Below, in pieces: positions 1 to 64,000 of a stretch of 64,000 bases of DNA; position 1 is the first letter of the stretch, and every line of letters begins with the position of its first letter. The notes under the pieces are model-generated. The model did no database searches. It saw only the letters and a list, made by a program, of their open reading frames with translations, and was not told where the DNA came from. Source of the stretch: Bacteroidales bacterium. Its GTDB lineage: Bacteria; Bacteroidota; Bacteroidia; Bacteroidales; UBA7332. The translations under genes and the position numbers were made by a program. Location of the stretch: positions 94,486-158,485 of the forward strand of contig JAQTZA010000006.1 in the NCBI GenBank assembly GCA_028687995.1. The letters run 5' to 3'.

Positions 1-1
1 C

Positions 2-559
2 GAAAAAGGAACAAATCTTTATCGCAAACTTAAGAAAGGTGAAGTAAAAGAGGCGGATGAAGAATTAAGTGTTGCTATGTTTCAATATTTACGTGAGAAG
101 CTGATGGCAAAAGAATTTCTACATTATGAGATTTCCAATTTTGCACTCAATGGTTTCTTCTCGCAACATAACTCATCCTATTGGCAAGGTATTCCTTATC
201 TTGGAATTGGCACATCAGCACACTCGTTTGATGGTGTGAGTCGGTTCTGGAATCCATCCAATATCAAACTCTATTTGGAGCAAGCCGAAAAGGGCATTTT
301 TTCGCCTGAAATTGAAGAAAGCTCGCTTCACAGTCGATACAACGATTTCGTAATAGTGACTCTACGAACAATGTGGGGTCTCAACTTGATAGAATTAGAA
401 AAACGGTATGGAAAAGAACTAGCCACGTTTTTCCTCAAAGAAGCAGAGCCGTTTCTTAAAAATGGCATGTTGTTGAAAAATGGTAATCAATTTTCGATTT
501 CTAGCAAAGGGCTTTTTGTTTCCGATACCGTGATGTCTCAACTCCTTTTTGTCGATTAA
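2..559 (+). CDS. hemW: HemW-like radical SAM heme chaperone, C-terminal part (5' partial)
   Basis: The reading frame is open from base 2, upstream of the ATG used in the ORF track at 77, and the earlier codons give the family-like stretch EKGTNLYRKL. The gene is therefore cut by the window edge and its true start lies outside. The motif YWQGIPYLGIGTSAHSF matches the conserved centre of HemW/coproporphyrinogen oxidase-like proteins, and the tail has the usual winged-helix C-terminal region. The radical SAM CxxxCxxC domain would lie upstream and is not visible. HemW proteins bind and transfer heme in the cytoplasm. True HemN oxidases are the alternative, but the C-terminal motif and the family's usual occurrence in Bacteroidales favour HemW. 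Confidence 0.85.
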   Translation, partial: EKGTNLYRKLKKGEVKEADEELSVAMFQYLREKLMAKEFLHYEISNFALNGFFSQHNSSYWQGIPYLGIGTSAHSFDGVSRFWNPSNIKLYLEQAEKGIFSPEIEESSLHSRYNDFVIVTLRTMWGLNLIELEKRYGKELATFFLKEAEPFLKNGMLLKNGNQFSISSKGLFVSDTVMSQLLFVD

Positions 560-955
560 TTTCCCTCAATTTCTTCGTATTCTTTCTGCTATTTCTTCCA
601 AGATTAAGCTAACTGCTTGATTTTATGTTAAATCCGATATTTAGGTAAAAAAACAAAAATGTTATATAAATGCGTTATTCAGTTTGCATAAATTGAATAT
701 TTTCTCGTTTAAGTTATAATTTGAAGTTTTCATAAATAAAATGCAGCAAATGAAAAACTTAGACTTTATAAAAAAAAGTCCATAAAATTTGCAATTAACA
801 AGTAAATAGTTAAATTTGCAGTTTAAAGTTAAATGATTAGCGTTTAATAAATGCTAAAAAAAACAAACAATTTAACTTTTAACTTGTTTAAATAGGATGA
901 ATTCGCGCTTAAATCCTTTGAAAAGAACCATTAAATTGACCCACGCCTGCTGATA
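560..955. other. Intergenic region upstream of rprX
   Basis: This 396-base AT-rich stretch has no credible ORF. It contains one good Bacteroidetes promoter (788-818), which would leave a leader of about 130 nt before the kinase ATG. No clear terminator hairpin for hemW is visible, and no strong Shine-Dalgarno precedes the kinase start. Confidence 0.6.
788..818 (+). promoter_or_regulatory. Bacteroidetes-type promoter for rprXY
   Basis: TTTG at 788-791 and TAAATTTG at 811-818 are separated by 19 bases. This matches the -33 TTTG / -7 TAnnTTTG consensus of the Bacteroidetes primary sigma factor. Confidence 0.6.
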
Positions 956-2500
956 ATGAAAAAATCGACGATATGGTTATTGATAATGGTTATGGTGCTC
1001 ACTTTCGTTACGTTACTTGGTCTTCAGATAGACTATATTAATGTGATGGTAAAAATGAGAAACGAGCAATTTAATGAAGCAGTAACTCGCAGTTTATATC
1101 AAGTTTCCAAAACATTAGAATACGAAGAAACACGACAATACCTTGAGGAAGATGTGGTAGAGACCGCAGAAATTGTCCACAAATATAATTTTGCAAAGCT
1201 GAGTGAAAAATACCTCGATATTCAGAACAATAATAACCCGTTTGTCGAGCAAAATCGTCAAATTCAACTCATAACCGACAGTTTAAACCAAAAGGTGGTT
1301 TCGCCCAAAGTTTATATCTCTTCGGGGCATGGAGTGAATAGCATTTTGCATACATCGCGAGAACTTCAAGATGTACTCAAAGGTAGATATTTGTATGAAA
1401 AGGCATTGCTCGACGAAGTTATATTGAATATCCTATATCAATCGGGTACACGCCGACTCGAAAATCGGTTGGATATGAAGGGGTTGAATGATATGTTGAA
1501 ATCGGAATTGCAAAATAACGGTTTGAATTTGTTCTTTGAATATGAGGTAGTTGACAACGATAAGAGAGTTATATATCGTAACTCGGTGGAAGATTTTGAT
1601 CAGCAAGATGATGTTTATACACAAATTTTATTTCCGAATGATACGCCGTTGAAATTAAACTTATTGAGAGTGCATTTCCCAACCAAACAGAGTTATATAT
1701 ATAGTTCTGTTCGTTTTATGATACCGTCGTTTATTTTTACTTTCATCTTGTTGATTACGTTTGGCTTTACCACCTATATAATTTACAGGCAGAAGAGGGT
1801 TTCTGAGATGCGGAATGATTTTATAAACAATATGACGCATGAATTTAAAACGCCACTTTCGACTATTTCTCTCGCTGCGCAAATGTTGAAAGACCCTGCG
1901 GTTACGAAAAATCCAACGCTGTTTCAGCATATATCAGGAGTGATAATGGATGAAACAAAAAGATTGAGTTTTCAAGTTGAGAAGGTGTTGCAAATGTCCC
2001 TTTTTGATCGACAAAAGGTGGTTTTGAAATTCAAAGAGCTTGATATGAATGCATTGATAGTCGATGTGATTGATAAGTTTAAGCTCAAAGCAGAGAAATA
2101 TGGAGGCTCTATCGAATGCAATCTAAATGCTGACAACGCTTATGTGATGGCTGATGAAATGCACATTACGAATGTTGTTTTCAATTTACTTGATAATGCG
2201 GTCAAATATGCAAAACCAAACGAACCTCTTTTATTGACGGTTACCACTTGGAATGAAGCTAACAAGTTGAATATTTCGGTAATGGACAATGGGATTGGTA
2301 TCCGAAAAGAAAACTTAAAGAAAATATTCGAGCGATTTTATCGCGTACATACAGGTAACGTTCACGATGTGAAAGGATTCGGCCTCGGATTAGCGTATGT
2401 GAAGAAAATAATTGAAGATCATAATGGCACGATAAGTGCAAATAGCGAACCTAATATTGGAACAAAATTTATTATCACACTACAAATAACTAAAAATTGA
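956..2500 (+). CDS. rprX: Membrane sensor histidine kinase, RprX-like
   Basis: A 514-aa sensor kinase. There is a membrane segment at about residues 6-25, an extracytoplasmic sensor region of roughly 220 residues, and a second membrane segment near 252-277. A HisKA domain follows with the phospho-acceptor H-box HEFKTPLS, then a HATPase_c domain with N-box NLLDNAVKYA, G1 DNGIGI, F-box FERFYR and G2 GFGLGL. All catalytic motifs are intact. The stop codon lies five bases before the ATG of the response regulator, so the two are co-transcribed and probably translationally linked. The pair resembles RprX/RprY of Bacteroides fragilis, first described through effects on tetracycline-related regulation. 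The input signal is not evident from the sequence. Confidence 0.85.
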   Translation: MKKSTIWLLIMVMVLTFVTLLGLQIDYINVMVKMRNEQFNEAVTRSLYQVSKTLEYEETRQYLEEDVVETAEIVHKYNFAKLSEKYLDIQNNNNPFVEQNRQIQLITDSLNQKVVSPKVYISSGHGVNSILHTSRELQDVLKGRYLYEKALLDEVILNILYQSGTRRLENRLDMKGLNDMLKSELQNNGLNLFFEYEVVDNDKRVIYRNSVEDFDQQDDVYTQILFPNDTPLKLNLLRVHFPTKQSYIYSSVRFMIPSFIFTFILLITFGFTTYIIYRQKRVSEMRNDFINNMTHEFKTPLSTISLAAQMLKDPAVTKNPTLFQHISGVIMDETKRLSFQVEKVLQMSLFDRQKVVLKFKELDMNALIVDVIDKFKLKAEKYGGSIECNLNADNAYVMADEMHITNVVFNLLDNAVKYAKPNEPLLLTVTTWNEANKLNISVMDNGIGIRKENLKKIFERFYRVHTGNVHDVKGFGLGLAYVKKIIEDHNGTISANSEPNIGTKFIITLQITKN

Positions 2501-2505
2501 GTATT

Positions 2506-3210
2506 ATGGAAGAAAAATTGAATGTTCTTCTTTGTGAAGACGACGAAAATCTTGGCATGTTGCTAAGAGAGTATCTGCAAGCCAAAGGTTTTGCAGCTGA
2601 ATTGTGCCCAGACGGCGAAGCAGGTTACAAAGCTTTTATGAAAGGAAACTTCGATATTTGCGTTTTTGACGTAATGATGCCTAAAAAAGATGGATTTACA
2701 TTGGCTCAAGAAATTAGAGCAACCAATAGTGATACCCCAATTATCTTTTTGACTGCCAAAACATTGAAAGAGGATATTTTGGAAGGTTTCAAAATTGGAG
2801 CAGATGATTATATCACCAAGCCATTCTCTATGGAAGAGTTAATTCTTCGTATTGAAGCGATTCTTCGACGCATCAAAGGCAAAAAAGGGAAAGATGTACA
2901 ATCATACAAGATTGGTAAATTCTCTTTTGATACCCAAAAACAGATTCTTTCTATTGGCTCTAAAGCAACTAAATTGACTACAAAAGAGTCTGATTTGTTG
3001 AGTTTGCTTTGCGCTCACGCCAATGAAATTTTGGAAAGAAACTTTGCTTTGAAAGCAATTTGGGTAGACGATAACTATTTCAATGCACGTAGTATGGATG
3101 TTTACATCACTAAATTGCGCAAGCACCTAAAAGATGATCCAGAAATCGAAATCATCAACATCCACGGTAAAGGATATAAACTAATTGCTCCTGATGTAGA
3201 ACAAGCATAA
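2506..3210 (+). CDS. rprY: OmpR-family response regulator, RprY-like
   Basis: A 234-aa regulator with an N-terminal receiver domain (acidic pocket CEDDEN, phospho-acceptor Asp in FDVMMPKKDG, conserved Lys in DYITKPF) and a C-terminal winged-helix DNA-binding domain ending in HGKGYKLI. The ORF track begins at a TTG at 2497; the ATG at 2506 gives the usual MEEKLNVLL start and is preferred. It follows the kinase gene directly and should be phosphorylated by it. The family is strongly conserved in Bacteroidales. Target promoters cannot be read from this window. Confidence 0.9.
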   Translation: MEEKLNVLLCEDDENLGMLLREYLQAKGFAAELCPDGEAGYKAFMKGNFDICVFDVMMPKKDGFTLAQEIRATNSDTPIIFLTAKTLKEDILEGFKIGADDYITKPFSMEELILRIEAILRRIKGKKGKDVQSYKIGKFSFDTQKQILSIGSKATKLTTKESDLLSLLCAHANEILERNFALKAIWVDDNYFNARSMDVYITKLRKHLKDDPEIEIINIHGKGYKLIAPDVEQA

Positions 3211-3231
3211 ATAGGAATAAAACAACTCCTC

Positions 3232-3265
3232 AAAACCGCTTTCGTAATGAATGCGGTTTTTTTTT
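3232..3265 (+). terminator. Intrinsic terminator after rprY
   Basis: The arms AAAACCGC and GCGGTTTT flank a 13-base loop and are followed by a run of T, 22 bases after the rprY stop. Confidence 0.75.
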
Positions 3266-3281
3266 GATATATTCTACAACA

Positions 3282-3319
3282 AGAAGAGCCTCTTATCAAA
3301 TTTGATAAGAGGCTCTTCT
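3282..3319. repeat. 38-bp perfect palindrome between convergent genes
   Basis: The 19-base half AGAAGAGCCTCTTATCAAA is followed immediately by its exact reverse complement. It lies between rprY (+) and the small membrane gene (-). Without a T tract on either side it is not a textbook terminator, but an RNA from either strand would fold into a long hairpin. A bidirectional terminator or a protein-binding dyad are both possible. Confidence 0.7.
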
Positions 3320-3339
3320 GTAAAAGTCAAATCTGTGTG

Positions 3340-3510
3340 TTAATCAGCTTTTTTGTTGAGTGCAATAAAACTCAAAATTCCAACAACAATGGTCACTAGT
3401 CCGGCAAGGAGAACATTGTTATCGGTGGCTCCAAGAAATGGAGGAATGGCGATAATAGCAGTACCAATCAATACGATGATTACGCCTGCATATTTTCTTA
3501 AATCTTTCAT
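3340..3510 (-). CDS. Small two-helix membrane protein (56 aa, not in ORF track)
   Basis: Reading the minus strand from the ATG at 3510 to the TAA at 3340 gives a 56-aa protein starting MKDLRKYAGV. It has two hydrophobic helices (about residues 9-27 and 33-51) joined by a short turn containing PPFLGATDNN, and a charged tail LNKKAD. The ORF track omits it because it is under 60 codons; the plus-strand ORF 3353-3658 is its shadow. A -7-like element on the minus strand (3603-3610) lies upstream. It is divergent from the acyltransferase gene. I do not recognise a named family. It looks like a conserved inner-membrane miniprotein of unknown function. Confidence 0.65.
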   Translation of the reverse strand: MKDLRKYAGVIIVLIGTAIIAIPPFLGATDNNVLLAGLVTIVVGILSFIALNKKAD

Positions 3511-3602
3511 ACTGTGTCGATTATTTGGGTTATCTGTTGAATTTTTGACTTTGATTTTACAAGAAATAATATCAAAAAAGAGGTGTTTCTTGAGATTAAA
3601 GG

Positions 3603-3610
3603 CAAAAATA
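3603..3610 (-). promoter_or_regulatory. Candidate -7 element for the small membrane gene
   Basis: Read on the minus strand the bases are TATTTTTG, a full match to TAnnTTTG, about 86 bases before the transcription side of the 56-aa gene. No good -33 TTTG is seen at the usual distance. Confidence 0.3.
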
Positions 3611-3637
3611 TCTATTTTTATTGAATTGAGCAGCTTT

Positions 3638-3672
3638 TTTGCTGCTAATTTTATGTAAAGGTGTTATTTTTG
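3638..3672 (+). promoter_or_regulatory. Promoter for plsC-like gene
   Basis: TTTG at 3638-3641 and TATTTTTG at 3665-3672 fit the Bacteroidetes consensus with a long (23-base) spacer. The -7 box overlaps the GTG start used by the ORF track at 3661, which argues for the ATG at 3700 as the real start. Confidence 0.5.
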
Positions 3673-3699
3673 CACCACATTTTACAAAACGTCAGTGAT

Positions 3700-4431
3700 A
3701 TGAAGCGAATTCTCTTATTTCTCTATCAATGGATTATCTTGGTGCCAGTTTTTCTGGTTGTCGGTGTACTTACTGCTTTGATTACTACTGCTGGTTCGTT
3801 TCTTTTTAATAGTAAATTTTGGGGATATTATCCTGCAAAATATTGGGCGAGACTAATGTGTTTTACCGCACTTTCGCCAGTTGAGGTTGTTGGTCGAGAG
3901 AATTTGAGAAAGGATCAATCATATATATTTGCAGCCAACCATCAAGGAGCTTTTGATATCTATTTGATTTACGGCTATTTGAATAAAAATTTCAGATGGG
4001 TGATGAAACAAGAGCTTCGCAAAACACCATTCATGGGTAGAGCGTGTGCCGAAGCCGGACATATTTTTGTAGATCGAAGTAGTCCGAAATCAATCAAAGA
4101 GACTCTTGCGAATGCTTCTAGACAGTTAGAAGGTGGATTATCAGTTGTGATTTTTCCGGAAGGAAGTCGCACTCAAACAGGAAAAATGGGTCGATTCAAA
4201 AAAGGTGCCTTTCAAATAGCCGTCGATTTGAAACTTCCTGTGGTTCCACTAACTATTGAGGGTTCTTTTCATATTTTGCCTAGTGGGTCGAATATATTTC
4301 GACCACATAAACTACGTTTGATTATTCATCCACCTATTGAATCTAAGGGAGAAGGATCGGAGGCAATCATCTCTCTTATGGACGAGTGTCGCCAAGCTAT
4401 CGCTTCTGCATTGCCCGAATCTGATCGTTAA
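3700..4431 (+). CDS. plsC: 1-acyl-sn-glycerol-3-phosphate acyltransferase family (PlsC-like)
   Basis: A 243-aa protein with an N-terminal hydrophobic anchor and the PlsC acyltransferase motifs: block I NHQGAFD (the NHxxxxD catalytic motif, about residue 80) and block III FPEGSR. It would transfer a second acyl chain to lysophosphatidate at the inner membrane during phospholipid synthesis. The ORF track starts at a GTG at 3661, but that sits in a promoter box; ATG 3700 gives MKRILLF directly before the hydrophobic segment. Related acyltransferases act on ornithine lipids or other acceptors, so the exact substrate is inferred. Confidence 0.85.
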   Translation: MKRILLFLYQWIILVPVFLVVGVLTALITTAGSFLFNSKFWGYYPAKYWARLMCFTALSPVEVVGRENLRKDQSYIFAANHQGAFDIYLIYGYLNKNFRWVMKQELRKTPFMGRACAEAGHIFVDRSSPKSIKETLANASRQLEGGLSVVIFPEGSRTQTGKMGRFKKGAFQIAVDLKLPVVPLTIEGSFHILPSGSNIFRPHKLRLIIHPPIESKGEGSEAIISLMDECRQAIASALPESDR

Positions 4432-4474
4432 TGGGTTTTATCTTCCTGTAATAAGAGCTATTTTTGAGGTAAAG

Positions 4475-4506
4475 TGTTGTGATTTCGAAAATTATGACTA
4501 CTTTTG
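4475..4506 (+). promoter_or_regulatory. Promoter of the rpsF-rpsR-rplI operon
   Basis: GTTG (4475-4478) and TACTTTTG (4499-4506) are spaced by 20 bases, a good -7 and an approximate -33. The start codon of rpsF is 33 bases further on. Confidence 0.5.
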
Positions 4507-4539
4507 CAGCTCAATTTTTTAATCAAATTATAAATTAGT

Positions 4540-4884
4540 ATGAACAATTACGAAACCGTTTTCATTTTGACTCCCGTTTTGTCTGATGTACAGATGAAGG
4601 AAGCGGTAGAAAAATTCAAAGAGATTCTCGCCGCAGAAGGTGCTGAAATCGTCAATGAAGAGAATTGGGGCTTGAAAAAATTAGCCTATCCAATTCAGAA
4701 AAAATCTACCGGATTTTATCAATTGATCCAGTTTAAAGCTGCTCCAACTACGATTGCGAAGCTTGAACTCCAGTACCGTCGTGATGAGCGAGTAATTCGC
4801 TTCCTGACATTCAGTATGGATAAATTTGCTACTGAATATGCAGCGAAAAGAAAGAGTGTTAAATCAGCGAAAAGCGCAAACTAA
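4540..4884 (+). CDS. rpsF: 30S ribosomal protein S6
   Basis: A 114-aa protein beginning [14 protein letters not shown], the typical S6 opening, with the conserved [11 protein letters not shown] and [11 protein letters not shown] segments. S6 binds S18 and 16S rRNA in the small-subunit platform. It is the first gene of the rpsF-rpsR-rplI operon, with 14 bases to rpsR. Length and order are those usual for Bacteroidetes. Confidence 0.97.
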
Positions 4885-4898
4885 GGAGGATATAAACT

Positions 4899-5168
4899 AT
4901 GGCACAACCAAATTCGGAGATTAGATATTTGACTCCCCCATCTGTAGATGTAAATAGAAAAAAATATTGTCGTTTCAAAAAGAGCGGTATCCGCTACATC
5001 GACTACAAAGACCCTGAGTTTTTGAAGAAATTTTTGAACGAACAAGGTAAAATTTTACCACGTCGTATCACCGGAACTTCATTGAAATTCCAACGTAGAG
5101 TAGCTCAAGCAGTAAAAAGAGCGCGTCATTTGGCGTTGCTTCCGTATGTTACTGATATGATGAAATAA
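4899..5168 (+). CDS. rpsR: 30S ribosomal protein S18
   Basis: An 89-aa basic protein with the conserved core [18 protein letters not shown], then LPRRITGTS and [20 protein letters not shown]18 pairs with S6 on the 30S platform. An AGGAGG-like site just before the ATG (ctaaggaggatataaact) is unusually strong for this phylum. Confidence 0.97.
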
Positions 5169-5190
5169 TTAACAGAAGGAGGAAACAACA

Positions 5191-5634
5191 ATGAAATTAA
5201 TATTGAAAGAAGATGTTACCAATCTCGGTTACAAAGATGATGTGGTAATTGTAAAAGACGGATACGGAAGAAACTTCCTGATTCCTCAAGGCAAAGCAGT
5301 GATTGCTTCTGTATCAGCTATTAAAGTATTAGAAGAAAACTTGAGACAACGTGCGCACAAATTGGCGAAAATCAAAGCTGATGTGCAAGAATTGGCTGCT
5401 AAATTAGAAGGCGTTTCGTTGACTATCGGCACTAAGGCTAGTTCTACTGGTAAAGTTTTTGGTTCTGTATCAAATATTCAAGTAGCAGAGGCGTTGGCGA
5501 AATTAGGTTTCGAAATCGACCGCAAAACTATCGTTATCAAAGATGCCGCAAAAGAACTTGGTTCTTTCAAAGCAATCTTAAAACTACACAAAGAGGTATC
5601 TGTAGAGATTCCTTTCGAAGTTGTTGCTGAATAA
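5191..5634 (+). CDS. rplI: 50S ribosomal protein L9
   Basis: A 147-aa protein starting [19 protein letters not shown], with the L9 N-terminal domain signature [13 protein letters not shown], a long connecting helix and a C-terminal rRNA-binding domain. It closes the S6-S18-L9 operon and is preceded by a purine-rich AGGAGG site. A strong terminator follows. Confidence 0.97.
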
Positions 5635-5674
5635 TTTTTCTTGCTGAGCAATGTCTCAAGCCAGATAAATCTCT

Positions 5675-5709
5675 AAAGACCGTTTTCATTTGAAAACGGT
5701 CTTTTTTTT
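5675..5709 (+). terminator. Intrinsic terminator after rplI
   Basis: A 14-bp perfect stem (AAAGACCGTTTTCA and its complement) with a two-base spacer is followed by a continuous T run. Confidence 0.85.
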
Positions 5710-5801
5710 ATAATAGCTGAACATTTCATGAGTGCTTGAAGTTATATGGATAAGTGGTTTTGTGAATTCTTAAATCGCTGTAAATATTAGTAAGAAATAC
5801 A

Positions 5802-6719
5802 ATGAAGAAAATATTCTATGTTCTTATTTTTATCATAAGCCTGCCGGCTTGTAGTCAAAAAAACAATACTAAAGTTGAAGTTATGAGCAAATTCAGAGTA
5901 CTTACTCCAGAAGAGGAGCGAGTGATTATAGGTAAAGGGACGGAGATGCCTTATACAGGAAAATATGAAAGTCATTTTGAAAACGGTGCTTACCTTTGTC
6001 GACAATGTGGCACGCCGTTATATTTGTCATCGTCCAAATTTCATTCAGAGTGCGGTTGGCCGTCATTCGACGATGCCATTCCAGGCGCAGTAAAACAGAC
6101 CGTTGATGCTGATGGACGACGTATCGAAATCACCTGCAATCACTGCGGAGGTCATCTAGGCCATGTATTCAAAGGAGAAGGATTTACACCGAAAGATACA
6201 CGCTACTGTGTCAATTCCGTTTCTCTTGATTTTGTGAAAACAGATACAGCGTATTTTGCATCGGGTTGTTTTTGGGGAACAGAATATTACTTCGAAAAAG
6301 CAGAAGGTATTATTACAACCGATGTAGGTTATATGGGCGGTCATGTCGATCATCCAACGTATAAGCAGGTTTGCACAGGTGAAACTGGACATCTCGAAAC
6401 TACGCAAGTGATATTCAATCCTGAAAAAACATCTTTTGAGTCATTGGTAAAGCTATTTTTCGAAACACACGATTTTTCACAAACCGATGGTCAAGGTCCT
6501 GATATTGGTTCTCAATATCACTCTGCAATTTTCGCAGTCAATGAGGAGCAAAAGGAAATTGCTAATAGATACAAGAAGATTCTTGCTGAAAAAGGATATT
6601 TCGTAGCGACAGAGGTTAAAGGCGAAGCTCCATTTTGGCGAGCCGAAGATTACCATCAAAATTATTACACCCACAAAAATGGGACACCCTATTGCCACGT
6701 TTATCGAAAAATATTTTGA
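5802..6719 (+). CDS. msrBA: Lipoprotein MsrB-MsrA methionine sulfoxide reductase fusion
   Basis: A 305-aa bifunctional reductase. The N-terminus is a lipoprotein signal with lipobox LPAC (Cys17). The MsrB domain (about 30-145) has two zinc CxxC pairs (Cys66/69 and Cys112/115) and the catalytic Cys136 in RYCVNSVSLDF. The MsrA domain (about 148-305) carries the GCFWG active site (Cys156) and the GxxYRS-like region near DIGSQYHSAIF. It should repair both R- and S-methionine sulfoxide in envelope proteins using an external thiol supply. The order B-A is the reverse of many Gram-negative PilB/MsrAB fusions but is seen in other bacteria. It is a single gene ending in a convergent terminator. Confidence 0.9.
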   Translation: MKKIFYVLIFIISLPACSQKNNTKVEVMSKFRVLTPEEERVIIGKGTEMPYTGKYESHFENGAYLCRQCGTPLYLSSSKFHSECGWPSFDDAIPGAVKQTVDADGRRIEITCNHCGGHLGHVFKGEGFTPKDTRYCVNSVSLDFVKTDTAYFASGCFWGTEYYFEKAEGIITTDVGYMGGHVDHPTYKQVCTGETGHLETTQVIFNPEKTSFESLVKLFFETHDFSQTDGQGPDIGSQYHSAIFAVNEEQKEIANRYKKILAEKGYFVATEVKGEAPFWRAEDYHQNYYTHKNGTPYCHVYRKIF

Positions 6720-6728
6720 ATCATAAAG

Positions 6729-6760
6729 AAGAGACTTAATCAGGTTTGATTAAGTCTCTT
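6729..6760. terminator. Bidirectional terminator between msrBA and the HAD gene
   Basis: A perfect 14-bp stem (AAGAGACTTAATCA / complement) with a GGTT loop sits between two convergent genes, seven bases before the minus-strand stop. Confidence 0.75.
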
Positions 6761-6766
6761 CATATT

Positions 6767-7612
6767 TTATGTGGCAATTGATTCACAAATGTAATTTGGA
6801 ATTATTCCTGTGGATTGAATAAGAAGTTCAGCATTTTGTGCCAGAATATTTCCAGAAAGAACGAGACATGTGTCGATTCCAAATTTGTTGGCACCAATGA
6901 TGTCCGTTTTGAGTGTGTCTCCCACCATCAATATATCACGTTTTGTAATGGCTTGATCTTTTTTTGCGTGTTTGTATGCAAAATTGAATATTTGAGAATC
7001 AGGTTTGCCAAAACGGATAAATATCTTTTCCGAAAGAGGTTCTAGTAAATCAGCAATTCCGCCGATAGCAATGGCAACGTTTTCTCTTGATAATGGATAG
7101 GTTTCATCAGAATTGGCGACAATCACGGGTAAACTTCTTTTTCGTAGTAGATTGACGGCTTTAGTAAGATCTGTTTTCCAATCAAAACCTTCATCGTCTA
7201 GTAGCACCAATGCCGAATAGTCATCTACTTTATCTACATCAATATCGCTAATCGAAATGGTATTCAGACCAACTGTTTCGATGTAGTGTGCCGAGCACTC
7301 TGTACCCAAATAGACAACGGTTCCACCTTTTATTTTATTCTCCAGATATTCGTTGGCAATCATTCCGGAGGAGATGATTTTGTCTTCCGAGATTTCGGGA
7401 ATTCCACGAGAGTTGAATGCCTCGGCTAGCTGTTTAGGGCTCCTGGAAGCATCGTTCGTCAAAACATAATAAGCAATTCCTTCCTCTTTCAAGAATTGCA
7501 GCATTTCGTTAACTCCTTGCAAGATTCCTTCGTAATTTCTCAAAACACCATACGAATCCAGAAAGATAACTTTGTATTGTTTGGCAACTTCTTTGAATGA
7601 CTCTATATTCAT
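6767..7612 (-). CDS. HAD-superfamily class IIA (NagD-like) hydrolase
   Basis: A 281-aa HAD protein. Motif I is FLDSYGVL (nucleophile Asp19), motif II lies in VLTNDASRSP, a conserved Lys is in RFGKPDSQIF, and motif IV is MVGDTLKTDIIGA. The residue two after the nucleophile, normally an Asp acting as acid/base, is Tyr21. An aromatic at this place is known in some class IIA subgroups (DxWGV-like), so activity may be altered rather than absent. The cap region fits the C2a type. The substrate is unknown; sugar phosphates or nucleotides are typical of the family. It is followed on the same strand, upstream, by an amidotransferase gene 34 bases away, so the two may be co-transcribed. Confidence 0.8.
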   Translation of the reverse strand: MNIESFKEVAKQYKVIFLDSYGVLRNYEGILQGVNEMLQFLKEEGIAYYVLTNDASRSPKQLAEAFNSRGIPEISEDKIISSGMIANEYLENKIKGGTVVYLGTECSAHYIETVGLNTISISDIDVDKVDDYSALVLLDDEGFDWKTDLTKAVNLLRKRSLPVIVANSDETYPLSRENVAIAIGGIADLLEPLSEKIFIRFGKPDSQIFNFAYKHAKKDQAITKRDILMVGDTLKTDIIGANKFGIDTCLVLSGNILAQNAELLIQSTGIIPNYICESIAT

Positions 7613-7646
7613 AATCGAGCTTGTATAATTTAACTATTGCGTATCT

Positions 7647-8363
7647 TTATTGTTCTTTTATAGCCTGAATAAACGCTTCAAAAACTGCTTTATTTCCAGC
7701 GTATTCTTCTAACATTCTTTCTGGATGAAACTGTAATCCAACAACAAAACGAAGTGATGGATTGTATATTCCCTCTATCAATCCATCTTCAGAATATGCC
7801 ATTGGTAGCAATCCAGTTCCAAGTTGCTTTATTCCTTGGTGATGGTATGAATTAACCATTAACTCGTTTTGTTGATACCAATCATAGAGTGGTGTTTGTT
7901 CGACGAGTGTGATTTTATGTCTATGTGTATCGTAATTATCATAGTTGATATGATGCACTTTGTGATTAAAGGTTTCGTGTACGTCTCGATGGATTTTTCC
8001 TTTATGTAGGACATTAATCAATTGCATTCCTCTACAAAAACCTATTGTCGCTTTGTTATTTTCTAACGCATGTTTCAAGCAAGTTATCTCTATCTCGTCT
8101 TTTAGTGGATCATACTCATCTAAAGTGTTAATGTCATAATTTTCACCATAAAAGAGAGGATTAATATCTCCCCCTTCCATCATCAACAGACCGTCATAAT
8201 CTAGCAGATAGTCGCCTAAAATCTTTTTTGTTGCCTCTGCAATAGGAATAATAATGGGCATTACACCCCCTTTTGCTAAAAGTTGAAGATATATTTCAGA
8301 TACCCAGTTGATAGTTTTTCCCTTGCGAATGAGCCTTCGGGAGACGATCAATACCTTTTTCAT
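7647..8363 (-). CDS. Class I glutamine amidotransferase-like gamma-glutamyl hydrolase (PuuD family)
   Basis: A 238-aa protein of the peptidase C26 / gamma-glutamyl-GABA hydrolase family. The nucleophile is Cys110 in GFCRGMQLIN, and the His-Glu of the triad are in GLQFHPE near the C-terminus. The oxyanion segment MMEGGDINP and the SYHHQGI stretch are also typical. It would cleave gamma-glutamyl amides in the cytoplasm. The neighbours give no polyamine pathway context, so the physiological substrate is open. Transcription probably starts at a -7 element near 8561 and may continue into the HAD gene. Confidence 0.85.
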   Translation of the reverse strand: MKKVLIVSRRLIRKGKTINWVSEIYLQLLAKGGVMPIIIPIAEATKKILGDYLLDYDGLLMMEGGDINPLFYGENYDINTLDEYDPLKDEIEITCLKHALENNKATIGFCRGMQLINVLHKGKIHRDVHETFNHKVHHINYDNYDTHRHKITLVEQTPLYDWYQQNELMVNSYHHQGIKQLGTGLLPMAYSEDGLIEGIYNPSLRFVVGLQFHPERMLEEYAGNKAVFEAFIQAIKEQ

Positions 8364-8560
8364 ATTATTGTTTCGATTTTTTTTGTTTTCTTGAAAGATA
8401 TTGCAATGCTTTATTCAGATGCAAATCTTTTTTTTCCTTTTGATGCTACGCGTATGTGATATTCATTCAAGCCTATTTTGTTACTGCAACCGCAGATAAA
8501 TGAGTGATAATCTTCCAGAAGTAGGTGCTGAATTTCCATTGCATTTAATGCACTAAATTA

Positions 8561-8568
8561 CAAATTTA
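8561..8568 (-). promoter_or_regulatory. Candidate -7 element for the amidotransferase gene
   Basis: The minus strand reads TAAATTTG, a full TAnnTTTG match, giving a leader of about 190 nt. No clear -33 box is seen. Confidence 0.3.
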
Positions 8569-8661
8569 TTGTCAATTACCAACCGAAATACCTTTTTCAT
8601 CTTGAAAAAGAGTTTCAATCGATTTTTTAAAGAGGAAGTTTTTTTAATTGAATATGGAATG

Positions 8662-8695
8662 AGAAACCCCGAATCAGAGTTTTATCTGTTCGGGG
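8662..8695 (-). repeat. 34-bp terminator-like repeat, copy 1
   Basis: The sequence AGAAACCCCGAATCAGAGTT... to CGGGG is identical over 34 bases to 10837-10870. It folds as an outer stem CCCCGAA/TTCGGGG and an inner stem CAGA/TCTG with a one-base bulge. It lies 25 bases beyond the stop of the minus-strand anti-sigma candidate, so a terminator role for that operon is likely. Confidence 0.8.
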
Positions 8696-8719
8696 TATTT
8701 ACGGTAACTTGGGATAGTA

Positions 8720-9328
8720 TTAATCCTCCTTTAGTTGGTCTATTACGTTACGTATCTCCTTGGCATATTTTCCATAATAGTGATTAACCCACCATTCCAC
8801 AGCAAAGCCCATATAGAGGAATGAGAAAGCAACAATACCAAACACAGCTAATAGTAATGAGTTGTTTGTTAGATTAGTTGAAACAAAATCTGGATTCTTA
8901 TTGTACAAAATTCCGAGTAAATAAAGAATGAGAAATGGGATTAAGGCAAATCCAAAAGTTTTATACATTTCCATATTTAGTCTAATATCAAAGTATGTTT
9001 CATAAAGACTATCTTTTGTGTTCAACGTATAGTTATTTAGTCGCTTGAAGAAAATATATAGTTTTACCAAATAATATATGCACACCGCCAGAAACATTGT
9101 AAATAGTAAATAATATGGAGCATAAGCTGTTTTGGGAAGCTTATACAAAAGCGGGAACACACCAATAAAAATAATTGAGAGAATCTGGTAGATAAACTCT
9201 TTTTTTAGATTCTTTTTTATTTTCTCCAGTGGCATGTTCGCCGAATGTATTTTTTCTAATGTGGTTGGAATCGAAACGTTTTCTGTGTTTTCGTTTTGCC
9301 ATTCTGATTGTAGATTATTAAAGTTCAT
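8720..9328 (-). CDS. Membrane protein, putative anti-sigma partner
   Basis: A 202-aa protein with a roughly 50-residue cytoplasmic N-terminus and four hydrophobic segments (about 50-66, 69-90, 118-138, 155-175). Its start codon overlaps the end of the ECF sigma gene by 11 bases, so translation is coupled. That position, and the soluble N-terminal segment before the membrane helices, is what suggests an anti-sigma role. It has no FecR or ZAS zinc motif (HxxxCxxC), so it is not a classical anti-sigma. I do not recognise a characterised family. Confidence 0.6.
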   Translation of the reverse strand: MNFNNLQSEWQNENTENVSIPTTLEKIHSANMPLEKIKKNLKKEFIYQILSIIFIGVFPLLYKLPKTAYAPYYLLFTMFLAVCIYYLVKLYIFFKRLNNYTLNTKDSLYETYFDIRLNMEMYKTFGFALIPFLILYLLGILYNKNPDFVSTNLTNNSLLLAVFGIVAFSFLYMGFAVEWWVNHYYGKYAKEIRNVIDQLKED

Positions 9329-9821
9329 ATCCTTGCGATTTAATGATGGTTTTTAATTTGTCTTTAGCTCTGTTTAGTTTTACACGAGCATTACCCTCTG
9401 ATATTCCAAGATGGTTACCAATCTCTTTGTGTGAAAATCCTTCGAGTTGATAGAAAATAATGGCTTTTTCTATTTTATTCAATTTTTGAATAGCTTTATA
9501 GAAATGAGCTAACTGGCTCTCTTTTTCATCTGAGTCGTTCTCTTCTTCTGGAATATTCTCAGGGAAGGAGTCAAATTTCTCGGGCTTCCGTTTCTCTTTC
9601 TTCAGATATACGATGGAAGTGTTAATAGCCACACGATACATCCATGTCGAAAGCTGACTATTTCCTTTAAATTCATTGTGTGATTTCCACAACTGATAGA
9701 TAATCTCCTGAAATAGATCTTGTTGATCATCTTTGTCATCCATATATATTTTCGAAACTTTATGGAGCATTCCTTTGTGTTGTTCCAAATGAATCAGAAA
9801 CTCTTGTTCTTTGGCTTTCAA
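9318..9821 (-). CDS. ECF-type RNA polymerase sigma factor
   Basis: A 167-aa sigma-70 family factor. Region 2 spans about residues 20-90 (DDQQDLFQEIIYQLW, then STWMYRVAINTSI). Region 4 near 112-160 carries the helix-turn-helix GFSHKEIGNHLGISEGNARVKL. Regions 1 and 3 are absent, as in extracytoplasmic-function sigma factors. It sits four bases after the TraB/GumN gene and overlaps the following membrane gene, so all three form one operon on the minus strand. It would direct RNA polymerase to a small envelope-stress or nutrient regulon; no target promoter can be named here. Confidence 0.93.
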   Translation of the reverse strand: MKAKEQEFLIHLEQHKGMLHKVSKIYMDDKDDQQDLFQEIIYQLWKSHNEFKGNSQLSTWMYRVAINTSIVYLKKEKRKPEKFDSFPENIPEEENDSDEKESQLAHFYKAIQKLNKIEKAIIFYQLEGFSHKEIGNHLGISEGNARVKLNRAKDKLKTIIKSQGYEL

Positions 9822-9825
9822 TGCT

Positions 9826-10683
9826 TCAATTGATTATTGGTTTTACAATATATCCTGCCTTTCTTAGTAAATTGATTAACCCCGATTCACCCACTAAATG
9901 TGCGGCACCGATGGCAAAAAAGAGACTTTCAGATTTCATCATATTGGGCATTTCCTTCATCCAATTTTTATTTCTGTTGTCTAATAGAAGTATTTTAGCT
10001 TTGTCAGACATGGCTTGCTTGTCGGCCATCATTCTATAAAGAGCCTCTATGTCTTCATTTGAATAGATTTTTACCATTTCATTCGAATAATCTGAATTTA
10101 TCAGTTTGAAATAAGAAATGAGCTCATCATCCGAATAGGCATTCTCTAATATTTTCATCTGATCGTTCACTTTTTCGAATCCTAATATCGGTTTTTTACT
10201 CTCATTTGCTTTGGCGATAAATTCCAATTCGTATGACTTAATGTTTGTGCAACCAAACGACTTAATAAATAGCAAGCTTAGTAATGTTTGCAATGTAAAT
10301 TTATCAAATTGTTTCAATGGCATACCTATTTTCTGTTGTAATATTTTAGTCAGTTCTTCATTCTGTTCTGGCGATAATTTTTCTGACAAGGGTACTTTTC
10401 CAAAAGCTAATTTTTGCAAAGCTTCCATTTCAGCATTATCATTGAGATTTATTTCCAATACTAGTTTTGATGTCTTATCAAAAGCTCTGTCCACTTTCGG
10501 CTTTATACTAAAATCCTTTTCGCAAATCATGTGAATTGTGCCAAAAAGATAAGACGATTGATTCAATCCATTGCCTGAAATCTCCCATAATATGGAATTT
10601 TCGGGTTTATCATTGTTCGCAAATGCCGATAAACTGAATACGGCAATAAATAGTAGAATGAGTGGTTTTCGTAGTGTTTTCAT
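9826..10683 (-). CDS. TraB/GumN family envelope protein
   Basis: A 285-aa protein with a cleavable signal peptide (first about 22 residues, ending SLSAFA). The TraB/GumN motifs are present: SYLFGTIHM near residue 43, LVLEINL near 93, and the C-terminal FFAIGAAHLVGESGLINLLRKAGY. The paired GTxH and GxxH motifs suggest a metal-dependent hydrolase related to the TIKI/erythromycin-esterase-like clan. It is the first gene of an operon with an ECF sigma factor and a membrane protein, an uncommon leader for such an operon. It may be a regulated output or part of signal processing; that is inference. Confidence 0.85.
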   Translation of the reverse strand: MKTLRKPLILLFIAVFSLSAFANNDKPENSILWEISGNGLNQSSYLFGTIHMICEKDFSIKPKVDRAFDKTSKLVLEINLNDNAEMEALQKLAFGKVPLSEKLSPEQNEELTKILQQKIGMPLKQFDKFTLQTLLSLLFIKSFGCTNIKSYELEFIAKANESKKPILGFEKVNDQMKILENAYSDDELISYFKLINSDYSNEMVKIYSNEDIEALYRMMADKQAMSDKAKILLLDNRNKNWMKEMPNMMKSESLFFAIGAAHLVGESGLINLLRKAGYIVKPIIN

Positions 10684-10836
10684 TTTTATTTCTTTTTAAT
10701 TTTGAGTTAGCAATATGTACACTTTGGGCTTAATAGATAATAGAATGCAGCTGCTGTTAATGTATAAAGTTTAGGTGTTACACTTCGTAAGTATCATAAA
10801 ACGAAAAACGTTACAAAAAAAATATTTATTTAAGAA
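10684..10836. other. Upstream region of the TraB/GumN-sigma operon
   Basis: No TAnnTTTG box is evident on the minus strand. Two GTAAC words occur on that strand (in gtgtaac and tgtaacgtt, about 10775-10815). They could belong to an alternative-sigma promoter and autoregulation, but this is only suggestive. Confidence 0.25.
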
Positions 10837-10870
10837 AGAAACCCCGAATCAGAGTTTTATCTGTTCGGGG
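10837..10870 (-). repeat. 34-bp terminator-like repeat, copy 2
   Basis: Identical to 8662-8695 in the same orientation. It lies 24 bases past the stop of the minus-strand pyrophosphatase gene and is followed on that strand by T-rich sequence, so it probably terminates ppa transcription. Confidence 0.8.
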
Positions 10871-10894
10871 CTTCTAGTTCTATAAATAATGGGT

Positions 10895-11569
10895 TTACTT
10901 CACTCCAGCCAAAAATTGGTCTAAACGTTCAAATCTATTTTTATAATCTTCGGTAGAGCGACGGATGATTTCGTGAGCTTCCTCCACATCAAATGTATCA
11001 GTAATCTGTACATTAGCCTTTTCACCAGGTAGGTCTTTGTAGGTAAGGAAATAGTGTTTGATACGCTCAACAACTACCTCTGGACAGTCTTTGATGCTGG
11101 TGTAATTTCCGTAAATGGCGTCATTTTTCAAAACTGCAATAATTTTGTCGTCCGACTCATCGCCATCAATCATGCGGAATCCTCCAATGGGAATAGCTTG
11201 CACCAGAATATCGCCATGAGAAATAGTATTCATGGTCAATACACAGATATCAATAGGGTCACTATCGCCCACAATTCCTGTCAGTTTAGTGCGCTCCATC
11301 GTGTGTTCAGCCACTTTCGATCCACTAAATGTTTGTGGAATAAATCCATAGAGAGCTGGTACAACGTTTGAATATTTCTGTGGTCGGTCGATTTTGAGAT
11401 ACCCAGATGTTTTGTCAACTTCGTATTTTACAGTGTCAGTTGGTACAATTTCGATAAATGCTGTTAACACACTAGGTGCTGCATCACCAATATCAACCCC
11501 GTGCCACGGATGTGATTTGTAGCGCAATCCCATCAATTTGCCGATAGGATCCATGATTTGATTTTTCAT
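10895..11569 (-). CDS. ppa: Soluble inorganic pyrophosphatase
   Basis: A 224-aa family I pyrophosphatase that hydrolyses PPi to phosphate in the cytoplasm and so pulls biosynthetic reactions forward. The signature GDSDPIDICVL (DxDPxD metal-binding acidic cluster) is intact, as are the PALYGFIPQT and KDLPGEKANVQITD segments. The ORF track starts 13 codons upstream; the ATG at 11569 (MKNQIMDPIG) is preceded by GAAGTG at a good distance and is preferred. The protein is longer than the E. coli enzyme (about 175 aa), as is common in Bacteroidetes. Confidence 0.93.
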   Translation of the reverse strand: MKNQIMDPIGKLMGLRYKSHPWHGVDIGDAAPSVLTAFIEIVPTDTVKYEVDKTSGYLKIDRPQKYSNVVPALYGFIPQTFSGSKVAEHTMERTKLTGIVGDSDPIDICVLTMNTISHGDILVQAIPIGGFRMIDGDESDDKIIAVLKNDAIYGNYTSIKDCPEVVVERIKHYFLTYKDLPGEKANVQITDTFDVEEAHEIIRRSTEDYKNRFERLDQFLAGVK

Positions 11570-11757
11570 ATTTTTCACTTCTTTATTTTTGTTATATTCA
11601 GAAATCAAGAGTTTTAATTAACTCTTTTTTATCAATGGTGCTAAGATAAGTTATTTGCAAGAAATAGCCTACCAAATGATATTAAAATGCTGTTTAAATA
11701 TCAGAAACTAGAGAAAATATCAGAACCTCGTGAAATCATGAACTCGAATTCAGAAAG

Positions 11758-13182
11758 TTATTTTTTTATATTGGGTAGCTCTAGTCCATATTGTTTGATT
11801 CTATCTTCGCGTTTCAACATATATGAAAAGAAGATAGCCAACACGCCGAATCCAGCAAAAATCAGCATTGGTATGGTGTAATTGTATTCAACAACCGTGT
11901 AAGAAACGCCTTGTTCAATTACTGTATGTTCTCCTATTTTACAATATTTGTCGAGAACATTTCCAATCAAAAGCGGCACTCCCATTAAACCCCAGTTTTG
12001 CACCCAGAAAATCATAGCGTAGGCAGTTCCAAGTAAACTGTGAGGAACAACCTTTGTGACAGAAGGCCAAAGTGCCGAAGGTACGAGTGAAAAAGCGATG
12101 CCAAGAATGACAATAAGACCGATGGCGACTGGCAAACTATTGAGAGTTGGAATTGCAAATAAAAGGAATACAACTACAAGTAAAATGGATCCAATCATCA
12201 TGATAGAAGCACCTTTGCCCTTGTGGTCGTAGATGCTGCCAAATACGGGTGTTAGAAATAAGGCGCCGACAGGTAGCATCGCTGGAATAGCACCAGCAAA
12301 ATTGTCGCTTACACCATATTTCTGCATGATAAGTTCGGTTGCATATTTGATAAATGGAAACACAGCCGAGTAGAACAAAACGCAAAGAATAGTGATGTAC
12401 CAGAAGCCAGAGATTTTTGCAATTCGAAGAATGTCGCTGAAACGAAAATCTTCTGCCACTTCCGCAGTGTTGTGTTTGGCCTCTTCTTTGTCTAACTTTA
12501 CATCCATGACGTTAAATAATAGAAACGCCATGAGTCCAATCACAATCATCAACATTGCCATCAAAATAGGAGCGCTCACCATTGGAGTGGTTGGGGTTCC
12601 CATCCATTTTGCTAATGGAATTGGCGCTATCATTGCTAACCCGGTTCCGATTCGACCAGTAGAGGTGTTTAGCCCAATAGCTAATGCTAGCTCTTTTCCT
12701 TTGAACCAACGTACAATGGCTTTGTTGGCTGTAATACCAAACATCTCAATTCCCATTCCAAAAATAGCGAATCCCAACCCAGCATACAGTACTTGTCGTT
12801 TAGTTTCGAAAAGCTCCCACGAGCCAATATGTATATTCACAATGTCACCCAATGTTGTGCTATTGATTGCCCAATATTTGATAAAAGCACCTATAAGCAT
12901 AATGATTATGGCAAGAACTCCCGTAAAGCGAGTCCCCATTTTATCAAGAATAATACCCGCAAAAACAAGCATTAATAAGAATACATTGAACCAACCATAA
13001 CCGCTAGTAAAAATTCCATAATCTGTACTCGTCCAATGCAATTGTTGTTCGAGCATCGATTTGAGAGGAGCCATGGCATCTGCTAAAAAATATGAACAAA
13101 GCATGGTGAGGGATACTAGCACTAATACCAACCAACGAGCGCTTTTAGATTCACTCAGTTTTTTTTGAATTATTTCCGTCAT
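11758..13182 (-). CDS. Major facilitator superfamily transporter
   Basis: A 474-aa inner-membrane protein with about 12 hydrophobic segments and a cytoplasmic central loop (VKLDKEEAKHNTAEVAEDF). The MFS loop signature near GIILDKMGTRFTG (motif A-like) follows the second helix, and GSIYDHKGKGASI matches it in the second half. Relatives in Bacteroidales are usually annotated only as MFS and resemble the MFSD1 branch, so the substrate is unknown. It lies upstream of ppa on the same strand, about 190 bases away, with its own promoter-like element. The C-terminus has a short basic tail after the last helix. Confidence 0.85.
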   Translation of the reverse strand: MTEIIQKKLSESKSARWLVLVLVSLTMLCSYFLADAMAPLKSMLEQQLHWTSTDYGIFTSGYGWFNVFLLMLVFAGIILDKMGTRFTGVLAIIIMLIGAFIKYWAINSTTLGDIVNIHIGSWELFETKRQVLYAGLGFAIFGMGIEMFGITANKAIVRWFKGKELALAIGLNTSTGRIGTGLAMIAPIPLAKWMGTPTTPMVSAPILMAMLMIVIGLMAFLLFNVMDVKLDKEEAKHNTAEVAEDFRFSDILRIAKISGFWYITILCVLFYSAVFPFIKYATELIMQKYGVSDNFAGAIPAMLPVGALFLTPVFGSIYDHKGKGASIMMIGSILLVVVFLLFAIPTLNSLPVAIGLIVILGIAFSLVPSALWPSVTKVVPHSLLGTAYAMIFWVQNWGLMGVPLLIGNVLDKYCKIGEHTVIEQGVSYTVVEYNYTIPMLIFAGFGVLAIFFSYMLKREDRIKQYGLELPNIKK

Positions 13183-13206
13183 GTCAATTTTGTTTTAAGT
13201 GATTGG

Positions 13207-13214
13207 CAAAAATA
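13207..13214 (-). promoter_or_regulatory. -7 element for the MFS transporter
   Basis: TATTTTTG on the minus strand, about 25 bases before the ATG; no convincing -33 is visible. Confidence 0.4.
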
Positions 13215-13285
13215 GTTTAATTTTAAGTATATGAATCATAATTTGAGTAGAAAGAGTTATATTCGTAAAAAATATAGAGTAGAAT

Positions 13286-13293
13286 TAATTTTG
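13286..13293 (+). promoter_or_regulatory. -7 element for the prohibitin-like gene
   Basis: TAATTTTG matches the consensus 33 bases before the ATG; an imperfect TTCG lies about 20 bases upstream. Confidence 0.4.
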
Positions 13294-13326
13294 GTTGAAA
13301 GACATTAATAACTAAATCTTGATATT

Positions 13327-14223
13327 ATGGTACTATTTATTTTAGGCATTATTATTTTTTTAGTGGTGGGCTCATTAGCAAACACGTTTTTAGCTATTAA
13401 ACCTCTAGTAGGAAAAGTGAGAATTGCAGCTGTGTTACTAGCAATTTTAGGAATTGCTACCGCTTCGATTCGACAAATTGAACCGGGTGAAATCGGGGTG
13501 CAAAAGCTCTTTGGAAAAGTGGATAGCCACATTCTCGAAAGCGGGTTGAATGTGATGAATCCGTTGGCGCAAGTGGTAACGTTTAGTTCCCGTACGCAGA
13601 ATTACACTATGTCGGGTGTGCACGACGAAGGTAATCAATCTGGCGATGATGCCATTCGCGTGTTATCTGCTGACGGACTTGAAGTTATTATCGATTTAAC
13701 CGTTTTGTATAAAATCGTTCCCAACGAAGCACCTCAGATTTTGCAACAAATCGGTACAGACTACATTAACACCATTGTGCGTCCAATTTGTCGAACTAAA
13801 ATCAGAGACAATGCCGTTTATTATGATGCGGTTGCTCTTTATTCAACAAAAAGAGATGAGTTTCAAAGTCGAATTTTCAAGACGATTGAGAGTGATTTTC
13901 AGAAACGTGGATTGATTTTGGAACAGCTTTTGGTGAGAAATATCACTTTGCCACCATCGGTGAAACAAAGTATTGAATCGAAAATCAATGCCGAACAGGA
14001 TGCGCAGAAGATGACCTTTGTTTTGCAAAAAGAGCGTCAGGAAGCAGAACGTAAACGTGTGGAAGCACAAGGTATTGCTGATTATCAGAAAATTCTGAGC
14101 ACTGGATTGAGCGATAAACAGCTTCAATATGAGATGATCAAAGCTATCGCCACATCACCCAATGCGAAACTAATCATCATGGATTCGAAAAAAGGTTCGC
14201 CGATTATTGTGGACGGCAAATAG
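13327..14223 (+). CDS. Prohibitin / SPFH-domain membrane protein
   Basis: A 298-aa protein with two N-terminal hydrophobic segments (about 1-22 and 33-50) followed by a band 7/SPFH domain (roughly 55-230) containing QIEPGEIGVQKLFGKV and RNITLPPSVKQSIESKI. A charged coiled-coil follows, with repeated ERQEAERKRVEAQGIADY. Prohibitin-like proteins oligomerise at the membrane and act as scaffolds, often for FtsH-type proteases. It stands alone between divergent and convergent genes, ending two bases before the stop of the DUF4831 gene. Its partner is not apparent here. Confidence 0.85.
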   Translation: MVLFILGIIIFLVVGSLANTFLAIKPLVGKVRIAAVLLAILGIATASIRQIEPGEIGVQKLFGKVDSHILESGLNVMNPLAQVVTFSSRTQNYTMSGVHDEGNQSGDDAIRVLSADGLEVIIDLTVLYKIVPNEAPQILQQIGTDYINTIVRPICRTKIRDNAVYYDAVALYSTKRDEFQSRIFKTIESDFQKRGLILEQLLVRNITLPPSVKQSIESKINAEQDAQKMTFVLQKERQEAERKRVEAQGIADYQKILSTGLSDKQLQYEMIKAIATSPNAKLIIMDSKKGSPIIVDGK

Positions 14224-14225
14224 TA

Positions 14226-15293
14226 TTATTGCATCAAACTAACTATAGCTCCGGTAATGGGATGAAGAATCGCCTTTGCCGGGGCTTTTTTTCTGGTAAA
14301 TAGATCGACAGGGAAATTTGCTTGAATGCCAAATTGTGTGAATGTGAATTCTTGTTCAAACAGTTGATTGTTATTGCGCGAAATTGTCACCTTTCCTTTG
14401 CCAGGAATATTGTAGATTAATCCTTTTTTATCAGATGGTTTGCTTTTTGGATCAGCTGCTAGAAACTCTTTTCGGTCAGTAGCTTTTATATCTAAATAAA
14501 CAGGTTCGCCACTCAAATCATCAGCCGATACAAAACCAAAATGTTTGGAGAAACGAAACAATACTTTGTGATTCAAGTCGATTTCAGTTGGCGTAATTTT
14601 GGTGCGAACAAAGAATTTTTCAACTCGTTGAGTCCCTACGAATAAAGCGGTAAGCGCTTTTTCTTGTTTATCGAGTTGTTCAAAAATCACTTTCAATCCT
14701 TCTCCATCTTTTGGTAAGTGGTCGTTATCGCCATTGATTAAATCCAATCTGCTTTCGCGTAAACGAAAGATTTGCTTGGCAGCCAATTCCGCCATTTTTG
14801 CCGTTGATCCAGAAGCCAAAGTTTCTTCTGTGAGCGAAAGCTCGGAGTTGGTAATTGCCTCTTGTACCACATAATTTTGAGGAAGAGGTTTAACAGCGTT
14901 TTTGGTCAATGAATCGGGAGAGCAATTGACAGCACAAAGAATGCCGTCTGAATTCAGTACGAGATATGGGATAGTTGACTTGAATTGTACCATACTTGCA
15001 CTATTTGGATCAGCAATTGCAGTAGATTCTCCATCTACTTTATCCAACGAAAAGAAGACGGAATCTTCAAGAATTGGATTTGCTATTCCCAGCAATTTTT
15101 CTGCATATCTGTAATAGATTCCAGCTTTCAATGTGGTTTTGGTATATTCTGCATCGATGTAGATAATTGTTTTGGGCAATGTATAGTTGAGTCCAAAATC
15201 GGAAGCTTTGGTTGCTGATAGTTTTTGCCACTCCGTTTGTGCTGATAAGGATAGTGTGACGAAAAGAATGAAAAGTAGAAATAAATGTTTCAT
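14226..15293 (-). CDS. DUF4831 family exported protein
   Basis: A 355-aa protein with a signal peptide (MKHLFLLFILFVTLSLSAQ) and a C-terminal half rich in beta strands. The pattern, including LNYTLPKTIIYI near the start and PLPQNYVVQEA in the middle, fits DUF4831, a Bacteroidetes family of unknown function predicted to be periplasmic or surface-associated. It is convergent with the prohibitin gene (two-base gap) and divergent from wbqC. The function cannot be inferred from context. Confidence 0.7.
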   Translation of the reverse strand: MKHLFLLFILFVTLSLSAQTEWQKLSATKASDFGLNYTLPKTIIYIDAEYTKTTLKAGIYYRYAEKLLGIANPILEDSVFFSLDKVDGESTAIADPNSASMVQFKSTIPYLVLNSDGILCAVNCSPDSLTKNAVKPLPQNYVVQEAITNSELSLTEETLASGSTAKMAELAAKQIFRLRESRLDLINGDNDHLPKDGEGLKVIFEQLDKQEKALTALFVGTQRVEKFFVRTKITPTEIDLNHKVLFRFSKHFGFVSADDLSGEPVYLDIKATDRKEFLAADPKSKPSDKKGLIYNIPGKGKVTISRNNNQLFEQEFTFTQFGIQANFPVDLFTRKKAPAKAILHPITGAIVSLMQ

Positions 15294-15329
15294 AACGAGG
15301 TATTCTTCTGATTGTTGGATTCGATTTTA

Positions 15330-15337
15330 CAAAAATA
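15330..15337 (-). promoter_or_regulatory. -7 element for DUF4831 gene
   Basis: TATTTTTG on the minus strand about 37 bases before the ATG; a -33 is not obvious. Confidence 0.35.
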
Positions 15338-15410
15338 GAAAATAATTCGGTACATGCCGTTTAATATTAGGTTGTGAATTAAAAATTGGTATGATTTGCT
15401 TGGGATACGT

Positions 15411-15418
15411 TATCTTTG
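15411..15418 (+). promoter_or_regulatory. -7 element for WbqC-family gene
   Basis: TATCTTTG matches TAnnTTTG 20 bases before the ATG; ATTG lies 22 bases upstream as a weak -33. A second TATTTTTG at 15429 is too close to the start codon to be used. Confidence 0.4.
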
Positions 15419-15437
15419 TCATAAAATTTATTTTTGA

Positions 15438-16082
15438 ATGGAGACCGCTTTTCTGACATCGGCATATTTGCCCCCTGTGCACTATTTTTGCAAATTGTAT
15501 CACTTCCCGCAAGCTGTCATTGAATCTCATTGCAATTATGTGAAACAGACTTACAGAAATCGATGTACCATTGCTTCGTCACATGGTGCAATGGCATTGA
15601 CTATTCCCGTAGAGAGAACAGGAGAGGTGAAGAATTTAACACGTGATATTCGAATGGCAGATCATGGAAATTGGCGTCATCTGCACTGGCAAGCCATTGT
15701 GTCGGCATACAACAATACACCTTTTTTTGAATATTATCGGGATGATTTTGAGCCGTTTTACGAGAAGAGACAGGAATTCTTGTTTGATTTCAATAATGAA
15801 TTGCTCCATGTCTTGATGAACCATCTCGATATCGAAACGCCTGTTTTATTTTCTGAAAGTTACGAGAAAGAACTTGAAATCAACCAGTTTGATTTTCGAG
15901 AAACGATTCATCCCAAGCACGATTTTTCGGATGATGTAGATTTTCACCCCGCTCCATATTATCAAGTATTCGATCGTCAGTTAGGTTTCTTGCCAAACAT
16001 GAGTGTGATTGATTTACTCTTTAATTGTGGCCCAGAGTCGGTGCTTATTTTAAGGGATTCTCACCAATCGCATAGACTTTAG
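15438..16082 (+). CDS. WbqC-family protein
   Basis: A 214-aa protein beginning METAFLTSAYLPPVHYF, with YVKQTYRNRC and the histidine-rich NWRHLHWQAIVSAYNNTPFFEYY typical of WbqC-like proteins. Members occur in O-antigen and envelope glycan loci and are thought to act on amino-sugar or acyl precursors, but the reaction is not established. Its last 38 bases overlap the 3' end of the convergent lipoprotein gene, so the two mRNAs are antisense at their ends. Confidence 0.75.
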   Translation: METAFLTSAYLPPVHYFCKLYHFPQAVIESHCNYVKQTYRNRCTIASSHGAMALTIPVERTGEVKNLTRDIRMADHGNWRHLHWQAIVSAYNNTPFFEYYRDDFEPFYEKRQEFLFDFNNELLHVLMNHLDIETPVLFSESYEKELEINQFDFRETIHPKHDFSDDVDFHPAPYYQVFDRQLGFLPNMSVIDLLFNCGPESVLILRDSHQSHRL

Positions 16083-17121
16083 CAATTTTTGCATCTTTGC
16101 CCATTTTCAATAAACAAGGCGTTTGCCCGATGCCAATTTGGCGAATTATTGCATTTTGAAAACCTCCTCTTGCAATCAATTGTCTGCCTTTGAATTCTTT
16201 TGCTGTGTTATGCCATTCGTCGAACGAATCGTCGAGACTGATGGCGGTGTAGCCAACTGTGTCTTTGGCAAGTTGGGGTATGGCAGCTGAGAGTTTCTTA
16301 TTCAAATAGGTAGAATATTTGTCGCTGCTGCTCCAAAATAGAATCAACATCTTCTTTTCAGATTGTACGTAAAAATATTCCTGTTTGTTTTCGAGATTAT
16401 AGGCTTGAAAAGGAGCTAAACTATGTTTTTCCGAAAGCGGAAGAAGTTGTTTGTACACCTTTTTGAGCTCCAGAAAAGTAGGAAAATCCTTTAGTTTCGT
16501 ACCCTTTAGTTGGGGCCACCACGCTTGAAGCGACTTTGTATCGTTGGTGAAATGCAGATAGTCACGCACTGCTAAAAGTGCCTGATACGAAGATTTGTTG
16601 TCCGAAATAAATAGCGCTGTTTTTCGATAGAGATTTGCTCTATTTGTCATCTGTTGAGGTGAATAAAGCGTCTCTTCGTATTTCTTCAAGCTATCTTTCG
16701 CCCAAGCTCTATCGGCTTTGATATTCGCATTATCAATTGATTTTATTTCAGGTTGTATAGCCTTACGATAGGCTGTAAGCTGATTGTTTACCGAATCACC
16801 TTCCACCACCAACGTTTCAGGTGCGTTGAAATCCCCTGATATTTTGAGTCGCGAATCAGATTTGCCGAAAAATGAGATTTGTCGATTATTTTTTGGGAAA
16901 AAGAGGGTCAAAGCTTCTGCCTCTTCGGGAGCAGCATTCACCGTAAATGTCCCTTTTCTGACCATAATCGTATCGACCTTGCTATTGCTGCCGGCTCCAT
17001 ACCAAAGATAGATCTCAGTCTCATCGAGATGTGCGATACTCGAAACCAAGAATTCTTTTTGCGTCTCTTTTTTGCAAGAGAAAAGGGTGAGAATGAGAAG
17101 TAGGATTGTGATGTGTTTCAT
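16045..17121 (-). CDS. Thioredoxin-fold lipoprotein lacking the CxxC
   Basis: A 358-aa lipoprotein (lipobox LFSC, Cys16). The N-terminal part (about 22-115) resembles the beta-rich DUF4369-type domain found before thioredoxin folds in Bacteroidetes. A helical linker follows, then a C-terminal thioredoxin-like region with MLILFWSSSDKYSTYLNKKL where WCxxC would be expected, so both redox cysteines are replaced (Ser264, Asp267). The cis-proline loop is kept in GQTPCLLKMGKDAKI. It is therefore probably not a disulfide reductase and may be a binding or chaperone-like relative. Its start overlaps the end of the upstream envelope gene by four bases, so the two are co-translated. Confidence 0.65.
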   Translation of the reverse strand: MKHITILLLILTLFSCKKETQKEFLVSSIAHLDETEIYLWYGAGSNSKVDTIMVRKGTFTVNAAPEEAEALTLFFPKNNRQISFFGKSDSRLKISGDFNAPETLVVEGDSVNNQLTAYRKAIQPEIKSIDNANIKADRAWAKDSLKKYEETLYSPQQMTNRANLYRKTALFISDNKSSYQALLAVRDYLHFTNDTKSLQAWWPQLKGTKLKDFPTFLELKKVYKQLLPLSEKHSLAPFQAYNLENKQEYFYVQSEKKMLILFWSSSDKYSTYLNKKLSAAIPQLAKDTVGYTAISLDDSFDEWHNTAKEFKGRQLIARGGFQNAIIRQIGIGQTPCLLKMGKDAKIAKVYAIGENPLK

Positions 17122-17672
17122 TGATGTAGTGCTTTTAGCATTTGGTTTTGTTTCTTCCAGTAGGTTTTATTCACATTGACAGAGATGCTAATTCGATGAT
17201 GCCCAATGTACTTTGATAAATAATTATTGGTAAAGACATTATATCCATAACATAACTCCCAACGTCCCAATGAAAATCCATATTTTGGTGTAAATGTAAG
17301 AGTTTGTTTGTTAAAATCAGTATAAAGAATTGTTTCGAAAGCCATTGCCGCAGCTGCTGTTGGTGCGGCTCCTGCAAATTCGAATCCAATTTTTGGTCCT
17401 AAAAGACTCTTATCATTTCGTAATAAAAATTCGGAAGAAAGATAAAATCCAGAAAGAGAACTGCCCCAATGGGAGCGTTTCTCGATTCCTGGGATAATTA
17501 CATTGTAGCTATGAAATGAAATGCCAACTTCGGCAAATACATTTTGCTGATAAGATAATCCGAATCTAGGTGCAATCTTATTAGAATGATAATTCTCAAT
17601 GATCGAGTCGTTTTGCTGTCCAAAACAAAATGTCGTAAAACATACGAATATCGAAAGCAACGAATATTTCAT
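17118..17672 (-). CDS. Putative small outer-membrane/beta-rich exported protein
   Basis: A 184-aa protein with a signal peptide (MKYSLLSIFVCFTTFCFGQ) and alternating hydrophobic residues ending in strands such as HRISISVNVNKTYW. That pattern fits an eight-stranded beta barrel. I do not recognise a family. It overlaps the downstream thioredoxin-fold lipoprotein gene by ATGA and is likely its operon partner. Confidence 0.55.
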   Translation of the reverse strand: MKYSLLSIFVCFTTFCFGQQNDSIIENYHSNKIAPRFGLSYQQNVFAEVGISFHSYNVIIPGIEKRSHWGSSLSGFYLSSEFLLRNDKSLLGPKIGFEFAGAAPTAAAAMAFETILYTDFNKQTLTFTPKYGFSLGRWELCYGYNVFTNNYLSKYIGHHRISISVNVNKTYWKKQNQMLKALHQ

Positions 17673-17740
17673 ATTATTCTTATAACTCCCTCTAATTTCT
17701 TTTTCTAACTTCCTTTAATTTTTCATTAACTCCTCAATCC

Positions 17741-19573
17741 TCAATCCCCAAACACCAACATTTGGCAATTCTTGCAGTCAAATTCCAAGCGGAAGCGCAA
17801 TCCATCGTTGTGGATGTAAAACGGCTCTGTGAACTCTTCGCTCTTCTTCTGGTGAACGGGGCAGATTTTCAGGCTGTACTTCACGCAATGTTTGGTAAAC
17901 ATCAGTGGCGCATTTTTTTCTGGTTTTAGCTCGAATGCTGGTGCAATCTCTGTTACTTCGTGCTTGCGGTAGAACAGTTCGGCTTTGGCATTGGCTACAT
18001 TCCCCAAGTAAGTCAGTTTTTTCTCAGGATAAGGAACTCTTTTCGATTCATCCACTGGTTTCCGGAGGTCGCGTTTGTAGCCGACTTTGCGCACTTTTAG
18101 CAACTCTTCCACCAAAATCCGTCGCCATTCTGCCAATTGCGAAGCGGGAATGAACCATTCATTTTCGAACCCGAATTTCACCTCTTTCGCTTTGAAAATG
18201 GTATTGCCAAGCTTCGAGAGTTGTTTGGTAATATTCTCTTTTTGTGGAGTTTGTGCAGTCTGCTTTTCGCACTCAAATGTTTGAACGGCCGTAAAGTCAT
18301 TTTCGCACGTAAAGGTCAACTGAAATCCGTCTGGAGTCTCATCCAATGCGATTCGAACATCAATTTTTCTCTCTGCTGATGGCTTCGAAAGCAGTTTCTC
18401 AAATTCTTGATCCCAATTGCGGAACAGTTCTGTTTTTGGCATCAGTTTTGGCATTTCTGCTGGGAAAACACGGTTTTCTTCTACACGATTCACCCGAAAT
18501 CCAGTGAGGTCACCCTGTTCATTCATAAAGCAAAGTCCATCACCGTTGTTGAGTTGCACCGTTCCTGCCACGGTGAAGTGATTTCCGTAAATTGCTTTCA
18601 CTGTTCCTACAGGTTCTCCCATCGCTTTGGGACTGTCGTAGTTCCAAAGTTGCTGCGGTGCTTGTGTTTTGCGATCGACGTAGTAGTTCGTAAAACCACG
18701 GTTGAACGTCCGTTCGGGCGCAGGAGTAAAGAGTGCTCGCGTTGTTCCAGATGAAAGTCGTTTAAACTCCGGACGGCGAGCAAATATTTCGTCTAACTTT
18801 TTTCGGTAAGTGGTCGTTACGTTTTTAACGTAAGAAATCTCTTTCAAGCGCCCTTCTATTTTGAAGGAAACTACGCCTGCATCGAGCAACTCTTCCAACG
18901 AGTCGCTGCGGTTCATGTCTTTGAGCGAAAGCATGTGGCTGTTGCGCGACATCACTTTACCGGTAGAATCTTCGAGCCGATAAGGCAATCGGCAGAATTG
19001 CGAGCAGTCGCCACGGTTAGCACTTCGTCCGGCGTATGCCTGACTGATATAACATTGACCGCTGTAGCTCACGCACAATGCCCCGTGCACAAACACTTCG
19101 AGTGGCACATCTACTTTGTCGGAAATGGCTTTTATTTGAGGAATACCCAATTCGCGTGCCAATACGACTTGCGAAAATCCGGCTGAAGAGAGAAATTCTA
19201 CTTTCTCTGGTGTGCGATTGTCGGCTTGCGTGCTTGCGTGTAAAGCAATTGGAGGAATTTCGAGTTCGAGTATTCCCATGTCTTGCACAATGAGTGCATC
19301 GACTCCAATGTTGTACAATTCGGTAATCATCGCTTGTGCTTCGGCCAATTGCTCGTCAGTGAGGATGGTGTTGAAAGCCACATACACACGAGCATGGAAA
19401 AGGTGCGCAAATTCCACTAATTCGGCAATTTCTTCGATAGAGTTGCCTGCCGCAGAGCGCGCACTGAATTGTGGAGCACCGATAAATACGGCATCTGCAC
19501 CGTGACGAATCGCTTCGATGCCTGTTTCGGCATTTTTAGCAGGAGCTAATAATTCTATATATTTGGGTTGCAT
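17741..19573 (-). CDS. rlhA: U32-family protein, RlhA-like 23S rRNA hydroxylase
   Basis: A 610-aa protein starting with the U32 pattern ELLAPAKNAETGIEAIRHGADAVFIG. It contains the family signature EVFVHGALCVSYSGQCYIS and CSQFCRLPY, whose cysteines fit an iron-sulfur cluster in RlhA/TrhP relatives. A second domain (about 380-530, DUF3656-like) and a C-terminal Cys-containing tail (KHCVKYSLKICPVH, FDCKNCQ) follow. RlhA makes 5-hydroxycytidine in 23S rRNA; TrhP acts on tRNA, and either is possible. The length fits RlhA better. The ORF track begins at a TTG; ATG 19573 gives MQPKYIELLAPA. A TATCTTTG -7 box lies at 19595-19602 on the minus strand. Confidence 0.75.
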   Translation of the reverse strand: MQPKYIELLAPAKNAETGIEAIRHGADAVFIGAPQFSARSAAGNSIEEIAELVEFAHLFHARVYVAFNTILTDEQLAEAQAMITELYNIGVDALIVQDMGILELEIPPIALHASTQADNRTPEKVEFLSSAGFSQVVLARELGIPQIKAISDKVDVPLEVFVHGALCVSYSGQCYISQAYAGRSANRGDCSQFCRLPYRLEDSTGKVMSRNSHMLSLKDMNRSDSLEELLDAGVVSFKIEGRLKEISYVKNVTTTYRKKLDEIFARRPEFKRLSSGTTRALFTPAPERTFNRGFTNYYVDRKTQAPQQLWNYDSPKAMGEPVGTVKAIYGNHFTVAGTVQLNNGDGLCFMNEQGDLTGFRVNRVEENRVFPAEMPKLMPKTELFRNWDQEFEKLLSKPSAERKIDVRIALDETPDGFQLTFTCENDFTAVQTFECEKQTAQTPQKENITKQLSKLGNTIFKAKEVKFGFENEWFIPASQLAEWRRILVEELLKVRKVGYKRDLRKPVDESKRVPYPEKKLTYLGNVANAKAELFYRKHEVTEIAPAFELKPEKNAPLMFTKHCVKYSLKICPVHQKKSEEFTEPFYIHNDGLRFRLEFDCKNCQMLVFGD

Positions 19574-19594
19574 TGTGTCTATTGTTTTGAGCTG

Positions 19595-19602
19595 CAAAGA
19601 TA
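19595..19602 (-). promoter_or_regulatory. -7 element for the U32 gene
   Basis: TATCTTTG on the minus strand, 22 bases before the preferred ATG. It overlaps the TTG used in the ORF track, which supports the later start. Confidence 0.45.
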
Positions 19603-19654
19603 GTGAAAAAGAGGAAACAAGAAGCCATCTTTGAAAACCTCTTTATCAAGCATG

Positions 19655-19722
19655 ACTATTAAAATATTCAATTGAATGAATAATTTACTATTAAAATATT
19701 CAATTGAATGAATAATTTACTA
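19655..19722. repeat. Tandem 32-bp repeat, 2.1 copies, upstream of DUF4143 ATPase
   Basis: The unit ACTATTAAAATATTCAATTG... (32 bases) occurs twice exactly, at 19655-19686 and 19687-19718, with the first four bases of a third copy. Each copy holds the perfect 12-bp palindrome ATTCAATTGAAT. It lies directly upstream of the promoter of the ATPase gene. Confidence 0.9.
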
Positions 19723-19728
19723 ATTTTG
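19721..19728 (+). promoter_or_regulatory. -7 element for the DUF4143 ATPase
   Basis: TAATTTTG immediately follows the tandem repeat and lies 21 bases before the ATG at 19750. The repeat therefore occupies the -33 and upstream region. Confidence 0.5.
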
Positions 19729-19749
19729 TTTCGTTTAAAATGCAGATGT

Positions 19750-20877
19750 ATGATAACAAGAGATATTGAAGAGAGAATTATTCAGCGACTTGTCGCCAAC
19801 AAAGCGGTTTTGTTGTTTGGCGCTCGACGCGTGGGTAAAACCGTTTTATTAAAGAATATTCTACAAAGAATGAGTGTCAATTCGCTTGTTTTGAATGGAG
19901 AAGATCAAGATTCAATCAAATTGTTAGAACAAAGGACAATTGCAAATTATCGTCAATTGTTGCAACGAATAGAATTATTGGTAATTGATGAAGCACAAAA
20001 TATTCCAGAAATTGGACTGAAAATTAAGCTAATGTTAGATGAAATTGAGGGAATAAAGATTATAGCAAGTGGCTCATCGTCTTTTGATTTGCAGAATCAA
20101 ACGGGCGAACCATTAGTGGGTCGAAGTACTCAATTCTGGTTGTTTCCTTTCAGTCAGCACGAACTGTTACAAAATGAAAATATGTTGCAGATGCGACAAA
20201 ATCTAGAGATTCGTTTGATATATGGCTCATATCCCGAACAAGTGTTGATAGAAAATACTGAGCAAAAAAAGGAGTATCTCCGCGAGATTGTGAGTGCATA
20301 TTTATTAAAGGATATTTTGACGATTGACGGAATAAAGAATTCATCAAAAATGAGAGATTTATTAACGTTAATCGCTTTTCAGATTGGGAATGAAGTTTCT
20401 TATGATGAATTGGGTAAACAGCTAGGATTGAGTAGAAATACGATTGAAAAATACCTCGATTTGCTGACAAAAGTCTTCGTGATTTATCGTTTGGGAGGCT
20501 ACTCTGGAAATCTCAGAAAAGAGGTAACTAAGGCTAATAAGTGGTATTTTTATGATAATGGTATTAGAAACGCGATCATCAATAATTTCACTCCGCTGGC
20601 ATTACGAGCGGATAATGGACAATTGTGGGAGAGCTATTTGATCTCGGAACGAATGAAGCAAAACTTTTTTTTAGGACAAAATAAATCATTCTATTTCTGG
20701 CGTACATACGATGGTCAGGAGATTGATTTGATCGAAGAATCATCGGGTAAGTTGTCGGCTTTTGAGTTTAAGTGGGGCGATAAAACTGCTCGTCCACCTA
20801 AAGCTTTTAGTACTAATTATCCTGAGGCTGATTTTACTTTAATTAATAGGACAAATTATTCAGATTTTATTCTTTAA
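19750..20877 (+). CDS. ATP-binding protein of the AAA/DUF4143 family
   Basis: A 375-aa protein. The N-terminal AAA domain has Walker A FGARRVGKT (about residues 23-31) and Walker B ELLVIDEAQ. A winged-helix segment follows (YDELGKQLGLSRNTIEKYLDLL). The C-terminal DUF4143 region has the PD-(D/E)xK-like pattern DGQEIDLIEE...AFEFKW. The ORF track starts at an ATG inside the tandem repeat, upstream of the -7 box; ATG 19750 is preferred. Such ATPases are widespread in Bacteroidetes, vary between strains and have no settled role. Monocistronic, ending at a shared hairpin. Confidence 0.8.
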   Translation: MITRDIEERIIQRLVANKAVLLFGARRVGKTVLLKNILQRMSVNSLVLNGEDQDSIKLLEQRTIANYRQLLQRIELLVIDEAQNIPEIGLKIKLMLDEIEGIKIIASGSSSFDLQNQTGEPLVGRSTQFWLFPFSQHELLQNENMLQMRQNLEIRLIYGSYPEQVLIENTEQKKEYLREIVSAYLLKDILTIDGIKNSSKMRDLLTLIAFQIGNEVSYDELGKQLGLSRNTIEKYLDLLTKVFVIYRLGGYSGNLRKEVTKANKWYFYDNGIRNAIINNFTPLALRADNGQLWESYLISERMKQNFFLGQNKSFYFWRTYDGQEIDLIEESSGKLSAFEFKWGDKTARPPKAFSTNYPEADFTLINRTNYSDFIL

Positions 20878-20880
20878 CAA

Positions 20881-20913
20881 AAAAGCTACTGACGAACAAT
20901 TGCCAGTAGCTTT
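20881..20913. terminator. Hairpin between DUF4143 gene and sod
   Basis: AAAGCTACTG and CAGTAGCTTT form a 10-bp stem between convergent genes; T-rich sequence follows on the plus strand and A/T-rich on the other. Confidence 0.65.
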
Positions 20914-20937
20914 CAATTTTAATAAAGTTGATATTTT

Positions 20938-21612
20938 TTATTCGCCAATCAATCGCTCCACCTCTGCCCAGTTTACTACACTCCAGAAAGCTTTGATGTA
21001 GGCTGGTCGTTTCGATTGGTATTTGAGGTAATAGGCGTGCTCCCAAACATCTAATGCTAATACAGGAACGCCTTTAACCGTTGCATCTGGCATATAAGAA
21101 TTGTCTTGATTGGCGGTTGAGGTAATCTTCAGTTTGCCTGATGCATCTTTGATTAACCAAGCCCAACCCGAGCCAAATCTAGTTGCTGCCGCTTTTTCAA
21201 ATTCCGCTTTGAAATTGTCAACACTTCCAAAATTTTCCACCAATTTTTTTTCTAGTTTGGCAGATATTTTAGTTGTTCCCGCTGGAGCCATCATGGTCCA
21301 GAATATGGCGTGATTGTAGAATCCACCACCATTATTGCGGACAGATGCCTGTACTTCGGTAGGTAGATCGTTAAGATTTTTCATCAAATCGATAATGTCC
21401 CTTTTATAAAGTTCAGGATATTTTTCTAACGATTTATTAAGCTTGTCGGTGTAAGCTGCATGGTGATTGTTGAAGTGAATATACATCGTTGTACTATCGA
21501 TATACGGTTCCAGCGCACTGTATTTGTAGGGGAGTGGCGTTTGTTTGAATTGTGCTGATACTGAAATAGCAACAACTGCCAAAAGAAGGAGAATCAAATT
21601 TATCTTTTTCAT
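20938..21612 (-). CDS. sod: Exported Fe/Mn superoxide dismutase
   Basis: A 224-aa Fe/Mn-type superoxide dismutase. Metal ligands are His46 (HFNNHHAAY), His101 (FYNHAIFW), and the Asp and His of LDVWEHAYYLKYQ. Unlike most bacterial members it begins with a signal peptide (MKKINLILLLLAVVAISVSAQ), so it should work in the periplasm or at the surface. Metal choice cannot be settled; TANQDNSYM resembles Mn or cambialistic enzymes. It is a single gene with an inverted repeat in its upstream region. With the lipoprotein MsrB-MsrA it suggests an envelope oxidative defence. Confidence 0.92.
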   Translation of the reverse strand: MKKINLILLLLAVVAISVSAQFKQTPLPYKYSALEPYIDSTTMYIHFNNHHAAYTDKLNKSLEKYPELYKRDIIDLMKNLNDLPTEVQASVRNNGGGFYNHAIFWTMMAPAGTTKISAKLEKKLVENFGSVDNFKAEFEKAAATRFGSGWAWLIKDASGKLKITSTANQDNSYMPDATVKGVPVLALDVWEHAYYLKYQSKRPAYIKAFWSVVNWAEVERLIGE

Positions 21613-21645
21613 CTATTTATATTTATATGTTAGTTAGTTCTTCAT

Positions 21646-21670
21646 AAACAAACTGTTACTTCGTTTGTTT
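21646..21670. repeat. Inverted repeat upstream of sod
   Basis: AAACAAAC and GTTTGTTT separated by nine bases, 34 bases upstream of the sod start. It may be an operator; no TAnnTTTG box is obvious nearby. Confidence 0.4.
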
Positions 21671-21777
21671 GCCAATTTCTAAAGAATTATGATTGATTAA
21701 TTTTAATTTAACCATAAATAGGTTTAGGTAATAACAATGCCAAATTTTCTCTTTCGTGTTTCTTCTTTTATCTAAAA

Positions 21778-22893
21778 TTAATACCATTTAAAAATTTTCA
21801 GCCCCACTACAAAGGTGATGATGCCAGTTGCGGATAAAACGAGAAGAGATTTCCAAATTTCCAACAATCCTGCGCCTTCGTTGAAGATGCTTCGCATACC
21901 ATCCGCAAGCATGGTCAGTGGTAGATTTTCAATGAATGTAATTGCCCACGCTGGAAAGTGATGATAGCTAAAGAATACTCCCGACAATACCATCATTGGT
22001 GTAACCACGGCATTGATTAATCCATTGCCGACTTCCGAATTGGCCGTATGTGAGGATATGAGTACCGAAATACCCGCAAAAGCGATGTTCCCCGCTATAA
22101 AGAGAAGTGCCAGAGCAATTAAATTTCCCTGAATTTGTAGGTCGAAATACCAATAAGCGAAGGCATAAAGCAGCACAGCTTCAATGATATTCATAATGAA
22201 TCGGGCGAAAATTAATGCAATCAGCAAATTCGATTTTCTCATAGGAGTTGCCACCATACGACGGAGTAATTTCTTCGAGCGACGCTCTATCAACGTGTAG
22301 CTGATTCCCCACGAAGAAGACATCATAATCCCCATGGCGATAAGTCCTGGAATCAGAAAGTCGATGTATCGTGTCCCTGTCACAGTAAGTGGTTTAATCT
22401 CCTCCTGATGCGATGCGTAATACTGTGGCCCGTTATACACAACCCCTTTTACCAATTGATAAATCAATTGAGCTTCTGCATTCACCGGATCGAAATAATA
22501 AACTAATTTGTCGTCTACCACATCTATAATCAGACTGATCGTTCCTTTTTTGAGCATTACATGCGCTTCGGCTTCAGTGCATTCGTGAAACGATAGCTTT
22601 ACATTGCCTAATTTCTCATTTTTGAGCGATAGCGCATAGTCTCCTTTTTCTTTATCGGGATAATGTTCAATAATATTTTGCAATGCTGATTTCTGAATCG
22701 TACTGGTGTTGCTGTGTTTGATGACAGCGATTTCGCGATTCAAATCTTGCTTGCTAGAGAATGCAATGCCTAATCCCCAAGCCATTAAAATGGGAAAAAC
22801 AATTCCCCAAAACAGAACGACCGGTTCGCGCACAATCTCTTTGATGTGAGCAGCTGTCAGACGATATAGTTGATGATTCTTTATCTTATTCAT
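21778..22893 (-). CDS. ABC-2 type transporter permease
   Basis: A 371-aa membrane protein with one N-terminal helix (about 25-46), an extracytoplasmic domain of about 140 residues, and five C-terminal helices, as in ABC-2 permeases of the YhhJ/LinearmycinB type. The segment GISYTLIERRSKKLLRRMVATPMRKSNLL is the conserved cytoplasmic loop of the family. It follows the ATPase gene by 68 bases on the same strand and forms an exporter with it, possibly for drugs or lipids. No membrane-fusion protein gene is nearby. Confidence 0.88.
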   Translation of the reverse strand: MNKIKNHQLYRLTAAHIKEIVREPVVLFWGIVFPILMAWGLGIAFSSKQDLNREIAVIKHSNTSTIQKSALQNIIEHYPDKEKGDYALSLKNEKLGNVKLSFHECTEAEAHVMLKKGTISLIIDVVDDKLVYYFDPVNAEAQLIYQLVKGVVYNGPQYYASHQEEIKPLTVTGTRYIDFLIPGLIAMGIMMSSSWGISYTLIERRSKKLLRRMVATPMRKSNLLIALIFARFIMNIIEAVLLYAFAYWYFDLQIQGNLIALALLFIAGNIAFAGISVLISSHTANSEVGNGLINAVVTPMMVLSGVFFSYHHFPAWAITFIENLPLTMLADGMRSIFNEGAGLLEIWKSLLVLSATGIITFVVGLKIFKWY

Positions 22894-22913
22894 TTTCTAA
22901 ATGTGCTAATTGT

Positions 22914-22965
22914 TTAATATGCTAATTTGCTAATTTGCCAATTTCCGAATCTGCTAATTTGCTAT
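22914..22965. repeat. Degenerate 8-bp repeats between the ABC genes
   Basis: GCTAATTT recurs in 8-base register (GCTAATTT, GCTAATTT, GCCAATTT, CCGAATCT, GCTAATTT, GCT). It fills the short gap between the ATPase and permease genes and reaches the end of the ATPase frame. Confidence 0.65.
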
Positions 22966-23693
22966 TCATACAAATGCCTTCCGGTCATATTGATAAACAG
23001 CTCGTCGAGATTGCGGGCATTGTCGAAATCGCGTAGTAACTGATCTAATGGACCATCTGCCAGAATCGTTCCTTGATCCATCATCACGATGCGGTCACAA
23101 AGAAATTCTGCCTCTTCCATGTAATGGGTCGTTAAAATCAAAGAGGTGTTCTGTTCGTCTTTTAGTTTTTTTAGAATCATCCAGATTTCTCGTCGAGCAT
23201 TGGGGTCAAGCCCGGTAGTGGGTTCGTCGAGTAGCAATACCGAAGGTTTGTTGAGCAATGCGATACCAAGAGCCAATCGTTGCCGCTGTCCGCCTGAAAG
23301 CGTAGTCACGTATGCTTTTCGTTTCTCCTGCAAGCCGACTAGTTCAATTACCTCATTCACACGATCTGTTCCCAATTTATAAAAACTAGCAAAGAGTTGA
23401 CCGGTTTCAAACACTGAAAGTCGATCGATAAAGTGGGTCTCTTGCAGCGAAAGTCCAATTAACTGATGTAACTCTTTGGAGTTGTTTTTCCATGTTTTTC
23501 CAGCTATTTTTATTTCGCCACTGTCTGGATGCTGCAGTCCTTCAATCATCTCCACCATGGTGGTTTTTCCTGCACCGTTAGGCCCAAGTAGGCCTACGAA
23601 TTCACCAGGTTTGATCGTTAGATTAACGCCTTTTACAGCATGCACCTCTTTAAATGATTTTTTGACGTTACTTACTTCTACAATATATTCCAT
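22962..23693 (-). CDS. ABC transporter ATP-binding protein
   Basis: A 243-aa ATPase with Walker A GPNGAGKTT, Q-loop SLQETHF, signature LSGGQRQRL, Walker B VLLLDEPTTGLDP and the switch His in LTTHYMEEA. This is the CcmA/DrrA-type subfamily that pairs with ABC-2 permeases. It lies immediately upstream of the permease gene in the same operon. All motifs are intact. The substrate is not predictable. Confidence 0.93.
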   Translation of the reverse strand: MEYIVEVSNVKKSFKEVHAVKGVNLTIKPGEFVGLLGPNGAGKTTMVEMIEGLQHPDSGEIKIAGKTWKNNSKELHQLIGLSLQETHFIDRLSVFETGQLFASFYKLGTDRVNEVIELVGLQEKRKAYVTTLSGGQRQRLALGIALLNKPSVLLLDEPTTGLDPNARREIWMILKKLKDEQNTSLILTTHYMEEAEFLCDRIVMMDQGTILADGPLDQLLRDFDNARNLDELFINMTGRHLYE

Positions 23694-23780
23694 TTCGTTC
23701 CTATATTATTCTCAGAATGATGATGTTTTCGCTTTTTTAAAAACCATTTCATGCTCTTTTTGTTCAGATTTTTACGTTAC

Positions 23781-23816
23781 AAAAAAACGCTGACCCAATT
23801 TCTTGAGACAGCGTTT
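23781..23816 (-). terminator. Intrinsic terminator of the Cys-rich gene
   Basis: On the minus strand AAACGCTG and CAGCGTTT form a stem followed by a run of seven T, 22 bases past the stop of the gene. This supports real transcription of that small gene. Confidence 0.8.
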
Positions 23817-23837
23817 CTAAAGTTATTCGATTCTGAA

Positions 23838-24152
23838 TTATTTTTTAACTTCAGCTTTCTTTTCAGTTTTTGCGCAGCAAGCTTTTTTCTCTTCTTTTTT
23901 GCAACATTCTTTCTTTTCAGCAGCTGTGCACTCTTTCTTACCTGCATTTTTGCAGCACTCTTTTTTCTCAGCAGCAGTGCATTCTTTCTTTTCTGCTTTC
24001 GCACAACACTCTTTTTTCTCAGCTTTAGCATCTTTGCAACAAGCTTTTTTCTCTGTTTTTGCTTTCTCTGTTGGTTTTGCATCTTGCGCCATTGACAATA
24101 CTGGAGCCATCATAAATGCAGAAACAATCATTGCAACTATTAACTTTTTCAT
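23838..24152 (-). CDS. Exported Cys/Lys/Glu-rich repeat protein
   Basis: A 104-aa protein: a signal peptide (about 1-23, ending LSMAQ), then a highly charged region made almost only of K, E, A and C. Twelve cysteines occur, ten of them as CC pairs. Three tandem 17-residue units (45-61, 62-78, 79-95) follow the pattern EKKECCxxxxKKECTAA, the third ending in ACC. No recognised domain. Clustered thiols outside the cytoplasm suggest metal binding or thiol redox buffering; a structural coiled coil is another option. It has its own terminator. Other frames over it are shadows of the repeat. Confidence 0.75.
   Translation of the reverse strand: MKKLIVAMIVSAFMMAPVLSMAQDAKPTEKAKTEKKACCKDAKAEKKECCAKAEKKECTAAEKKECCKNAGKKECTAAEKKECCKKEEKKACCAKTEKKAEVKK
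23868..24020 (-). repeat. Three 51-bp coding repeats in the Cys-rich gene
   Basis: Three in-frame 51-base units encode the 17-aa EKKECC...KKEC repeats. The DNA copies are similar but not identical. Confidence 0.75.
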
Positions 24153-24272
24153 TTTCTTTGGGTTTTAAATTGTAAAGTGCGAATATATATATTCTTTTCA
24201 CAAGTGATACTCGACTTAACAATATTTGGATTTTTATTTTGGAAATTGGCGAATGTTTGCAGTCAATATTAT

Positions 24273-24300
24273 TAAATCAACGTTATTTAATGTTGATTTA
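24273..24300. repeat. Dyad upstream of the guaB promoter
   Basis: TAAATCAAC and its exact complement GTTGATTTA are separated by ten bases. The dyad ends 45 bases before the -7 box and is a candidate regulator site or part of an upstream RNA. Confidence 0.45.
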
Positions 24301-24344
24301 CAAGAAATCAATATTTACATTCAAATTGTCTCAATAAAAATGCT

Positions 24345-24352
24345 TACATTTG
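24345..24352 (+). promoter_or_regulatory. -7 element of guaB
   Basis: TACATTTG is a full consensus match 29 bases before the ATG; ATTG 16 bases upstream is a weak -33. Confidence 0.5.
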
Positions 24353-24369
24353 CACGCAATTAAATATAA

Positions 24370-25860
<1,491 letters not shown>

Positions 25861-25867
25861 GTCGTCA

Positions 25868-25895
25868 ATTACGAATTACGAATTTAAAATTACGA
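25868..25895. repeat. Heptad repeat after guaB
   Basis: ATTACGA, ATTACGA, ATTTAAA, ATTACGA occur in exact 7-base register directly after the guaB stop. Related heptads (ACTTACG) occur around aroE. Confidence 0.7.
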
Positions 25896-25899
25896 TATG

Positions 25900-25938
25900 C
25901 AACCCTTTGTCAGTTTTGACGAGGGGTTGTTTGTTTTT
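25900..25938 (+). terminator. Terminator between guaB and nth
   Basis: An outer stem CAACCC/GGGTTG and an inner stem GTCA/TGAC are followed by TTTGTTTTT. It lies between convergent genes and serves guaB best. Confidence 0.65.
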
Positions 25939-25941
25939 AAC

Positions 25942-26589
25942 TCAGATGTCTTTAAACGTTTTCTGATAATAAACACAGAATTCAGTCAAGCCACACTCTT
26001 CGCATTTTGGCTTTCGAGCGATGCAAACATATCTTCCATGTAAAATGAGCCAATGATGAGCGATTGGTAATAGGTGATTGGGGAAATTCTTTACCAATAT
26101 TTTCTCTGTTTCGTAAGGGGTTTTCGAGTTTTTGGTCAGTCCAATGCGATTACTTACTCGAAAAACGTGTGTATCTACTGCCATCGCTGGTTTGTCGAAA
26201 ATGACCGATTGTATCACATTGGCAGTCTTTCGCCCAACACCAGGTAACTTCACCAACTCTTCGAGGGTGGAAGGCACCTCTCCGTTGTGTTTCTCGATCA
26301 ATAGTTTTGCCATACCCACCAAATATTTCGATTTACTACTTGGATAAGAGACGCTACGAATATAGTCGAATACATCATCAGGCGAACTCACAGCCAGAAT
26401 TTCGGGAGCTGGGAATGCATCGAATAATTTTGGTGTAATCATATTCACTCGTTTATCGGTACATTGCGCAGAGAGTATGACGGCAATCAATAATTGGTAT
26501 GGATTTGAATAGTGAAGCTCGGTCTCTGCTGCTGGCATATTCTGGCTAAACCATTCTATGGTGCGAGCATATCTCTCTTTTTGAGTCAT
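25942..26589 (-). CDS. nth: Endonuclease III (DNA glycosylase/AP lyase)
   Basis: A 215-aa base-excision repair enzyme that removes oxidised pyrimidines. The helix-hairpin-helix LPGVGRKTANV holds the catalytic Lys, and VDTHVFRVSNRIGL holds the catalytic Asp. The C-terminal cysteines C-x6-C-x2-C-x5-C (CIARKPKCEECGLTEFC) bind the [4Fe-4S] cluster. The ORF track starts 22 codons upstream; ATG 26589 (MTQKERYARTIEWF) gives the usual family length. Confidence 0.95.
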   Translation of the reverse strand: MTQKERYARTIEWFSQNMPAAETELHYSNPYQLLIAVILSAQCTDKRVNMITPKLFDAFPAPEILAVSSPDDVFDYIRSVSYPSSKSKYLVGMAKLLIEKHNGEVPSTLEELVKLPGVGRKTANVIQSVIFDKPAMAVDTHVFRVSNRIGLTKNSKTPYETEKILVKNFPNHLLPIAHHWLILHGRYVCIARKPKCEECGLTEFCVYYQKTFKDI

Positions 26590-26718
26590 GTTTCTGTGTT
26601 TATTAATTTCAATATTGTAAACGGCAAAAGTAACAAACAGTTTTTCACAATCCAATTTTCTTCCATTTTTGTCTATATAATAAGCATATTATCATCTGTT
26701 TAGTCTCATTTTAATAAT

Positions 26719-26753
26719 TTTGTTGGGCAATTATCATTAATTTTCTACATTTG
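26719..26753 (+). promoter_or_regulatory. Promoter of the 117-aa gene
   Basis: TTTG (26719-26722) and TACATTTG (26746-26753), spacer 23; a GTTG at 26722 gives a 20-base spacer. The ATG is 32 bases downstream. Confidence 0.5.
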
Positions 26754-26784
26754 TACATCTTATCAATTTATATCACTTGAAATC

Positions 26785-27138
26785 ATGGAAAAAAAGGTAT
26801 CATTTCAGACTAAAATTAAAAAACAGAGAGCTCAAATGGAGCGGTTTTTTACAGCAGAAGGTTTTACAATATCGAGAGATTACGCAGGCAATTTCAATCG
26901 GGGACTTGATCTTTATTACAAGGAGATAAAACCCAACTGTTTCTTTGTGTTTAGCAATAATCAATTTTCGTTAGAAAAAGAATTTGAGCGATTTGAGTTT
27001 AGTGTTGTAGAAGCTAACACGAAAGACGATTTTGTCTATAAACTTTTGCAAAAAGAGCCGAGAATTGTAGTTAAAACGTTCAAGCCAGACTTAAATATGC
27101 CTCTTTATGAGGAAGAGTTACAAAAAGCAATGGAATAA
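26785..27138 (+). CDS. Hypothetical cytoplasmic protein (117 aa)
   Basis: A small soluble protein with no signal or membrane segment. It is basic at the N-terminus (MEKKVSFQTKIKKQRAQMER) and mixed alpha/beta beyond, with KPNCFFVFSNNQF in the middle. I do not recognise it. A good promoter just upstream and the absence of any competing frame make it credible. It is followed by a gap of about 200 bases. Confidence 0.6.
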   Translation: MEKKVSFQTKIKKQRAQMERFFTAEGFTISRDYAGNFNRGLDLYYKEIKPNCFFVFSNNQFSLEKEFERFEFSVVEANTKDDFVYKLLQKEPRIVVKTFKPDLNMPLYEEELQKAME

Positions 27139-27342
27139 ATATAAGTCACCATCACATTCATTGAAGAAAATCACCTAATTTTTTCTATCTCTTTGATTAC
27201 TTAACAAATGCCGCTCAAAGGAAAGTTTATAGCACTTTTCCCCGCAATTTTAGCACACAATAAGTAAAACTGCTTTTGTAATTTACAAACAATACAGTCA
27301 GTCAATTTGTTTTGAGTAAATAGTTGGAATCATCTCTCTAAA

Positions 27343-27903
27343 ATGAAAGATAGAATGCAAAAATTTACTCAAAGCAGGTTGTTGATTTTCTTTTTTTTAT
27401 CAGGTTTATTGTTTCACTTGAATGCTCAACAATCAATGTTAGATGTAGGTGTTCGACTTCAAAAAACGGTAAATTTATATGTTGAAAATGGGTTTTCGGT
27501 TCAATATTCTCATCCACATTTTCTTTCTGATAAATTATATGTAGGCGCAAGTTTTGTGACGAGTCGCTTGGGTACTGCTTATCATTCAAACGCCATTCCA
27601 CAAGATAATTACATTGTATCTGCTTCGTGGCTTTTTCGAAAGAATCACCTGCTTCGACCTTTTGCGCGACTCAATTCCGGCTATTTTAGTGCCGACTATG
27701 GCGATCCTATTTTCGATGATTTATCTCAAAAATCCTTGTTGCTTTCTCCAGAGTTTGGAGTTACCATTCAGCCTCATATTCCATTGAAAATGTCTTTTTC
27801 TTTTGGTTATAACCTTATTGCTGGCGATGGTTTATCAGGGCCCGGTACGTTGTTCCCACTTTACCTTCAAACGACTATCTCATGGAACGTATTCAAAAAT
27901 TAA
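27343..27903 (+). CDS. Putative exported beta-barrel protein (186 aa)
   Basis: A signal peptide (about 1-29, ending LFHLNAQ) is followed by alternating amphipathic strands such as FGVTIQPHIPLKMSFSFGYNL, ending ISWNVFKN. This fits a small outer-membrane barrel. The family is not recognised. Its 3' end overlaps the start of the lipoprotein hydrolase by 22 bases, so the two form an operon. No clear promoter was found in the 204-base gap before it. Confidence 0.6.
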   Translation: MKDRMQKFTQSRLLIFFFLSGLLFHLNAQQSMLDVGVRLQKTVNLYVENGFSVQYSHPHFLSDKLYVGASFVTSRLGTAYHSNAIPQDNYIVSASWLFRKNHLLRPFARLNSGYFSADYGDPIFDDLSQKSLLLSPEFGVTIQPHIPLKMSFSFGYNLIAGDGLSGPGTLFPLYLQTTISWNVFKN

Positions 27904-28832
27904 CGGCGACAATAAGTTTGTTGGTGTCTCTTTTCCTATTCTCAGGATGCGATAAAACACCACCCATTACCAATACAATGCTCGATGGAGAAGTGCTATT
28001 TGATCCGTCACTATATCAACCCGAGTTTTACCTTGCATCTTATGCCCATCCCACACCTTCTGTAGCAGAGAAATCGAAGCCAATACTGATTGCTAGTCAT
28101 GGTTATAGTGCTTCAACTTTTGAGTGGAATGAGTTTCGAGATTGGTCGGTGGGCAAAGGTGATTATTATCTTTCGCAGGTGTTGCTTGGTGGTCACGGGC
28201 GCACCTATCTGGATTTCAAAAATGCGACATGGCACGACTGGCAAACATCCATCACCGATGAATACGAACGATTGGTAGCAAAAGGATATACCAATATCAG
28301 TTTTGTGGGTTCCTCCACGGGTGGTACATTGTTGCTTGAGTTGGTTTCGTCTGGCTATTTCAATGGAAAAGTAGCGCCGCGACATATTTTTCTCGTTGAT
28401 CCTATTGTCATTTCTTCCGATAAATCGTTGTCGTTAATTGGGTTGGTCGGCCCCATGTTGGGATATGTGGAAGCAGATAATACGACCGAAGAAGATAAAT
28501 ATTGGTATCACTACCGCCCACAAGAGACACTGCAGCAATTGATGAACGTGATTTCGAAAGTCAGAGTTGATTTGGAAAAAGGAGTAACACTTCCTGTTGG
28601 TACTTCCATGAAAATCTATAAATCGAAACACGATGCCACTGCCGATGCCGTAAGTGCGGTACTGATCTACCGTGGCGTGAAAACTGCTACTGCGTATAAA
28701 GTAGATATCGATATGGTGGAATCGAATCTGCACGTTTTTACAAGACTTTTGCTGCGCTCGAATGTGTCAGATGCAGACAAACAAAATCAAAAGGCAGCAT
28801 TTAATGATATATTGAATCGCGTGATCGAATAA
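27882..28832 (+). CDS. Alpha/beta-hydrolase lipoprotein
   Basis: A 316-aa protein with a lipoprotein signal (lipobox LFSGC, Cys23). The alpha/beta-hydrolase fold shows the oxyanion strand LIASHGYSAS and the nucleophile elbow GSSTGG (Ser in FVGSSTGG). A late Asp in KSKHDATADA and His in ESNLHVFTR could complete the triad. It is a likely envelope esterase or lipase; the substrate is unknown. It overlaps the preceding barrel gene, which suggests a paired role, for example a surface lipolytic protein with its outer-membrane partner. Confidence 0.75.
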   Translation: MERIQKLTATISLLVSLFLFSGCDKTPPITNTMLDGEVLFDPSLYQPEFYLASYAHPTPSVAEKSKPILIASHGYSASTFEWNEFRDWSVGKGDYYLSQVLLGGHGRTYLDFKNATWHDWQTSITDEYERLVAKGYTNISFVGSSTGGTLLLELVSSGYFNGKVAPRHIFLVDPIVISSDKSLSLIGLVGPMLGYVEADNTTEEDKYWYHYRPQETLQQLMNVISKVRVDLEKGVTLPVGTSMKIYKSKHDATADAVSAVLIYRGVKTATAYKVDIDMVESNLHVFTRLLLRSNVSDADKQNQKAAFNDILNRVIE

Positions 28833-28861
28833 AAAAGAGTGGTTTTTCGTTTTGATTTTCC

Positions 28862-28869
28862 TATTTTTG
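28862..28869 (+). promoter_or_regulatory. -7 element of the CDF gene
   Basis: TATTTTTG lies 24 bases before the ATG at 28894 and inside the extended frame of the ORF track, which supports the later start. Confidence 0.45.
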
Positions 28870-28893
28870 CAGAAACTGAAAAGTAAAACACGA

Positions 28894-29523
28894 ATGGCGC
28901 ACTCACATACACATCACGAGCAGAAAACAAAATGGGTAGTGATTCTCACTGCCGTAACGATGGTTGCCGAAATATTCTTCGGCATTTCGTCTCACTCTAT
29001 GGCACTTCTCGCCGATGGAATTCACATGGGTTCGCATGTATTGGCTATTGGCCTGAGTTGGGTAGCTTATGTTTTTGTGCGTAGAATTTCTGCTGGGGCT
29101 GCTTTTAGTGGGGATAGTAAGAAAATACTATCTCTTTCTGGATATAGCAGCGGTTTGTTGCTTCTCATCTTTGCCTTTTACATCTTGATTGAAGCGGTTG
29201 AGCGAATTTTCAATCCATCAACTATTCATTTTCAAGAAGCCATTCTGGTGGCATCCATTGGTTTGCTTGTTAATATCGCGAGCGCCTTTTTGTTGCATCA
29301 CGACCACGAGCAAACGGATCACAACATCAAAGCCGCTTATATTCATGTTCTTGCAGATGCCCTCACCAGCGTGGCAGCAATAGTTGGACTCCTAGCAGCG
29401 ATGCTTTGGAATTTGATATGGATGGATGCTCTTTGCGCCATTATTAGTTCTTTTGTTATTGTGAAATGGTCAGTTGGTCTCCTTAAGCAGGCAGGAAAAA
29501 CATTGCTCGATGTGAAAGGGTAA
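28894..29523 (+). CDS. Cation diffusion facilitator, short form without C-terminal domain
   Basis: A 209-aa inner-membrane cation/proton antiporter with six hydrophobic segments. The metal-site motifs are kept: MALLADGIHMGSH in helix 2 and HVLADALTS in helix 5, with a His-rich N-terminus (AHSHTHHE) and HHDHEQTDH between helices 4 and 5. The sequence resembles DmeF-type Co/Ni/Zn exporters. It stops right after helix 6 (KTLLDVKG), so the usual cytoplasmic metal-sensing domain of about 90 residues is absent, with no sign of it in other frames downstream. The ORF track's 14 extra residues are excluded because a promoter box lies in them. Confidence 0.85.
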   Translation: MAHSHTHHEQKTKWVVILTAVTMVAEIFFGISSHSMALLADGIHMGSHVLAIGLSWVAYVFVRRISAGAAFSGDSKKILSLSGYSSGLLLLIFAFYILIEAVERIFNPSTIHFQEAILVASIGLLVNIASAFLLHHDHEQTDHNIKAAYIHVLADALTSVAAIVGLLAAMLWNLIWMDALCAIISSFVIVKWSVGLLKQAGKTLLDVKG

Positions 29524-29537
29524 TCCGAGCGCCGTCA

Positions 29538-30311
29538 TTACTTACTCATTACCCTTACCCATAATGTGTCGGTCGCAAAAGCGGTAAAAATGCCTAATCC
29601 ATTCATGATATTAGTTGGTGGGTTGGTCAAGCTTTCAGAATTGCTTGAATATCGTTTGAATAGCTCCGAATATTCTTTATTTATATGAAATAAAACAATT
29701 CGATGCCAGCCATAGTTGCGGAAAGTTCGCTCTGTTAATCGCAACGAATCAGTTTGTGATGGTTCGAAATTTTTTGTTCGTGAAGAACCAAAATACGAAT
29801 CAATGGGATTTAGACTGGGATCTGTGAAATATATGGAGACAAAATAATAATTTGAATCTGGATTATTCCATTTGAGTGTAAGGATACTCATTGAGTCAGC
29901 TATATATGTTTTGTGAATATAAAAGTAATTTGTTGTGGAGTTGAAGTTCTCAGGTTTAGTTGGAGCTTTACAGGTTGCCGAAATCCGTTTGTTGTTATAA
30001 ACAAATGAAAGCGTGTATGTTTTCCCCTCTTTTGTAATAAGGGAAGAGCTGTATTTACCTTCTCCTTTAGAGGTAAGTTTGTACGATGCTTTATCATCAG
30101 AAATAAAGATGTCCAACCCTGAAATCGGTTCGTAAGTGGAGTCAGCTGAGTCGAAAACAAATTGTCGGGTTACTTTTATTGCTACAGAATCACCCACATT
30201 TAGAAAGGCCTGCACAACGACCTGATTTGTGTCGGCAGTCAGAATATTATCGTTGTTGCACGATATGGACAATAACAGTAAACTTAAAATCAAAAATATA
30301 AATGGTCTCAT
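29538..30311 (-). CDS. DUF4249 family lipoprotein
   Basis: A 257-aa protein with a lipoprotein signal (LLLLSISC, Cys18). A beta-rich body follows, with VVVQAFLNVGDSVAIKV near the start, typical of DUF4249, a family almost always encoded next to a TonB-dependent receptor in Bacteroidetes. It is probably a surface lipoprotein partner of the receptor encoded 18 bases upstream. The protein is shorter than many DUF4249 members. Confidence 0.8.
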   Translation of the reverse strand: MRPFIFLILSLLLLSISCNNDNILTADTNQVVVQAFLNVGDSVAIKVTRQFVFDSADSTYEPISGLDIFISDDKASYKLTSKGEGKYSSSLITKEGKTYTLSFVYNNKRISATCKAPTKPENFNSTTNYFYIHKTYIADSMSILTLKWNNPDSNYYFVSIYFTDPSLNPIDSYFGSSRTKNFEPSQTDSLRLTERTFRNYGWHRIVLFHINKEYSELFKRYSSNSESLTNPPTNIMNGLGIFTAFATDTLWVRVMSK

Positions 30312-30329
30312 TGGTTATTTGCTCATTGG

Positions 30330-33086
30330 TTAAAATTTAATACTAAAGTTCAAATTTGGAAGTATGCCCAGATAGTTGACGTCGGTTCTTACAACTTCGC
30401 TTTCCACAATTTCAAACTCTCTGTACCACACATTCTTACGATTGTAGAGATTGAATACAGAGAAATTAAGAGTGCAAGGATAGAGTTCTGAAATCTTGAA
30501 GTTATAAGTAGCAGCTATATCCAATCGATGATAATCTGGCAGTCGGTTTCCGTTTTTTATTGAAGCATTGAAATATTGTTTGACTGTACCGTCAGGCAAT
30601 GTTAGCTGGTAGATTCCTTCAGGTGAGGTGTATGGTTTACCCGAAGCGAAAATCCAATTTGCTGAGAAGTCCCAGTTGTGCCATTTGAAAGAATTGACCA
30701 CCTTAAATTCATTAGTCACATCGTTTGAAGCATAATAATCGTATCCGCCAAACGCATCGAAATTATTAATCGTTTCACTGATTGTATATCCAATCCAACC
30801 AGTATAATTGCCATATTTTTTTTGAAGAAGAAAATCAATTCCGCGGGAATATCCTTTTCCGGAATAAAACCTATTTTCGTAGTTCGTTGTCGTTGTTACG
30901 TTGCTCGACATCATTTCCGGGCCTCCGCCCACCTGTTGATCGAAACGAATAGAGTATTCAGAAATATTATCCAACCGTTTATAGTATGCCTCCATATCAA
31001 ACAGATAGTTTTTTGTTTCGTAAGCAACTCCTGCCACATATTGTACTGACGAGCTGATGGGCATCTGACTTCCATCGGAAAGCATCCAGAATTCCCGATT
31101 ACCCTGCATAATATCTTCGCGTGTCACTTTTTTTGCAAATTGATAATACTTCCCGGCAGATCCTTTTAGTTTAAATTGCTTGTTTATGTTATATGAGGTC
31201 GTGAGGCGAGGCTCGTAATATCTTTGATTCGTTAGGCTATAGTAATTGGCTCTTAATCCAGGACTTACCTCAAGTTTACTTTTCATAAATGTTATTTTAT
31301 CTTGCAGATATAAAGCTGATAAAGTTCCTTTATTATCTTTATTCAGAATAGTAGTCGTATCGTTTTGAATATAGGAATATTTCACATTATTGAATGTGTG
31401 ATCCAATCCAAAACAGAATAGGTTATTGTTCGTTAACTTATATTCCAAATCAATTTTGGCTGAATAATCTTCGAGACGATTATTTTCCTGAGAGCCACTG
31501 TTGATAGATACTAACGTGCTGCTTGAGTTATAGTAATGTCCTTTATTTGTACGGGTACGGTCGTTATAATAATCAGAATAACTGATCAGGGTATTAGCAT
31601 AAAGTCGATTTGTCCAGTTGCGCGACCACTTCATTGAAATACCGGTATTCCCCCACGACGTGAGATCTGTATTGCTTGTGTTTAGCTGAGAGAAACCTCC
31701 ACCACCAGGACCTCCACCAATATTCGGACTGAAATCATTGCTTAAATCGTCTTTTCCATTGTATAAACTAAACGAGATGATATCTTTTTGAGTGGGTCGA
31801 TAGGTTATTTTACTGTTTAAATCATAGAAATAGGAGGTTGCGCTAGTCGTGTTTGGCGATCTACCTCCTAGAGGGTTGGGCATGCTGGAGTTGTTTGCTC
31901 CGGAGGTTGCGCTGCTCTGCGAGGTAGCTTGTTTGTATATTAAATTGTATAATGGACTTTGCCAGCTGCGTCTGCCAGCAACGAGAAATGTTATTTTTTT
32001 TCCAATAGGAGTTTCGATAAAGGCGTTAGCCGACATTAGACTCAATTCAGCCGTTGTACTGAAATTTTTCTGATTACCATCTTTTCCAGTGATTTCGACA
32101 ACACTAGATAGTCGCCCGCCATATTTTGCATCGAATCCGCCTTTGTATAACTGTATATCTTTAATGGCGTTACTGTTGAATGCGCTGAAGAATCCAAATA
32201 GATGCTGTACATTGTAGATCGGTATCCCATCGTATAGCACCAGCGACTGATCGGGTGTGCCTCCACGGACATAAAGTCCGGATGAGTTCTCGTTGGCTGC
32301 GCTGATGCCGGGCATCAACTGAAAAGTGCGAAAAATATCCTTTTCGCCCAAACTCGGCAGCGTGTTCATTTTTAGTGGAGTCATCTTGATCATGCCCACC
32401 TTTTCGTTGGTTTGCAGCAAATCTTGTTTGTCAGCCATTACAACCACTTCACTCAATAATTCAGTATTAGGCTCAAGCTCTATGACCGTTTTTCGGATAG
32501 GGAAATTAGGAGTTAAATGAACTATTTTGGGCTTGTAGCCGATGTAGCTGAATGTGATGGAAGAAGTGTCGGTGGGTACTTTTAATAAGGTGAAATACCC
32601 ATCTACATTGGTTGATGTCCCGTTTGAAGTACCCTTAATTACAACGTTTACAAAAGGCAATGATTCATGAGAATCGCCATCCACTACAGTTCCGGAGAGA
32701 TTGAAATCGGTTTTAGATATAATATTTTTATACACTTCTGCCTTTTTTACGTTATTTTCCGCCAATTTTTCCCACTGGCTGATAATATATACAGCGCCGT
32801 CGTCTTTATTGATGTAATATTTTAGTTTGTTACCGTTGCAAATCACATACTTTACAAAACTTTCTACCGAACGTTCAAAGGGAGGGCTATCAATATTGAT
32901 TGCTTTGGCGGCTTCCCGATTGAATTTAAACACGATCCCTTTTTCCTTGCCGATTTTATCCAACACTTGATCCATAGTGCCTATGTACCATCCACTAATA
33001 TGAATAGAGTCTAGCTTGATTTGAGCCGAAAGTTGAGCTGATGTAACAAGAAGTGCTATTATTATCAATCTGATTATTTGTTTCAT
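30330..33086 (-). CDS. STN-domain TonB-dependent outer-membrane receptor
   Basis: A 918-aa receptor. A signal peptide (to about 21) is followed by an STN domain (about 45-105), a carboxypeptidase-regulatory-like beta domain (about 131-215, with GTVVDGDSHESLPFVNV), a plug (about 235-350, LYVRGGTPDQSLVLYDGIPIY) and a 22-strand barrel ending in an aromatic residue (LPNLNFSIKF). STN-bearing receptors normally signal through FecR/ECF pairs, but none adjoins here. It forms a two-gene operon with DUF4249. A glycine-rich loop (IGGGPGGGGF) lies in the barrel region. The ligand is unknown. Confidence 0.9.
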   Translation of the reverse strand: MKQIIRLIIIALLVTSAQLSAQIKLDSIHISGWYIGTMDQVLDKIGKEKGIVFKFNREAAKAINIDSPPFERSVESFVKYVICNGNKLKYYINKDDGAVYIISQWEKLAENNVKKAEVYKNIISKTDFNLSGTVVDGDSHESLPFVNVVIKGTSNGTSTNVDGYFTLLKVPTDTSSITFSYIGYKPKIVHLTPNFPIRKTVIELEPNTELLSEVVVMADKQDLLQTNEKVGMIKMTPLKMNTLPSLGEKDIFRTFQLMPGISAANENSSGLYVRGGTPDQSLVLYDGIPIYNVQHLFGFFSAFNSNAIKDIQLYKGGFDAKYGGRLSSVVEITGKDGNQKNFSTTAELSLMSANAFIETPIGKKITFLVAGRRSWQSPLYNLIYKQATSQSSATSGANNSSMPNPLGGRSPNTTSATSYFYDLNSKITYRPTQKDIISFSLYNGKDDLSNDFSPNIGGGPGGGGFSQLNTSNTDLTSWGNTGISMKWSRNWTNRLYANTLISYSDYYNDRTRTNKGHYYNSSSTLVSINSGSQENNRLEDYSAKIDLEYKLTNNNLFCFGLDHTFNNVKYSYIQNDTTTILNKDNKGTLSALYLQDKITFMKSKLEVSPGLRANYYSLTNQRYYEPRLTTSYNINKQFKLKGSAGKYYQFAKKVTREDIMQGNREFWMLSDGSQMPISSSVQYVAGVAYETKNYLFDMEAYYKRLDNISEYSIRFDQQVGGGPEMMSSNVTTTTNYENRFYSGKGYSRGIDFLLQKKYGNYTGWIGYTISETINNFDAFGGYDYYASNDVTNEFKVVNSFKWHNWDFSANWIFASGKPYTSPEGIYQLTLPDGTVKQYFNASIKNGNRLPDYHRLDIAATYNFKISELYPCTLNFSVFNLYNRKNVWYREFEIVESEVVRTDVNYLGILPNLNFSIKF

Positions 33087-33142
33087 TCTTCGAAGTAGTA
33101 TATCTGGTTCGGTTTGGAGTGTTAATGAGATTATTTAACAAT

Positions 33143-33168
33143 ACGGGTGGAAACGCCTTTCCACCCGT
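33143..33168 (-). terminator. Hairpin separating the two outer-membrane operons
   Basis: An 11-bp perfect stem ACGGGTGGAAA / TTTCCACCCGT with a CGCC loop lies between the Gly/Met-rich gene and the STN receptor gene. The T tract on the minus strand is weak, so partial termination or mRNA stabilisation is possible. Confidence 0.6.
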
Positions 33169-33230
33169 CTCTACCCATTTGAGATAGTTAACATTAGTTT
33201 AATATTAGAGAAAAACTGCTGTTTGTAGAG

Positions 33231-34070
33231 TTATTGTTGATTGGTTATTAAGATGTTGTTTTTGAAAAACAATTTTCCTTGATTACCCATCATTAGGCCA
33301 TCGGGGCTCATTCCACCCATCGGTCCCCCAGGCCCCATTCCTTCAGCTGGTCTACCCTGAGGCATGTCGCCGTGTGTCATCTCGGGCATTTGAGGCGTGT
33401 TTAGATTCACAAATAGCGCAATTTCTTTTTCAATAATTTTGGATAAATCATAGTTTGTGCCAAAAAGTTGTGTCAGTGGAACTCGCATTTCGAGAATCAT
33501 TTGATTTGCTTCATTCCATCGTATTTGAAAAGCAATTTCACCATTATCACCAGCGGTGATAGGCTCTTTCCGAGCAATAAGACCTTCTGTTTCAATCGTT
33601 GGCTTCGAGATAAGATACGATTGTTTGATTGGTTCAATGCTTGGCATTTGATGCTTATCAGATTGTCGGGTAGTCGGGTCAAATTGACGCTGCGAATTAC
33701 CTTCACCGGGCTCATGAGGAAATTCAGGTCTTTCAAGCGACTTTCCATTCAAGTGAAAAGTTGCCGTAATCTTGGGCTTCATTTTCGTTTTCAACCGAAT
33801 GTCCATTCCATTCATCATCAGATTTATCTGAGTTGGGGTTTCTATTGCTTCAAAAGCGAGGTAAAGAAACTTCTCATCGTTGGCGAAGTCGTATTTTATT
33901 CTGCTGTTTTTGTCGTAGGAGCGAAGGTTTCCATGCCATTCATCTATTTTGCCATCAATTGTTGCATTTTTTTGCCAACAAGCGCTGTTTTGACCATTTG
34001 CCAAAGTTGATAGGATGATGCTAAATGCAAATGCACTCACCTGTTTTAATTGACTCTTCCATTTCATCAT
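33231..34070 (-). CDS. Exported CBM9-like protein with Gly/Met-rich tail
   Basis: A 279-aa protein with a signal peptide (to about 26, ANGQ). A beta-sandwich-like domain follows, opening with ATIDGKIDEW, a pattern seen in carbohydrate-binding module 9-like folds. A low-complexity segment near the C-terminus (PQGRPAEGMGPGGPMGGMSP) is rich in Gly, Met and Pro. I do not recognise a named family. It is 18 bases downstream of the barrel receptor gene in the same operon. Met-rich stretches can bind copper, but a flexible spacer is equally possible. Confidence 0.6.
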   Translation of the reverse strand: MMKWKSQLKQVSAFAFSIILSTLANGQNSACWQKNATIDGKIDEWHGNLRSYDKNSRIKYDFANDEKFLYLAFEAIETPTQINLMMNGMDIRLKTKMKPKITATFHLNGKSLERPEFPHEPGEGNSQRQFDPTTRQSDKHQMPSIEPIKQSYLISKPTIETEGLIARKEPITAGDNGEIAFQIRWNEANQMILEMRVPLTQLFGTNYDLSKIIEKEIALFVNLNTPQMPEMTHGDMPQGRPAEGMGPGGPMGGMSPDGLMMGNQGKLFFKNNILITNQQ

Positions 34071-34088
34071 TGTATGTATTTTATTGTT

Positions 34089-36845
34089 TTAACTTTTGAG
34101 GTAGCGCAGATCGTAAATAAATGAAATCATAAAATAGGGTTTTAAGACATTGTTTGTCGTATCTTCATAATAGTTTGCGGTCACATTTCTATTGATTGAT
34201 CTGTTTTGATGTAAAAGATCGTACGCCTGAATTTTAATTTCACCAGCGTCTTTTCTGAATAATTTTTTTCCTAAACTGGCGTTGAATAGAAAATAATTTT
34301 CGTTGTATCCGCTGCTCAACCCTGCATAGTTTTGCCAATTGATTTGACTACCAAGAGTAATGCCTCGATAAATTATCCAGTTGAATTTTGCTCCACCGGT
34401 CTGATTGAAGTATGAAGAACTGGAATAATCTGATGTTTTGCTCTTGGCTAGGTTTATCTTGGCGCTATATGATAATGTAAAATCAAGATTCGAGCTAATA
34501 TTACTGCTTAATATTCCCGTAGGTGACACAGTGTAGTTTTGCGTAATCTGTTTTGTTCCATTGTAAATGCCTGGTAGACGATTATATTCGAAATTTACAT
34601 TTGCATTGAAGTTACTTTGAAACAGATCAACTGGAAATCCATAAGTTAGCATCGATGAAATGTTCCAATAGCCATCAAGATTTATTGGTTTTGAGATTTG
34701 TTGTATTAATCCATTTTGGGCGGGTCGAGTGTAAACAGAGTCACCGATGTAGTTATGTTTATTCGAAATATTAAACATCGCAATAAAGGTTTGTCCAGTA
34801 AGACTTGAATGGGTATATCTGATATTCAGATTGTTGCTAATTTGTTCTTTGAGGTATGGATTTCCAGTGGTCAACATCATCGAATTAGAATTGTCGATTG
34901 CTGGTTGCAATTGTGAAACTGTAGGTGCCGATGTCATAGAAAAGAGACCGATGCGCATCGCACTGTAACGGCTTAGGGAGATGTCTGCCATAGCCATAGG
35001 TGATAGCGATACAAAACTATTCGAAGTCAAGTGATTATCTGGATAGTGTTGATTTCCATCTAAAAGAGAATATTGATAGTTTAAGCCAGCCATCAAATTT
35101 GCATTTTTTGTACTGAAGTGAAGACCTGACCCAAGACGATGTATTTGATAATTGTTAGAATAGATGTTTGATAAATCAGCATCCAGCAAATTGTACTCCG
35201 CTGTTGAGGGATTGTAATTCAGCCTTGTTTTTTCCGTTTTATTATATTGATTGCTGAGGCTGTAGTTTGCCATCAGTTGCACATTTTTGCTGATAGGCTC
35301 GGTATACATAGCATTAACTCCCCAGTTGCTCACTGATTTATAATTTTTTATTTGTTGATTCAGCTGCGTGATAAACCACGATGCGTTTCCGCTTGTTGAT
35401 TGAAACAAATAGTTCTTTTTGGTACTTGTAGCACCGCCGTTGAGGCCAAGCGAAAAAGTACGGCCCTTCTTTGAGAATTTATGACGATATAAAAGTAATC
35501 CGTTTAGATTATACCCGTTGCTAATACCAATGGTTGAAGCAGTTGTTTTTCTTAAGGAGTTGTTATCATGTAGATCGGCCGATTGATTTCCCGAGTAATT
35601 GCTGTTTTGTAAACTGATGCGTGGCATAAAGGTGAGCGAGTTTCGATCATCGATTTTGTAATCAAGTTTCATGTTGAATCGATGATTGTAGGTTCTACTC
35701 AACGATAGGCTGTTATCGATATAATTCCGACTTTGCTGAGCCGAATCAAAATAGTTTCGGTTGGTACTTGTTTGCGCATTATTTTCTGTCGAATTAAAAA
35801 AATATCCCGCAGTTACCTCAATTTTCTTCCCCCATAGATCTGAATAATTTGTTCCAATGGAGTTAATCTTGGATATTCCATTTAATTGTCCAATTAAGTT
35901 GTCGGTGATTCCACCTCCCGTAGGTGGAGGCATCATTCCACCAGAGCCTCCTACTGATAAGCGATTGCCACTGCTTATGATGCCTACAATATCTTCTTGC
36001 GAAAAATTTTGCAAATTGATGTTGTTGCTCATTCCCAGAAGAGTGATTCTGCGATTCCCATTAAACCAATTTAATGAGCCAGAGAGTTGATATCGATTGT
36101 CTGTACCATAACCAACCATCATTTTCCCAGTATATGAATTGTGCGATTTACGATTTGTCACAACATTAATAGTTTTGGTAGATTGCCCATCGTCGAACCC
36201 GGAGAATTCAGACTGTTCGCTTTTTTTGTCAAAAACCTGAATGGATGAAACTATCTCTGAAGGGATGTTCCGAAGTGCGGTCGTCACATCACCTTCAAAG
36301 AATTGCTTTCCATCCAACAATACCTTTTTTACCTCTTCGCCTTGAGCTTTCACGTTGCCGTTGTAAACTACTATGCCAGGCATTTTTGCGATCAAATCTT
36401 CGGTATTTCCCCCTTTTATCCCCTTAAATGCACTTGCATTATACTGCATCGTATCGCCTTTTTGAATGGAACGTGTAGCTCGACCCAAGGCATTTACTTC
36501 ACTTAAATTTACTGCTAACTCTTTGAGAGGTATCACTCCCAAATTCATTTTGTCTTGTACTACTAAAACATTTTTACTAAAACTTGAATAACCTATATAT
36601 GAAACTAACACCTTGTAATCTCCTATTTCTGGAAGTTTTAGATAAAACTTTCCTGAAGGATTCGTTGTCGAGAAGAATTTTCTACCGCTATCATCAACCT
36701 TGGTGAAACTGATAGTTGCACTAACTAGTCCGTTACCTGATGCATCGCTTACGATGCCGGAGATTGTACTGCCAGTTTGCTGTCCATTCATGATGAAGCA
36801 TGACGTTAAGCTAAAGCAAATAAAAAACAACCATCGACTCTTCAT
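34089..36845 (-). CDS. Outer-membrane beta-barrel receptor (TonB-receptor-like, OMP_b-brl_3 type)
   Basis: A 918-aa protein with a signal peptide (to about 22), a carboxypeptidase-regulatory-like domain (about 25-110, GIVSDASGNGLVSATISF), a plug-like region (about 130-225, with MPGIVVYNGNVKAQGEEVKKVLLDGKQFF) and a large C-terminal barrel. This arrangement matches Bacteroidetes barrel family proteins related to TonB receptors. A loop GGSGGMMPPPTGGG echoes the Gly/Met/Pro tail of the next gene. It heads a two-gene operon that is divergent from a LytS/LytTR system. Its start codon region carries one copy of an 11-base direct repeat. Confidence 0.85.
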   Translation of the reverse strand: MKSRWLFFICFSLTSCFIMNGQQTGSTISGIVSDASGNGLVSATISFTKVDDSGRKFFSTTNPSGKFYLKLPEIGDYKVLVSYIGYSSFSKNVLVVQDKMNLGVIPLKELAVNLSEVNALGRATRSIQKGDTMQYNASAFKGIKGGNTEDLIAKMPGIVVYNGNVKAQGEEVKKVLLDGKQFFEGDVTTALRNIPSEIVSSIQVFDKKSEQSEFSGFDDGQSTKTINVVTNRKSHNSYTGKMMVGYGTDNRYQLSGSLNWFNGNRRITLLGMSNNINLQNFSQEDIVGIISSGNRLSVGGSGGMMPPPTGGGITDNLIGQLNGISKINSIGTNYSDLWGKKIEVTAGYFFNSTENNAQTSTNRNYFDSAQQSRNYIDNSLSLSRTYNHRFNMKLDYKIDDRNSLTFMPRISLQNSNYSGNQSADLHDNNSLRKTTASTIGISNGYNLNGLLLYRHKFSKKGRTFSLGLNGGATSTKKNYLFQSTSGNASWFITQLNQQIKNYKSVSNWGVNAMYTEPISKNVQLMANYSLSNQYNKTEKTRLNYNPSTAEYNLLDADLSNIYSNNYQIHRLGSGLHFSTKNANLMAGLNYQYSLLDGNQHYPDNHLTSNSFVSLSPMAMADISLSRYSAMRIGLFSMTSAPTVSQLQPAIDNSNSMMLTTGNPYLKEQISNNLNIRYTHSSLTGQTFIAMFNISNKHNYIGDSVYTRPAQNGLIQQISKPINLDGYWNISSMLTYGFPVDLFQSNFNANVNFEYNRLPGIYNGTKQITQNYTVSPTGILSSNISSNLDFTLSYSAKINLAKSKTSDYSSSSYFNQTGGAKFNWIIYRGITLGSQINWQNYAGLSSGYNENYFLFNASLGKKLFRKDAGEIKIQAYDLLHQNRSINRNVTANYYEDTTNNVLKPYFMISFIYDLRYLKS

Positions 36846-36907
36846 TCGAAATTATAATCCTTTAATTCTCGATTCAAAGATCAGGTGAAAAGTTGTCATT
36901 CGAAATT
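36843..36907. repeat. Pair of 11-bp direct repeats at the receptor start
   Basis: CATTCGAAATT occurs at 36843-36853 (overlapping the minus-strand start codon) and again at 36897-36907, 54 bases apart. They lie in the shared intergenic region with the two-component system. Confidence 0.5.
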
Positions 36908-37085
36908 CTATTCAATAAACGATTCAATTCATTCAACCAAAGAGAATTCGTCTGTATTTGAGGCTGAAAAGAAGTTTATTGGAAAAAAATGCTCTTTTGT
37001 TGAGTTTATCTAGACTTTCGCTGAAAAGAAATAGTTTTAAAAGATAGAAATTTGTACTTTTAATTCTGCAATTGCCTAACGAATC

Positions 37086-37104
37086 ACGGTATGACCCGTA
37101 CCGT
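37086..37104. promoter_or_regulatory. Dyad in the divergent regulatory region
   Basis: ACGGTA and TACCGT are separated by seven bases, 34 bases before the ATG of the sensor kinase. It is a candidate operator for the adjacent LytTR regulator; binding is not shown by sequence alone. Confidence 0.45.
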
Positions 37105-37137
37105 CTGGCATTATCACTTCTGAAATAAAAGGTATTG

Positions 37138-38202
37138 ATGAAAAAAGTAAAATTTTCAAGATTATTGGAAGGTAAACTCGGCGAATTCTTTCTATGGTTT
37201 ATGATACTTGTTATGCTAACTGCAAACAATGCACGGTTTAGTATTAAGGTGTCCATTATTCTTGCATTTGTGAGCCTTGGAGGGATGCTAAGTATTTCAA
37301 TCTTGAATAGAGCTATTTTAATTCCTCGGTTATTAGATAAGAACCGTAATCAGTTTTTCTACTTTGCATCATTTGTTTCGATTGTGATATTGTCTTTTCT
37401 ATTCTCGATAATTGATTTACAAATTGTGAGACAATTGATTCCTATGCAGCCTCTTCCAAAAATGACTTTGCCACCTCCACCTGAAGGGTTCAATCTTATC
37501 CCGTTTTTCAGAATAGGATTTCTAATTGTCGGATCTTTTTTAGTGACAATGATGTTGTATATGGCTGCGAAAGCGAAAGTGCATGAGAATAGAACCCAAG
37601 AATTGCAAAATGAAAAAAGCGGAATGGAATTAAAATTTCTAAAGTCGCAAATCAATCCTCATTTCTTATTCAATGCGCTAAACAACATCTATTCGATGAT
37701 ATATACTGGCGACAAAAAAGCAGCGTCTTCTGTATTGAAGTTGTCTGATTTGCTGCGTTATGTGACTGACGATTGTCAATCGGAAACCATTTCAGTCGAA
37801 AAAGAGGTGCTATATATTGAAAATTATATTGATTTTCAGCAAATTAGAATGGAAAATCGGATGAATGTCACATTTGAGAAAAATATTGCAAATTCTCGAC
37901 AAATGATTCCACCCATGCTACTACAGCCTTTTGTTGAAAATTGCTTCAAGCACAGTCGCATAGAAAATAATTCACATGCATATATTAGTATCGCGCTCAA
38001 AGTAGATAACCATCAGCTGATTTTCATCGTTGAAAATTCTAAACCAGATCAGAAGATAAAGACAACAGATATCAAGCGTAATGGAATTGGGATAGAAAAT
38101 GTAAAAAAACGGCTTAGCTTGCTCTTCCCCGAAAAACATTCCATCGAAACTATAGATAAATCCGATAAATTTACTGTAATTTTAAAGCTCGAAATTGATT
38201 AA
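37138..38202 (+). CDS. LytS/YehU-type sensor histidine kinase
   Basis: A 354-aa kinase of the His_kinase (PF06580) family. Four hydrophobic segments lie at about 15-32, 38-55, 75-95 and 120-140, with a Pro-rich outer loop PMQPLPKMTLPPPP between the third and fourth. The cytoplasmic part has the phospho-acceptor motif SQINPHFLFNALNNI and the ATPase N-box PPMLLQPFVENCFKHS with NGIGIENVKKRL. The ORF track begins at a TTG; ATG 37138 is preferred. The regulator follows 65 bases later. It is divergent from the barrel receptor operon, the likely target. Confidence 0.9.
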   Translation: MKKVKFSRLLEGKLGEFFLWFMILVMLTANNARFSIKVSIILAFVSLGGMLSISILNRAILIPRLLDKNRNQFFYFASFVSIVILSFLFSIIDLQIVRQLIPMQPLPKMTLPPPPEGFNLIPFFRIGFLIVGSFLVTMMLYMAAKAKVHENRTQELQNEKSGMELKFLKSQINPHFLFNALNNIYSMIYTGDKKAASSVLKLSDLLRYVTDDCQSETISVEKEVLYIENYIDFQQIRMENRMNVTFEKNIANSRQMIPPMLLQPFVENCFKHSRIENNSHAYISIALKVDNHQLIFIVENSKPDQKIKTTDIKRNGIGIENVKKRLSLLFPEKHSIETIDKSDKFTVILKLEID

Positions 38203-38267
38203 TGAGTATTAGAAATTTTATTTCAAAAGTATGTTATTTCTAATGCAAACACCTAAAATTTTGGTTG

Positions 38268-39011
38268 ATGAGTGCCGAGTCTTATAAAACATTAATTATT
38301 GATGATGAACATTTGGCACGCAAATTATTGAGCGAGTATGTGCAAAAAATACCCGCTTTATCATTAATTGGCACTTGTTCCAATGCATTCGAAGCACTTC
38401 AAGTTATGCAAACGCAAAAAGTGGATATTATTTTTTCAGATATCCAAATGCCTGATTTGACTGGATTGGAGCTGATGCGCATGCTTAAAGAGAAACCATC
38501 AGTTATTTTTACTACGGCTTATTCTGAACATGCTCTTGAAAGTTACGAGCTCGAAGCTGTCGATTATTTGCTGAAACCGATTGCTTTTCCTCGATTTTAT
38601 CAAGCTGCAAATAAGGCCATTGAACGAATTCGCTTAGGACGAATGGCTGAACAACCCCCAATAGCCATCGGTAAGGAGGCAAATATCGAGAGCCAAGCTA
38701 CAAAAGGATACTTGATGGTGAAAGCAGACCATAAAGTTTATCGAATTAATCTTCTCGAACTTCTTTTCGTTGAAGGACAGGGCGAATATGTCACATTTCA
38801 CCTTCAATCCAGAAGAATTACAGCCTATTATTCACTCAAAAAATTGGAAGAAGAATTGCCTGAAACACAATTTGTGAGAATCCATAAATCGTTTATTGTC
38901 GCGCTCAATGCAATCGAATCTCTGGAGGGCAATATGGTCATTATTGCAAATCAAAAGATTGGCATCGGTAAGATGTACAAAGAGACTTTAATGAAGTTGC
39001 TGAATAACTAA
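38268..39011 (+). CDS. LytTR-family response regulator
   Basis: A 247-aa regulator with a receiver domain (IIDDEHLARKLL; phospho-acceptor Asp in FSDIQMPDLTG; Lys in LLKPIAFPRF) and a C-terminal LytTR DNA-binding domain (about 145-245, with FVEGQGEYVTFHL, YSLKKLEEELP and FVRIHKSFIVALNAIESLEG). ATG 38268 is chosen over the TTG at 38265. It pairs with the LytS-type kinase just upstream. LytTR proteins usually bind direct repeats near their target promoters; the divergent intergenic region is the obvious place to look. Confidence 0.92.
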   Translation: MSAESYKTLIIDDEHLARKLLSEYVQKIPALSLIGTCSNAFEALQVMQTQKVDIIFSDIQMPDLTGLELMRMLKEKPSVIFTTAYSEHALESYELEAVDYLLKPIAFPRFYQAANKAIERIRLGRMAEQPPIAIGKEANIESQATKGYLMVKADHKVYRINLLELLFVEGQGEYVTFHLQSRRITAYYSLKKLEEELPETQFVRIHKSFIVALNAIESLEGNMVIIANQKIGIGKMYKETLMKLLNN

Positions 39012-39322
39012 TAGTTTTATGAATGAAATTTTTGAAAAACTTTCTTTTCTCTATAAATGATTGAAATAGAAAATTAAGCCGTTCATTAGCAAGTATAATT
39101 TGTTTTTATCTCTCTTAGATTTTGTTTTACGTTAAAATGCATTGACTTGCAAACATGCAGATTGAATTCTTCATGTTTGTTAAATTACAATTAGACTGAC
39201 CCATTTACATTCCATAACAATCCTCAAAAATATTTCCTAATTAAAAGCAGAAACTATTTCGACTGTCGTTCAAAATTTGTAATTTTGCAGTTCTTGAATA
39301 TCAACTCAAAACTCCTATATAA
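39012..39322. other. Intergenic region between the LytTR regulator and purC
   Basis: This 311-base AT-rich stretch has no credible gene. It contains an inverted repeat CAAACATG / CATGTTTG (39150-39179, 14-base loop), which may end the regulator transcript though no T run follows. The purC promoter lies at its right end. Confidence 0.55.
39257..39287 (+). promoter_or_regulatory. Promoter of purC
   Basis: TTTC (39257-39260, three of four bases of -33) and TAATTTTG (39280-39287) with a 19-base spacer. Confidence 0.55.
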
Positions 39323-40270
39323 ATGAAGAGCGCTTTAGTGAAAACAGACTTCGATTTTCCCGGACAAAAAAGTGTATATCACGGAAAAGTTAGGGATGTC
39401 TATAATATAAATGACGATTTGTTGGTGATGATTGTGACTGATCGTATCTCAGCATTTGATGTCGTTTTACCAAAGGGAATTCCTTACAAAGGACAAATGT
39501 TGAATCAGATAGCAGCCAAGTTTCTGGATGCAACGACCGATATTGTTCCCAATTGGAAATTGGCAACGCCCGACCCAATGGTCACTGTGGGTGTGCAATG
39601 CCAATCTTTCCCTGTAGAAATGATTGTTCGTGGGTACCTTTGTGGAAGCGCTTGGCGAACCTACAAAAGCGGTGTGCGCGAAATCTGTGGCGTGAAAATC
39701 CCAGATGGAATGCGTGAAAATCAACGCTTCCCACAACCCATTATCACGCCTACTACCAAAGCGGAGCATGGTTTCCACGACGAAGATATCTCGAAAGAGG
39801 AGATACTTGCCCAAGGATTAGTTTCTGCTGAAGATTATGCTCTGCTCGAAAAATATACGTTAGCCGTTTTCAATCGTGGAACTGAAATGGCTGCTCAACG
39901 TGGTCTTATATTAGTTGATACCAAATACGAATTTGGCAAACATGACGATAAAATCTATCTGATTGATGAAATTCATACCCCAGATTCTTCTCGTTACTTC
40001 TATGCAGAAGGCTATCAGGAACGATTCGAAAAGGGCGAGGCGCAAAAGCAACTTTCGAAAGAATTCGTTCGCGAATGGTTAATGGAAAACGGATTTCAAG
40101 GAAAAGAGGGGCAAGCTGTTCCCGAAATGACAGACGAAATTGTGGCTGGAATCAGTGAACGCTACATCGAGCTTTTCGAAAATATTGTAGGTGAAAAATT
40201 CGTAAAAGCCGATAACGAAGATATTATTTCACGTATCGAAAACAATGTAATTGCTTACCTAACCAAATAA
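39323..40270 (+). CDS. purC: SAICAR synthase
   Basis: A 315-aa phosphoribosylaminoimidazole-succinocarboxamide synthase, which joins aspartate to CAIR using ATP in purine synthesis. Conserved parts include [42 protein letters not shown] and [13 protein letters not shown]. The length is that of the larger bacterial/yeast-like type common in Bacteroidetes rather than the ~240-aa E. coli form. It has its own promoter; aroE follows 53 bases later and may be read through. Confidence 0.96.
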
Positions 40271-40295
40271 TAACTTCTCAATTGTACGTTGAATT

Positions 40296-40320
40296 AATTT
40301 GACTTGCAACTTACGACTTT
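40296..40320. repeat. Heptad-like repeats before aroE
   Basis: ACTTGCA, ACTTACG and ACTTTTT occur in 7-base register just before the aroE start. They resemble ACTTACG repeats after aroE and ATTACGA repeats after guaB. Confidence 0.45.
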
Positions 40321-40323
40321 TTT

Positions 40324-41064
40324 ATGCAAAAATACGGCCTCGTTGGTTATCCATTATCTCACTCTTTTTCAAAAGGTTTTTTTAATCAAAAATTTGTTGC
40401 TGAAAAGATTGAAGCGAGTTATCTCAATTTTGAGATAGCTTCATTGCGCGATTTTCATAGCATAATTGATAGCAACCCAGAGTTAAATGGTTTGAACGTT
40501 ACTATTCCATATAAAGAGCAAATCATTCCGTATTTGGATGAATTGGATGAGACTGCCAAAGAAGTAGGTGCTGTAAATGTTATTAAATTCTTTCGAACTC
40601 GTCAAGGGTTGAAGCTTAGAGGGTACAACTCTGATATTATTGGATTCTCAAAATCTATATCAGAATATATTCTTCCTCACCACAAAAAAGCGTTAATACT
40701 CGGTACAGGAGGAGCGTCGAAAGCAGTCGCTTATGCACTCGCAAAACTGGGTATTGAATATCGTTTTGTTTCGCGTATTCCGCTTTGGGGTCAATTTAGC
40801 TATGCCGATTTAAGCGCTGATATACTCGAAGACTTTACCGTGATTGTGAATACTACTCCCTTGGGTATGTATCCCAAGGTTGAGGAGTGTCCAGATATTC
40901 CTTATGGATTTTTAACAAATCGCCATTTGGTTTATGATCTGCTTTATAATCCCAACGAAACCAAGTTTATGAAGCTTGCACAGGCACATGGAGCTGTCGT
41001 CACAAATGGTCTTCAAATGCTTCTTCTTCAGGCTTTTGCCTCTTGGGATATTTGGAATGAGTAG
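40324..41064 (+). CDS. aroE: Shikimate dehydrogenase
   Basis: A 246-aa NADPH-dependent enzyme reducing 3-dehydroshikimate to shikimate. The substrate domain has GYPLSHSFSKGFFN and NVTIPYKEQI (catalytic Lys); the NADP-binding domain has GTGGASKAVAYAL. The NTTPLGMYP segment and the C-terminal GLQMLLLQAF also match. It is slightly shorter than the E. coli enzyme (272 aa), typical of Bacteroidetes. It lies between purC and fumarase on the same strand. Confidence 0.95.
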   Translation: MQKYGLVGYPLSHSFSKGFFNQKFVAEKIEASYLNFEIASLRDFHSIIDSNPELNGLNVTIPYKEQIIPYLDELDETAKEVGAVNVIKFFRTRQGLKLRGYNSDIIGFSKSISEYILPHHKKALILGTGGASKAVAYALAKLGIEYRFVSRIPLWGQFSYADLSADILEDFTVIVNTTPLGMYPKVEECPDIPYGFLTNRHLVYDLLYNPNETKFMKLAQAHGAVVTNGLQMLLLQAFASWDIWNE

Positions 41065-41099
41065 AGTAACCTATTTTATCTGATTTGACATTCCAATCT

Positions 41100-41120
41100 C
41101 ACTTACGACTTACGACTAAT
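41100..41120. repeat. Heptad repeat between aroE and fumarase
   Basis: ACTTACG occurs twice in tandem followed by ACTAATT, 13-33 bases before the fumarase ATG. Confidence 0.6.
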
Positions 41121-41131
41121 TTAACCATATT

Positions 41132-42769
41132 ATGCCAACTCCATTTCATTATCAAGAGCCATTCCCAATGGGGAAAGAGAGTACTGAGTACTATTTATTG
41201 ACCAAAGATTATGTCTCTGTTTCTCAATTTGAAGGAAAAGATATCCTCAAAGTTGAATCGGAAGGATTGACCAAATTGGCAAATGCAGCCATGCGGGATG
41301 TCTCGTTTTTGCTGCGTCCAGAACACCAACAACAAGTTGCCAATATTCTTAACGATACGGATGCAAGTGAAAATGACAAATTTGTCGCTTTGACGATGCT
41401 TCGTAATGCTGAAGTGGCAGCTAAAGGAATTTTGCCATTCTGTCAGGATACTGGCACGGCTATTATCGTAGGGAAGAAGGGGCAACAAGTTTTTACTGAT
41501 GGTTGTGATGAAGAGGCTTTGTCCTTGGGCGTTTATAAAACGTATACCGAAGAGAATTTGCGCTATTCTCAAAACGCGCCACTTGATATGTATAAAGAGG
41601 TAAACACGGGTTGTAATTTACCCGCTCAGATTGATTTATACGCTACACAAGGCGCTGAATACAAGTTTCTGTTGATGGCAAAAGGTGGTGGATCTGCCAA
41701 TAAAACATACCTTTATCAAGAAACAAAAGCATTGCTTAACCCTGATTCGTTGGTGAAATTTATGGTTGAGAAAATGAAATCGTTGGGTACCGCGGCTTGT
41801 CCTCCATATCACATCGCATTTGTGATTGGTGGTACTTCTGCCGAAACATGCCTTAAGACGGTGAAGTTGGCATCTGCTAAATATTACGATAATTTACCTA
41901 ATATTGGTAATGAAGGTGGACAAGCATTTCGCGATGTGGAATTGGAAAAAGAAGTTCTGATTGCAGCGCAAGGTTTAGGACTTGGTGCTCAATTTGGAGG
42001 AAAATATTTTGCTCACGATATTCGTATCATTCGCTTGCCACGTCACGGAGCATCTTGTCCTGTCGGGATGGGAGTCTCTTGTTCTGCTGATCGAAACATC
42101 AAGGCGAAAATAAACAAAGACGGAATTTGGGTAGAGAAGATGGAAGACAACCCTGGTCGTTTTATTCCTGAAGAGTTACGCAAAGAGGGAGAAGGAGAAG
42201 CGGTAAAAATTGACCTCAATCGTCCGATGAGTGATATTTTGACAGAGTTGTCGAAACATCCTGTGGCAACACGTCTTTCTCTCGATGGCACAATTATTGT
42301 GGGTCGTGATATTGCACACGCAAAACTAAAAGAACGCATCGACGCTGGACAAGGCATACCAGAATATTTGAAAAATCATCCAATCTATTATGCAGGTCCT
42401 GCTAAAACTCCCGAAGGTATGCCTTCAGGTTCTTTTGGACCGACAACTGCCGGTCGAATGGATTCGTATGTTGATTTGCTTCAGTCGCACGGTGGTAGCA
42501 TGATTATGATTGCAAAAGGAAACCGTACCAAACAAGTGACCGATGCTTGTCAAAAGTGGGGTGGATTCTATTTGGGAAGTATTGGCGGTCCAGCTGCTAT
42601 TTTAGCTCAAAATAATATCACGAAAGTAGAATGTCTCGAATATCCTGAATTAGGCATGGAGGCAATTTGGAAAATAGAAGTGACCGATTTCCCAGCATTT
42701 ATTTTGGTGGATAATAAAGGAAATGACTTTTTCGAACAGATAAAACCTTCTGCAGTTTGCGCGAAATAA
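41132..42769 (+). CDS. fumB: Class I fumarate hydratase (iron-sulfur)
   Basis: A 545-aa class I fumarase interconverting fumarate and malate with an oxygen-sensitive [4Fe-4S] cluster. The N-terminal domain has the cluster Cys in [29 protein letters not shown] and [15 protein letters not shown]; the beta domain carries [30 protein letters not shown]. Full length. The gene fits the fumarate-respiring or fermentative life of many Bacteroidales. The symbol fumA would be equally valid. Confidence 0.95.
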
Positions 42770-42854
42770 TGCTATTTTCAGCTGATTTCTAGTAAGTTTG
42801 AAAGGACGAATTCTTAAATTACAAAAAAATAAACAAAGATTATTGGCAGAAAAG

Positions 42855-42884
42855 TTTGGGATTAGAAAAAAATACCTAATTTTG
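42855..42884 (+). promoter_or_regulatory. Promoter of rpsU-xerC-hpf
   Basis: TTTG (42855-42858) and TAATTTTG (42877-42884) with an 18-base spacer, both perfect matches, 35 bases before rpsU. Confidence 0.65.
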
Positions 42885-42918
42885 CGCCTCTTAAAAAGAA
42901 CGAATTAAAATAGATATT

Positions 42919-43110
42919 ATGATTGTTGTACCAGTAAAAGAAGGCGAAAACATCGAGAGAGCCTTGAAGAAATTCAAACGTAAATTCGAAAAAACAGGTG
43001 TAGTAAAAGAGTTGAGAAGACGTCAAGCCTTCAATAAACCTTCTGTTGTGAACAGACAAAACAAGCTTCGTGCTGTTTACGTTCAAGGACTTCAATTGAA
43101 CGAAGAATAA
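42919..43110 (+). CDS. rpsU: 30S ribosomal protein S21
   Basis: A 63-aa basic protein with MIVVPVKEGENIERALKKFKRKFEKTGV and RRRQAFNKPSV, the S21 pattern. S21 helps initiation on the 30S subunit. It is the promoter-proximal gene of an rpsU-xerC-hpf cluster leading to the tRNA-tuf block, an order common in Bacteroidetes. Confidence 0.95.
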   Translation: MIVVPVKEGENIERALKKFKRKFEKTGVVKELRRRQAFNKPSVVNRQNKLRAVYVQGLQLNEE

Positions 43111-43185
43111 ATAACAGATTTTATTTGCTTTTTTGGTTTCAATAGCTTATTTTCGTTGAATAGTATTTGATGAGAACGAAAATAG

Positions 43186-44085
43186 ATGATAATAAACCAA
43201 TTCTTAGAATATTTGCAGTATGAGAGGAGTTATTCCACTCATACTGTTTTGTCATATAGAAACGATTTATCTCAGTTTGTTGAGTTTATTAGGCTTGAGC
43301 AAGGTGAATTTATTTTGGGGAAAATAGATAGCGATATTATTCGTTTGTGGATAGTTGCATTGATGGAACAAAAAAGATCGACAACTACTGTTAAGCGAAA
43401 ACTGAGTGCCTTGAAATCTTTTTATCGATTCTTATTGAAGCGAGGCATAGTAACCAAAAACCCTATTATTAATATCGCAGGGCCTAAATCAGGAAAAGAA
43501 ATACCTAGTTTTGTAAAAGAGTCAGAGATGGATTTTTTATTGGAAAAATCATCAGAAGATACCAATTTTGAATCCCTTCGCGACAATGCAATTATGCATC
43601 TTTTTTATGCAACGGGTATTCGTCGAGCAGAATTACTGAATTTAAAAGATAGTGATGTCGATTTCTTTACTTCGGTCATCAAGGTCACAGGAAAAAGAAA
43701 CAAGCAAAGAATCATTCCTTTAGGTGAGGAGATAAAACAACTGCTTCTCAATTATCTCGAAGAACGTGATGTGAGAATTGGTGTGGGTGATGGTCATCTG
43801 TTTGTGAAAAGTGACGGCGAAGCTCTATATCCAATGCTTGTGCATCGAATCGTTTCAGAGAGACTTTCAATAACGAATATTTCTAAAAAAAGCCCTCACG
43901 TGCTCCGTCATACTTTCGCTACATCTATGCTTAATAATGGAGCTCAACTCAATGCAGTAAAAGAGCTACTTGGGCATAGCTCACTGGCTTCCACAGAGGT
44001 TTACACGCATACATCATTTGAAGAACTAAAACGATCATACAATTCGGCTCATCCTCGAGCTATTCATTTTAAAAAAGGAGGTTAA
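43186..44085 (+). CDS. xerC: Tyrosine recombinase XerC/XerD type
   Basis: A 299-aa site-specific recombinase that resolves chromosome dimers at dif. It has an N-terminal SAM-like DNA-binding domain (about 3-85) and a catalytic domain with Arg in ATGIRRAELLNL, a Lys near VTGKRNKQR, His-x-x-Arg in HVLRHTFATSM, His in LGHSSL and the nucleophile Tyr in STEVYTH. Its place in the rpsU-hpf-tuf block and the absence of mobile genes show a housekeeping recombinase and not a phage or transposon integrase. XerC versus XerD cannot be decided firmly. Confidence 0.9.
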   Translation: MIINQFLEYLQYERSYSTHTVLSYRNDLSQFVEFIRLEQGEFILGKIDSDIIRLWIVALMEQKRSTTTVKRKLSALKSFYRFLLKRGIVTKNPIINIAGPKSGKEIPSFVKESEMDFLLEKSSEDTNFESLRDNAIMHLFYATGIRRAELLNLKDSDVDFFTSVIKVTGKRNKQRIIPLGEEIKQLLLNYLEERDVRIGVGDGHLFVKSDGEALYPMLVHRIVSERLSITNISKKSPHVLRHTFATSMLNNGAQLNAVKELLGHSSLASTEVYTHTSFEELKRSYNSAHPRAIHFKKGG

Positions 44086-44086
44086 T

Positions 44087-44383
44087 ATGGAAATTAGAAT
44101 TCAAGCTGTTCATTTCGATGCATCTGAACATCTCGTTGCATTTGTCGAGAAAAAAGTCTCAAAATTTGAGCAATATTTTGATGGGATATTGTCGGTAGAA
44201 ATCACTCTAAAAGTAGTGAAACCTGAAACTGCAAACAATAAAGAAGTAAATATAAAAGTAAATGTTCCGCACAATGAACTTTTGTTTAGTGAGAAAATTT
44301 GTGACTCATTTGAGGCGGCTGTAGATGAATGCGCAACAGCAATTTCAAAGCAATTGCATAAGCTCAAGGAAAAAACGCGGTAA
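44087..44383 (+). CDS. hpf: Ribosome hibernation-promoting factor (HPF/YfiA family)
   Basis: A 98-aa short-form HPF with MEIRIQAVHFDASEHLVAFVEKKV and a C-terminal helix DECATAISKQLHKLKEKT. It binds the 30S A/P sites and silences ribosomes in stationary phase. The start is one base past the xerC stop, with AAGGAGG just before, so it is tightly coupled. The long C-terminal dimerisation domain is absent. Confidence 0.92.
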   Translation: MEIRIQAVHFDASEHLVAFVEKKVSKFEQYFDGILSVEITLKVVKPETANNKEVNIKVNVPHNELLFSEKICDSFEAAVDECATAISKQLHKLKEKTR

Positions 44384-44406
44384 GAGCAAAAAAAAGAACG
44401 ATTATT

Positions 44407-44436
44407 TTTGTAATTCGGAAATAATACCTAAATTTG
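44407..44436 (+). promoter_or_regulatory. Promoter of the tRNA-tuf operon
   Basis: TTTG (44407-44410) and TAAATTTG (44429-44436) with an 18-base spacer, a perfect consensus match 44 bases before the first tRNA. Confidence 0.7.
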
Positions 44437-44474
44437 CACCCGTTTCGCTCTGAAAAGAACTGTAACGGGTGTTT
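44437..44474 (+). terminator. Hairpin overlapping the tRNA-tuf promoter start region
   Basis: CACCCGTT (44437-44444) pairs with AACGGGTG (44464-44471), followed by TTTT. It could end the hpf transcript; a transcript from the -7 box above would start inside the left arm and so escape the full hairpin. Confidence 0.55.
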
Positions 44475-44479
44475 TATTT

Positions 44480-44556
44480 GCCTTCATAGCTCAGTTGGCC
44501 AGAGCACGTGATTTGTAATCTCGGGGTCGTGGGTTCGAATCCCTCTGAAGGCTCCA
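44480..44556 (+). tRNA. tRNA-Thr (TGT)
   Basis: Acceptor GCCTTCA/TGAAGGC, D-loop AGCTCAGTTGGCCAGAG, anticodon loop TTTGTAA and T-loop GGTTCGAATCC. CCA is encoded after the discriminator T. The anticodon stem has one T-T mismatch. Confidence 0.93.
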
Positions 44557-44558
44557 CG

Positions 44559-44582
44559 TTTTTTACTAAGCGTAGTAAAAAA
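44559..44582 (+). repeat. Spacer hairpin between tRNA-Thr and tRNA-Tyr
   Basis: TTTTTTACTA and TAGTAAAAAA form a 10-bp perfect stem with a four-base loop between the two tRNAs, probably a processing structure. Confidence 0.6.
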
Positions 44583-44611
44583 TATATATGTATTGAGGAA
44601 AAGAAGCATTG

Positions 44612-44693
44612 GGGCGATTACCAGAGTGGCCAAATGGGGCAGACTGTAAATCTGCTGGTAGTACCTTCGGTGGTTCGAATCCATCATCGCCCA
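44612..44693 (+). tRNA. tRNA-Tyr (GTA)
   Basis: Acceptor GGGCGAT/ATCGCCC, anticodon stem GCAGA/TCTGC with loop CTGTAAA, a long class II variable arm and T-loop GGTTCGAATCC. CCA is not encoded. Confidence 0.94.
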
Positions 44694-44741
44694 CACAGAC
44701 GGGAGCGATTCGAAAGTGTAAGTATCCGAATCGTTTTTATT

Positions 44742-44814
44742 GCGGGAGTAGCTCAGTTGATAGAGCATTAGCCTTCCAAGCTGAGGGTCGCGGGTTTGAG
44801 TCCCGTCTCCCGCT
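44742..44814 (+). tRNA. tRNA-Gly (TCC)
   Basis: Acceptor GCGGGAG/CTCCCGC, anticodon loop CTTCCAA and T-loop GGTTTGAGTCC. CCA not encoded. Confidence 0.94.
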
Positions 44815-44823
44815 CTATATCCC

Positions 44824-44895
<72 letters not shown>

Positions 44896-44949
44896 CAATA
44901 ATAAATAACAGTAGAAGCTAATCATTAACTTTTTATAATAGAATAAATC

Positions 44950-46137
44950 ATGGCAAAAGAAGTCTACAAACGTGACAAACCCCACGTTAACATCGGTACC
45001 ATTGGTCACGTTGACCACGGTAAAACTACTTTGACCGCTGCTATTACTATGGTATTAGCACGTAAAGGTCTTTGTGAAGTAAAATCATTTGATCAAATTG
45101 ACAACGCTCCTGAAGAAAAAGAACGTGGTATTACTATCAATACTGCACACGTTGAATACGCAACAGAAGCTCGTCACTATGCTCACGTTGACTGTCCGGG
45201 TCACGCGGATTACGTTAAAAACATGGTAACTGGTGCTGCTCAAATGGACGGTGCTATTATTGTTGTTGCTGCAACTGATGGTCCTATGCCTCAAACTCGC
45301 GAGCACATCCTTTTGGCTCGTCAGGTAAACGTTCCTAAACTTGTTGTATTTATGAACAAATGCGACATGGTTGATGACGAAGAAATGTTGGAATTAGTAG
45401 AAATGGAAATGCGTGAATTGCTTTCTTTCTATCAATTCGACGGAGATAATACTCCAATCATCCGTGGATCTGCTTTAGGTGGATTGAATGGTGTACCAGA
45501 GTGGGAAGAAAAAATCATGGAATTGATGAATGCTGTTGATACATGGATTCCACTTCCTCCACGTGAAATCGACAAACCATTCTTGATGCCAGTTGAAGAC
45601 GTGTTCTCTATCACGGGTCGTGGTACTGTAGCTACAGGTCGTATCGAAACTGGTGTTATCAAAACAGGTGAAGAGATTCAAATCATCGGTTTAGGTGCAG
45701 AAGGAAAAAAATCAGTTGTAACTGGTGTTGAAATGTTCCGCAAAATCTTAGATAGAGGTGAAGCTGGTGACAACGTTGGTTTATTGCTTCGTGGTGTTGA
45801 TAAAAACGATATCAAGCGTGGTATGGTTATAACTCACCCGGGTAAAGTAAAACCTCACACTAAAGTTAAAGCTGAGGTGTATATCTTGAAAAAAGAAGAA
45901 GGTGGACGTCATACTCCATTCCACAACAAATACCGTCCACAATTCTATATCCGTACATTGGATGTAACTGGTGAGATCACTCTTCCAGAAGGAACTGAAA
46001 TGGTAATGCCTGGTGATAACTTAACAATTTCAGTTGAGCTTATCTACCCAGTAGCTTGCGACTTAGGTTTGCGTTTCGCTATCCGCGAAGGTGGACGTAC
46101 AGTAGGTGCAGGTCAGATTACAGAAATTGTAGAGTAA
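44950..46137 (+). CDS. tuf: Translation elongation factor Tu
   Basis: A 395-aa GTPase that delivers aminoacyl-tRNA to the ribosome. G1 is GHVDHGKT, G3 DCPGHADY, G4 NKCDMVDD, and domains II and III are complete with [11 protein letters not shown] and a C-terminal [10 protein letters not shown]. It lies in the tRNA-tuf-tRNA-Trp-secE-nusG order seen in many bacteria. Codon use looks biased, as expected for a highly expressed gene. Confidence 0.98.
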
Positions 46138-46163
46138 TACTATTTATTACTTGAAATAATATC

Positions 46164-46192
46164 GAAGCCGGTCTCGTTTCGGGGTCGGCTTC
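46164..46192 (+). terminator. Hairpin between tuf and tRNA-Trp
   Basis: GAAGCCG pairs with CGGCTTC around a 15-base loop. It lies five bases before tRNA-Trp and lacks a long T tract, so RNA processing or partial termination is likelier than a full stop. Confidence 0.5.
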
Positions 46193-46196
46193 TTAT

Positions 46197-46269
46197 ACGG
46201 GTCTAGCTCAGTTGGTAGAGCATCGGTCTCCAAAACCGAGTGTCGGGAGTTCGAGTCTCTCGACCCGTG
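46197..46269 (+). tRNA. tRNA-Trp (CCA)
   Basis: Acceptor ACGGGTC/GACCCGT, anticodon stem TCGGT/ACCGA with loop CTCCAAA, T-loop AGTTCGAGTCT. It is 16 bases before secE, the classical tRNA-Trp-secE-nusG arrangement. Confidence 0.95.
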
Positions 46270-46285
46270 CTAAGTCCTTAGGCAT

Positions 46286-46480
46286 ATGAAAAAATTGATC
46301 GAAAAAATAAAAGAATCTTATAACGAGTTAGTTTATAAGGTGTCTTGGCCAACCAAAGCTGAGTTAAGTAATAGCGCTGTTGTCGTAATGTTTGCTTCCC
46401 TACTGATAGCGTTGCTTATATTTGGTATCGATTTTGGTTTTGAGAAAGTTATGCAGTTTTTTTACTCAAAAGTTTTCTAA
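46286..46480 (+). CDS. secE: Preprotein translocase subunit SecE
   Basis: A 64-aa single-span protein with a cytoplasmic amphipathic helix (ELVYKVSWPTKAELSNSAVVV) and one membrane segment (about 35-58). It belongs to the SecYEG channel and is the short single-helix form usual outside enterobacteria. nusG follows 12 bases later. Confidence 0.95.
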   Translation: MKKLIEKIKESYNELVYKVSWPTKAELSNSAVVVMFASLLIALLIFGIDFGFEKVMQFFYSKVF

Positions 46481-46492
46481 AGGAGGAAATAA

Positions 46493-47035
46493 ATGTCTGA
46501 ACTTAGAAAAGAGTGGTACGTATTGCGTGCCATAAGTGGAAAAGAGGGTAAAGTCCGTGAGTATCTTGAACATGAACTCAAGAATACAAACATGAAAGAC
46601 TTTGTCTTCCAAGTGCTTATCCCAACTGAAAAAGTAATGCATGTACGTAACGGAAAGAAAGTAACTTCTGAACGGAGTCTTTTCCCTGGTTATGTATTGA
46701 TTGAAGCTCTTTTAGTCGGTGAGATTGCACATAGATTGCGTAATATTCCTAATGTTATCGGCTTCCTAGGTGGTAACATTGCTCCTGTTCCCTTGAGACA
46801 ATCAGAGGTGAATCGTATTTTAGGTGCAGTTGATGAGCTACAGGAAACTGAAGCTGATATGAATGTATCGTATGTGATTGGTGAGGCTGTTAAAGTCAAT
46901 ACTGGTCCATTTAGCGGTTTCTCAGGTGTTATCGAAGAGGTGAATAATGAGAAAAAGAAACTCAAAGTAACGGTCAAGATTTTTGGACGTAAGACGCCGC
47001 TTGAGTTAGGCTTTTTACAAGTAGAGAAAGAGTAG
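46493..47035 (+). CDS. nusG: Transcription termination/antitermination protein NusG
   Basis: A 180-aa protein with the NGN domain (KEWYVLRAISGKEGKVREYLE, then FPGYVLIEA) and a C-terminal KOW domain (EAVKVNTGPFSGFSGVIEEV). It links RNA polymerase to the ribosome or Rho. An AAGGAGG site precedes the ATG. It lies between secE and rplK as usual. Confidence 0.96.
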   Translation: MSELRKEWYVLRAISGKEGKVREYLEHELKNTNMKDFVFQVLIPTEKVMHVRNGKKVTSERSLFPGYVLIEALLVGEIAHRLRNIPNVIGFLGGNIAPVPLRQSEVNRILGAVDELQETEADMNVSYVIGEAVKVNTGPFSGFSGVIEEVNNEKKKLKVTVKIFGRKTPLELGFLQVEKE

Positions 47036-47090
47036 GAAATGGTTACGCATAGACTCCTATTCTAAATGTGAACATCAAAAATGAATCAAA

Positions 47091-47534
47091 ATGGCTAAAG
47101 AAATTGCTGGACAAATCAAACTACAGATTAAAGGAGGCGCAGCAAATCCATCACCTCCCGTTGGACCTGCATTGGGTGCAAAAGGGATTAATATTATGGA
47201 GTTTTGCAAGCAATTCAACGCCAGAACCCAAGACAAACCAGGTAAAATTTTGCCGGTTGTAATCACTTATTTTTCTGATAAATCTTTTGAGTTTGTTGTT
47301 AAGACTCCTCCTGTACCTGTACAGTTATTGGAAGCTGCCAAACAAAAAAGTGGTTCTGCTGAGCCAAATCGTAAGAAAATTGCAGAGATTACCTGGGATC
47401 AGGTGAAACAAATTGCAGAAGACAAAATGACTGACCTTAACTGCTTTACGCTGGAATCAGCGATGAAGATGGTTGCCGGAACGGCCAGAAGTATGGGTAT
47501 CACTGTAAAAGGGGAATTCCCGTTAAACAATTAA
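47091..47534 (+). CDS. rplK: 50S ribosomal protein L11
   Basis: A 147-aa protein with [21 protein letters not shown], the proline-rich L11 N-terminus, and [15 protein letters not shown] at the end. It binds the GTPase-centre rRNA. First of the L11-L1-L10-L12 block. Confidence 0.97.
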
Positions 47535-47548
47535 AAACTTCAATTGAA

Positions 47549-48250
47549 ATGGGTAAACTTACAAAAAATCAAAAGTTAGCTGTTGCCAAGATTGAAGCTG
47601 GAAAGTCTTATTCGTTGAAAGAGGCGGCTCAATTGGTAAAAGAGGTAACTCTTGTTAAATTCGATGCTTCTGTTGACGTTGACGTACGTTTAGGTGTAGA
47701 TCCTCGTAAAGCTAACCAAATGATACGTGGGGTAGTTTCTCTACCACATGGAACAGGAAAGCAAGTGAAAGTCCTTGCCTTATGTACTCCCGATCAGGAA
47801 GCAGATGCTAAAGAAGCAGGTGCTGACTTTGTAGGATTGGACGAGTATATCGAAAAGATTAAAGGCGGATGGACTGATATTGACGTTATTATTACACAAC
47901 CTGCTATTATGGGTAAAATCGGAGCATTGGGACGCGTTTTAGGTCCTCGTGGTTTGATGCCAAATCCAAAAAGTGGTACTGTAACTAATGAAGTTGGTAA
48001 AGCGGTAAAAGAAGTAAAGCAAGGTAAAATTGACTTTAAAGTTGATAAAACCGGTATTGTACATACTTCTATTGGTAAAGTCTCTTTTTCACCAGACAAA
48101 CTGGTTGAAAATGCTAAAGAATTTATCGGTACACTAATTAAGCTAAAACCTTCAGCAGCTAAGGGAACTTATGTGAAGAGTATTTTTCTTTCTAGTACTA
48201 TGAGTCCAGGTATCAAAATCGATCCTAAATCAGTAGACGAACACAATTAA
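47549..48250 (+). CDS. rplA: 50S ribosomal protein L1
   Basis: A 233-aa two-domain stalk protein with [20 protein letters not shown] and [16 protein letters not shown], the family signature. In many bacteria L1 also represses its own operon by binding the mRNA; no such site was sought here. Confidence 0.97.
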
Positions 48251-48260
48251 ATTATTAATT

Positions 48261-48776
48261 ATGAGAAAGGAAGATAAACATACGAATATTGAACAAATAG
48301 TTGAAACTATTAAGGAGTACGGACATTTTTACCTCACTAACACAGCTTCTTTGAATGCTGCTAAGACAAGTGATTTAAGAAGAGAGTGCAACAAACAAGG
48401 AATCAAACTACTTGTTGTAAAAAACACCTTGCTGCAAAAAGCTCTAGAAAGCTTAGATACAGATTATTCTCCATTATATGGATCTCTTAAAGGCTCTACT
48501 TCTGTGATGTTTACAAATGTTGCGAATGCACCAGCTAAACTAATCAAAGACTTTAGAAAAAAAGAAGAGATCCCTGCCCTTAAAGCTGCATATGCTGAAG
48601 AGAGCTTCTACATTGGAGAAGATCAACTGGATGCTTTAATCCATATCAAAAGCAAAAACGAGCTTATTGGCGAAGTTATCGGATTGTTGCAATCACCAGC
48701 GAAGAACGTTATATCGGCTCTTCAATCAGGTGGAAGCACACTCCACGGCGTGTTAACCACGTTATCAGAAAGATAA
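48261..48776 (+). CDS. rplJ: 50S ribosomal protein L10
   Basis: A 171-aa protein anchoring L12 dimers to the ribosome. It has the YFYLTNTASLNAAKTSDLRR-like N-terminus and a C-terminal L12-binding helix (AKNVISALQSGGSTLHGVLTTL). It starts 11 bases after rplA. Confidence 0.96.
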   Translation: MRKEDKHTNIEQIVETIKEYGHFYLTNTASLNAAKTSDLRRECNKQGIKLLVVKNTLLQKALESLDTDYSPLYGSLKGSTSVMFTNVANAPAKLIKDFRKKEEIPALKAAYAEESFYIGEDQLDALIHIKSKNELIGEVIGLLQSPAKNVISALQSGGSTLHGVLTTLSER

Positions 48777-48818
48777 AAATAAAAATTAATAGTAACAAAC
48801 ATTTTAAATTATACTACA

Positions 48819-49190
48819 ATGGCAGATTTGAAAGCTTTTGCTGAACAATTAGTAAACTTGACCGTAAAAGAAGTAAATGAACTTGCTGGAATTTTGAAAA
48901 GCGAATATGGTATTGAACCAGCTGCTGCAGCTGTTGCTGTATCTGCTGCTCCTGCTGCTGCTGCAGCTGAAGAAGTGCAAACTGCATTCGATGTTGTTTT
49001 GAAATCAGCTGGTGCCAATAAATTGGCTATCGTTAAATTAGTAAAAGAACTTACTGGTCTTGGCTTGAAAGAAGCAAAAGATTTAGTTGATTCTGCTCCT
49101 GCTAAGTTGAAAGAAGGTATTTCTAAAGACGAAGCCGATGCGTTGAAAAAACAATTGGAAGAAGGCGGAGCTGAAGTTGAACTTAAGTAA
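48819..49190 (+). CDS. rplL: 50S ribosomal protein L7/L12
   Basis: A 123-aa acidic stalk protein with an N-terminal dimer domain, an Ala-rich hinge ([20 protein letters not shown]) and the C-terminal factor-binding domain ([24 protein letters not shown]). A terminator-like hairpin follows before rpoB. Confidence 0.97.
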
Positions 49191-49213
49191 TTTTTCCAAG
49201 ATTTTGGAATGAT

Positions 49214-49251
49214 GGTTAAGAATCCTCTGCTGGAGGATTCTTAACCTTTTT
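49214..49251 (+). terminator. Intrinsic terminator (attenuator) between rplL and rpoB
   Basis: GGTTAAGAATCCTC and its complement form a perfect 14-bp stem with a TGCTG loop and five T after it. It sits where E. coli has its L12-rpoB attenuator and would lower rpoBC expression relative to the ribosomal genes. Confidence 0.8.
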
Positions 49252-49290
49252 GTGCTTATAATTTTTATTAGGTTCATTAATCTACTTACG

Positions 49291-52200
49291 ATGTCTTCAA
49301 ACAATATCAAACCAAGGGTAAATTTTGCTTCCATCAAGAATCCGATGGCATATCCGGATTTCTTAGAAGTTCAATTGAAGTCATTTCAGGACTTTCTACA
49401 AATTGACACTCCTCTTGATAAACACAAGAATGAAGGTTTGTACAGAGTTTTTGCTGAAAACTTTCCCATCGCAGATACGCGAAATAATTTTGTCCTCGAG
49501 TTTTTAGATTATTTTATCGATCCACCCCGTTATACAATTGACGAGTGTATTGAAAGAGGTCTGACTTACAGTGTGCCATTAAAGGCCAAATTGAAGTTGT
49601 ATTGTACAGATCCTGATCACGAAGATTTCGATACAGTGATTCAGGATGTGTATTTAGGCCCAATTCCGTACATGACTGCAAAAGGAACTTTTGTAATCAA
49701 TGGTGCTGAACGTGTTATTGTTTCTCAGTTGCACCGTTCACCTGGTGTATTCTTTGGTCAAAGCACTCACGCCAATGGTACAAAACTTTATTCTGCACGA
49801 ATAATTCCTTTTAGAGGATCGTGGATTGAGTTTGCTACAGACATCAACAATGTGATGTATGCTTACATCGATCGTAAGAAAAAATTACCTGTAACTACAC
49901 TTTTACGTGCAATCGGATTTGAGAATGATAAAGATATTCTCGAAATTTTCGGTTTAGCTGAAGAGATTAAAACCTCTAAAACTAACTTGAAAAAAGTGGT
50001 TGGTCGTAAATTAGCTGCACGTGTTTTGAAGACATGGGTGGAGGATTTTGTAGATGAAGATACCGGTGAAGTTGTTTCGATCGAACGTAACGAAGTTATT
50101 ATCGATCGAGAGACTGTGCTTGAACTTGAGCACATCGACGAAATTGTTGAATCTGGAGTACAAAACATTCTTCTTCATAGAGAAGATGTGAATTTGTCAG
50201 ATTTTGCAATTATCTATAATACATTGCAAAAAGACCCTAGTAACTCTGAAAAAGAGGCAGTCTTATATATCTATCGTCAACTTCGTAATGCTGAGCCAGC
50301 AGATGATGCTAGTGCTCGTGAAGTTATTTCAAATCTGTTTTTCTCTGAAAAACGTTATGATTTGGGAGAAGTTGGACGTTATAGAATCAATAAAAAGTTA
50401 AACCTTGATATCAGTGTTGATACAAAAGTGTTGACACGTGAAGATATTATTCACATAATCAAGTATTTGATTGAGTTGATCAACTCTAAAACAGATGTTG
50501 ATGATATTGACCACTTGAGCAATCGTCGAGTGCGTACAGTTGGGGAGCAACTCTATAACCAATTTGGTGTAGGTTTGGCTCGTATGGCTCGTACCATTCG
50601 TGAACGTATGAATGTACGAGACAACGAAGTTTTTACCCCGATTGACTTGATCAATGCGAAAACTATTTCTTCGGTAATTAATTCATTCTTCGGAACGAAT
50701 GCATTGTCGCAGTTTATGGATCAAACGAATCCATTGGCAGAAATGACGCACAAACGTCGTATGTCTGCTCTTGGACCTGGTGGTCTCTCTCGAGAACGTG
50801 CAGGTTTTGAGGTTCGTGACGTTCACTTTACTCACTACGGTCGTTTGTGTCCAATTGAAACCCCAGAGGGTCCGAATATCGGTTTGATTTCTTCGTTATG
50901 CGTCTATGCAAAAATCAATGAACTTGGTTTTATTGAAACACCTTATCGTCAAGTAGAAAAGGGTGTTGTGAACTTAGATGATAAAGGAGTTATCTATTTA
51001 ACGGCTGAAGAAGAAGAGGGCAAAGTTATCGGACAGGGTAATGCACCATTGGACGAAAACGGAAATTTCATAAAAACTCGTGTGAAAGCACGTATGGAAG
51101 GTGATTTTCCTGTAGTTGCACCAAGTGAAGTTCAATTGATGGACGTTTCGCCAACCCAAATTGCTTCGATTGCAGCTTCGTTGATCCCTTTCTTGGAACA
51201 TGATGATGCCAACCGTGCTTTGATGGGTTCGAATATGATGCGTCAGGCGGTTCCGTTGCTTAGAGCAGAAGCTCCAGTAGTTGGAACAGGTCTGGAAGGT
51301 CAAATTATTCGCGATTCTCGTTCTCAAATTACGGCAGAACGTGATGGTATAATTGAATTCGTAGATGCAACATGTATCCGTATTAAATACGATAGATCAG
51401 AAGAAGAGGAGTTTTTGAGCTTCGATACTTCTGTAAAAGAATATAACATTCCGAAATTCAGGAAAACAAACCAAAGTACAACACTTGATTTACGCCCAAT
51501 TTGTCGTGTAGGTCAAAGAGTAACTGGTGGTGAAATTTTGACTGAAGGATATTCAACTCAAAACGGTGAATTAGCACTTGGAAAGAATCTGAAAGTGGCG
51601 TTTATGCCTTGGAAAGGCTACAACTTCGAGGATGCAATCGTAATTAACGATCGTATTGTAAGAGAAGATGTCTTTACTTCGGTTCACGTTGATGAATATT
51701 CATTGGAGGTTCGCGAAACAAAACGTGGTATCGAAGAATTAACTTCTGATATTCCTAATGTGAGTGAAGAAGCAACGAAAGATTTAGATGAAAGAGGTAT
51801 TGTACGGGTTGGTGCACACATCACTCCAGGCGATATTTTGATCGGAAAAATTACTCCGAAAGGAGAATCAGATCCTTCACCAGAAGAAAAATTGCTTCGT
51901 GCAATCTTTGGAGACAAAGCTGGCGATGTGAAAGATGCTTCTTTGAAAGCTTCTCCATCTCTAAAAGGAGTCGTTATTGCTACAAATCTCTTCTCGCGTG
52001 CAGCTAAGAAACGTAAATCTCGCTTGAGTGATAAAGCTCTTTTGCCTAAACTTGACGAAGAGTACGAAGTGAAATTGAACGCATTGAAGGAGATATTGGT
52101 TGACAAACTGATGATCTTGACGGATGGCAAAATTTCACAAGGAGTGAAGGATTATTTGGGCGCTGAAGTGGTAGCAAAAGGTGCGAAATTCACCCCAAAA

Positions 52201-53103
52201 AATCTGATTGAACTTGATTATTTCTCTATTCAGGTAGGTAAATGGACTGCTGATGCGCTTAAAAACGATCAGATCAAAACAGTTATCATGAACTATTTGC
52301 GTAAATATAAAGAGATTGATGCTGAATTGAAACGTAAGAAATTTGACATTACCATTGGTGATGAACTTCCGTCAGGAATTATCCAACTTGCAAAAGTTTA
52401 TGTTGCTAAAAAACGTAAAATTTGTGTGGGTGATAAAATGGCAGGTCGTCACGGAAACAAAGGTATTGTTTCGAAGATTGTACGTAAAGAAGATATGCCA
52501 TTCCTCGAAGATGGAACACCTGTTGATATTGTGTTGAACCCATTGGGTGTACCTTCACGTATGAACTTGGGTCAGATTTTCGAAACCGTTCTTGGTTGGG
52601 CTGGTGTAACTCTAGGTGAGACTTTTGCAACACCAATCTTCGATGGTGCTAAGATGGAACAATTAAATGAATGGACTGACAAAGCAGGCGTACCACGCAA
52701 CGGTAAAACTTACCTTTACGATGGTGGAACAGGCGAACGTTTTGACCAACCGGCGACAGTAGGTATCATTTATATGTTGAAACTTGGTCACATGGTAGAA
52801 GATAAGATGCATGCTCGTTCAATCGGACCATATTCATTGATTACGCAACAACCATTGGGTGGTAAAGCTCAATTCGGGGGACAACGTTTTGGTGAAATGG
52901 AGGTTTGGGCACTTGAGGCATTCGGTGCAGCTCATATCCTACAAGAGATTCTTACTATTAAATCGGATGACGTAGTGGGACGTTCAAAAGCGTACGAAGC
53001 TATTGTTAAAGGTGATCCACTTCCAACACCTGGTATTCCAGAGTCGTTGAACGTGTTATTACACGAATTAAGAGGACTTGGTCTCAGCGTAACATTAGAT
53101 TAA
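49291..53103 (+). CDS. rpoB: DNA-directed RNA polymerase subunit beta
   Basis: A 1270-aa subunit, full length for Bacteroidetes. The rifampicin region around [29 protein letters not shown] is intact, with wild-type-like residues at the usual positions. [12 protein letters not shown] and [14 protein letters not shown] are the catalytic-core motifs. The ORF track starts 13 codons earlier, close behind the attenuator; ATG 49291 ([14 protein letters not shown]) is the better start. Confidence 0.97.
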
Positions 53104-53111
53104 TTATTTTT

Positions 53112-53147
53112 TGCTGATTTTCAGAATCTCGGTTTTGAAAATCAGCA
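53112..53147 (+). repeat. Hairpin between rpoB and rpoC
   Basis: TGCTGATTTTCA and TGAAAATCAGCA form a perfect 12-bp stem with a 12-base loop, directly after the rpoB stop. It has no T run, so processing or mRNA stability is likelier than termination. Confidence 0.65.
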
Positions 53148-53186
53148 CTTTATACAGATTTATACAACTCTTTATAAATAAATAAT

Positions 53187-56100
53187 ATGGCATTTAGAAA
53201 AGAAAGTAAGATAAAGAGTAATTTCAGTAAAATCTCTATCGGCTTAGCTTCTCCTGAAGAAATTTTGGAAGGTTCAAGTGGAGAGGTACTGAAACCGGAA
53301 ACTATCAATTATCGTACTTACAAACCAGAACGTGACGGTTTGTTTTGCGAACGTATTTTTGGTCCGGTTAAAGATTACGAATGCCACTGCGGTAAATACA
53401 AACGTATTCGTTACAAAGGAATCGTCTGTGACCGATGTGGAGTAGAAGTAACCGAAAAGAAAGTGCGTCGTGAAAGAATGGGACACATCCAATTGGTTGT
53501 TCCTGTTGCTCACATCTGGTATTTCCGTTCATTACCAAACAAAATTGGCTATTTGTTGGGAATCCCTACCAAAAAACTTGATTCAATTGTTTATTACGAA
53601 CGATATGTTGTTGTTCAAGCGGGTATCAAGGCTGATGATGGTATTGAATATCAACAACTTTTGTCAGAAGAAGAGTACCTCGACATCTTGGATGCTCTAC
53701 CAAAAGACAATCAACTTTTAGAAGATACTGATCCAAATAAATTTATTGCCAAAATGGGTGCAGAAGCTATCATTGATATGCTTGCTCGCTTGGATTTGGA
53801 TACATTATCTTTTGATCTTAGACACAGAGCTAGTACAGATGGTTCTCAACAACGTAAAACTGAAGCATTGAAACGTCTTCAGGTAGTTGAGTCTTTCCGT
53901 TCGTCGAGACTAAAAAATAAACCAGAATGGATGGTTCTTCGCGTCGTTCCTGTGATTCCACCTGAATTACGTCCGTTGGTGCCACTAGATGGTGGTCGAT
54001 TTGCGACTTCAGATTTGAATGACTTGTATCGTCGTGTGATTATACGCAACAATCGTTTGAAACGATTGATCGAAATCAAAGCACCAGAAGTGATTCTCCG
54101 TAACGAAAAACGTATGCTTCAGGAAGCGGTTGACTCGTTGTTGGATAATTCACGTAAGTCTAGTGCAGTGAAAACTGATGCTAACCGTCCATTAAAATCA
54201 TTGTCTGATAGTTTGAAAGGAAAACAAGGTCGTTTCCGTCAAAACTTATTGGGTAAACGTGTGGATTATTCTGCTCGTTCGGTAATCGTCGTTGGACCAG
54301 AATTGAAAATGCACGAGTGCGGTCTGCCAAAAGATATGGCAGCTGAACTCTTCAAACCATTTGTGATTCGTAAACTGATTGAACGCGGAATCGTTAAGAC
54401 CGTTAAATCAGCGAAGAAAATCGTGGATCGTAAAGATTCTGTGGTTTGGGACATCCTTGAACACGTGATGAAAGGTCATCCGGTGTTACTTAACCGTGCT
54501 CCGACTCTTCACCGTTTAGGTATTCAGTCATTCCAACCAAAAATGATTGAAGGAAAAGCGATTCAGTTGCACCCACTTTCGTGTACGGCGTTCAATGCCG
54601 ACTTCGATGGTGACCAAATGGCGGTACACTTGCCATTGAGTAACGAAGCGGTTCTTGAAGCTCAAATGTTGATGCTTGCATCTCATAATATCCTTAACCC
54701 TGCGAATGGTGCGCCGATTACGGTTCCTTCTCAGGATATGGTTTTGGGTCTTTATTATATTTCAAAATTACGTACTGGTGACAAAGGAGAAGGTTTGACT
54801 TTCTTCGGTCCTGAAGAAGCCGTAATTGCATACAACGAAGGCAAAGTGACTATTCACGCAAAAGTAAAAGTAGTTGTTGACGACTTAGATGAAAATGGAA
54901 ACATCGTTAAAATGATTCGCGAAACTTCGGTTGGACGAGTGATGGTTAATGAATTTGTGCCTAAAGAAGTTGGTTATATCAACGAAATTCTTTCTAAAAA
55001 ATCACTTCGTGACATCATCGGTAAAGTAATCAAAGTGTGTGGAGTTTCACGCACAGCGAATTTCTTGGATGATATCAAAGATTTAGGTTATAAAATGGCG
55101 TTCAAGGGTGGACTATCGTTCAATCTTGCTGACGTTATTATTCCACCAGAAAAAGAGGTATTGGTACAAGAGGGTTATGATGAAGTTGAACAGATCATGG
55201 GCAACTACAACATGGGTTTCATTACCAATAACGAGCGTTACAATCAAATTATTGATACTTGGACACACGTCAATTCTAAGTTGTCGAACATCTTGATGAA
55301 GCAATTGGCTTCTGATAATCAGGGTTTCAACTCTGTATATATGATGCTTGACTCTGGAGCTCGTGGATCGAAAGAGCAGATTCGTCAGCTTTCAGGTATG
55401 CGGGGTTTGATGGCGAAACCGCAAAAATCAGGTGCAACTGGTGGACAGATTATTGAGAATCCAATTTTGTCGAACTTTAAAGAAGGCTTGTCTGTGTTAG
55501 AGTATTTTATCTCTACTCACGGTGCTCGTAAAGGTTTGGCGGATACAGCGTTGAAAACGGCCGATGCGGGTTACTTGACTCGTCGTTTGGTGGATGTTTC
55601 GCAAGACGTTATTATTCAGGAAGAGGATTGTGGTACACTTCGTGGTTTAACTTGTACTGAGTTGAAAAACAACGAAGAGGTTATTGCATCTCTGTTTGAA
55701 AGAGTGTTAGGTCGTGTCTCTGTTCATGATATTCAGCACCCATTGACTGGCGAAGTGTTAGTCGAATCTGGTGAAGAAATCACAGAAGATGTGGCTAAAA
55801 AAATAGAAGATTCTCCAATTGAACGTGTTGAAATCCGTTCTGTATTGACTTGTGAATCTAAAAAAGGTGTTTGTTCAAAATGTTATGGACGTAACCTTGC
55901 AACAGGTAAAATGGTTCAAAAAGGTGAAGCTGTTGGTGTTATCGCAGCACAGTCAATCGGTGAGCCAGGTACACAGCTTACGCTTCGTACATTCCACGTT
56001 GGGGGTATCGCTTCTAACATCGCAGCAGTTTCGAGTGTGAAATCTCGATACGATGGTATTCTTGAAATAGATGAACTTCGTACAGTGGATTCGGTTGATG

Positions 56101-57461
56101 AAAATGGCAAAAAAGTAATGGTTGTAGTTGGTCGCTTAGCAGAAATGCGTGTGGTTGATCCTAACACTAAGATTGTGCTAAATTCTCAGGTGATTCCTTA
56201 TGGTTCGAAACTCTATTTTAACCACGGCGAAAACATCAAAAAAGGCGAAATGATTTGTGAATGGGATCCATTTAATGCAGTAATCGTTTCTGAGGTTAGT
56301 GGTCGTATTCAACTTGAAAGTGTTATCGAAAATATTACGTATAAAGTTGAGTCTGATGAACAAACCGGTCTTCGCGAGAAAATCATTATCGAGTCGAAAG
56401 AGAAAACAAAGGTTCCAGCTGCCTTAATTTTAGATGAAAAAGGAAATGTAATCAGAACATACAATTTGCCAGTGGGAGCTCACTTGATGAAAGATGAGGG
56501 AGATACCATTAAATCTGGAGAGTTGTTTGTGAAGATTCCACGAGCAGTTGGTAAAACAGGTGATATCACCGGTGGTCTTCCACGTGTAACAGAGTTATTC
56601 GAAGCGCGTAATCCTTCTAATCCAGCAGTTGTTGCTGAGATTGATGGTGAGGTTACTTTCGGTAAAGTAAAACGTGGTAATCGTGAGTTGGCCATTACTT
56701 CTAAGACTGGTGAGTTAAAGAAATATTTGGTTTCACTTTCAAAACAAATATTGGTTCAAGAGAATGACTATGTTCGTTCAGGCACACCGCTTTCAGATGG
56801 TGCAGTCACTCCTTCTGATATTCTTGCCATTAAAGGTCCAACAGCTGTTCAGGAGTATATCGTAAACGAAGTTCAAGACGTTTATCGTTTGCAAGGTGTG
56901 AAAATTAATGACAAGCATTTTGAAGTTATTGTACGTCAAATGATGCGTAAAGTGGAAATCGTTGATCCAGGTGATACTCGTTTCCTTGAACAACAAATCG
57001 CTGACAAACATGATTTCATGGATGAAAATGATCGTATCTGGGGCAAAAAAGTTATTCTTGATGCTGGAGATTCACAGTTATTGAAACCGGGACAAATTAT
57101 TACACCTCGTAAATTGCGTGACGAAAATAGCTTGTTGAAACGTAAAGATTTACGCATTGTGGAGGTTCGTGATGCAGTACCTGCAACATCAAATCAGATT
57201 TTGCAAGGGATCACTCGTGCAGCTCTTCAAACACAAAGCTTTATGTCTGCGGCTTCGTTCCAAGAAACAACAAAGGTGTTGAACGATGCTGCAATAAATG
57301 GCAAAGTGGATCGTCTTGAAGGATTGAAAGAAAACGTTATCTGCGGTCACTTAATTCCTGCAGGTACTGGTCAGCGTGAATTTGAAAAACTAATCGTTGG
57401 ATCGAAAGATGAATTCGATAAAGTTTTTGCAGCGCGTAAATCGGTTATCGATTTTGAGTAA
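53187..57461 (+). CDS. rpoC: DNA-directed RNA polymerase subunit beta'
   Basis: A 1424-aa subunit with the N-terminal zinc ribbon ([20 protein letters not shown]), the active-site NADFDGDQM that holds the catalytic Mg, the bridge and trigger helices ([22 protein letters not shown]) and the second zinc site ([15 protein letters not shown]). It is complete and followed by a strong terminator, ending the secE-to-rpoC supercluster. Confidence 0.98.
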
Positions 57462-57474
57462 ATAAATATATTTG

Positions 57475-57509
57475 AAAAAGAGGCTGCTTCTCAGTAGCCT
57501 CTTTTTTTT
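57475..57509 (+). terminator. Intrinsic terminator after rpoC
   Basis: AAGAGGCT and AGCCTCTT pair around a ten-base loop and run into a long T tract. Confidence 0.85.
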
Positions 57510-57599
57510 GTTAAATATTGTTTTCCATCTCGATTTCTCTATAATTATTCGTTTTTTTGCATCAATATTTGGGTAACTCTGTTTTAATCAATAATAAGA

Positions 57600-58493
57600 A
57601 TGTCATACCGCTACATTACGTCGTGTCCTGTCTGTGAAAATAAGGAGTTTTCTGAATTTCTTGCTTGCACTGATTTTTTCACGACCAGCGAAACATTTGA
57701 TTTGAAGCGATGCGATAAGTGTCAGTTTGTCTTTACCCAAAACTTTCCTTCTGAAACAATTATTGGAAAATATTATGATGTTCCAGAATATGTTTCGCAT
57801 AGCGATACCAAAAAAGGAATTGTGAATTATCTTTACCATTTTGCTCGCCGTTTTATGTTGAAACGTAAAATGAGTTTGATCACCAAAGTGAGCAAAATGA
57901 ATTCGGGAAATATTCTTGACTATGGTTGTGGTACTGGGTATTTTCTGAATGAAATGGCAAAAAATGGTTGGAAAACCACTGGCATCGAAAAAAGTGATTT
58001 GGCAAGAGAATTTGCACTCAATGAATTTGGATTAGAAATCAACGAACCCTCTTTTCTTTCCAAAATGGAAGATAAGAGTTGCGATGTAGTTACATTATGG
58101 CATGTTCTGGAGCATATCGAAAATTTTGATACCCTTTTATCTGAATTGAAACGAGTGTTGAAGCCTGATGGTACATTGATATTGGCTCTTCCTAATTCTT
58201 CGTCATTTGATGCTAGACATTATCGTGAATATTGGGCAGCTTTTGATGTTCCTCGCCATTTATGGCATTTCACGCCAAAGACTATTGCACTCGTTGGCGA
58301 GAAGCATAACATGAAAATTGTTGGCGCAAAGGCAATGCCATTAGACTCGTTTTATATCTCAATTATGAGTGAACAAAATAGAGGTTCTAGATTTGCTTTT
58401 GTAAAAGGAATATGTGTTGGATTGATTGCTAATATTGTTTCTCTAGCGAATATTTCAAATCAAAGTTCACTCATCTATCTGTTTAAGAAATAA
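57600..58493 (+). CDS. SAM-dependent methyltransferase with N-terminal zinc-binding motif
   Basis: A 297-aa class I methyltransferase. The N-terminus has two CxxC pairs (CPVCEN, CDKCQF) likely to bind zinc. The SAM-binding motif is ILDYGCGTGYFL (about 102-113), with EKSD after strand 2 and VVTLWHVLEHIENFD as motif post-I (Methyltransf_23-like). Relatives act in polysaccharide or quinone modification; the substrate is open. It is six bases from ftsX, so it may share the ftsX operon. Confidence 0.8.
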   Translation: MSYRYITSCPVCENKEFSEFLACTDFFTTSETFDLKRCDKCQFVFTQNFPSETIIGKYYDVPEYVSHSDTKKGIVNYLYHFARRFMLKRKMSLITKVSKMNSGNILDYGCGTGYFLNEMAKNGWKTTGIEKSDLAREFALNEFGLEINEPSFLSKMEDKSCDVVTLWHVLEHIENFDTLLSELKRVLKPDGTLILALPNSSSFDARHYREYWAAFDVPRHLWHFTPKTIALVGEKHNMKIVGAKAMPLDSFYISIMSEQNRGSRFAFVKGICVGLIANIVSLANISNQSSLIYLFKK

Positions 58494-58498
58494 TTAAA

Positions 58499-59377
58499 AT
58501 GACTAGTAAGAATAAAATAAGCTCTTCTACATTTTTTGGAGCCCGAATAACATCCATTATCAGTAGTTCGTTAGTGCTTTTCCTTTTAGGGATTTTGGTG
58601 GTAATGAGTTTAATTACCAAAGAACTCTCTTCTTACGTGAAAGAAAATATCGGTTTTTCTGTCATTCTTTCGGATCGTATTTCAGAATCTGAAATGAATA
58701 AATTGGAGCAAAAAATAAACACAGCCAATTATGTGAAATCAACTGATGTATTCACCAAAGAACGTGCCTTAAAAGAATTGGCTGAGGAGTTGGGCGAAGA
58801 CCCTAAGAAATTTATGGGAAATGTGCCTCTTATGGCATCGATCGATGTGAAACTGAAATCTGATTATGCAAATAACGATAGCATTGCTCAAATAGAAAAA
58901 GAGCTTCGTGCGAACAAATATGTTCGAGAAGTTGTCTATCGAAAAGATTTAATTCAGATGGTGAATGATAATATGAGTCGTATTGGATTTGTATTATTGA
59001 CTGTCGCGTTGGTGTTGATGTTGATTTCTGTAGTTTTGCTTAACAATACGATAAGATTACATATCTATTCTAAACGTTTCCTTTTGCGCACAATGAAGCT
59101 AGTGGGTGCCACTCATGGATTTATCAGACGACCTTTTATTATTAGCAACATCTATAATGGAATACTAGCGGCATTTATAGCCATTGGGTTATTGAGTGGA
59201 GTGCTCTATTTTCTTGCGAATGAAATTGATGGTCTAGGCGCTTTAATAAGCGCACAGTCATTACTCATCTCTTTTGGAGTTGTCTTGATTCTTGGTATTC
59301 TGTTATCCTTCTTGATTACCTATTTTTCATTGACTCGTTTTTTGAGAATGAAAAAGGAAAACCTATATTCAATTTGA
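58499..59377 (+). CDS. ftsX: Cell division protein FtsX
   Basis: A 292-aa membrane protein with one N-terminal helix (about 18-40), an extracytoplasmic domain (about 45-155) and three C-terminal helices, the FtsX topology. The conserved KLVGATHGFIRRPF loop is present. FtsX works with the ATPase FtsE to activate peptidoglycan hydrolases at the septum. ftsE is not adjacent here, which is common in Bacteroidetes. It heads the ftsX-DUF3098-uppP-truB-queA-folK order. Confidence 0.92.
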   Translation: MTSKNKISSSTFFGARITSIISSSLVLFLLGILVVMSLITKELSSYVKENIGFSVILSDRISESEMNKLEQKINTANYVKSTDVFTKERALKELAEELGEDPKKFMGNVPLMASIDVKLKSDYANNDSIAQIEKELRANKYVREVVYRKDLIQMVNDNMSRIGFVLLTVALVLMLISVVLLNNTIRLHIYSKRFLLRTMKLVGATHGFIRRPFIISNIYNGILAAFIAIGLLSGVLYFLANEIDGLGALISAQSLLISFGVVLILGILLSFLITYFSLTRFLRMKKENLYSI

Positions 59378-59395
59378 AATAATTTATAAATCTAT

Positions 59396-59626
59396 ATGGA
59401 AGAGAAAAATCTGGCTTTTGGTAGAATCAACTACATCTTGATTGCCGTTTCTGTGTTTTTAATCATATTAGGGTTCGTGTTGATGACTGGTAGCGGAACG
59501 ACAGAGCAAAGTGGCTTTAATCCCGATATCTTTAGCAAAACTAGAATTGTATTTGCACCTGTGATCTCCCTTTTTGGATTTCTTTTGGTTATTGTCGGTG
59601 TTGTATATAAAAAGAAGGAGAAGTAA
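59396..59626 (+). CDS. DUF3098 family membrane protein
   Basis: A 76-aa protein with two membrane helices (about 12-30 and 50-71) and GFVLMTGSGTTEQSGFNPDIF between them, the DUF3098 pattern. It lies between ftsX and uppP as in many Bacteroidetes. The function is unknown; position suggests an envelope or division accessory. Confidence 0.88.
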   Translation: MEEKNLAFGRINYILIAVSVFLIILGFVLMTGSGTTEQSGFNPDIFSKTRIVFAPVISLFGFLLVIVGVVYKKKEK

Positions 59627-59629
59627 TAT

Positions 59630-60424
59630 ATGAATTTAATACAGACAATCCTGATTGCAATAGTTGAGGGATTGACCGAATATCTTCCGGTATCATCTAC
59701 CGGACACATGATTATTGCTGAGAAACTGTTGAATGTAGAGAGCACCGAATTTGTCAAAGCTTTTACCGTTATTATTCAATTTGGAGCTATTCTCTCCGTA
59801 ATTGTTCTTTATTGGAAGCGATTTTTACAAAGTTTCGAATTTTATAAAACCCTACTCATTGCATTCTTGCCTGCAGCTGTAATTGGATTTTTATTGAACG
59901 ATTATATTGATATGTTGCTCGAAAGCGTTGAAGTTGTTGCCATTATGCTAATTATTGGTGGAATTCTGATGCTTTTTGTAGATAAATGGTTTAATAAAAC
60001 GATAGAAGATCAGACCGTTACACCGAGAAAAGCGTTAACGATTGGCTTTTTTCAATGCATTGCCATGATTCCAGGAGTTTCTCGTTCGATGGCAACCATT
60101 GTGGGCGGGATGAGCCAGAACCTAAACAGAAAAAATGCTGCCGAATTTTCATTCTTCTTAGCCGTGCCGACGATGTTTGCGGCATCTGCCTATAAGTTGT
60201 TGAAGTTGATGAAAGATCCAGCTCAATTTTCAATTTTGAAAGAGAATATCGACATATTAATCATTGGTAATATTGTGGCTTTCATTGTTGCCATGTTGGC
60301 TATAAAGTTTTTTATAGGATATGTTACCAAATACGGATTTAAAGCATTTGGTTATTATCGAATCATCGTTGGTGCAGCTATATTGATATTACTCATGAGT
60401 GGGGTTGATTTAACTGTTTTATAG
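59630..60424 (+). CDS. uppP: Undecaprenyl-diphosphatase (UppP/BacA)
   Basis: A 264-aa polytopic membrane enzyme that dephosphorylates undecaprenyl diphosphate to recycle the lipid carrier for cell-wall synthesis. The active-site motifs [17 protein letters not shown] and [14 protein letters not shown] are intact. It starts four bases after DUF3098. The family also confers bacitracin tolerance when abundant. Confidence 0.96.
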
Positions 60425-60428
60425 AAGA

Positions 60429-61139
60429 ATGGATTTTGAGAAAGGAGAAGTTCTTTACTTTAACAAACCGTTAACCTGGACATCGTTCGACCTAGTCAAT
60501 AAAGTAAGAAATAGGCTATCGAAAGCGATCGGCGTCAAGAAATTAAAAGTGGGACATGCGGGAACGCTGGATCCTTTGGCCACTGGGGTATTGATTGTTT
60601 GCACTGGGAAATCAACTAAATTGATTGACCATTTTCAATATCAAACAAAGGAATATATAGCTGAAATTGAGCTAGGGGCAACGACACCCTCTTTTGATTT
60701 AGAGTCAGGAGTGGATGGCAGATTTCCGTTTGAGCATATTACTAGGGAATTGGTAGAAGAAAAATTGAAGGGATTTTTGGGCTCGATAATGCAAGTTCCT
60801 CCTTCCTTTTCGGCCAATAAAATCAATGGCGTTAGGGCTTATGAATTGGCGAGAAAGGGCGAAGCGGTTGAATTGAAAGCAAAGGAGCTGGTGATAGATG
60901 AAATTGAATTACTCGATTTTTCTTTGCCAGTTATTAAGATAAGAGTTGTTTGTAGCAAAGGCACTTACATAAGGGCATTAGCACGAGATATTGGCCTCTC
61001 ACTACAGAGTGGAGGACATTTAATCTCGTTAGTACGTACAAGGATTGGAGAAGTTTTATTGACCCAATGTATGGAGATCGAAGAAGTCGATCAATTGTGT
61101 GAAAATATTGCAATAGAAAAACAAAAAAGTGGGATATAA
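60429..61139 (+). CDS. truB: tRNA pseudouridine-55 synthase
   Basis: A 236-aa enzyme making pseudouridine 55 in the T loop of tRNAs. The catalytic Asp lies in [36 protein letters not shown] is the second family motif. It is four bases after uppP and abuts queA. A C-terminal PUA domain is not present, which is a short-form variant. Confidence 0.95.
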
Positions 61140-61140
61140 T

Positions 61141-62190
61141 ATGAAGTTATCGCAATTTAAATTTAAACTACCCGAAGAGTTAGTGGCTCATCACCCTGCC
61201 GAAAACCGTGACGAATCTCGTTTACTAGTCTTAGATCGAAAAACTGGCAAGATTGAGCACGATGTGTTTAAATCGATTTTGAAATATTATGATGATAAAG
61301 ATGTCTTTATTTTCAATAATACAAGGGTTTTTCCTGCTCGTCTTTATGGGAATAAAGAGAAAACTGGAGCGAAGATTGAAGTTTTCTTGTTACGTGAGCT
61401 GAATTCAGATCTCCGTTTGTGGGATGTGTTAGTAGATCCAGCTCGTAAAATCAGAATCGGAAATAAACTCTATTTCGGAGAAGATGATTCGATGGTGGCT
61501 GAGGTAATTGATAATACGACATCAAGAGGTCGTACGTTGCGCTTCCTGTATGATGGACCTCATGCAGAATTCAAAAAGGCATTGTACGATTTGGGCGAAA
61601 CTCCACTGCCAAAATACATCGAAAGAGATGTGAATCAGGAAGATGCTTCACGTTATCAGACGATTTTTGCACAGCACGAAGGCGCAGTGGTTGCACCAGC
61701 GGCAGGTTTGCATTTTAGTCGTGAACTTCTCAAACGCATGGAAATTAAAGGAATTGAGATTGGGTTCGTAACTGTACATTCTGGGTTAGGAAACTATCGA
61801 GACATTGATGTGGAGGATTTAACGAAACATAAAATGGATTCTGAGCAAATGCTGGTGGATGATGCCATTGTGTCTATGGTTAACCAGGCCAAAGATACAC
61901 AACGTCAGGTTTGTGCAGTCGGTACTTCTGTGATGAGAGCAGTAGAAACTGCAGCCAGTACTGGCGGACACTTAAAACCGTATGATGGCTGGACTAATAA
62001 ATTTATATTTCCTCCATTCGATTTTTCAGTAGCTACATCGATGGTGACAAATTTGCACATGCCTTTGTCAACACTTTTGATGATGACAACTGCATTCGGA
62101 GGTTATGATTTAATGATGGAGACTTACAATGTTGCCATTCGCGAAAAATATCGTTTCGGAGCTTACGGTGATGCAATGCTTATTCTTTAA
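61141..62190 (+). CDS. queA: S-adenosylmethionine:tRNA ribosyltransferase-isomerase
   Basis: A 349-aa enzyme that transfers the ribosyl part of SAM to preQ1-tRNA in queuosine synthesis. Typical motifs are [50 protein letters not shown] and [12 protein letters not shown]. The ORF track begins at a GTG overlapping truB; ATG 61141 ([11 protein letters not shown]) is the usual start. Uses SAM, and metK follows two genes later. Confidence 0.96.
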
Positions 62191-62197
62191 TTAAAAG

Positions 62198-62674
62198 ATG
62201 GCGGTTGTCTATTTGGCACTGGGCACGAATATTGGAGATTGCGAAAGCAATCTGAATCAGGCAGTACAATTAATTGAAGAGCGGATTGGGAATATTACTT
62301 CCCTTTCCGCTTTTTATGCATCTGAACCCTGGGGTTTTGAGAGCCAAAACACCTTTCTTAATGCAGCACTAAAACTTGAGACATTTTATTCGCCATTTCA
62401 ATTGCTCAATAAAACGCAACAAATTGAAATAGAAATGGGGCGAACCAAAAAAAGTAGAGGTGCATATTCCGATAGAGTGATTGATATTGATATTATCTAT
62501 TACGATTTAGAGAAGATTTGTGTTGAGCAATTAATAGTTCCGCATCCACTAATGCAGTTAAGAGAATTCGTTTTGTCTCCCTTAGTAGAAATTGCACCCG
62601 ATTTGCTGCATCCCATACTTCAGAAAACATCGAAACAACTTCTATATGAATTACAATCAGGCTTGAACTCATAA
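62198..62674 (+). CDS. folK: 2-amino-4-hydroxy-6-hydroxymethyldihydropteridine pyrophosphokinase
   Basis: A 158-aa HPPK of folate synthesis, transferring pyrophosphate from ATP. It begins VVYLALGTNIGDCESNL and has AFYASEPWGFESQNTFLNAA and the metal-binding DRVIDIDIIYYD. It lies seven bases after queA and is the last gene before the metK promoter. Confidence 0.94.
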   Translation: MAVVYLALGTNIGDCESNLNQAVQLIEERIGNITSLSAFYASEPWGFESQNTFLNAALKLETFYSPFQLLNKTQQIEIEMGRTKKSRGAYSDRVIDIDIIYYDLEKICVEQLIVPHPLMQLREFVLSPLVEIAPDLLHPILQKTSKQLLYELQSGLNS

Positions 62675-62697
62675 TAAGCAAAAAAAACTAAACGAAG

Positions 62698-62727
62698 TTT
62701 GAATCTGAAATAAATTAGCTATTTTTG
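62698..62727 (+). promoter_or_regulatory. Promoter of metK
   Basis: TTTG (62698-62701) and TATTTTTG (62720-62727) with an 18-base spacer, both perfect matches. Transcription would start near 62734, giving a leader of about 145 nt. Confidence 0.7.
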
Positions 62728-62733
62728 CAGTGA

Positions 62734-62878
62734 GATTTTGAAATGTGGATAAATTTGGCTGCTTGCAACCACTATAAAAAATGCTAAAATCGCGAACTTC
62801 GCGCTTTTTCTCCTTTTGTTATTTTCCACAATCTCTTAGTCTCAACTATATTATTAATTATCTAAATTACTGATAAAG
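62734..62878 (+). promoter_or_regulatory. Structured metK leader with terminator-like hairpin
   Basis: The leader contains CGCGA-act-TCGCG (62791-62803) flanked by AAAA/TTTT and followed by T-rich sequence, a terminator-like element. Upstream, GTGG (62745-62748) can pair locally with CCAC (62769-62772). The same bases, as TGTGGA (62744-62749), can instead pair with TCCACA (62825-62830) beyond the hairpin. Such competing helices are typical of RNA switches. I could not match it to a known SAM riboswitch class. Confidence 0.45.
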
Positions 62879-64000
62879 ATGAACTATTTATTTACTTCTG
62901 AATCTGTTTCAGAGGGTCATCCAGACAAAGTTGCTGATCAAATTTCAGATGCTATACTTGACGAATTTTTAGCTCAAGATTCCACATCCAAAGTGGCTTG
63001 TGAAACATTGGTTACTACGGGTCAAGTGATTCTTGCTGGAGAGGTTAAATCACAAGCCTATATCGATCTACCCGAAGTGGCGCGCGGTGTTATCAATCGA
63101 ATTGGGTACACCAAAAGCGAATATAAATTTGATGGAGATTCGTGTGGCGTTTTTTCTGCCATTCATGAGCAATCCCAAGATATTAATCGTGGTGTAGAGC
63201 GTGAAGATCCCATGAATCAAGGTGCAGGAGATCAAGGAATGATGTTTGGTTATGCTTGTGACGAGACGGATAATTACATGCCGTTGTCACTCGACCTTTC
63301 GCACTTGTTGTTAAAAGAATTAGCAACCATTCGTAAAGCTGGAAAAGAGATGGTCTATTTGAGGCCGGATTCAAAATCACAGGTTACGGTAGAGTATAGC
63401 CCAGAAGGCGTGCCTGTAAGAGTTCACACAGTGGTGATTTCTACACAACACGATGATTTTATACAACCTGGAAATTTTTCGGAGGAAGCTCAAGAGATAG
63501 CAGATACGACCATGTTGAATATGATTTCGGAAGATGTGAAATCTATCCTGTTGCCTCGTGTATTAGAACAATTACCACATCGTGTACGAGTGTTGTTCGA
63601 TGGCGATTTAATTTTGCACGTTAATCCAACAGGAAAATTTGTAATTGGCGGGCCTCACGGAGATACAGGTCTTACTGGTCGTAAAATTATTGTCGATACT
63701 TATGGCGGCAAAGGAGCTCATGGTGGTGGTGCATTTTCAGGTAAAGATCCTTCAAAAGTGGATCGATCGGCTGCTTATGCTGCTCGTCACATTGCCAAAA
63801 ATGCAGTTGCAGCTGGTTTGTCCAAAGAAATATTGGTTCAGATCTCTTACGCCATTGGTGTGGCAGAGCCTGTAAGTGTATTTGTTGATACGTATGGAAA
63901 GTCGAAATTGGACCTTTCGGATGCAGAAATTGCGGCTAAACTCAACGCAATATTTGATCTTCGCCCTAAAGCGATTGAAGAACGTTTGAAACTTCGAAAT
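62879..64000 (+). CDS. metK: S-adenosylmethionine synthetase (3' partial)
   Basis: The frame opens at ATG 62879 ([28 protein letters not shown]) and stays open for 374 codons to the window edge; it has no ORF-track entry because its stop lies outside. The signatures [12 protein letters not shown] and [22 protein letters not shown] are intact. The enzyme makes SAM from methionine and ATP. The Bacteroidetes form is about 430 aa, so roughly 50-60 residues are missing. A structured leader and strong promoter precede it. Confidence 0.96.

Follow-up and report, generated by a model that had tools for sequence, protein, structure and literature searches.

A lysine- and cysteine-repeat protein of a Bacteroidales bacterium, a probable outlying member of an unnamed exported family with a possible role as an envelope thiol buffer

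Introduction

Metallothioneins, both the bacterial SmtA/BmtA type and the eukaryotic ones, are small proteins that are rich in cysteine and lysine, contain few hydrophobic residues and carry CC doublets. Bufferins and other MNIO-modified peptides are small, cysteine-rich and exported. How thiols, metals and oxidants are handled outside the inner membrane of strict and tolerant anaerobes is poorly known, and short low-complexity cysteine proteins escape current family libraries. Here, we analysed one such gene in a 64,000-nucleotide stretch of Bacteroidales DNA (hereafter the window). Its product resembles metallothioneins in its small size, its cysteine and lysine content, its scarcity of hydrophobic residues and its CC doublets. 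The family to which it probably belongs occurs in about one fifth of the sampled Bacteroidales genomes, in two settings with oxidant-detoxifying enzymes, one of which also has a likely dedicated sensor, and this makes the question testable.

The window gene and its repeats

The gene and its parts are as follows.

23838..24152, minus strand: gene of the Lys/Cys-repeat protein, predicted to be exported (104 aa, 12 Cys, ATG start)
24087..24152, minus strand: predicted type I signal peptide, residues 1-22, cleavage at SMA/QD, read from the sequence
23862..24053, minus strand: repeat region of seven 8-9-aa units with the KK[EA]C[CT] motif, containing all 12 Cys
23778..23818, minus strand: intrinsic terminator (hairpin 23783-23818 plus U-tract), which parts the gene from the downstream ABC genes

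The predicted mature form has 82 aa, with 28 Lys, 15 Glu and a net charge of about +11. The cysteines lie at residues 38, 39, 49, 50, 58, 66, 67, 75, 83, 84, 92 and 93. A sequence-only reading of this DNA had described three 17-aa repeats with 12 cysteines, and we found both: the three units are AEKKECCAKAEKKECTA, AEKKECCKNAGKKECTA and AEKKECCKKEEKKACCA, and the repeat is also visible in the DNA (period 51, 2.4 copies, 80% matches). The repeat size needs amending, however, as each 17-aa unit consists of two copies of an 8-9-aa unit (two KK[EA]C[CT] per 17 aa), which is the smallest repeat, and the repeat runs past the three units at both ends. The KK[EA]C[CT] motif occurs seven times in the mature sequence and at most twice in any of 5000 shuffles of it. 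There are 11 Cx7C/Cx8C pairs against 2.9 expected, a number reached by 0 of 5000 shuffles, and the window protein has neither CxC nor CxxC.

Differences among the three 17-aa units number 7, 10 and 10 at codon position 3, 1-2 at position 1 and 2-4 at position 2. Since they fall mainly at position 3, the frame is under protein-level selection, and a spurious reading frame was ruled out by this pattern. The signal peptide is laid out as MKK, then a hydrophobic core, then the SMA/Q cleavage site, and inspection of the N-terminus revealed no lipobox. Cleavage of signal peptides in Bacteroidetes follows a Q-rule (PMC10653852), with which the SMA/QD site seems to agree. Signal peptide and codon pattern together suggest that the protein is translated and exported, as had been proposed. 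AlphaFold, run on the single sequence, gave a mean pLDDT of 64 and broken, low-confidence helices.

The terminator that had been ascribed to the gene was confirmed as a 36-nt hairpin with a U-tract about 20 nt past the stop codon (-23.7 kcal/mol, z = -5.4), although it was missed by a simple consensus scan. Because of this hairpin and the divergent guaB upstream, the gene is probably a single-gene transcription unit. No consensus match to a Bacteroidetes-type promoter was found upstream of it, and Rfam returned nothing in or around the gene, the intergenic region included.

Genomic surroundings

The neighbouring features of the window are these.

24382..25860, plus strand: guaB, IMP dehydrogenase, divergent neighbour, outside the system
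22962..23693, minus strand: ABC transporter ATPase, downstream beyond the terminator
21778..22893, minus strand: ABC-2 permease, neighbour
20938..21612, minus strand: Mn/Fe superoxide dismutase, third gene downstream, with a signal-peptide-like N-terminus and no demonstrated link to the gene
24273..24300, no strand: inverted repeat with near-perfect 13-bp arms between the two divergent genes, AAATCAACGTTA TT TAATGTTGATTT

The superoxide dismutase is probably exported, as its N-terminus resembles a signal peptide. We rejected a conserved linkage with the ABC transporter, whose ATPase orthologues in genomes G001 and G002 have no adjoining Cys-rich gene, and likewise with guaB, which lacks the gene in G003 and G045. 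The inverted repeat is a possible operator that could act for guaB instead. Its perfect form occurs nowhere else in the genome, and it is absent upstream of guaB in G003 and G045, so no regulon could be deduced from it. A sensor kinase lies at 956-2500 of the window beside a canonical RprY at 2506-3210, which scores 440 bits (above the cut-off) and is 20 kb from the Cys gene. A cation-efflux (CDF) gene at 28852-29520 is 4.7 kb away and not adjacent. The genome's own psd is followed by an apparent pssA (named by reading), with no Cys gene.

An unnamed family in Bacteroidales

The earlier impression that the protein resembles no nameable family held up: all matches in Pfam, NCBIfam and PHROGs were of low complexity and far under the cut-offs, no metallothionein model in Pfam or NCBIfam matched, the DUF4890 domain was not found in it, and neither the PDB nor plasmids yielded a match. 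In the literature covered, which includes few subscription journals, we found neither the string KKECC nor a description of such a family. Small exported Cys-rich proteins are a familiar kind, but this family, its contexts and its spacing rule appear to be undescribed.

The first direct searches returned few relatives, namely a 64-aa protein of the congener G002, a Riemerella columbina protein, and proteins of G045 and G435; they also matched KKECC inserts in a DUF4890 protein of Prevotella and the tails of H+-pyrophosphatases. An EF-hand-like protein without cysteines (L006) from the first collection search was discarded as a composition artefact. The G045 and G435 genes come immediately after psd in a ftsH-cdsA-psd series (names by reading; psd checked by comparison), one in a genome from the window's own order and the other in a genome of a different order. 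At 60 psd loci examined (from the window genome and 59 further genomes in the order), a Cys-rich gene stood directly after psd in 8. A profile of 13 proteins, the window protein among them (A2, E<=1e-4), matched 66 loci in 64 of 295 genomes of the order. A further profile (A3) gave 6 other matches in a phylum-wide sample of 396 genomes, one of which (G078) looks psd-linked too. The weak matches in G651 and G509 were set aside as composition artefacts with no convincing Cys-rich ORF, and both loci are probably false. At one locus (L144:1501-2208) the Cys-rich domain is joined, in frame, to a segment with several membrane spans, which may be an assembly chimera.

We conclude that these are unnamed exported Lys/Cys-rich proteins, widespread in Bacteroidales, that bear no Pfam or NCBIfam name. 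The sequence-only reading had hinged on homologues with conserved cysteines; homologues exist, and most of the cysteines are kept in close pairs. The two closest pairs gave dN/dS values of about 0.24 (G007/G512) and 0.17 (G045/G633), and the window-type pair G1089/G1026 gave 0.07; as NG86 counts on short sequences these values indicate purifying selection only, and silent sites are saturated in the other pairs.

Spacing of cysteines was examined in 59 members, with the window protein left out. Cx7C and Cx8C were enriched (z = 10.2 and 6.9) and CC mildly so (z = 2.9), whereas CxC and CxxC were strongly depleted (z = -9.5 and -8.4). With redundancy removed and each protein counted once, CxC occurred in 2/53 and CxxC in 8/53, against about 36 expected. 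The thiols of the window protein are clustered, as previously described, with respect to the CC doublets, but its other cysteines are evenly spread at 8-9 residues and the family as a whole is depleted of CxC and CxxC. Even and odd cysteine counts were equally common (32 and 28 proteins), which argues against obligatory disulfide pairing. No lipobox-like motif was found in the 59 other members.

Conserved gene contexts

Two arrangements account for most of the 66 loci. At 34, psd immediately precedes the gene on its own strand (31 loci were read and 3 placed by coordinates), and at least 8 of these 34 continue with a flavodiiron O2/NO reductase gene (Pfam ODP and flavodoxin). One further locus, without psd, adjoins an apparent cdsA (by reading) and a flavodiiron gene. 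To our knowledge, psd has no known thiol role, and its neighbourhood may merely reflect read-through.

At 21 of the 66 loci the gene is divergent from an RprX-like sensor histidine kinase, followed at 10 of the 21 by OsmC on the same strand. The partner response regulator is RprY-like, at 286 bits against a cut-off of 370, and this score under the cut-off led us to regard the pair as a system paralogous to RprY. In Porphyromonas gingivalis, RprY itself has a link to oxidative stress (PMC3646045). We inspected the kinases for cysteines at L148, L150, L153, L157-L164, L166, L167, L171, L174, L176, L177 and L181-L184. One conserved cysteine (SL[NS]CL-type) lies in the periplasmic region, between the two membrane spans, in 14/15 of one subgroup, and two (ICKEVVSCIG-type) do so in 6/6 of the other. 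Oxidant-removing enzymes thus adjoin the family in both contexts, and a Cys-bearing sensor does so in one.

With the cdsA locus counted in, 56 of the 66 loci have the psd or the kinase context. The remaining 10 comprise the window gene and nine others, at least two of which (G651 and G509) have no credible Cys-rich ORF. Since those nine matches lack both contexts, we treated the contexts as common and not as defining. Several members outside the two contexts adjoin purine genes: guaB in the window, and purM and purQ by reading (L202, L203; L154, L186). This is a post hoc observation and may be chance.

Membership of the window protein

The window gene sits between guaB and the ABC-2 transporter, neither next to psd nor divergent from a kinase, so its place in the family has to be judged by sequence. 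Against a profile built without the window protein, the mature part scored 5.6 bits, a low value, while the best of 1000 composition-matched shuffles reached 2.5; with the signal peptide kept in the test, 5/1000 shuffles equalled the real score. The protein follows the family spacing rule, with 8-9 residues between cysteines, CC doublets and no CxC or CxxC. A psd-linked protein of G435 (104 aa, 12 Cys, KKACC repeats) bridges the two protein types, and the window-like proteins of G1026 and G1089, encoded beside an apparent purM (by reading), have a nearly identical signal peptide (MKKLI..MAQD). The window-type relatives (G002, G665, G478, G1026/G1089 and Riemerella) lie in varied contexts, the ABC genes of two congeners have no orthologue next to them, and Lys/Cys sequences of low complexity can arise by convergence. 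On balance, the window protein is probably an outlying member of the family.

Proposed function and alternatives

The sequence-only reading had pointed to metal binding or redox buffering in the periplasm. The family probably supplies the cell envelope with a thiol buffer, either sacrificial or metal-catching. For the window protein we favour, with a probability of roughly 0.4, a disordered, positively charged thiol buffer that acts against oxidants. Sec export and cleavage at SMA/QD would release a soluble periplasmic polythiol. Its mature chain would be mostly disordered and strongly positive, and would present 12 lysine-flanked cysteines, one every 8-9 residues, as free thiols. Neighbouring lysines would lower the thiol pKa, and the resulting thiolates would therefore scavenge oxidants, electrophiles and reactive sulfur and nitrogen species reaching the envelope. 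Such stoichiometric action would spare other envelope proteins in these mostly anaerobic bacteria. Even, lysine-flanked thiols without CxC or CxxC would seem to suit a stoichiometric buffer better than a cluster of the metallothionein kind or a thioredoxin-type site. The neighbours of the family (flavodiiron protein, OsmC and the Cys-bearing sensor kinase) lean towards redox or thiol stress. However, guaB and the ABC-2 transporter beside the window gene do not indicate stress, the cysteines of the sensor kinase could bind metal, and association with neighbours is no proof of function. A wider scheme is doubtful, namely a Bacteroidales polythiol system in which the disordered Lys/Cys-repeat family would stand, in many genomes, under the Cys-bearing RprX-like two-component sensor, would be coupled to OsmC or flavodiiron O2/NO detoxification, and would serve as a glutathione-like extracytoplasmic low-molecular thiol buffer, with the window protein as a repeat-expanded and relocated member.

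The main alternative, which we hold to be a serious though tentative possibility, is a soft-metal buffer of the envelope, a periplasmic analogue of metallothionein whose thiolates would bind Cu(I), Zn, Cd, Hg or As(III). In its favour are the abundance of Cys and Lys, the CC doublets, and two Cys-rich loci outside the order that adjoin heavy-metal-type proteins: at L200 these are small, exported and marked by CGMC and CEMHPEV motifs, and at L007 the neighbour is a GMHCGSC protein (motifs by reading). The CDF gene of the window would also fit, but it is not adjacent to the Cys gene, no metal transporter or metal regulator adjoins the family in the psd or kinase contexts, the usual metal-cluster spacings CxC and CxxC are depleted, and Pfam gave no metallothionein match. 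Neither metal binding nor buffering against oxidants explains the psd link. That link, and the conserved place after psd, would be accounted for by a structural or cross-linking protein, as it would mirror membrane lipids: inter-chain disulfides or lysine charge would bind it to the envelope (phospholipid, lipopolysaccharide or peptidoglycan), in keeping with a strongly positive net charge (about +6 as the family median and about +11 for the window protein) and with repeats that could polymerise. The other main context, however, is a sensor kinase with OsmC and not lipid synthesis, and in the window genome it is an apparent pssA that follows psd; we consider this role rather unlikely.

It is improbable that the gene is a recent repeat expansion or an orphan without a conserved role, its family likeness being compositional convergence. 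The missing orthologues beside the ABC genes of the two congeners, the weak profile scores and the varied contexts of the window-type relatives would agree with that account; the third-position bias among the repeats, the Q-rule signal peptide, the terminator, a residue order beyond composition and the low dN/dS of G1089/G1026 speak against it. We give hardly any credence to a bufferin-type copper-binding peptide modified by an MNIO (DUF692) enzyme, small, exported and Cys-rich as the protein appears to be, because the MNIO family (PF05114) was found in 0/15 genomes (the window genome and 14 others); its absence from the window genome led us to reject this identity.

Comparison with known systems

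A thiol buffer of the envelope against oxidants remains our preferred reading, for a protein that departs from each of the described systems nearest to it. It has in common with bufferins a signal peptide, richness in cysteine and small size, but its genome lacks the MNIO enzyme. Unlike metallothioneins, it is predicted to be exported, has cysteines every 8-9 residues with no CxC or CxxC, and matches no Pfam model. The exported Prevotella DUF4890 (Spy-like) protein (L005:4593-5354) has an insert of four EKKECCKKDAA-type repeats with the KKECC of the window protein; there the repeat is inside a protein with a folded DUF4890 domain, which the window protein lacks. KKxCC also recurs in the Cys-rich C-terminal tails of HppA membrane H+-pyrophosphatases from two Bacteroidota (L007:2973-5303 and L026:3013-5658), tails that presumably face the periplasm. 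In L007, the GMHCGSC heavy-metal-type gene lies just upstream of the H+-pyrophosphatase gene. In these enzymes KKxCC is a tail on an integral membrane protein, whereas in the window it makes up the repeats of a free protein.
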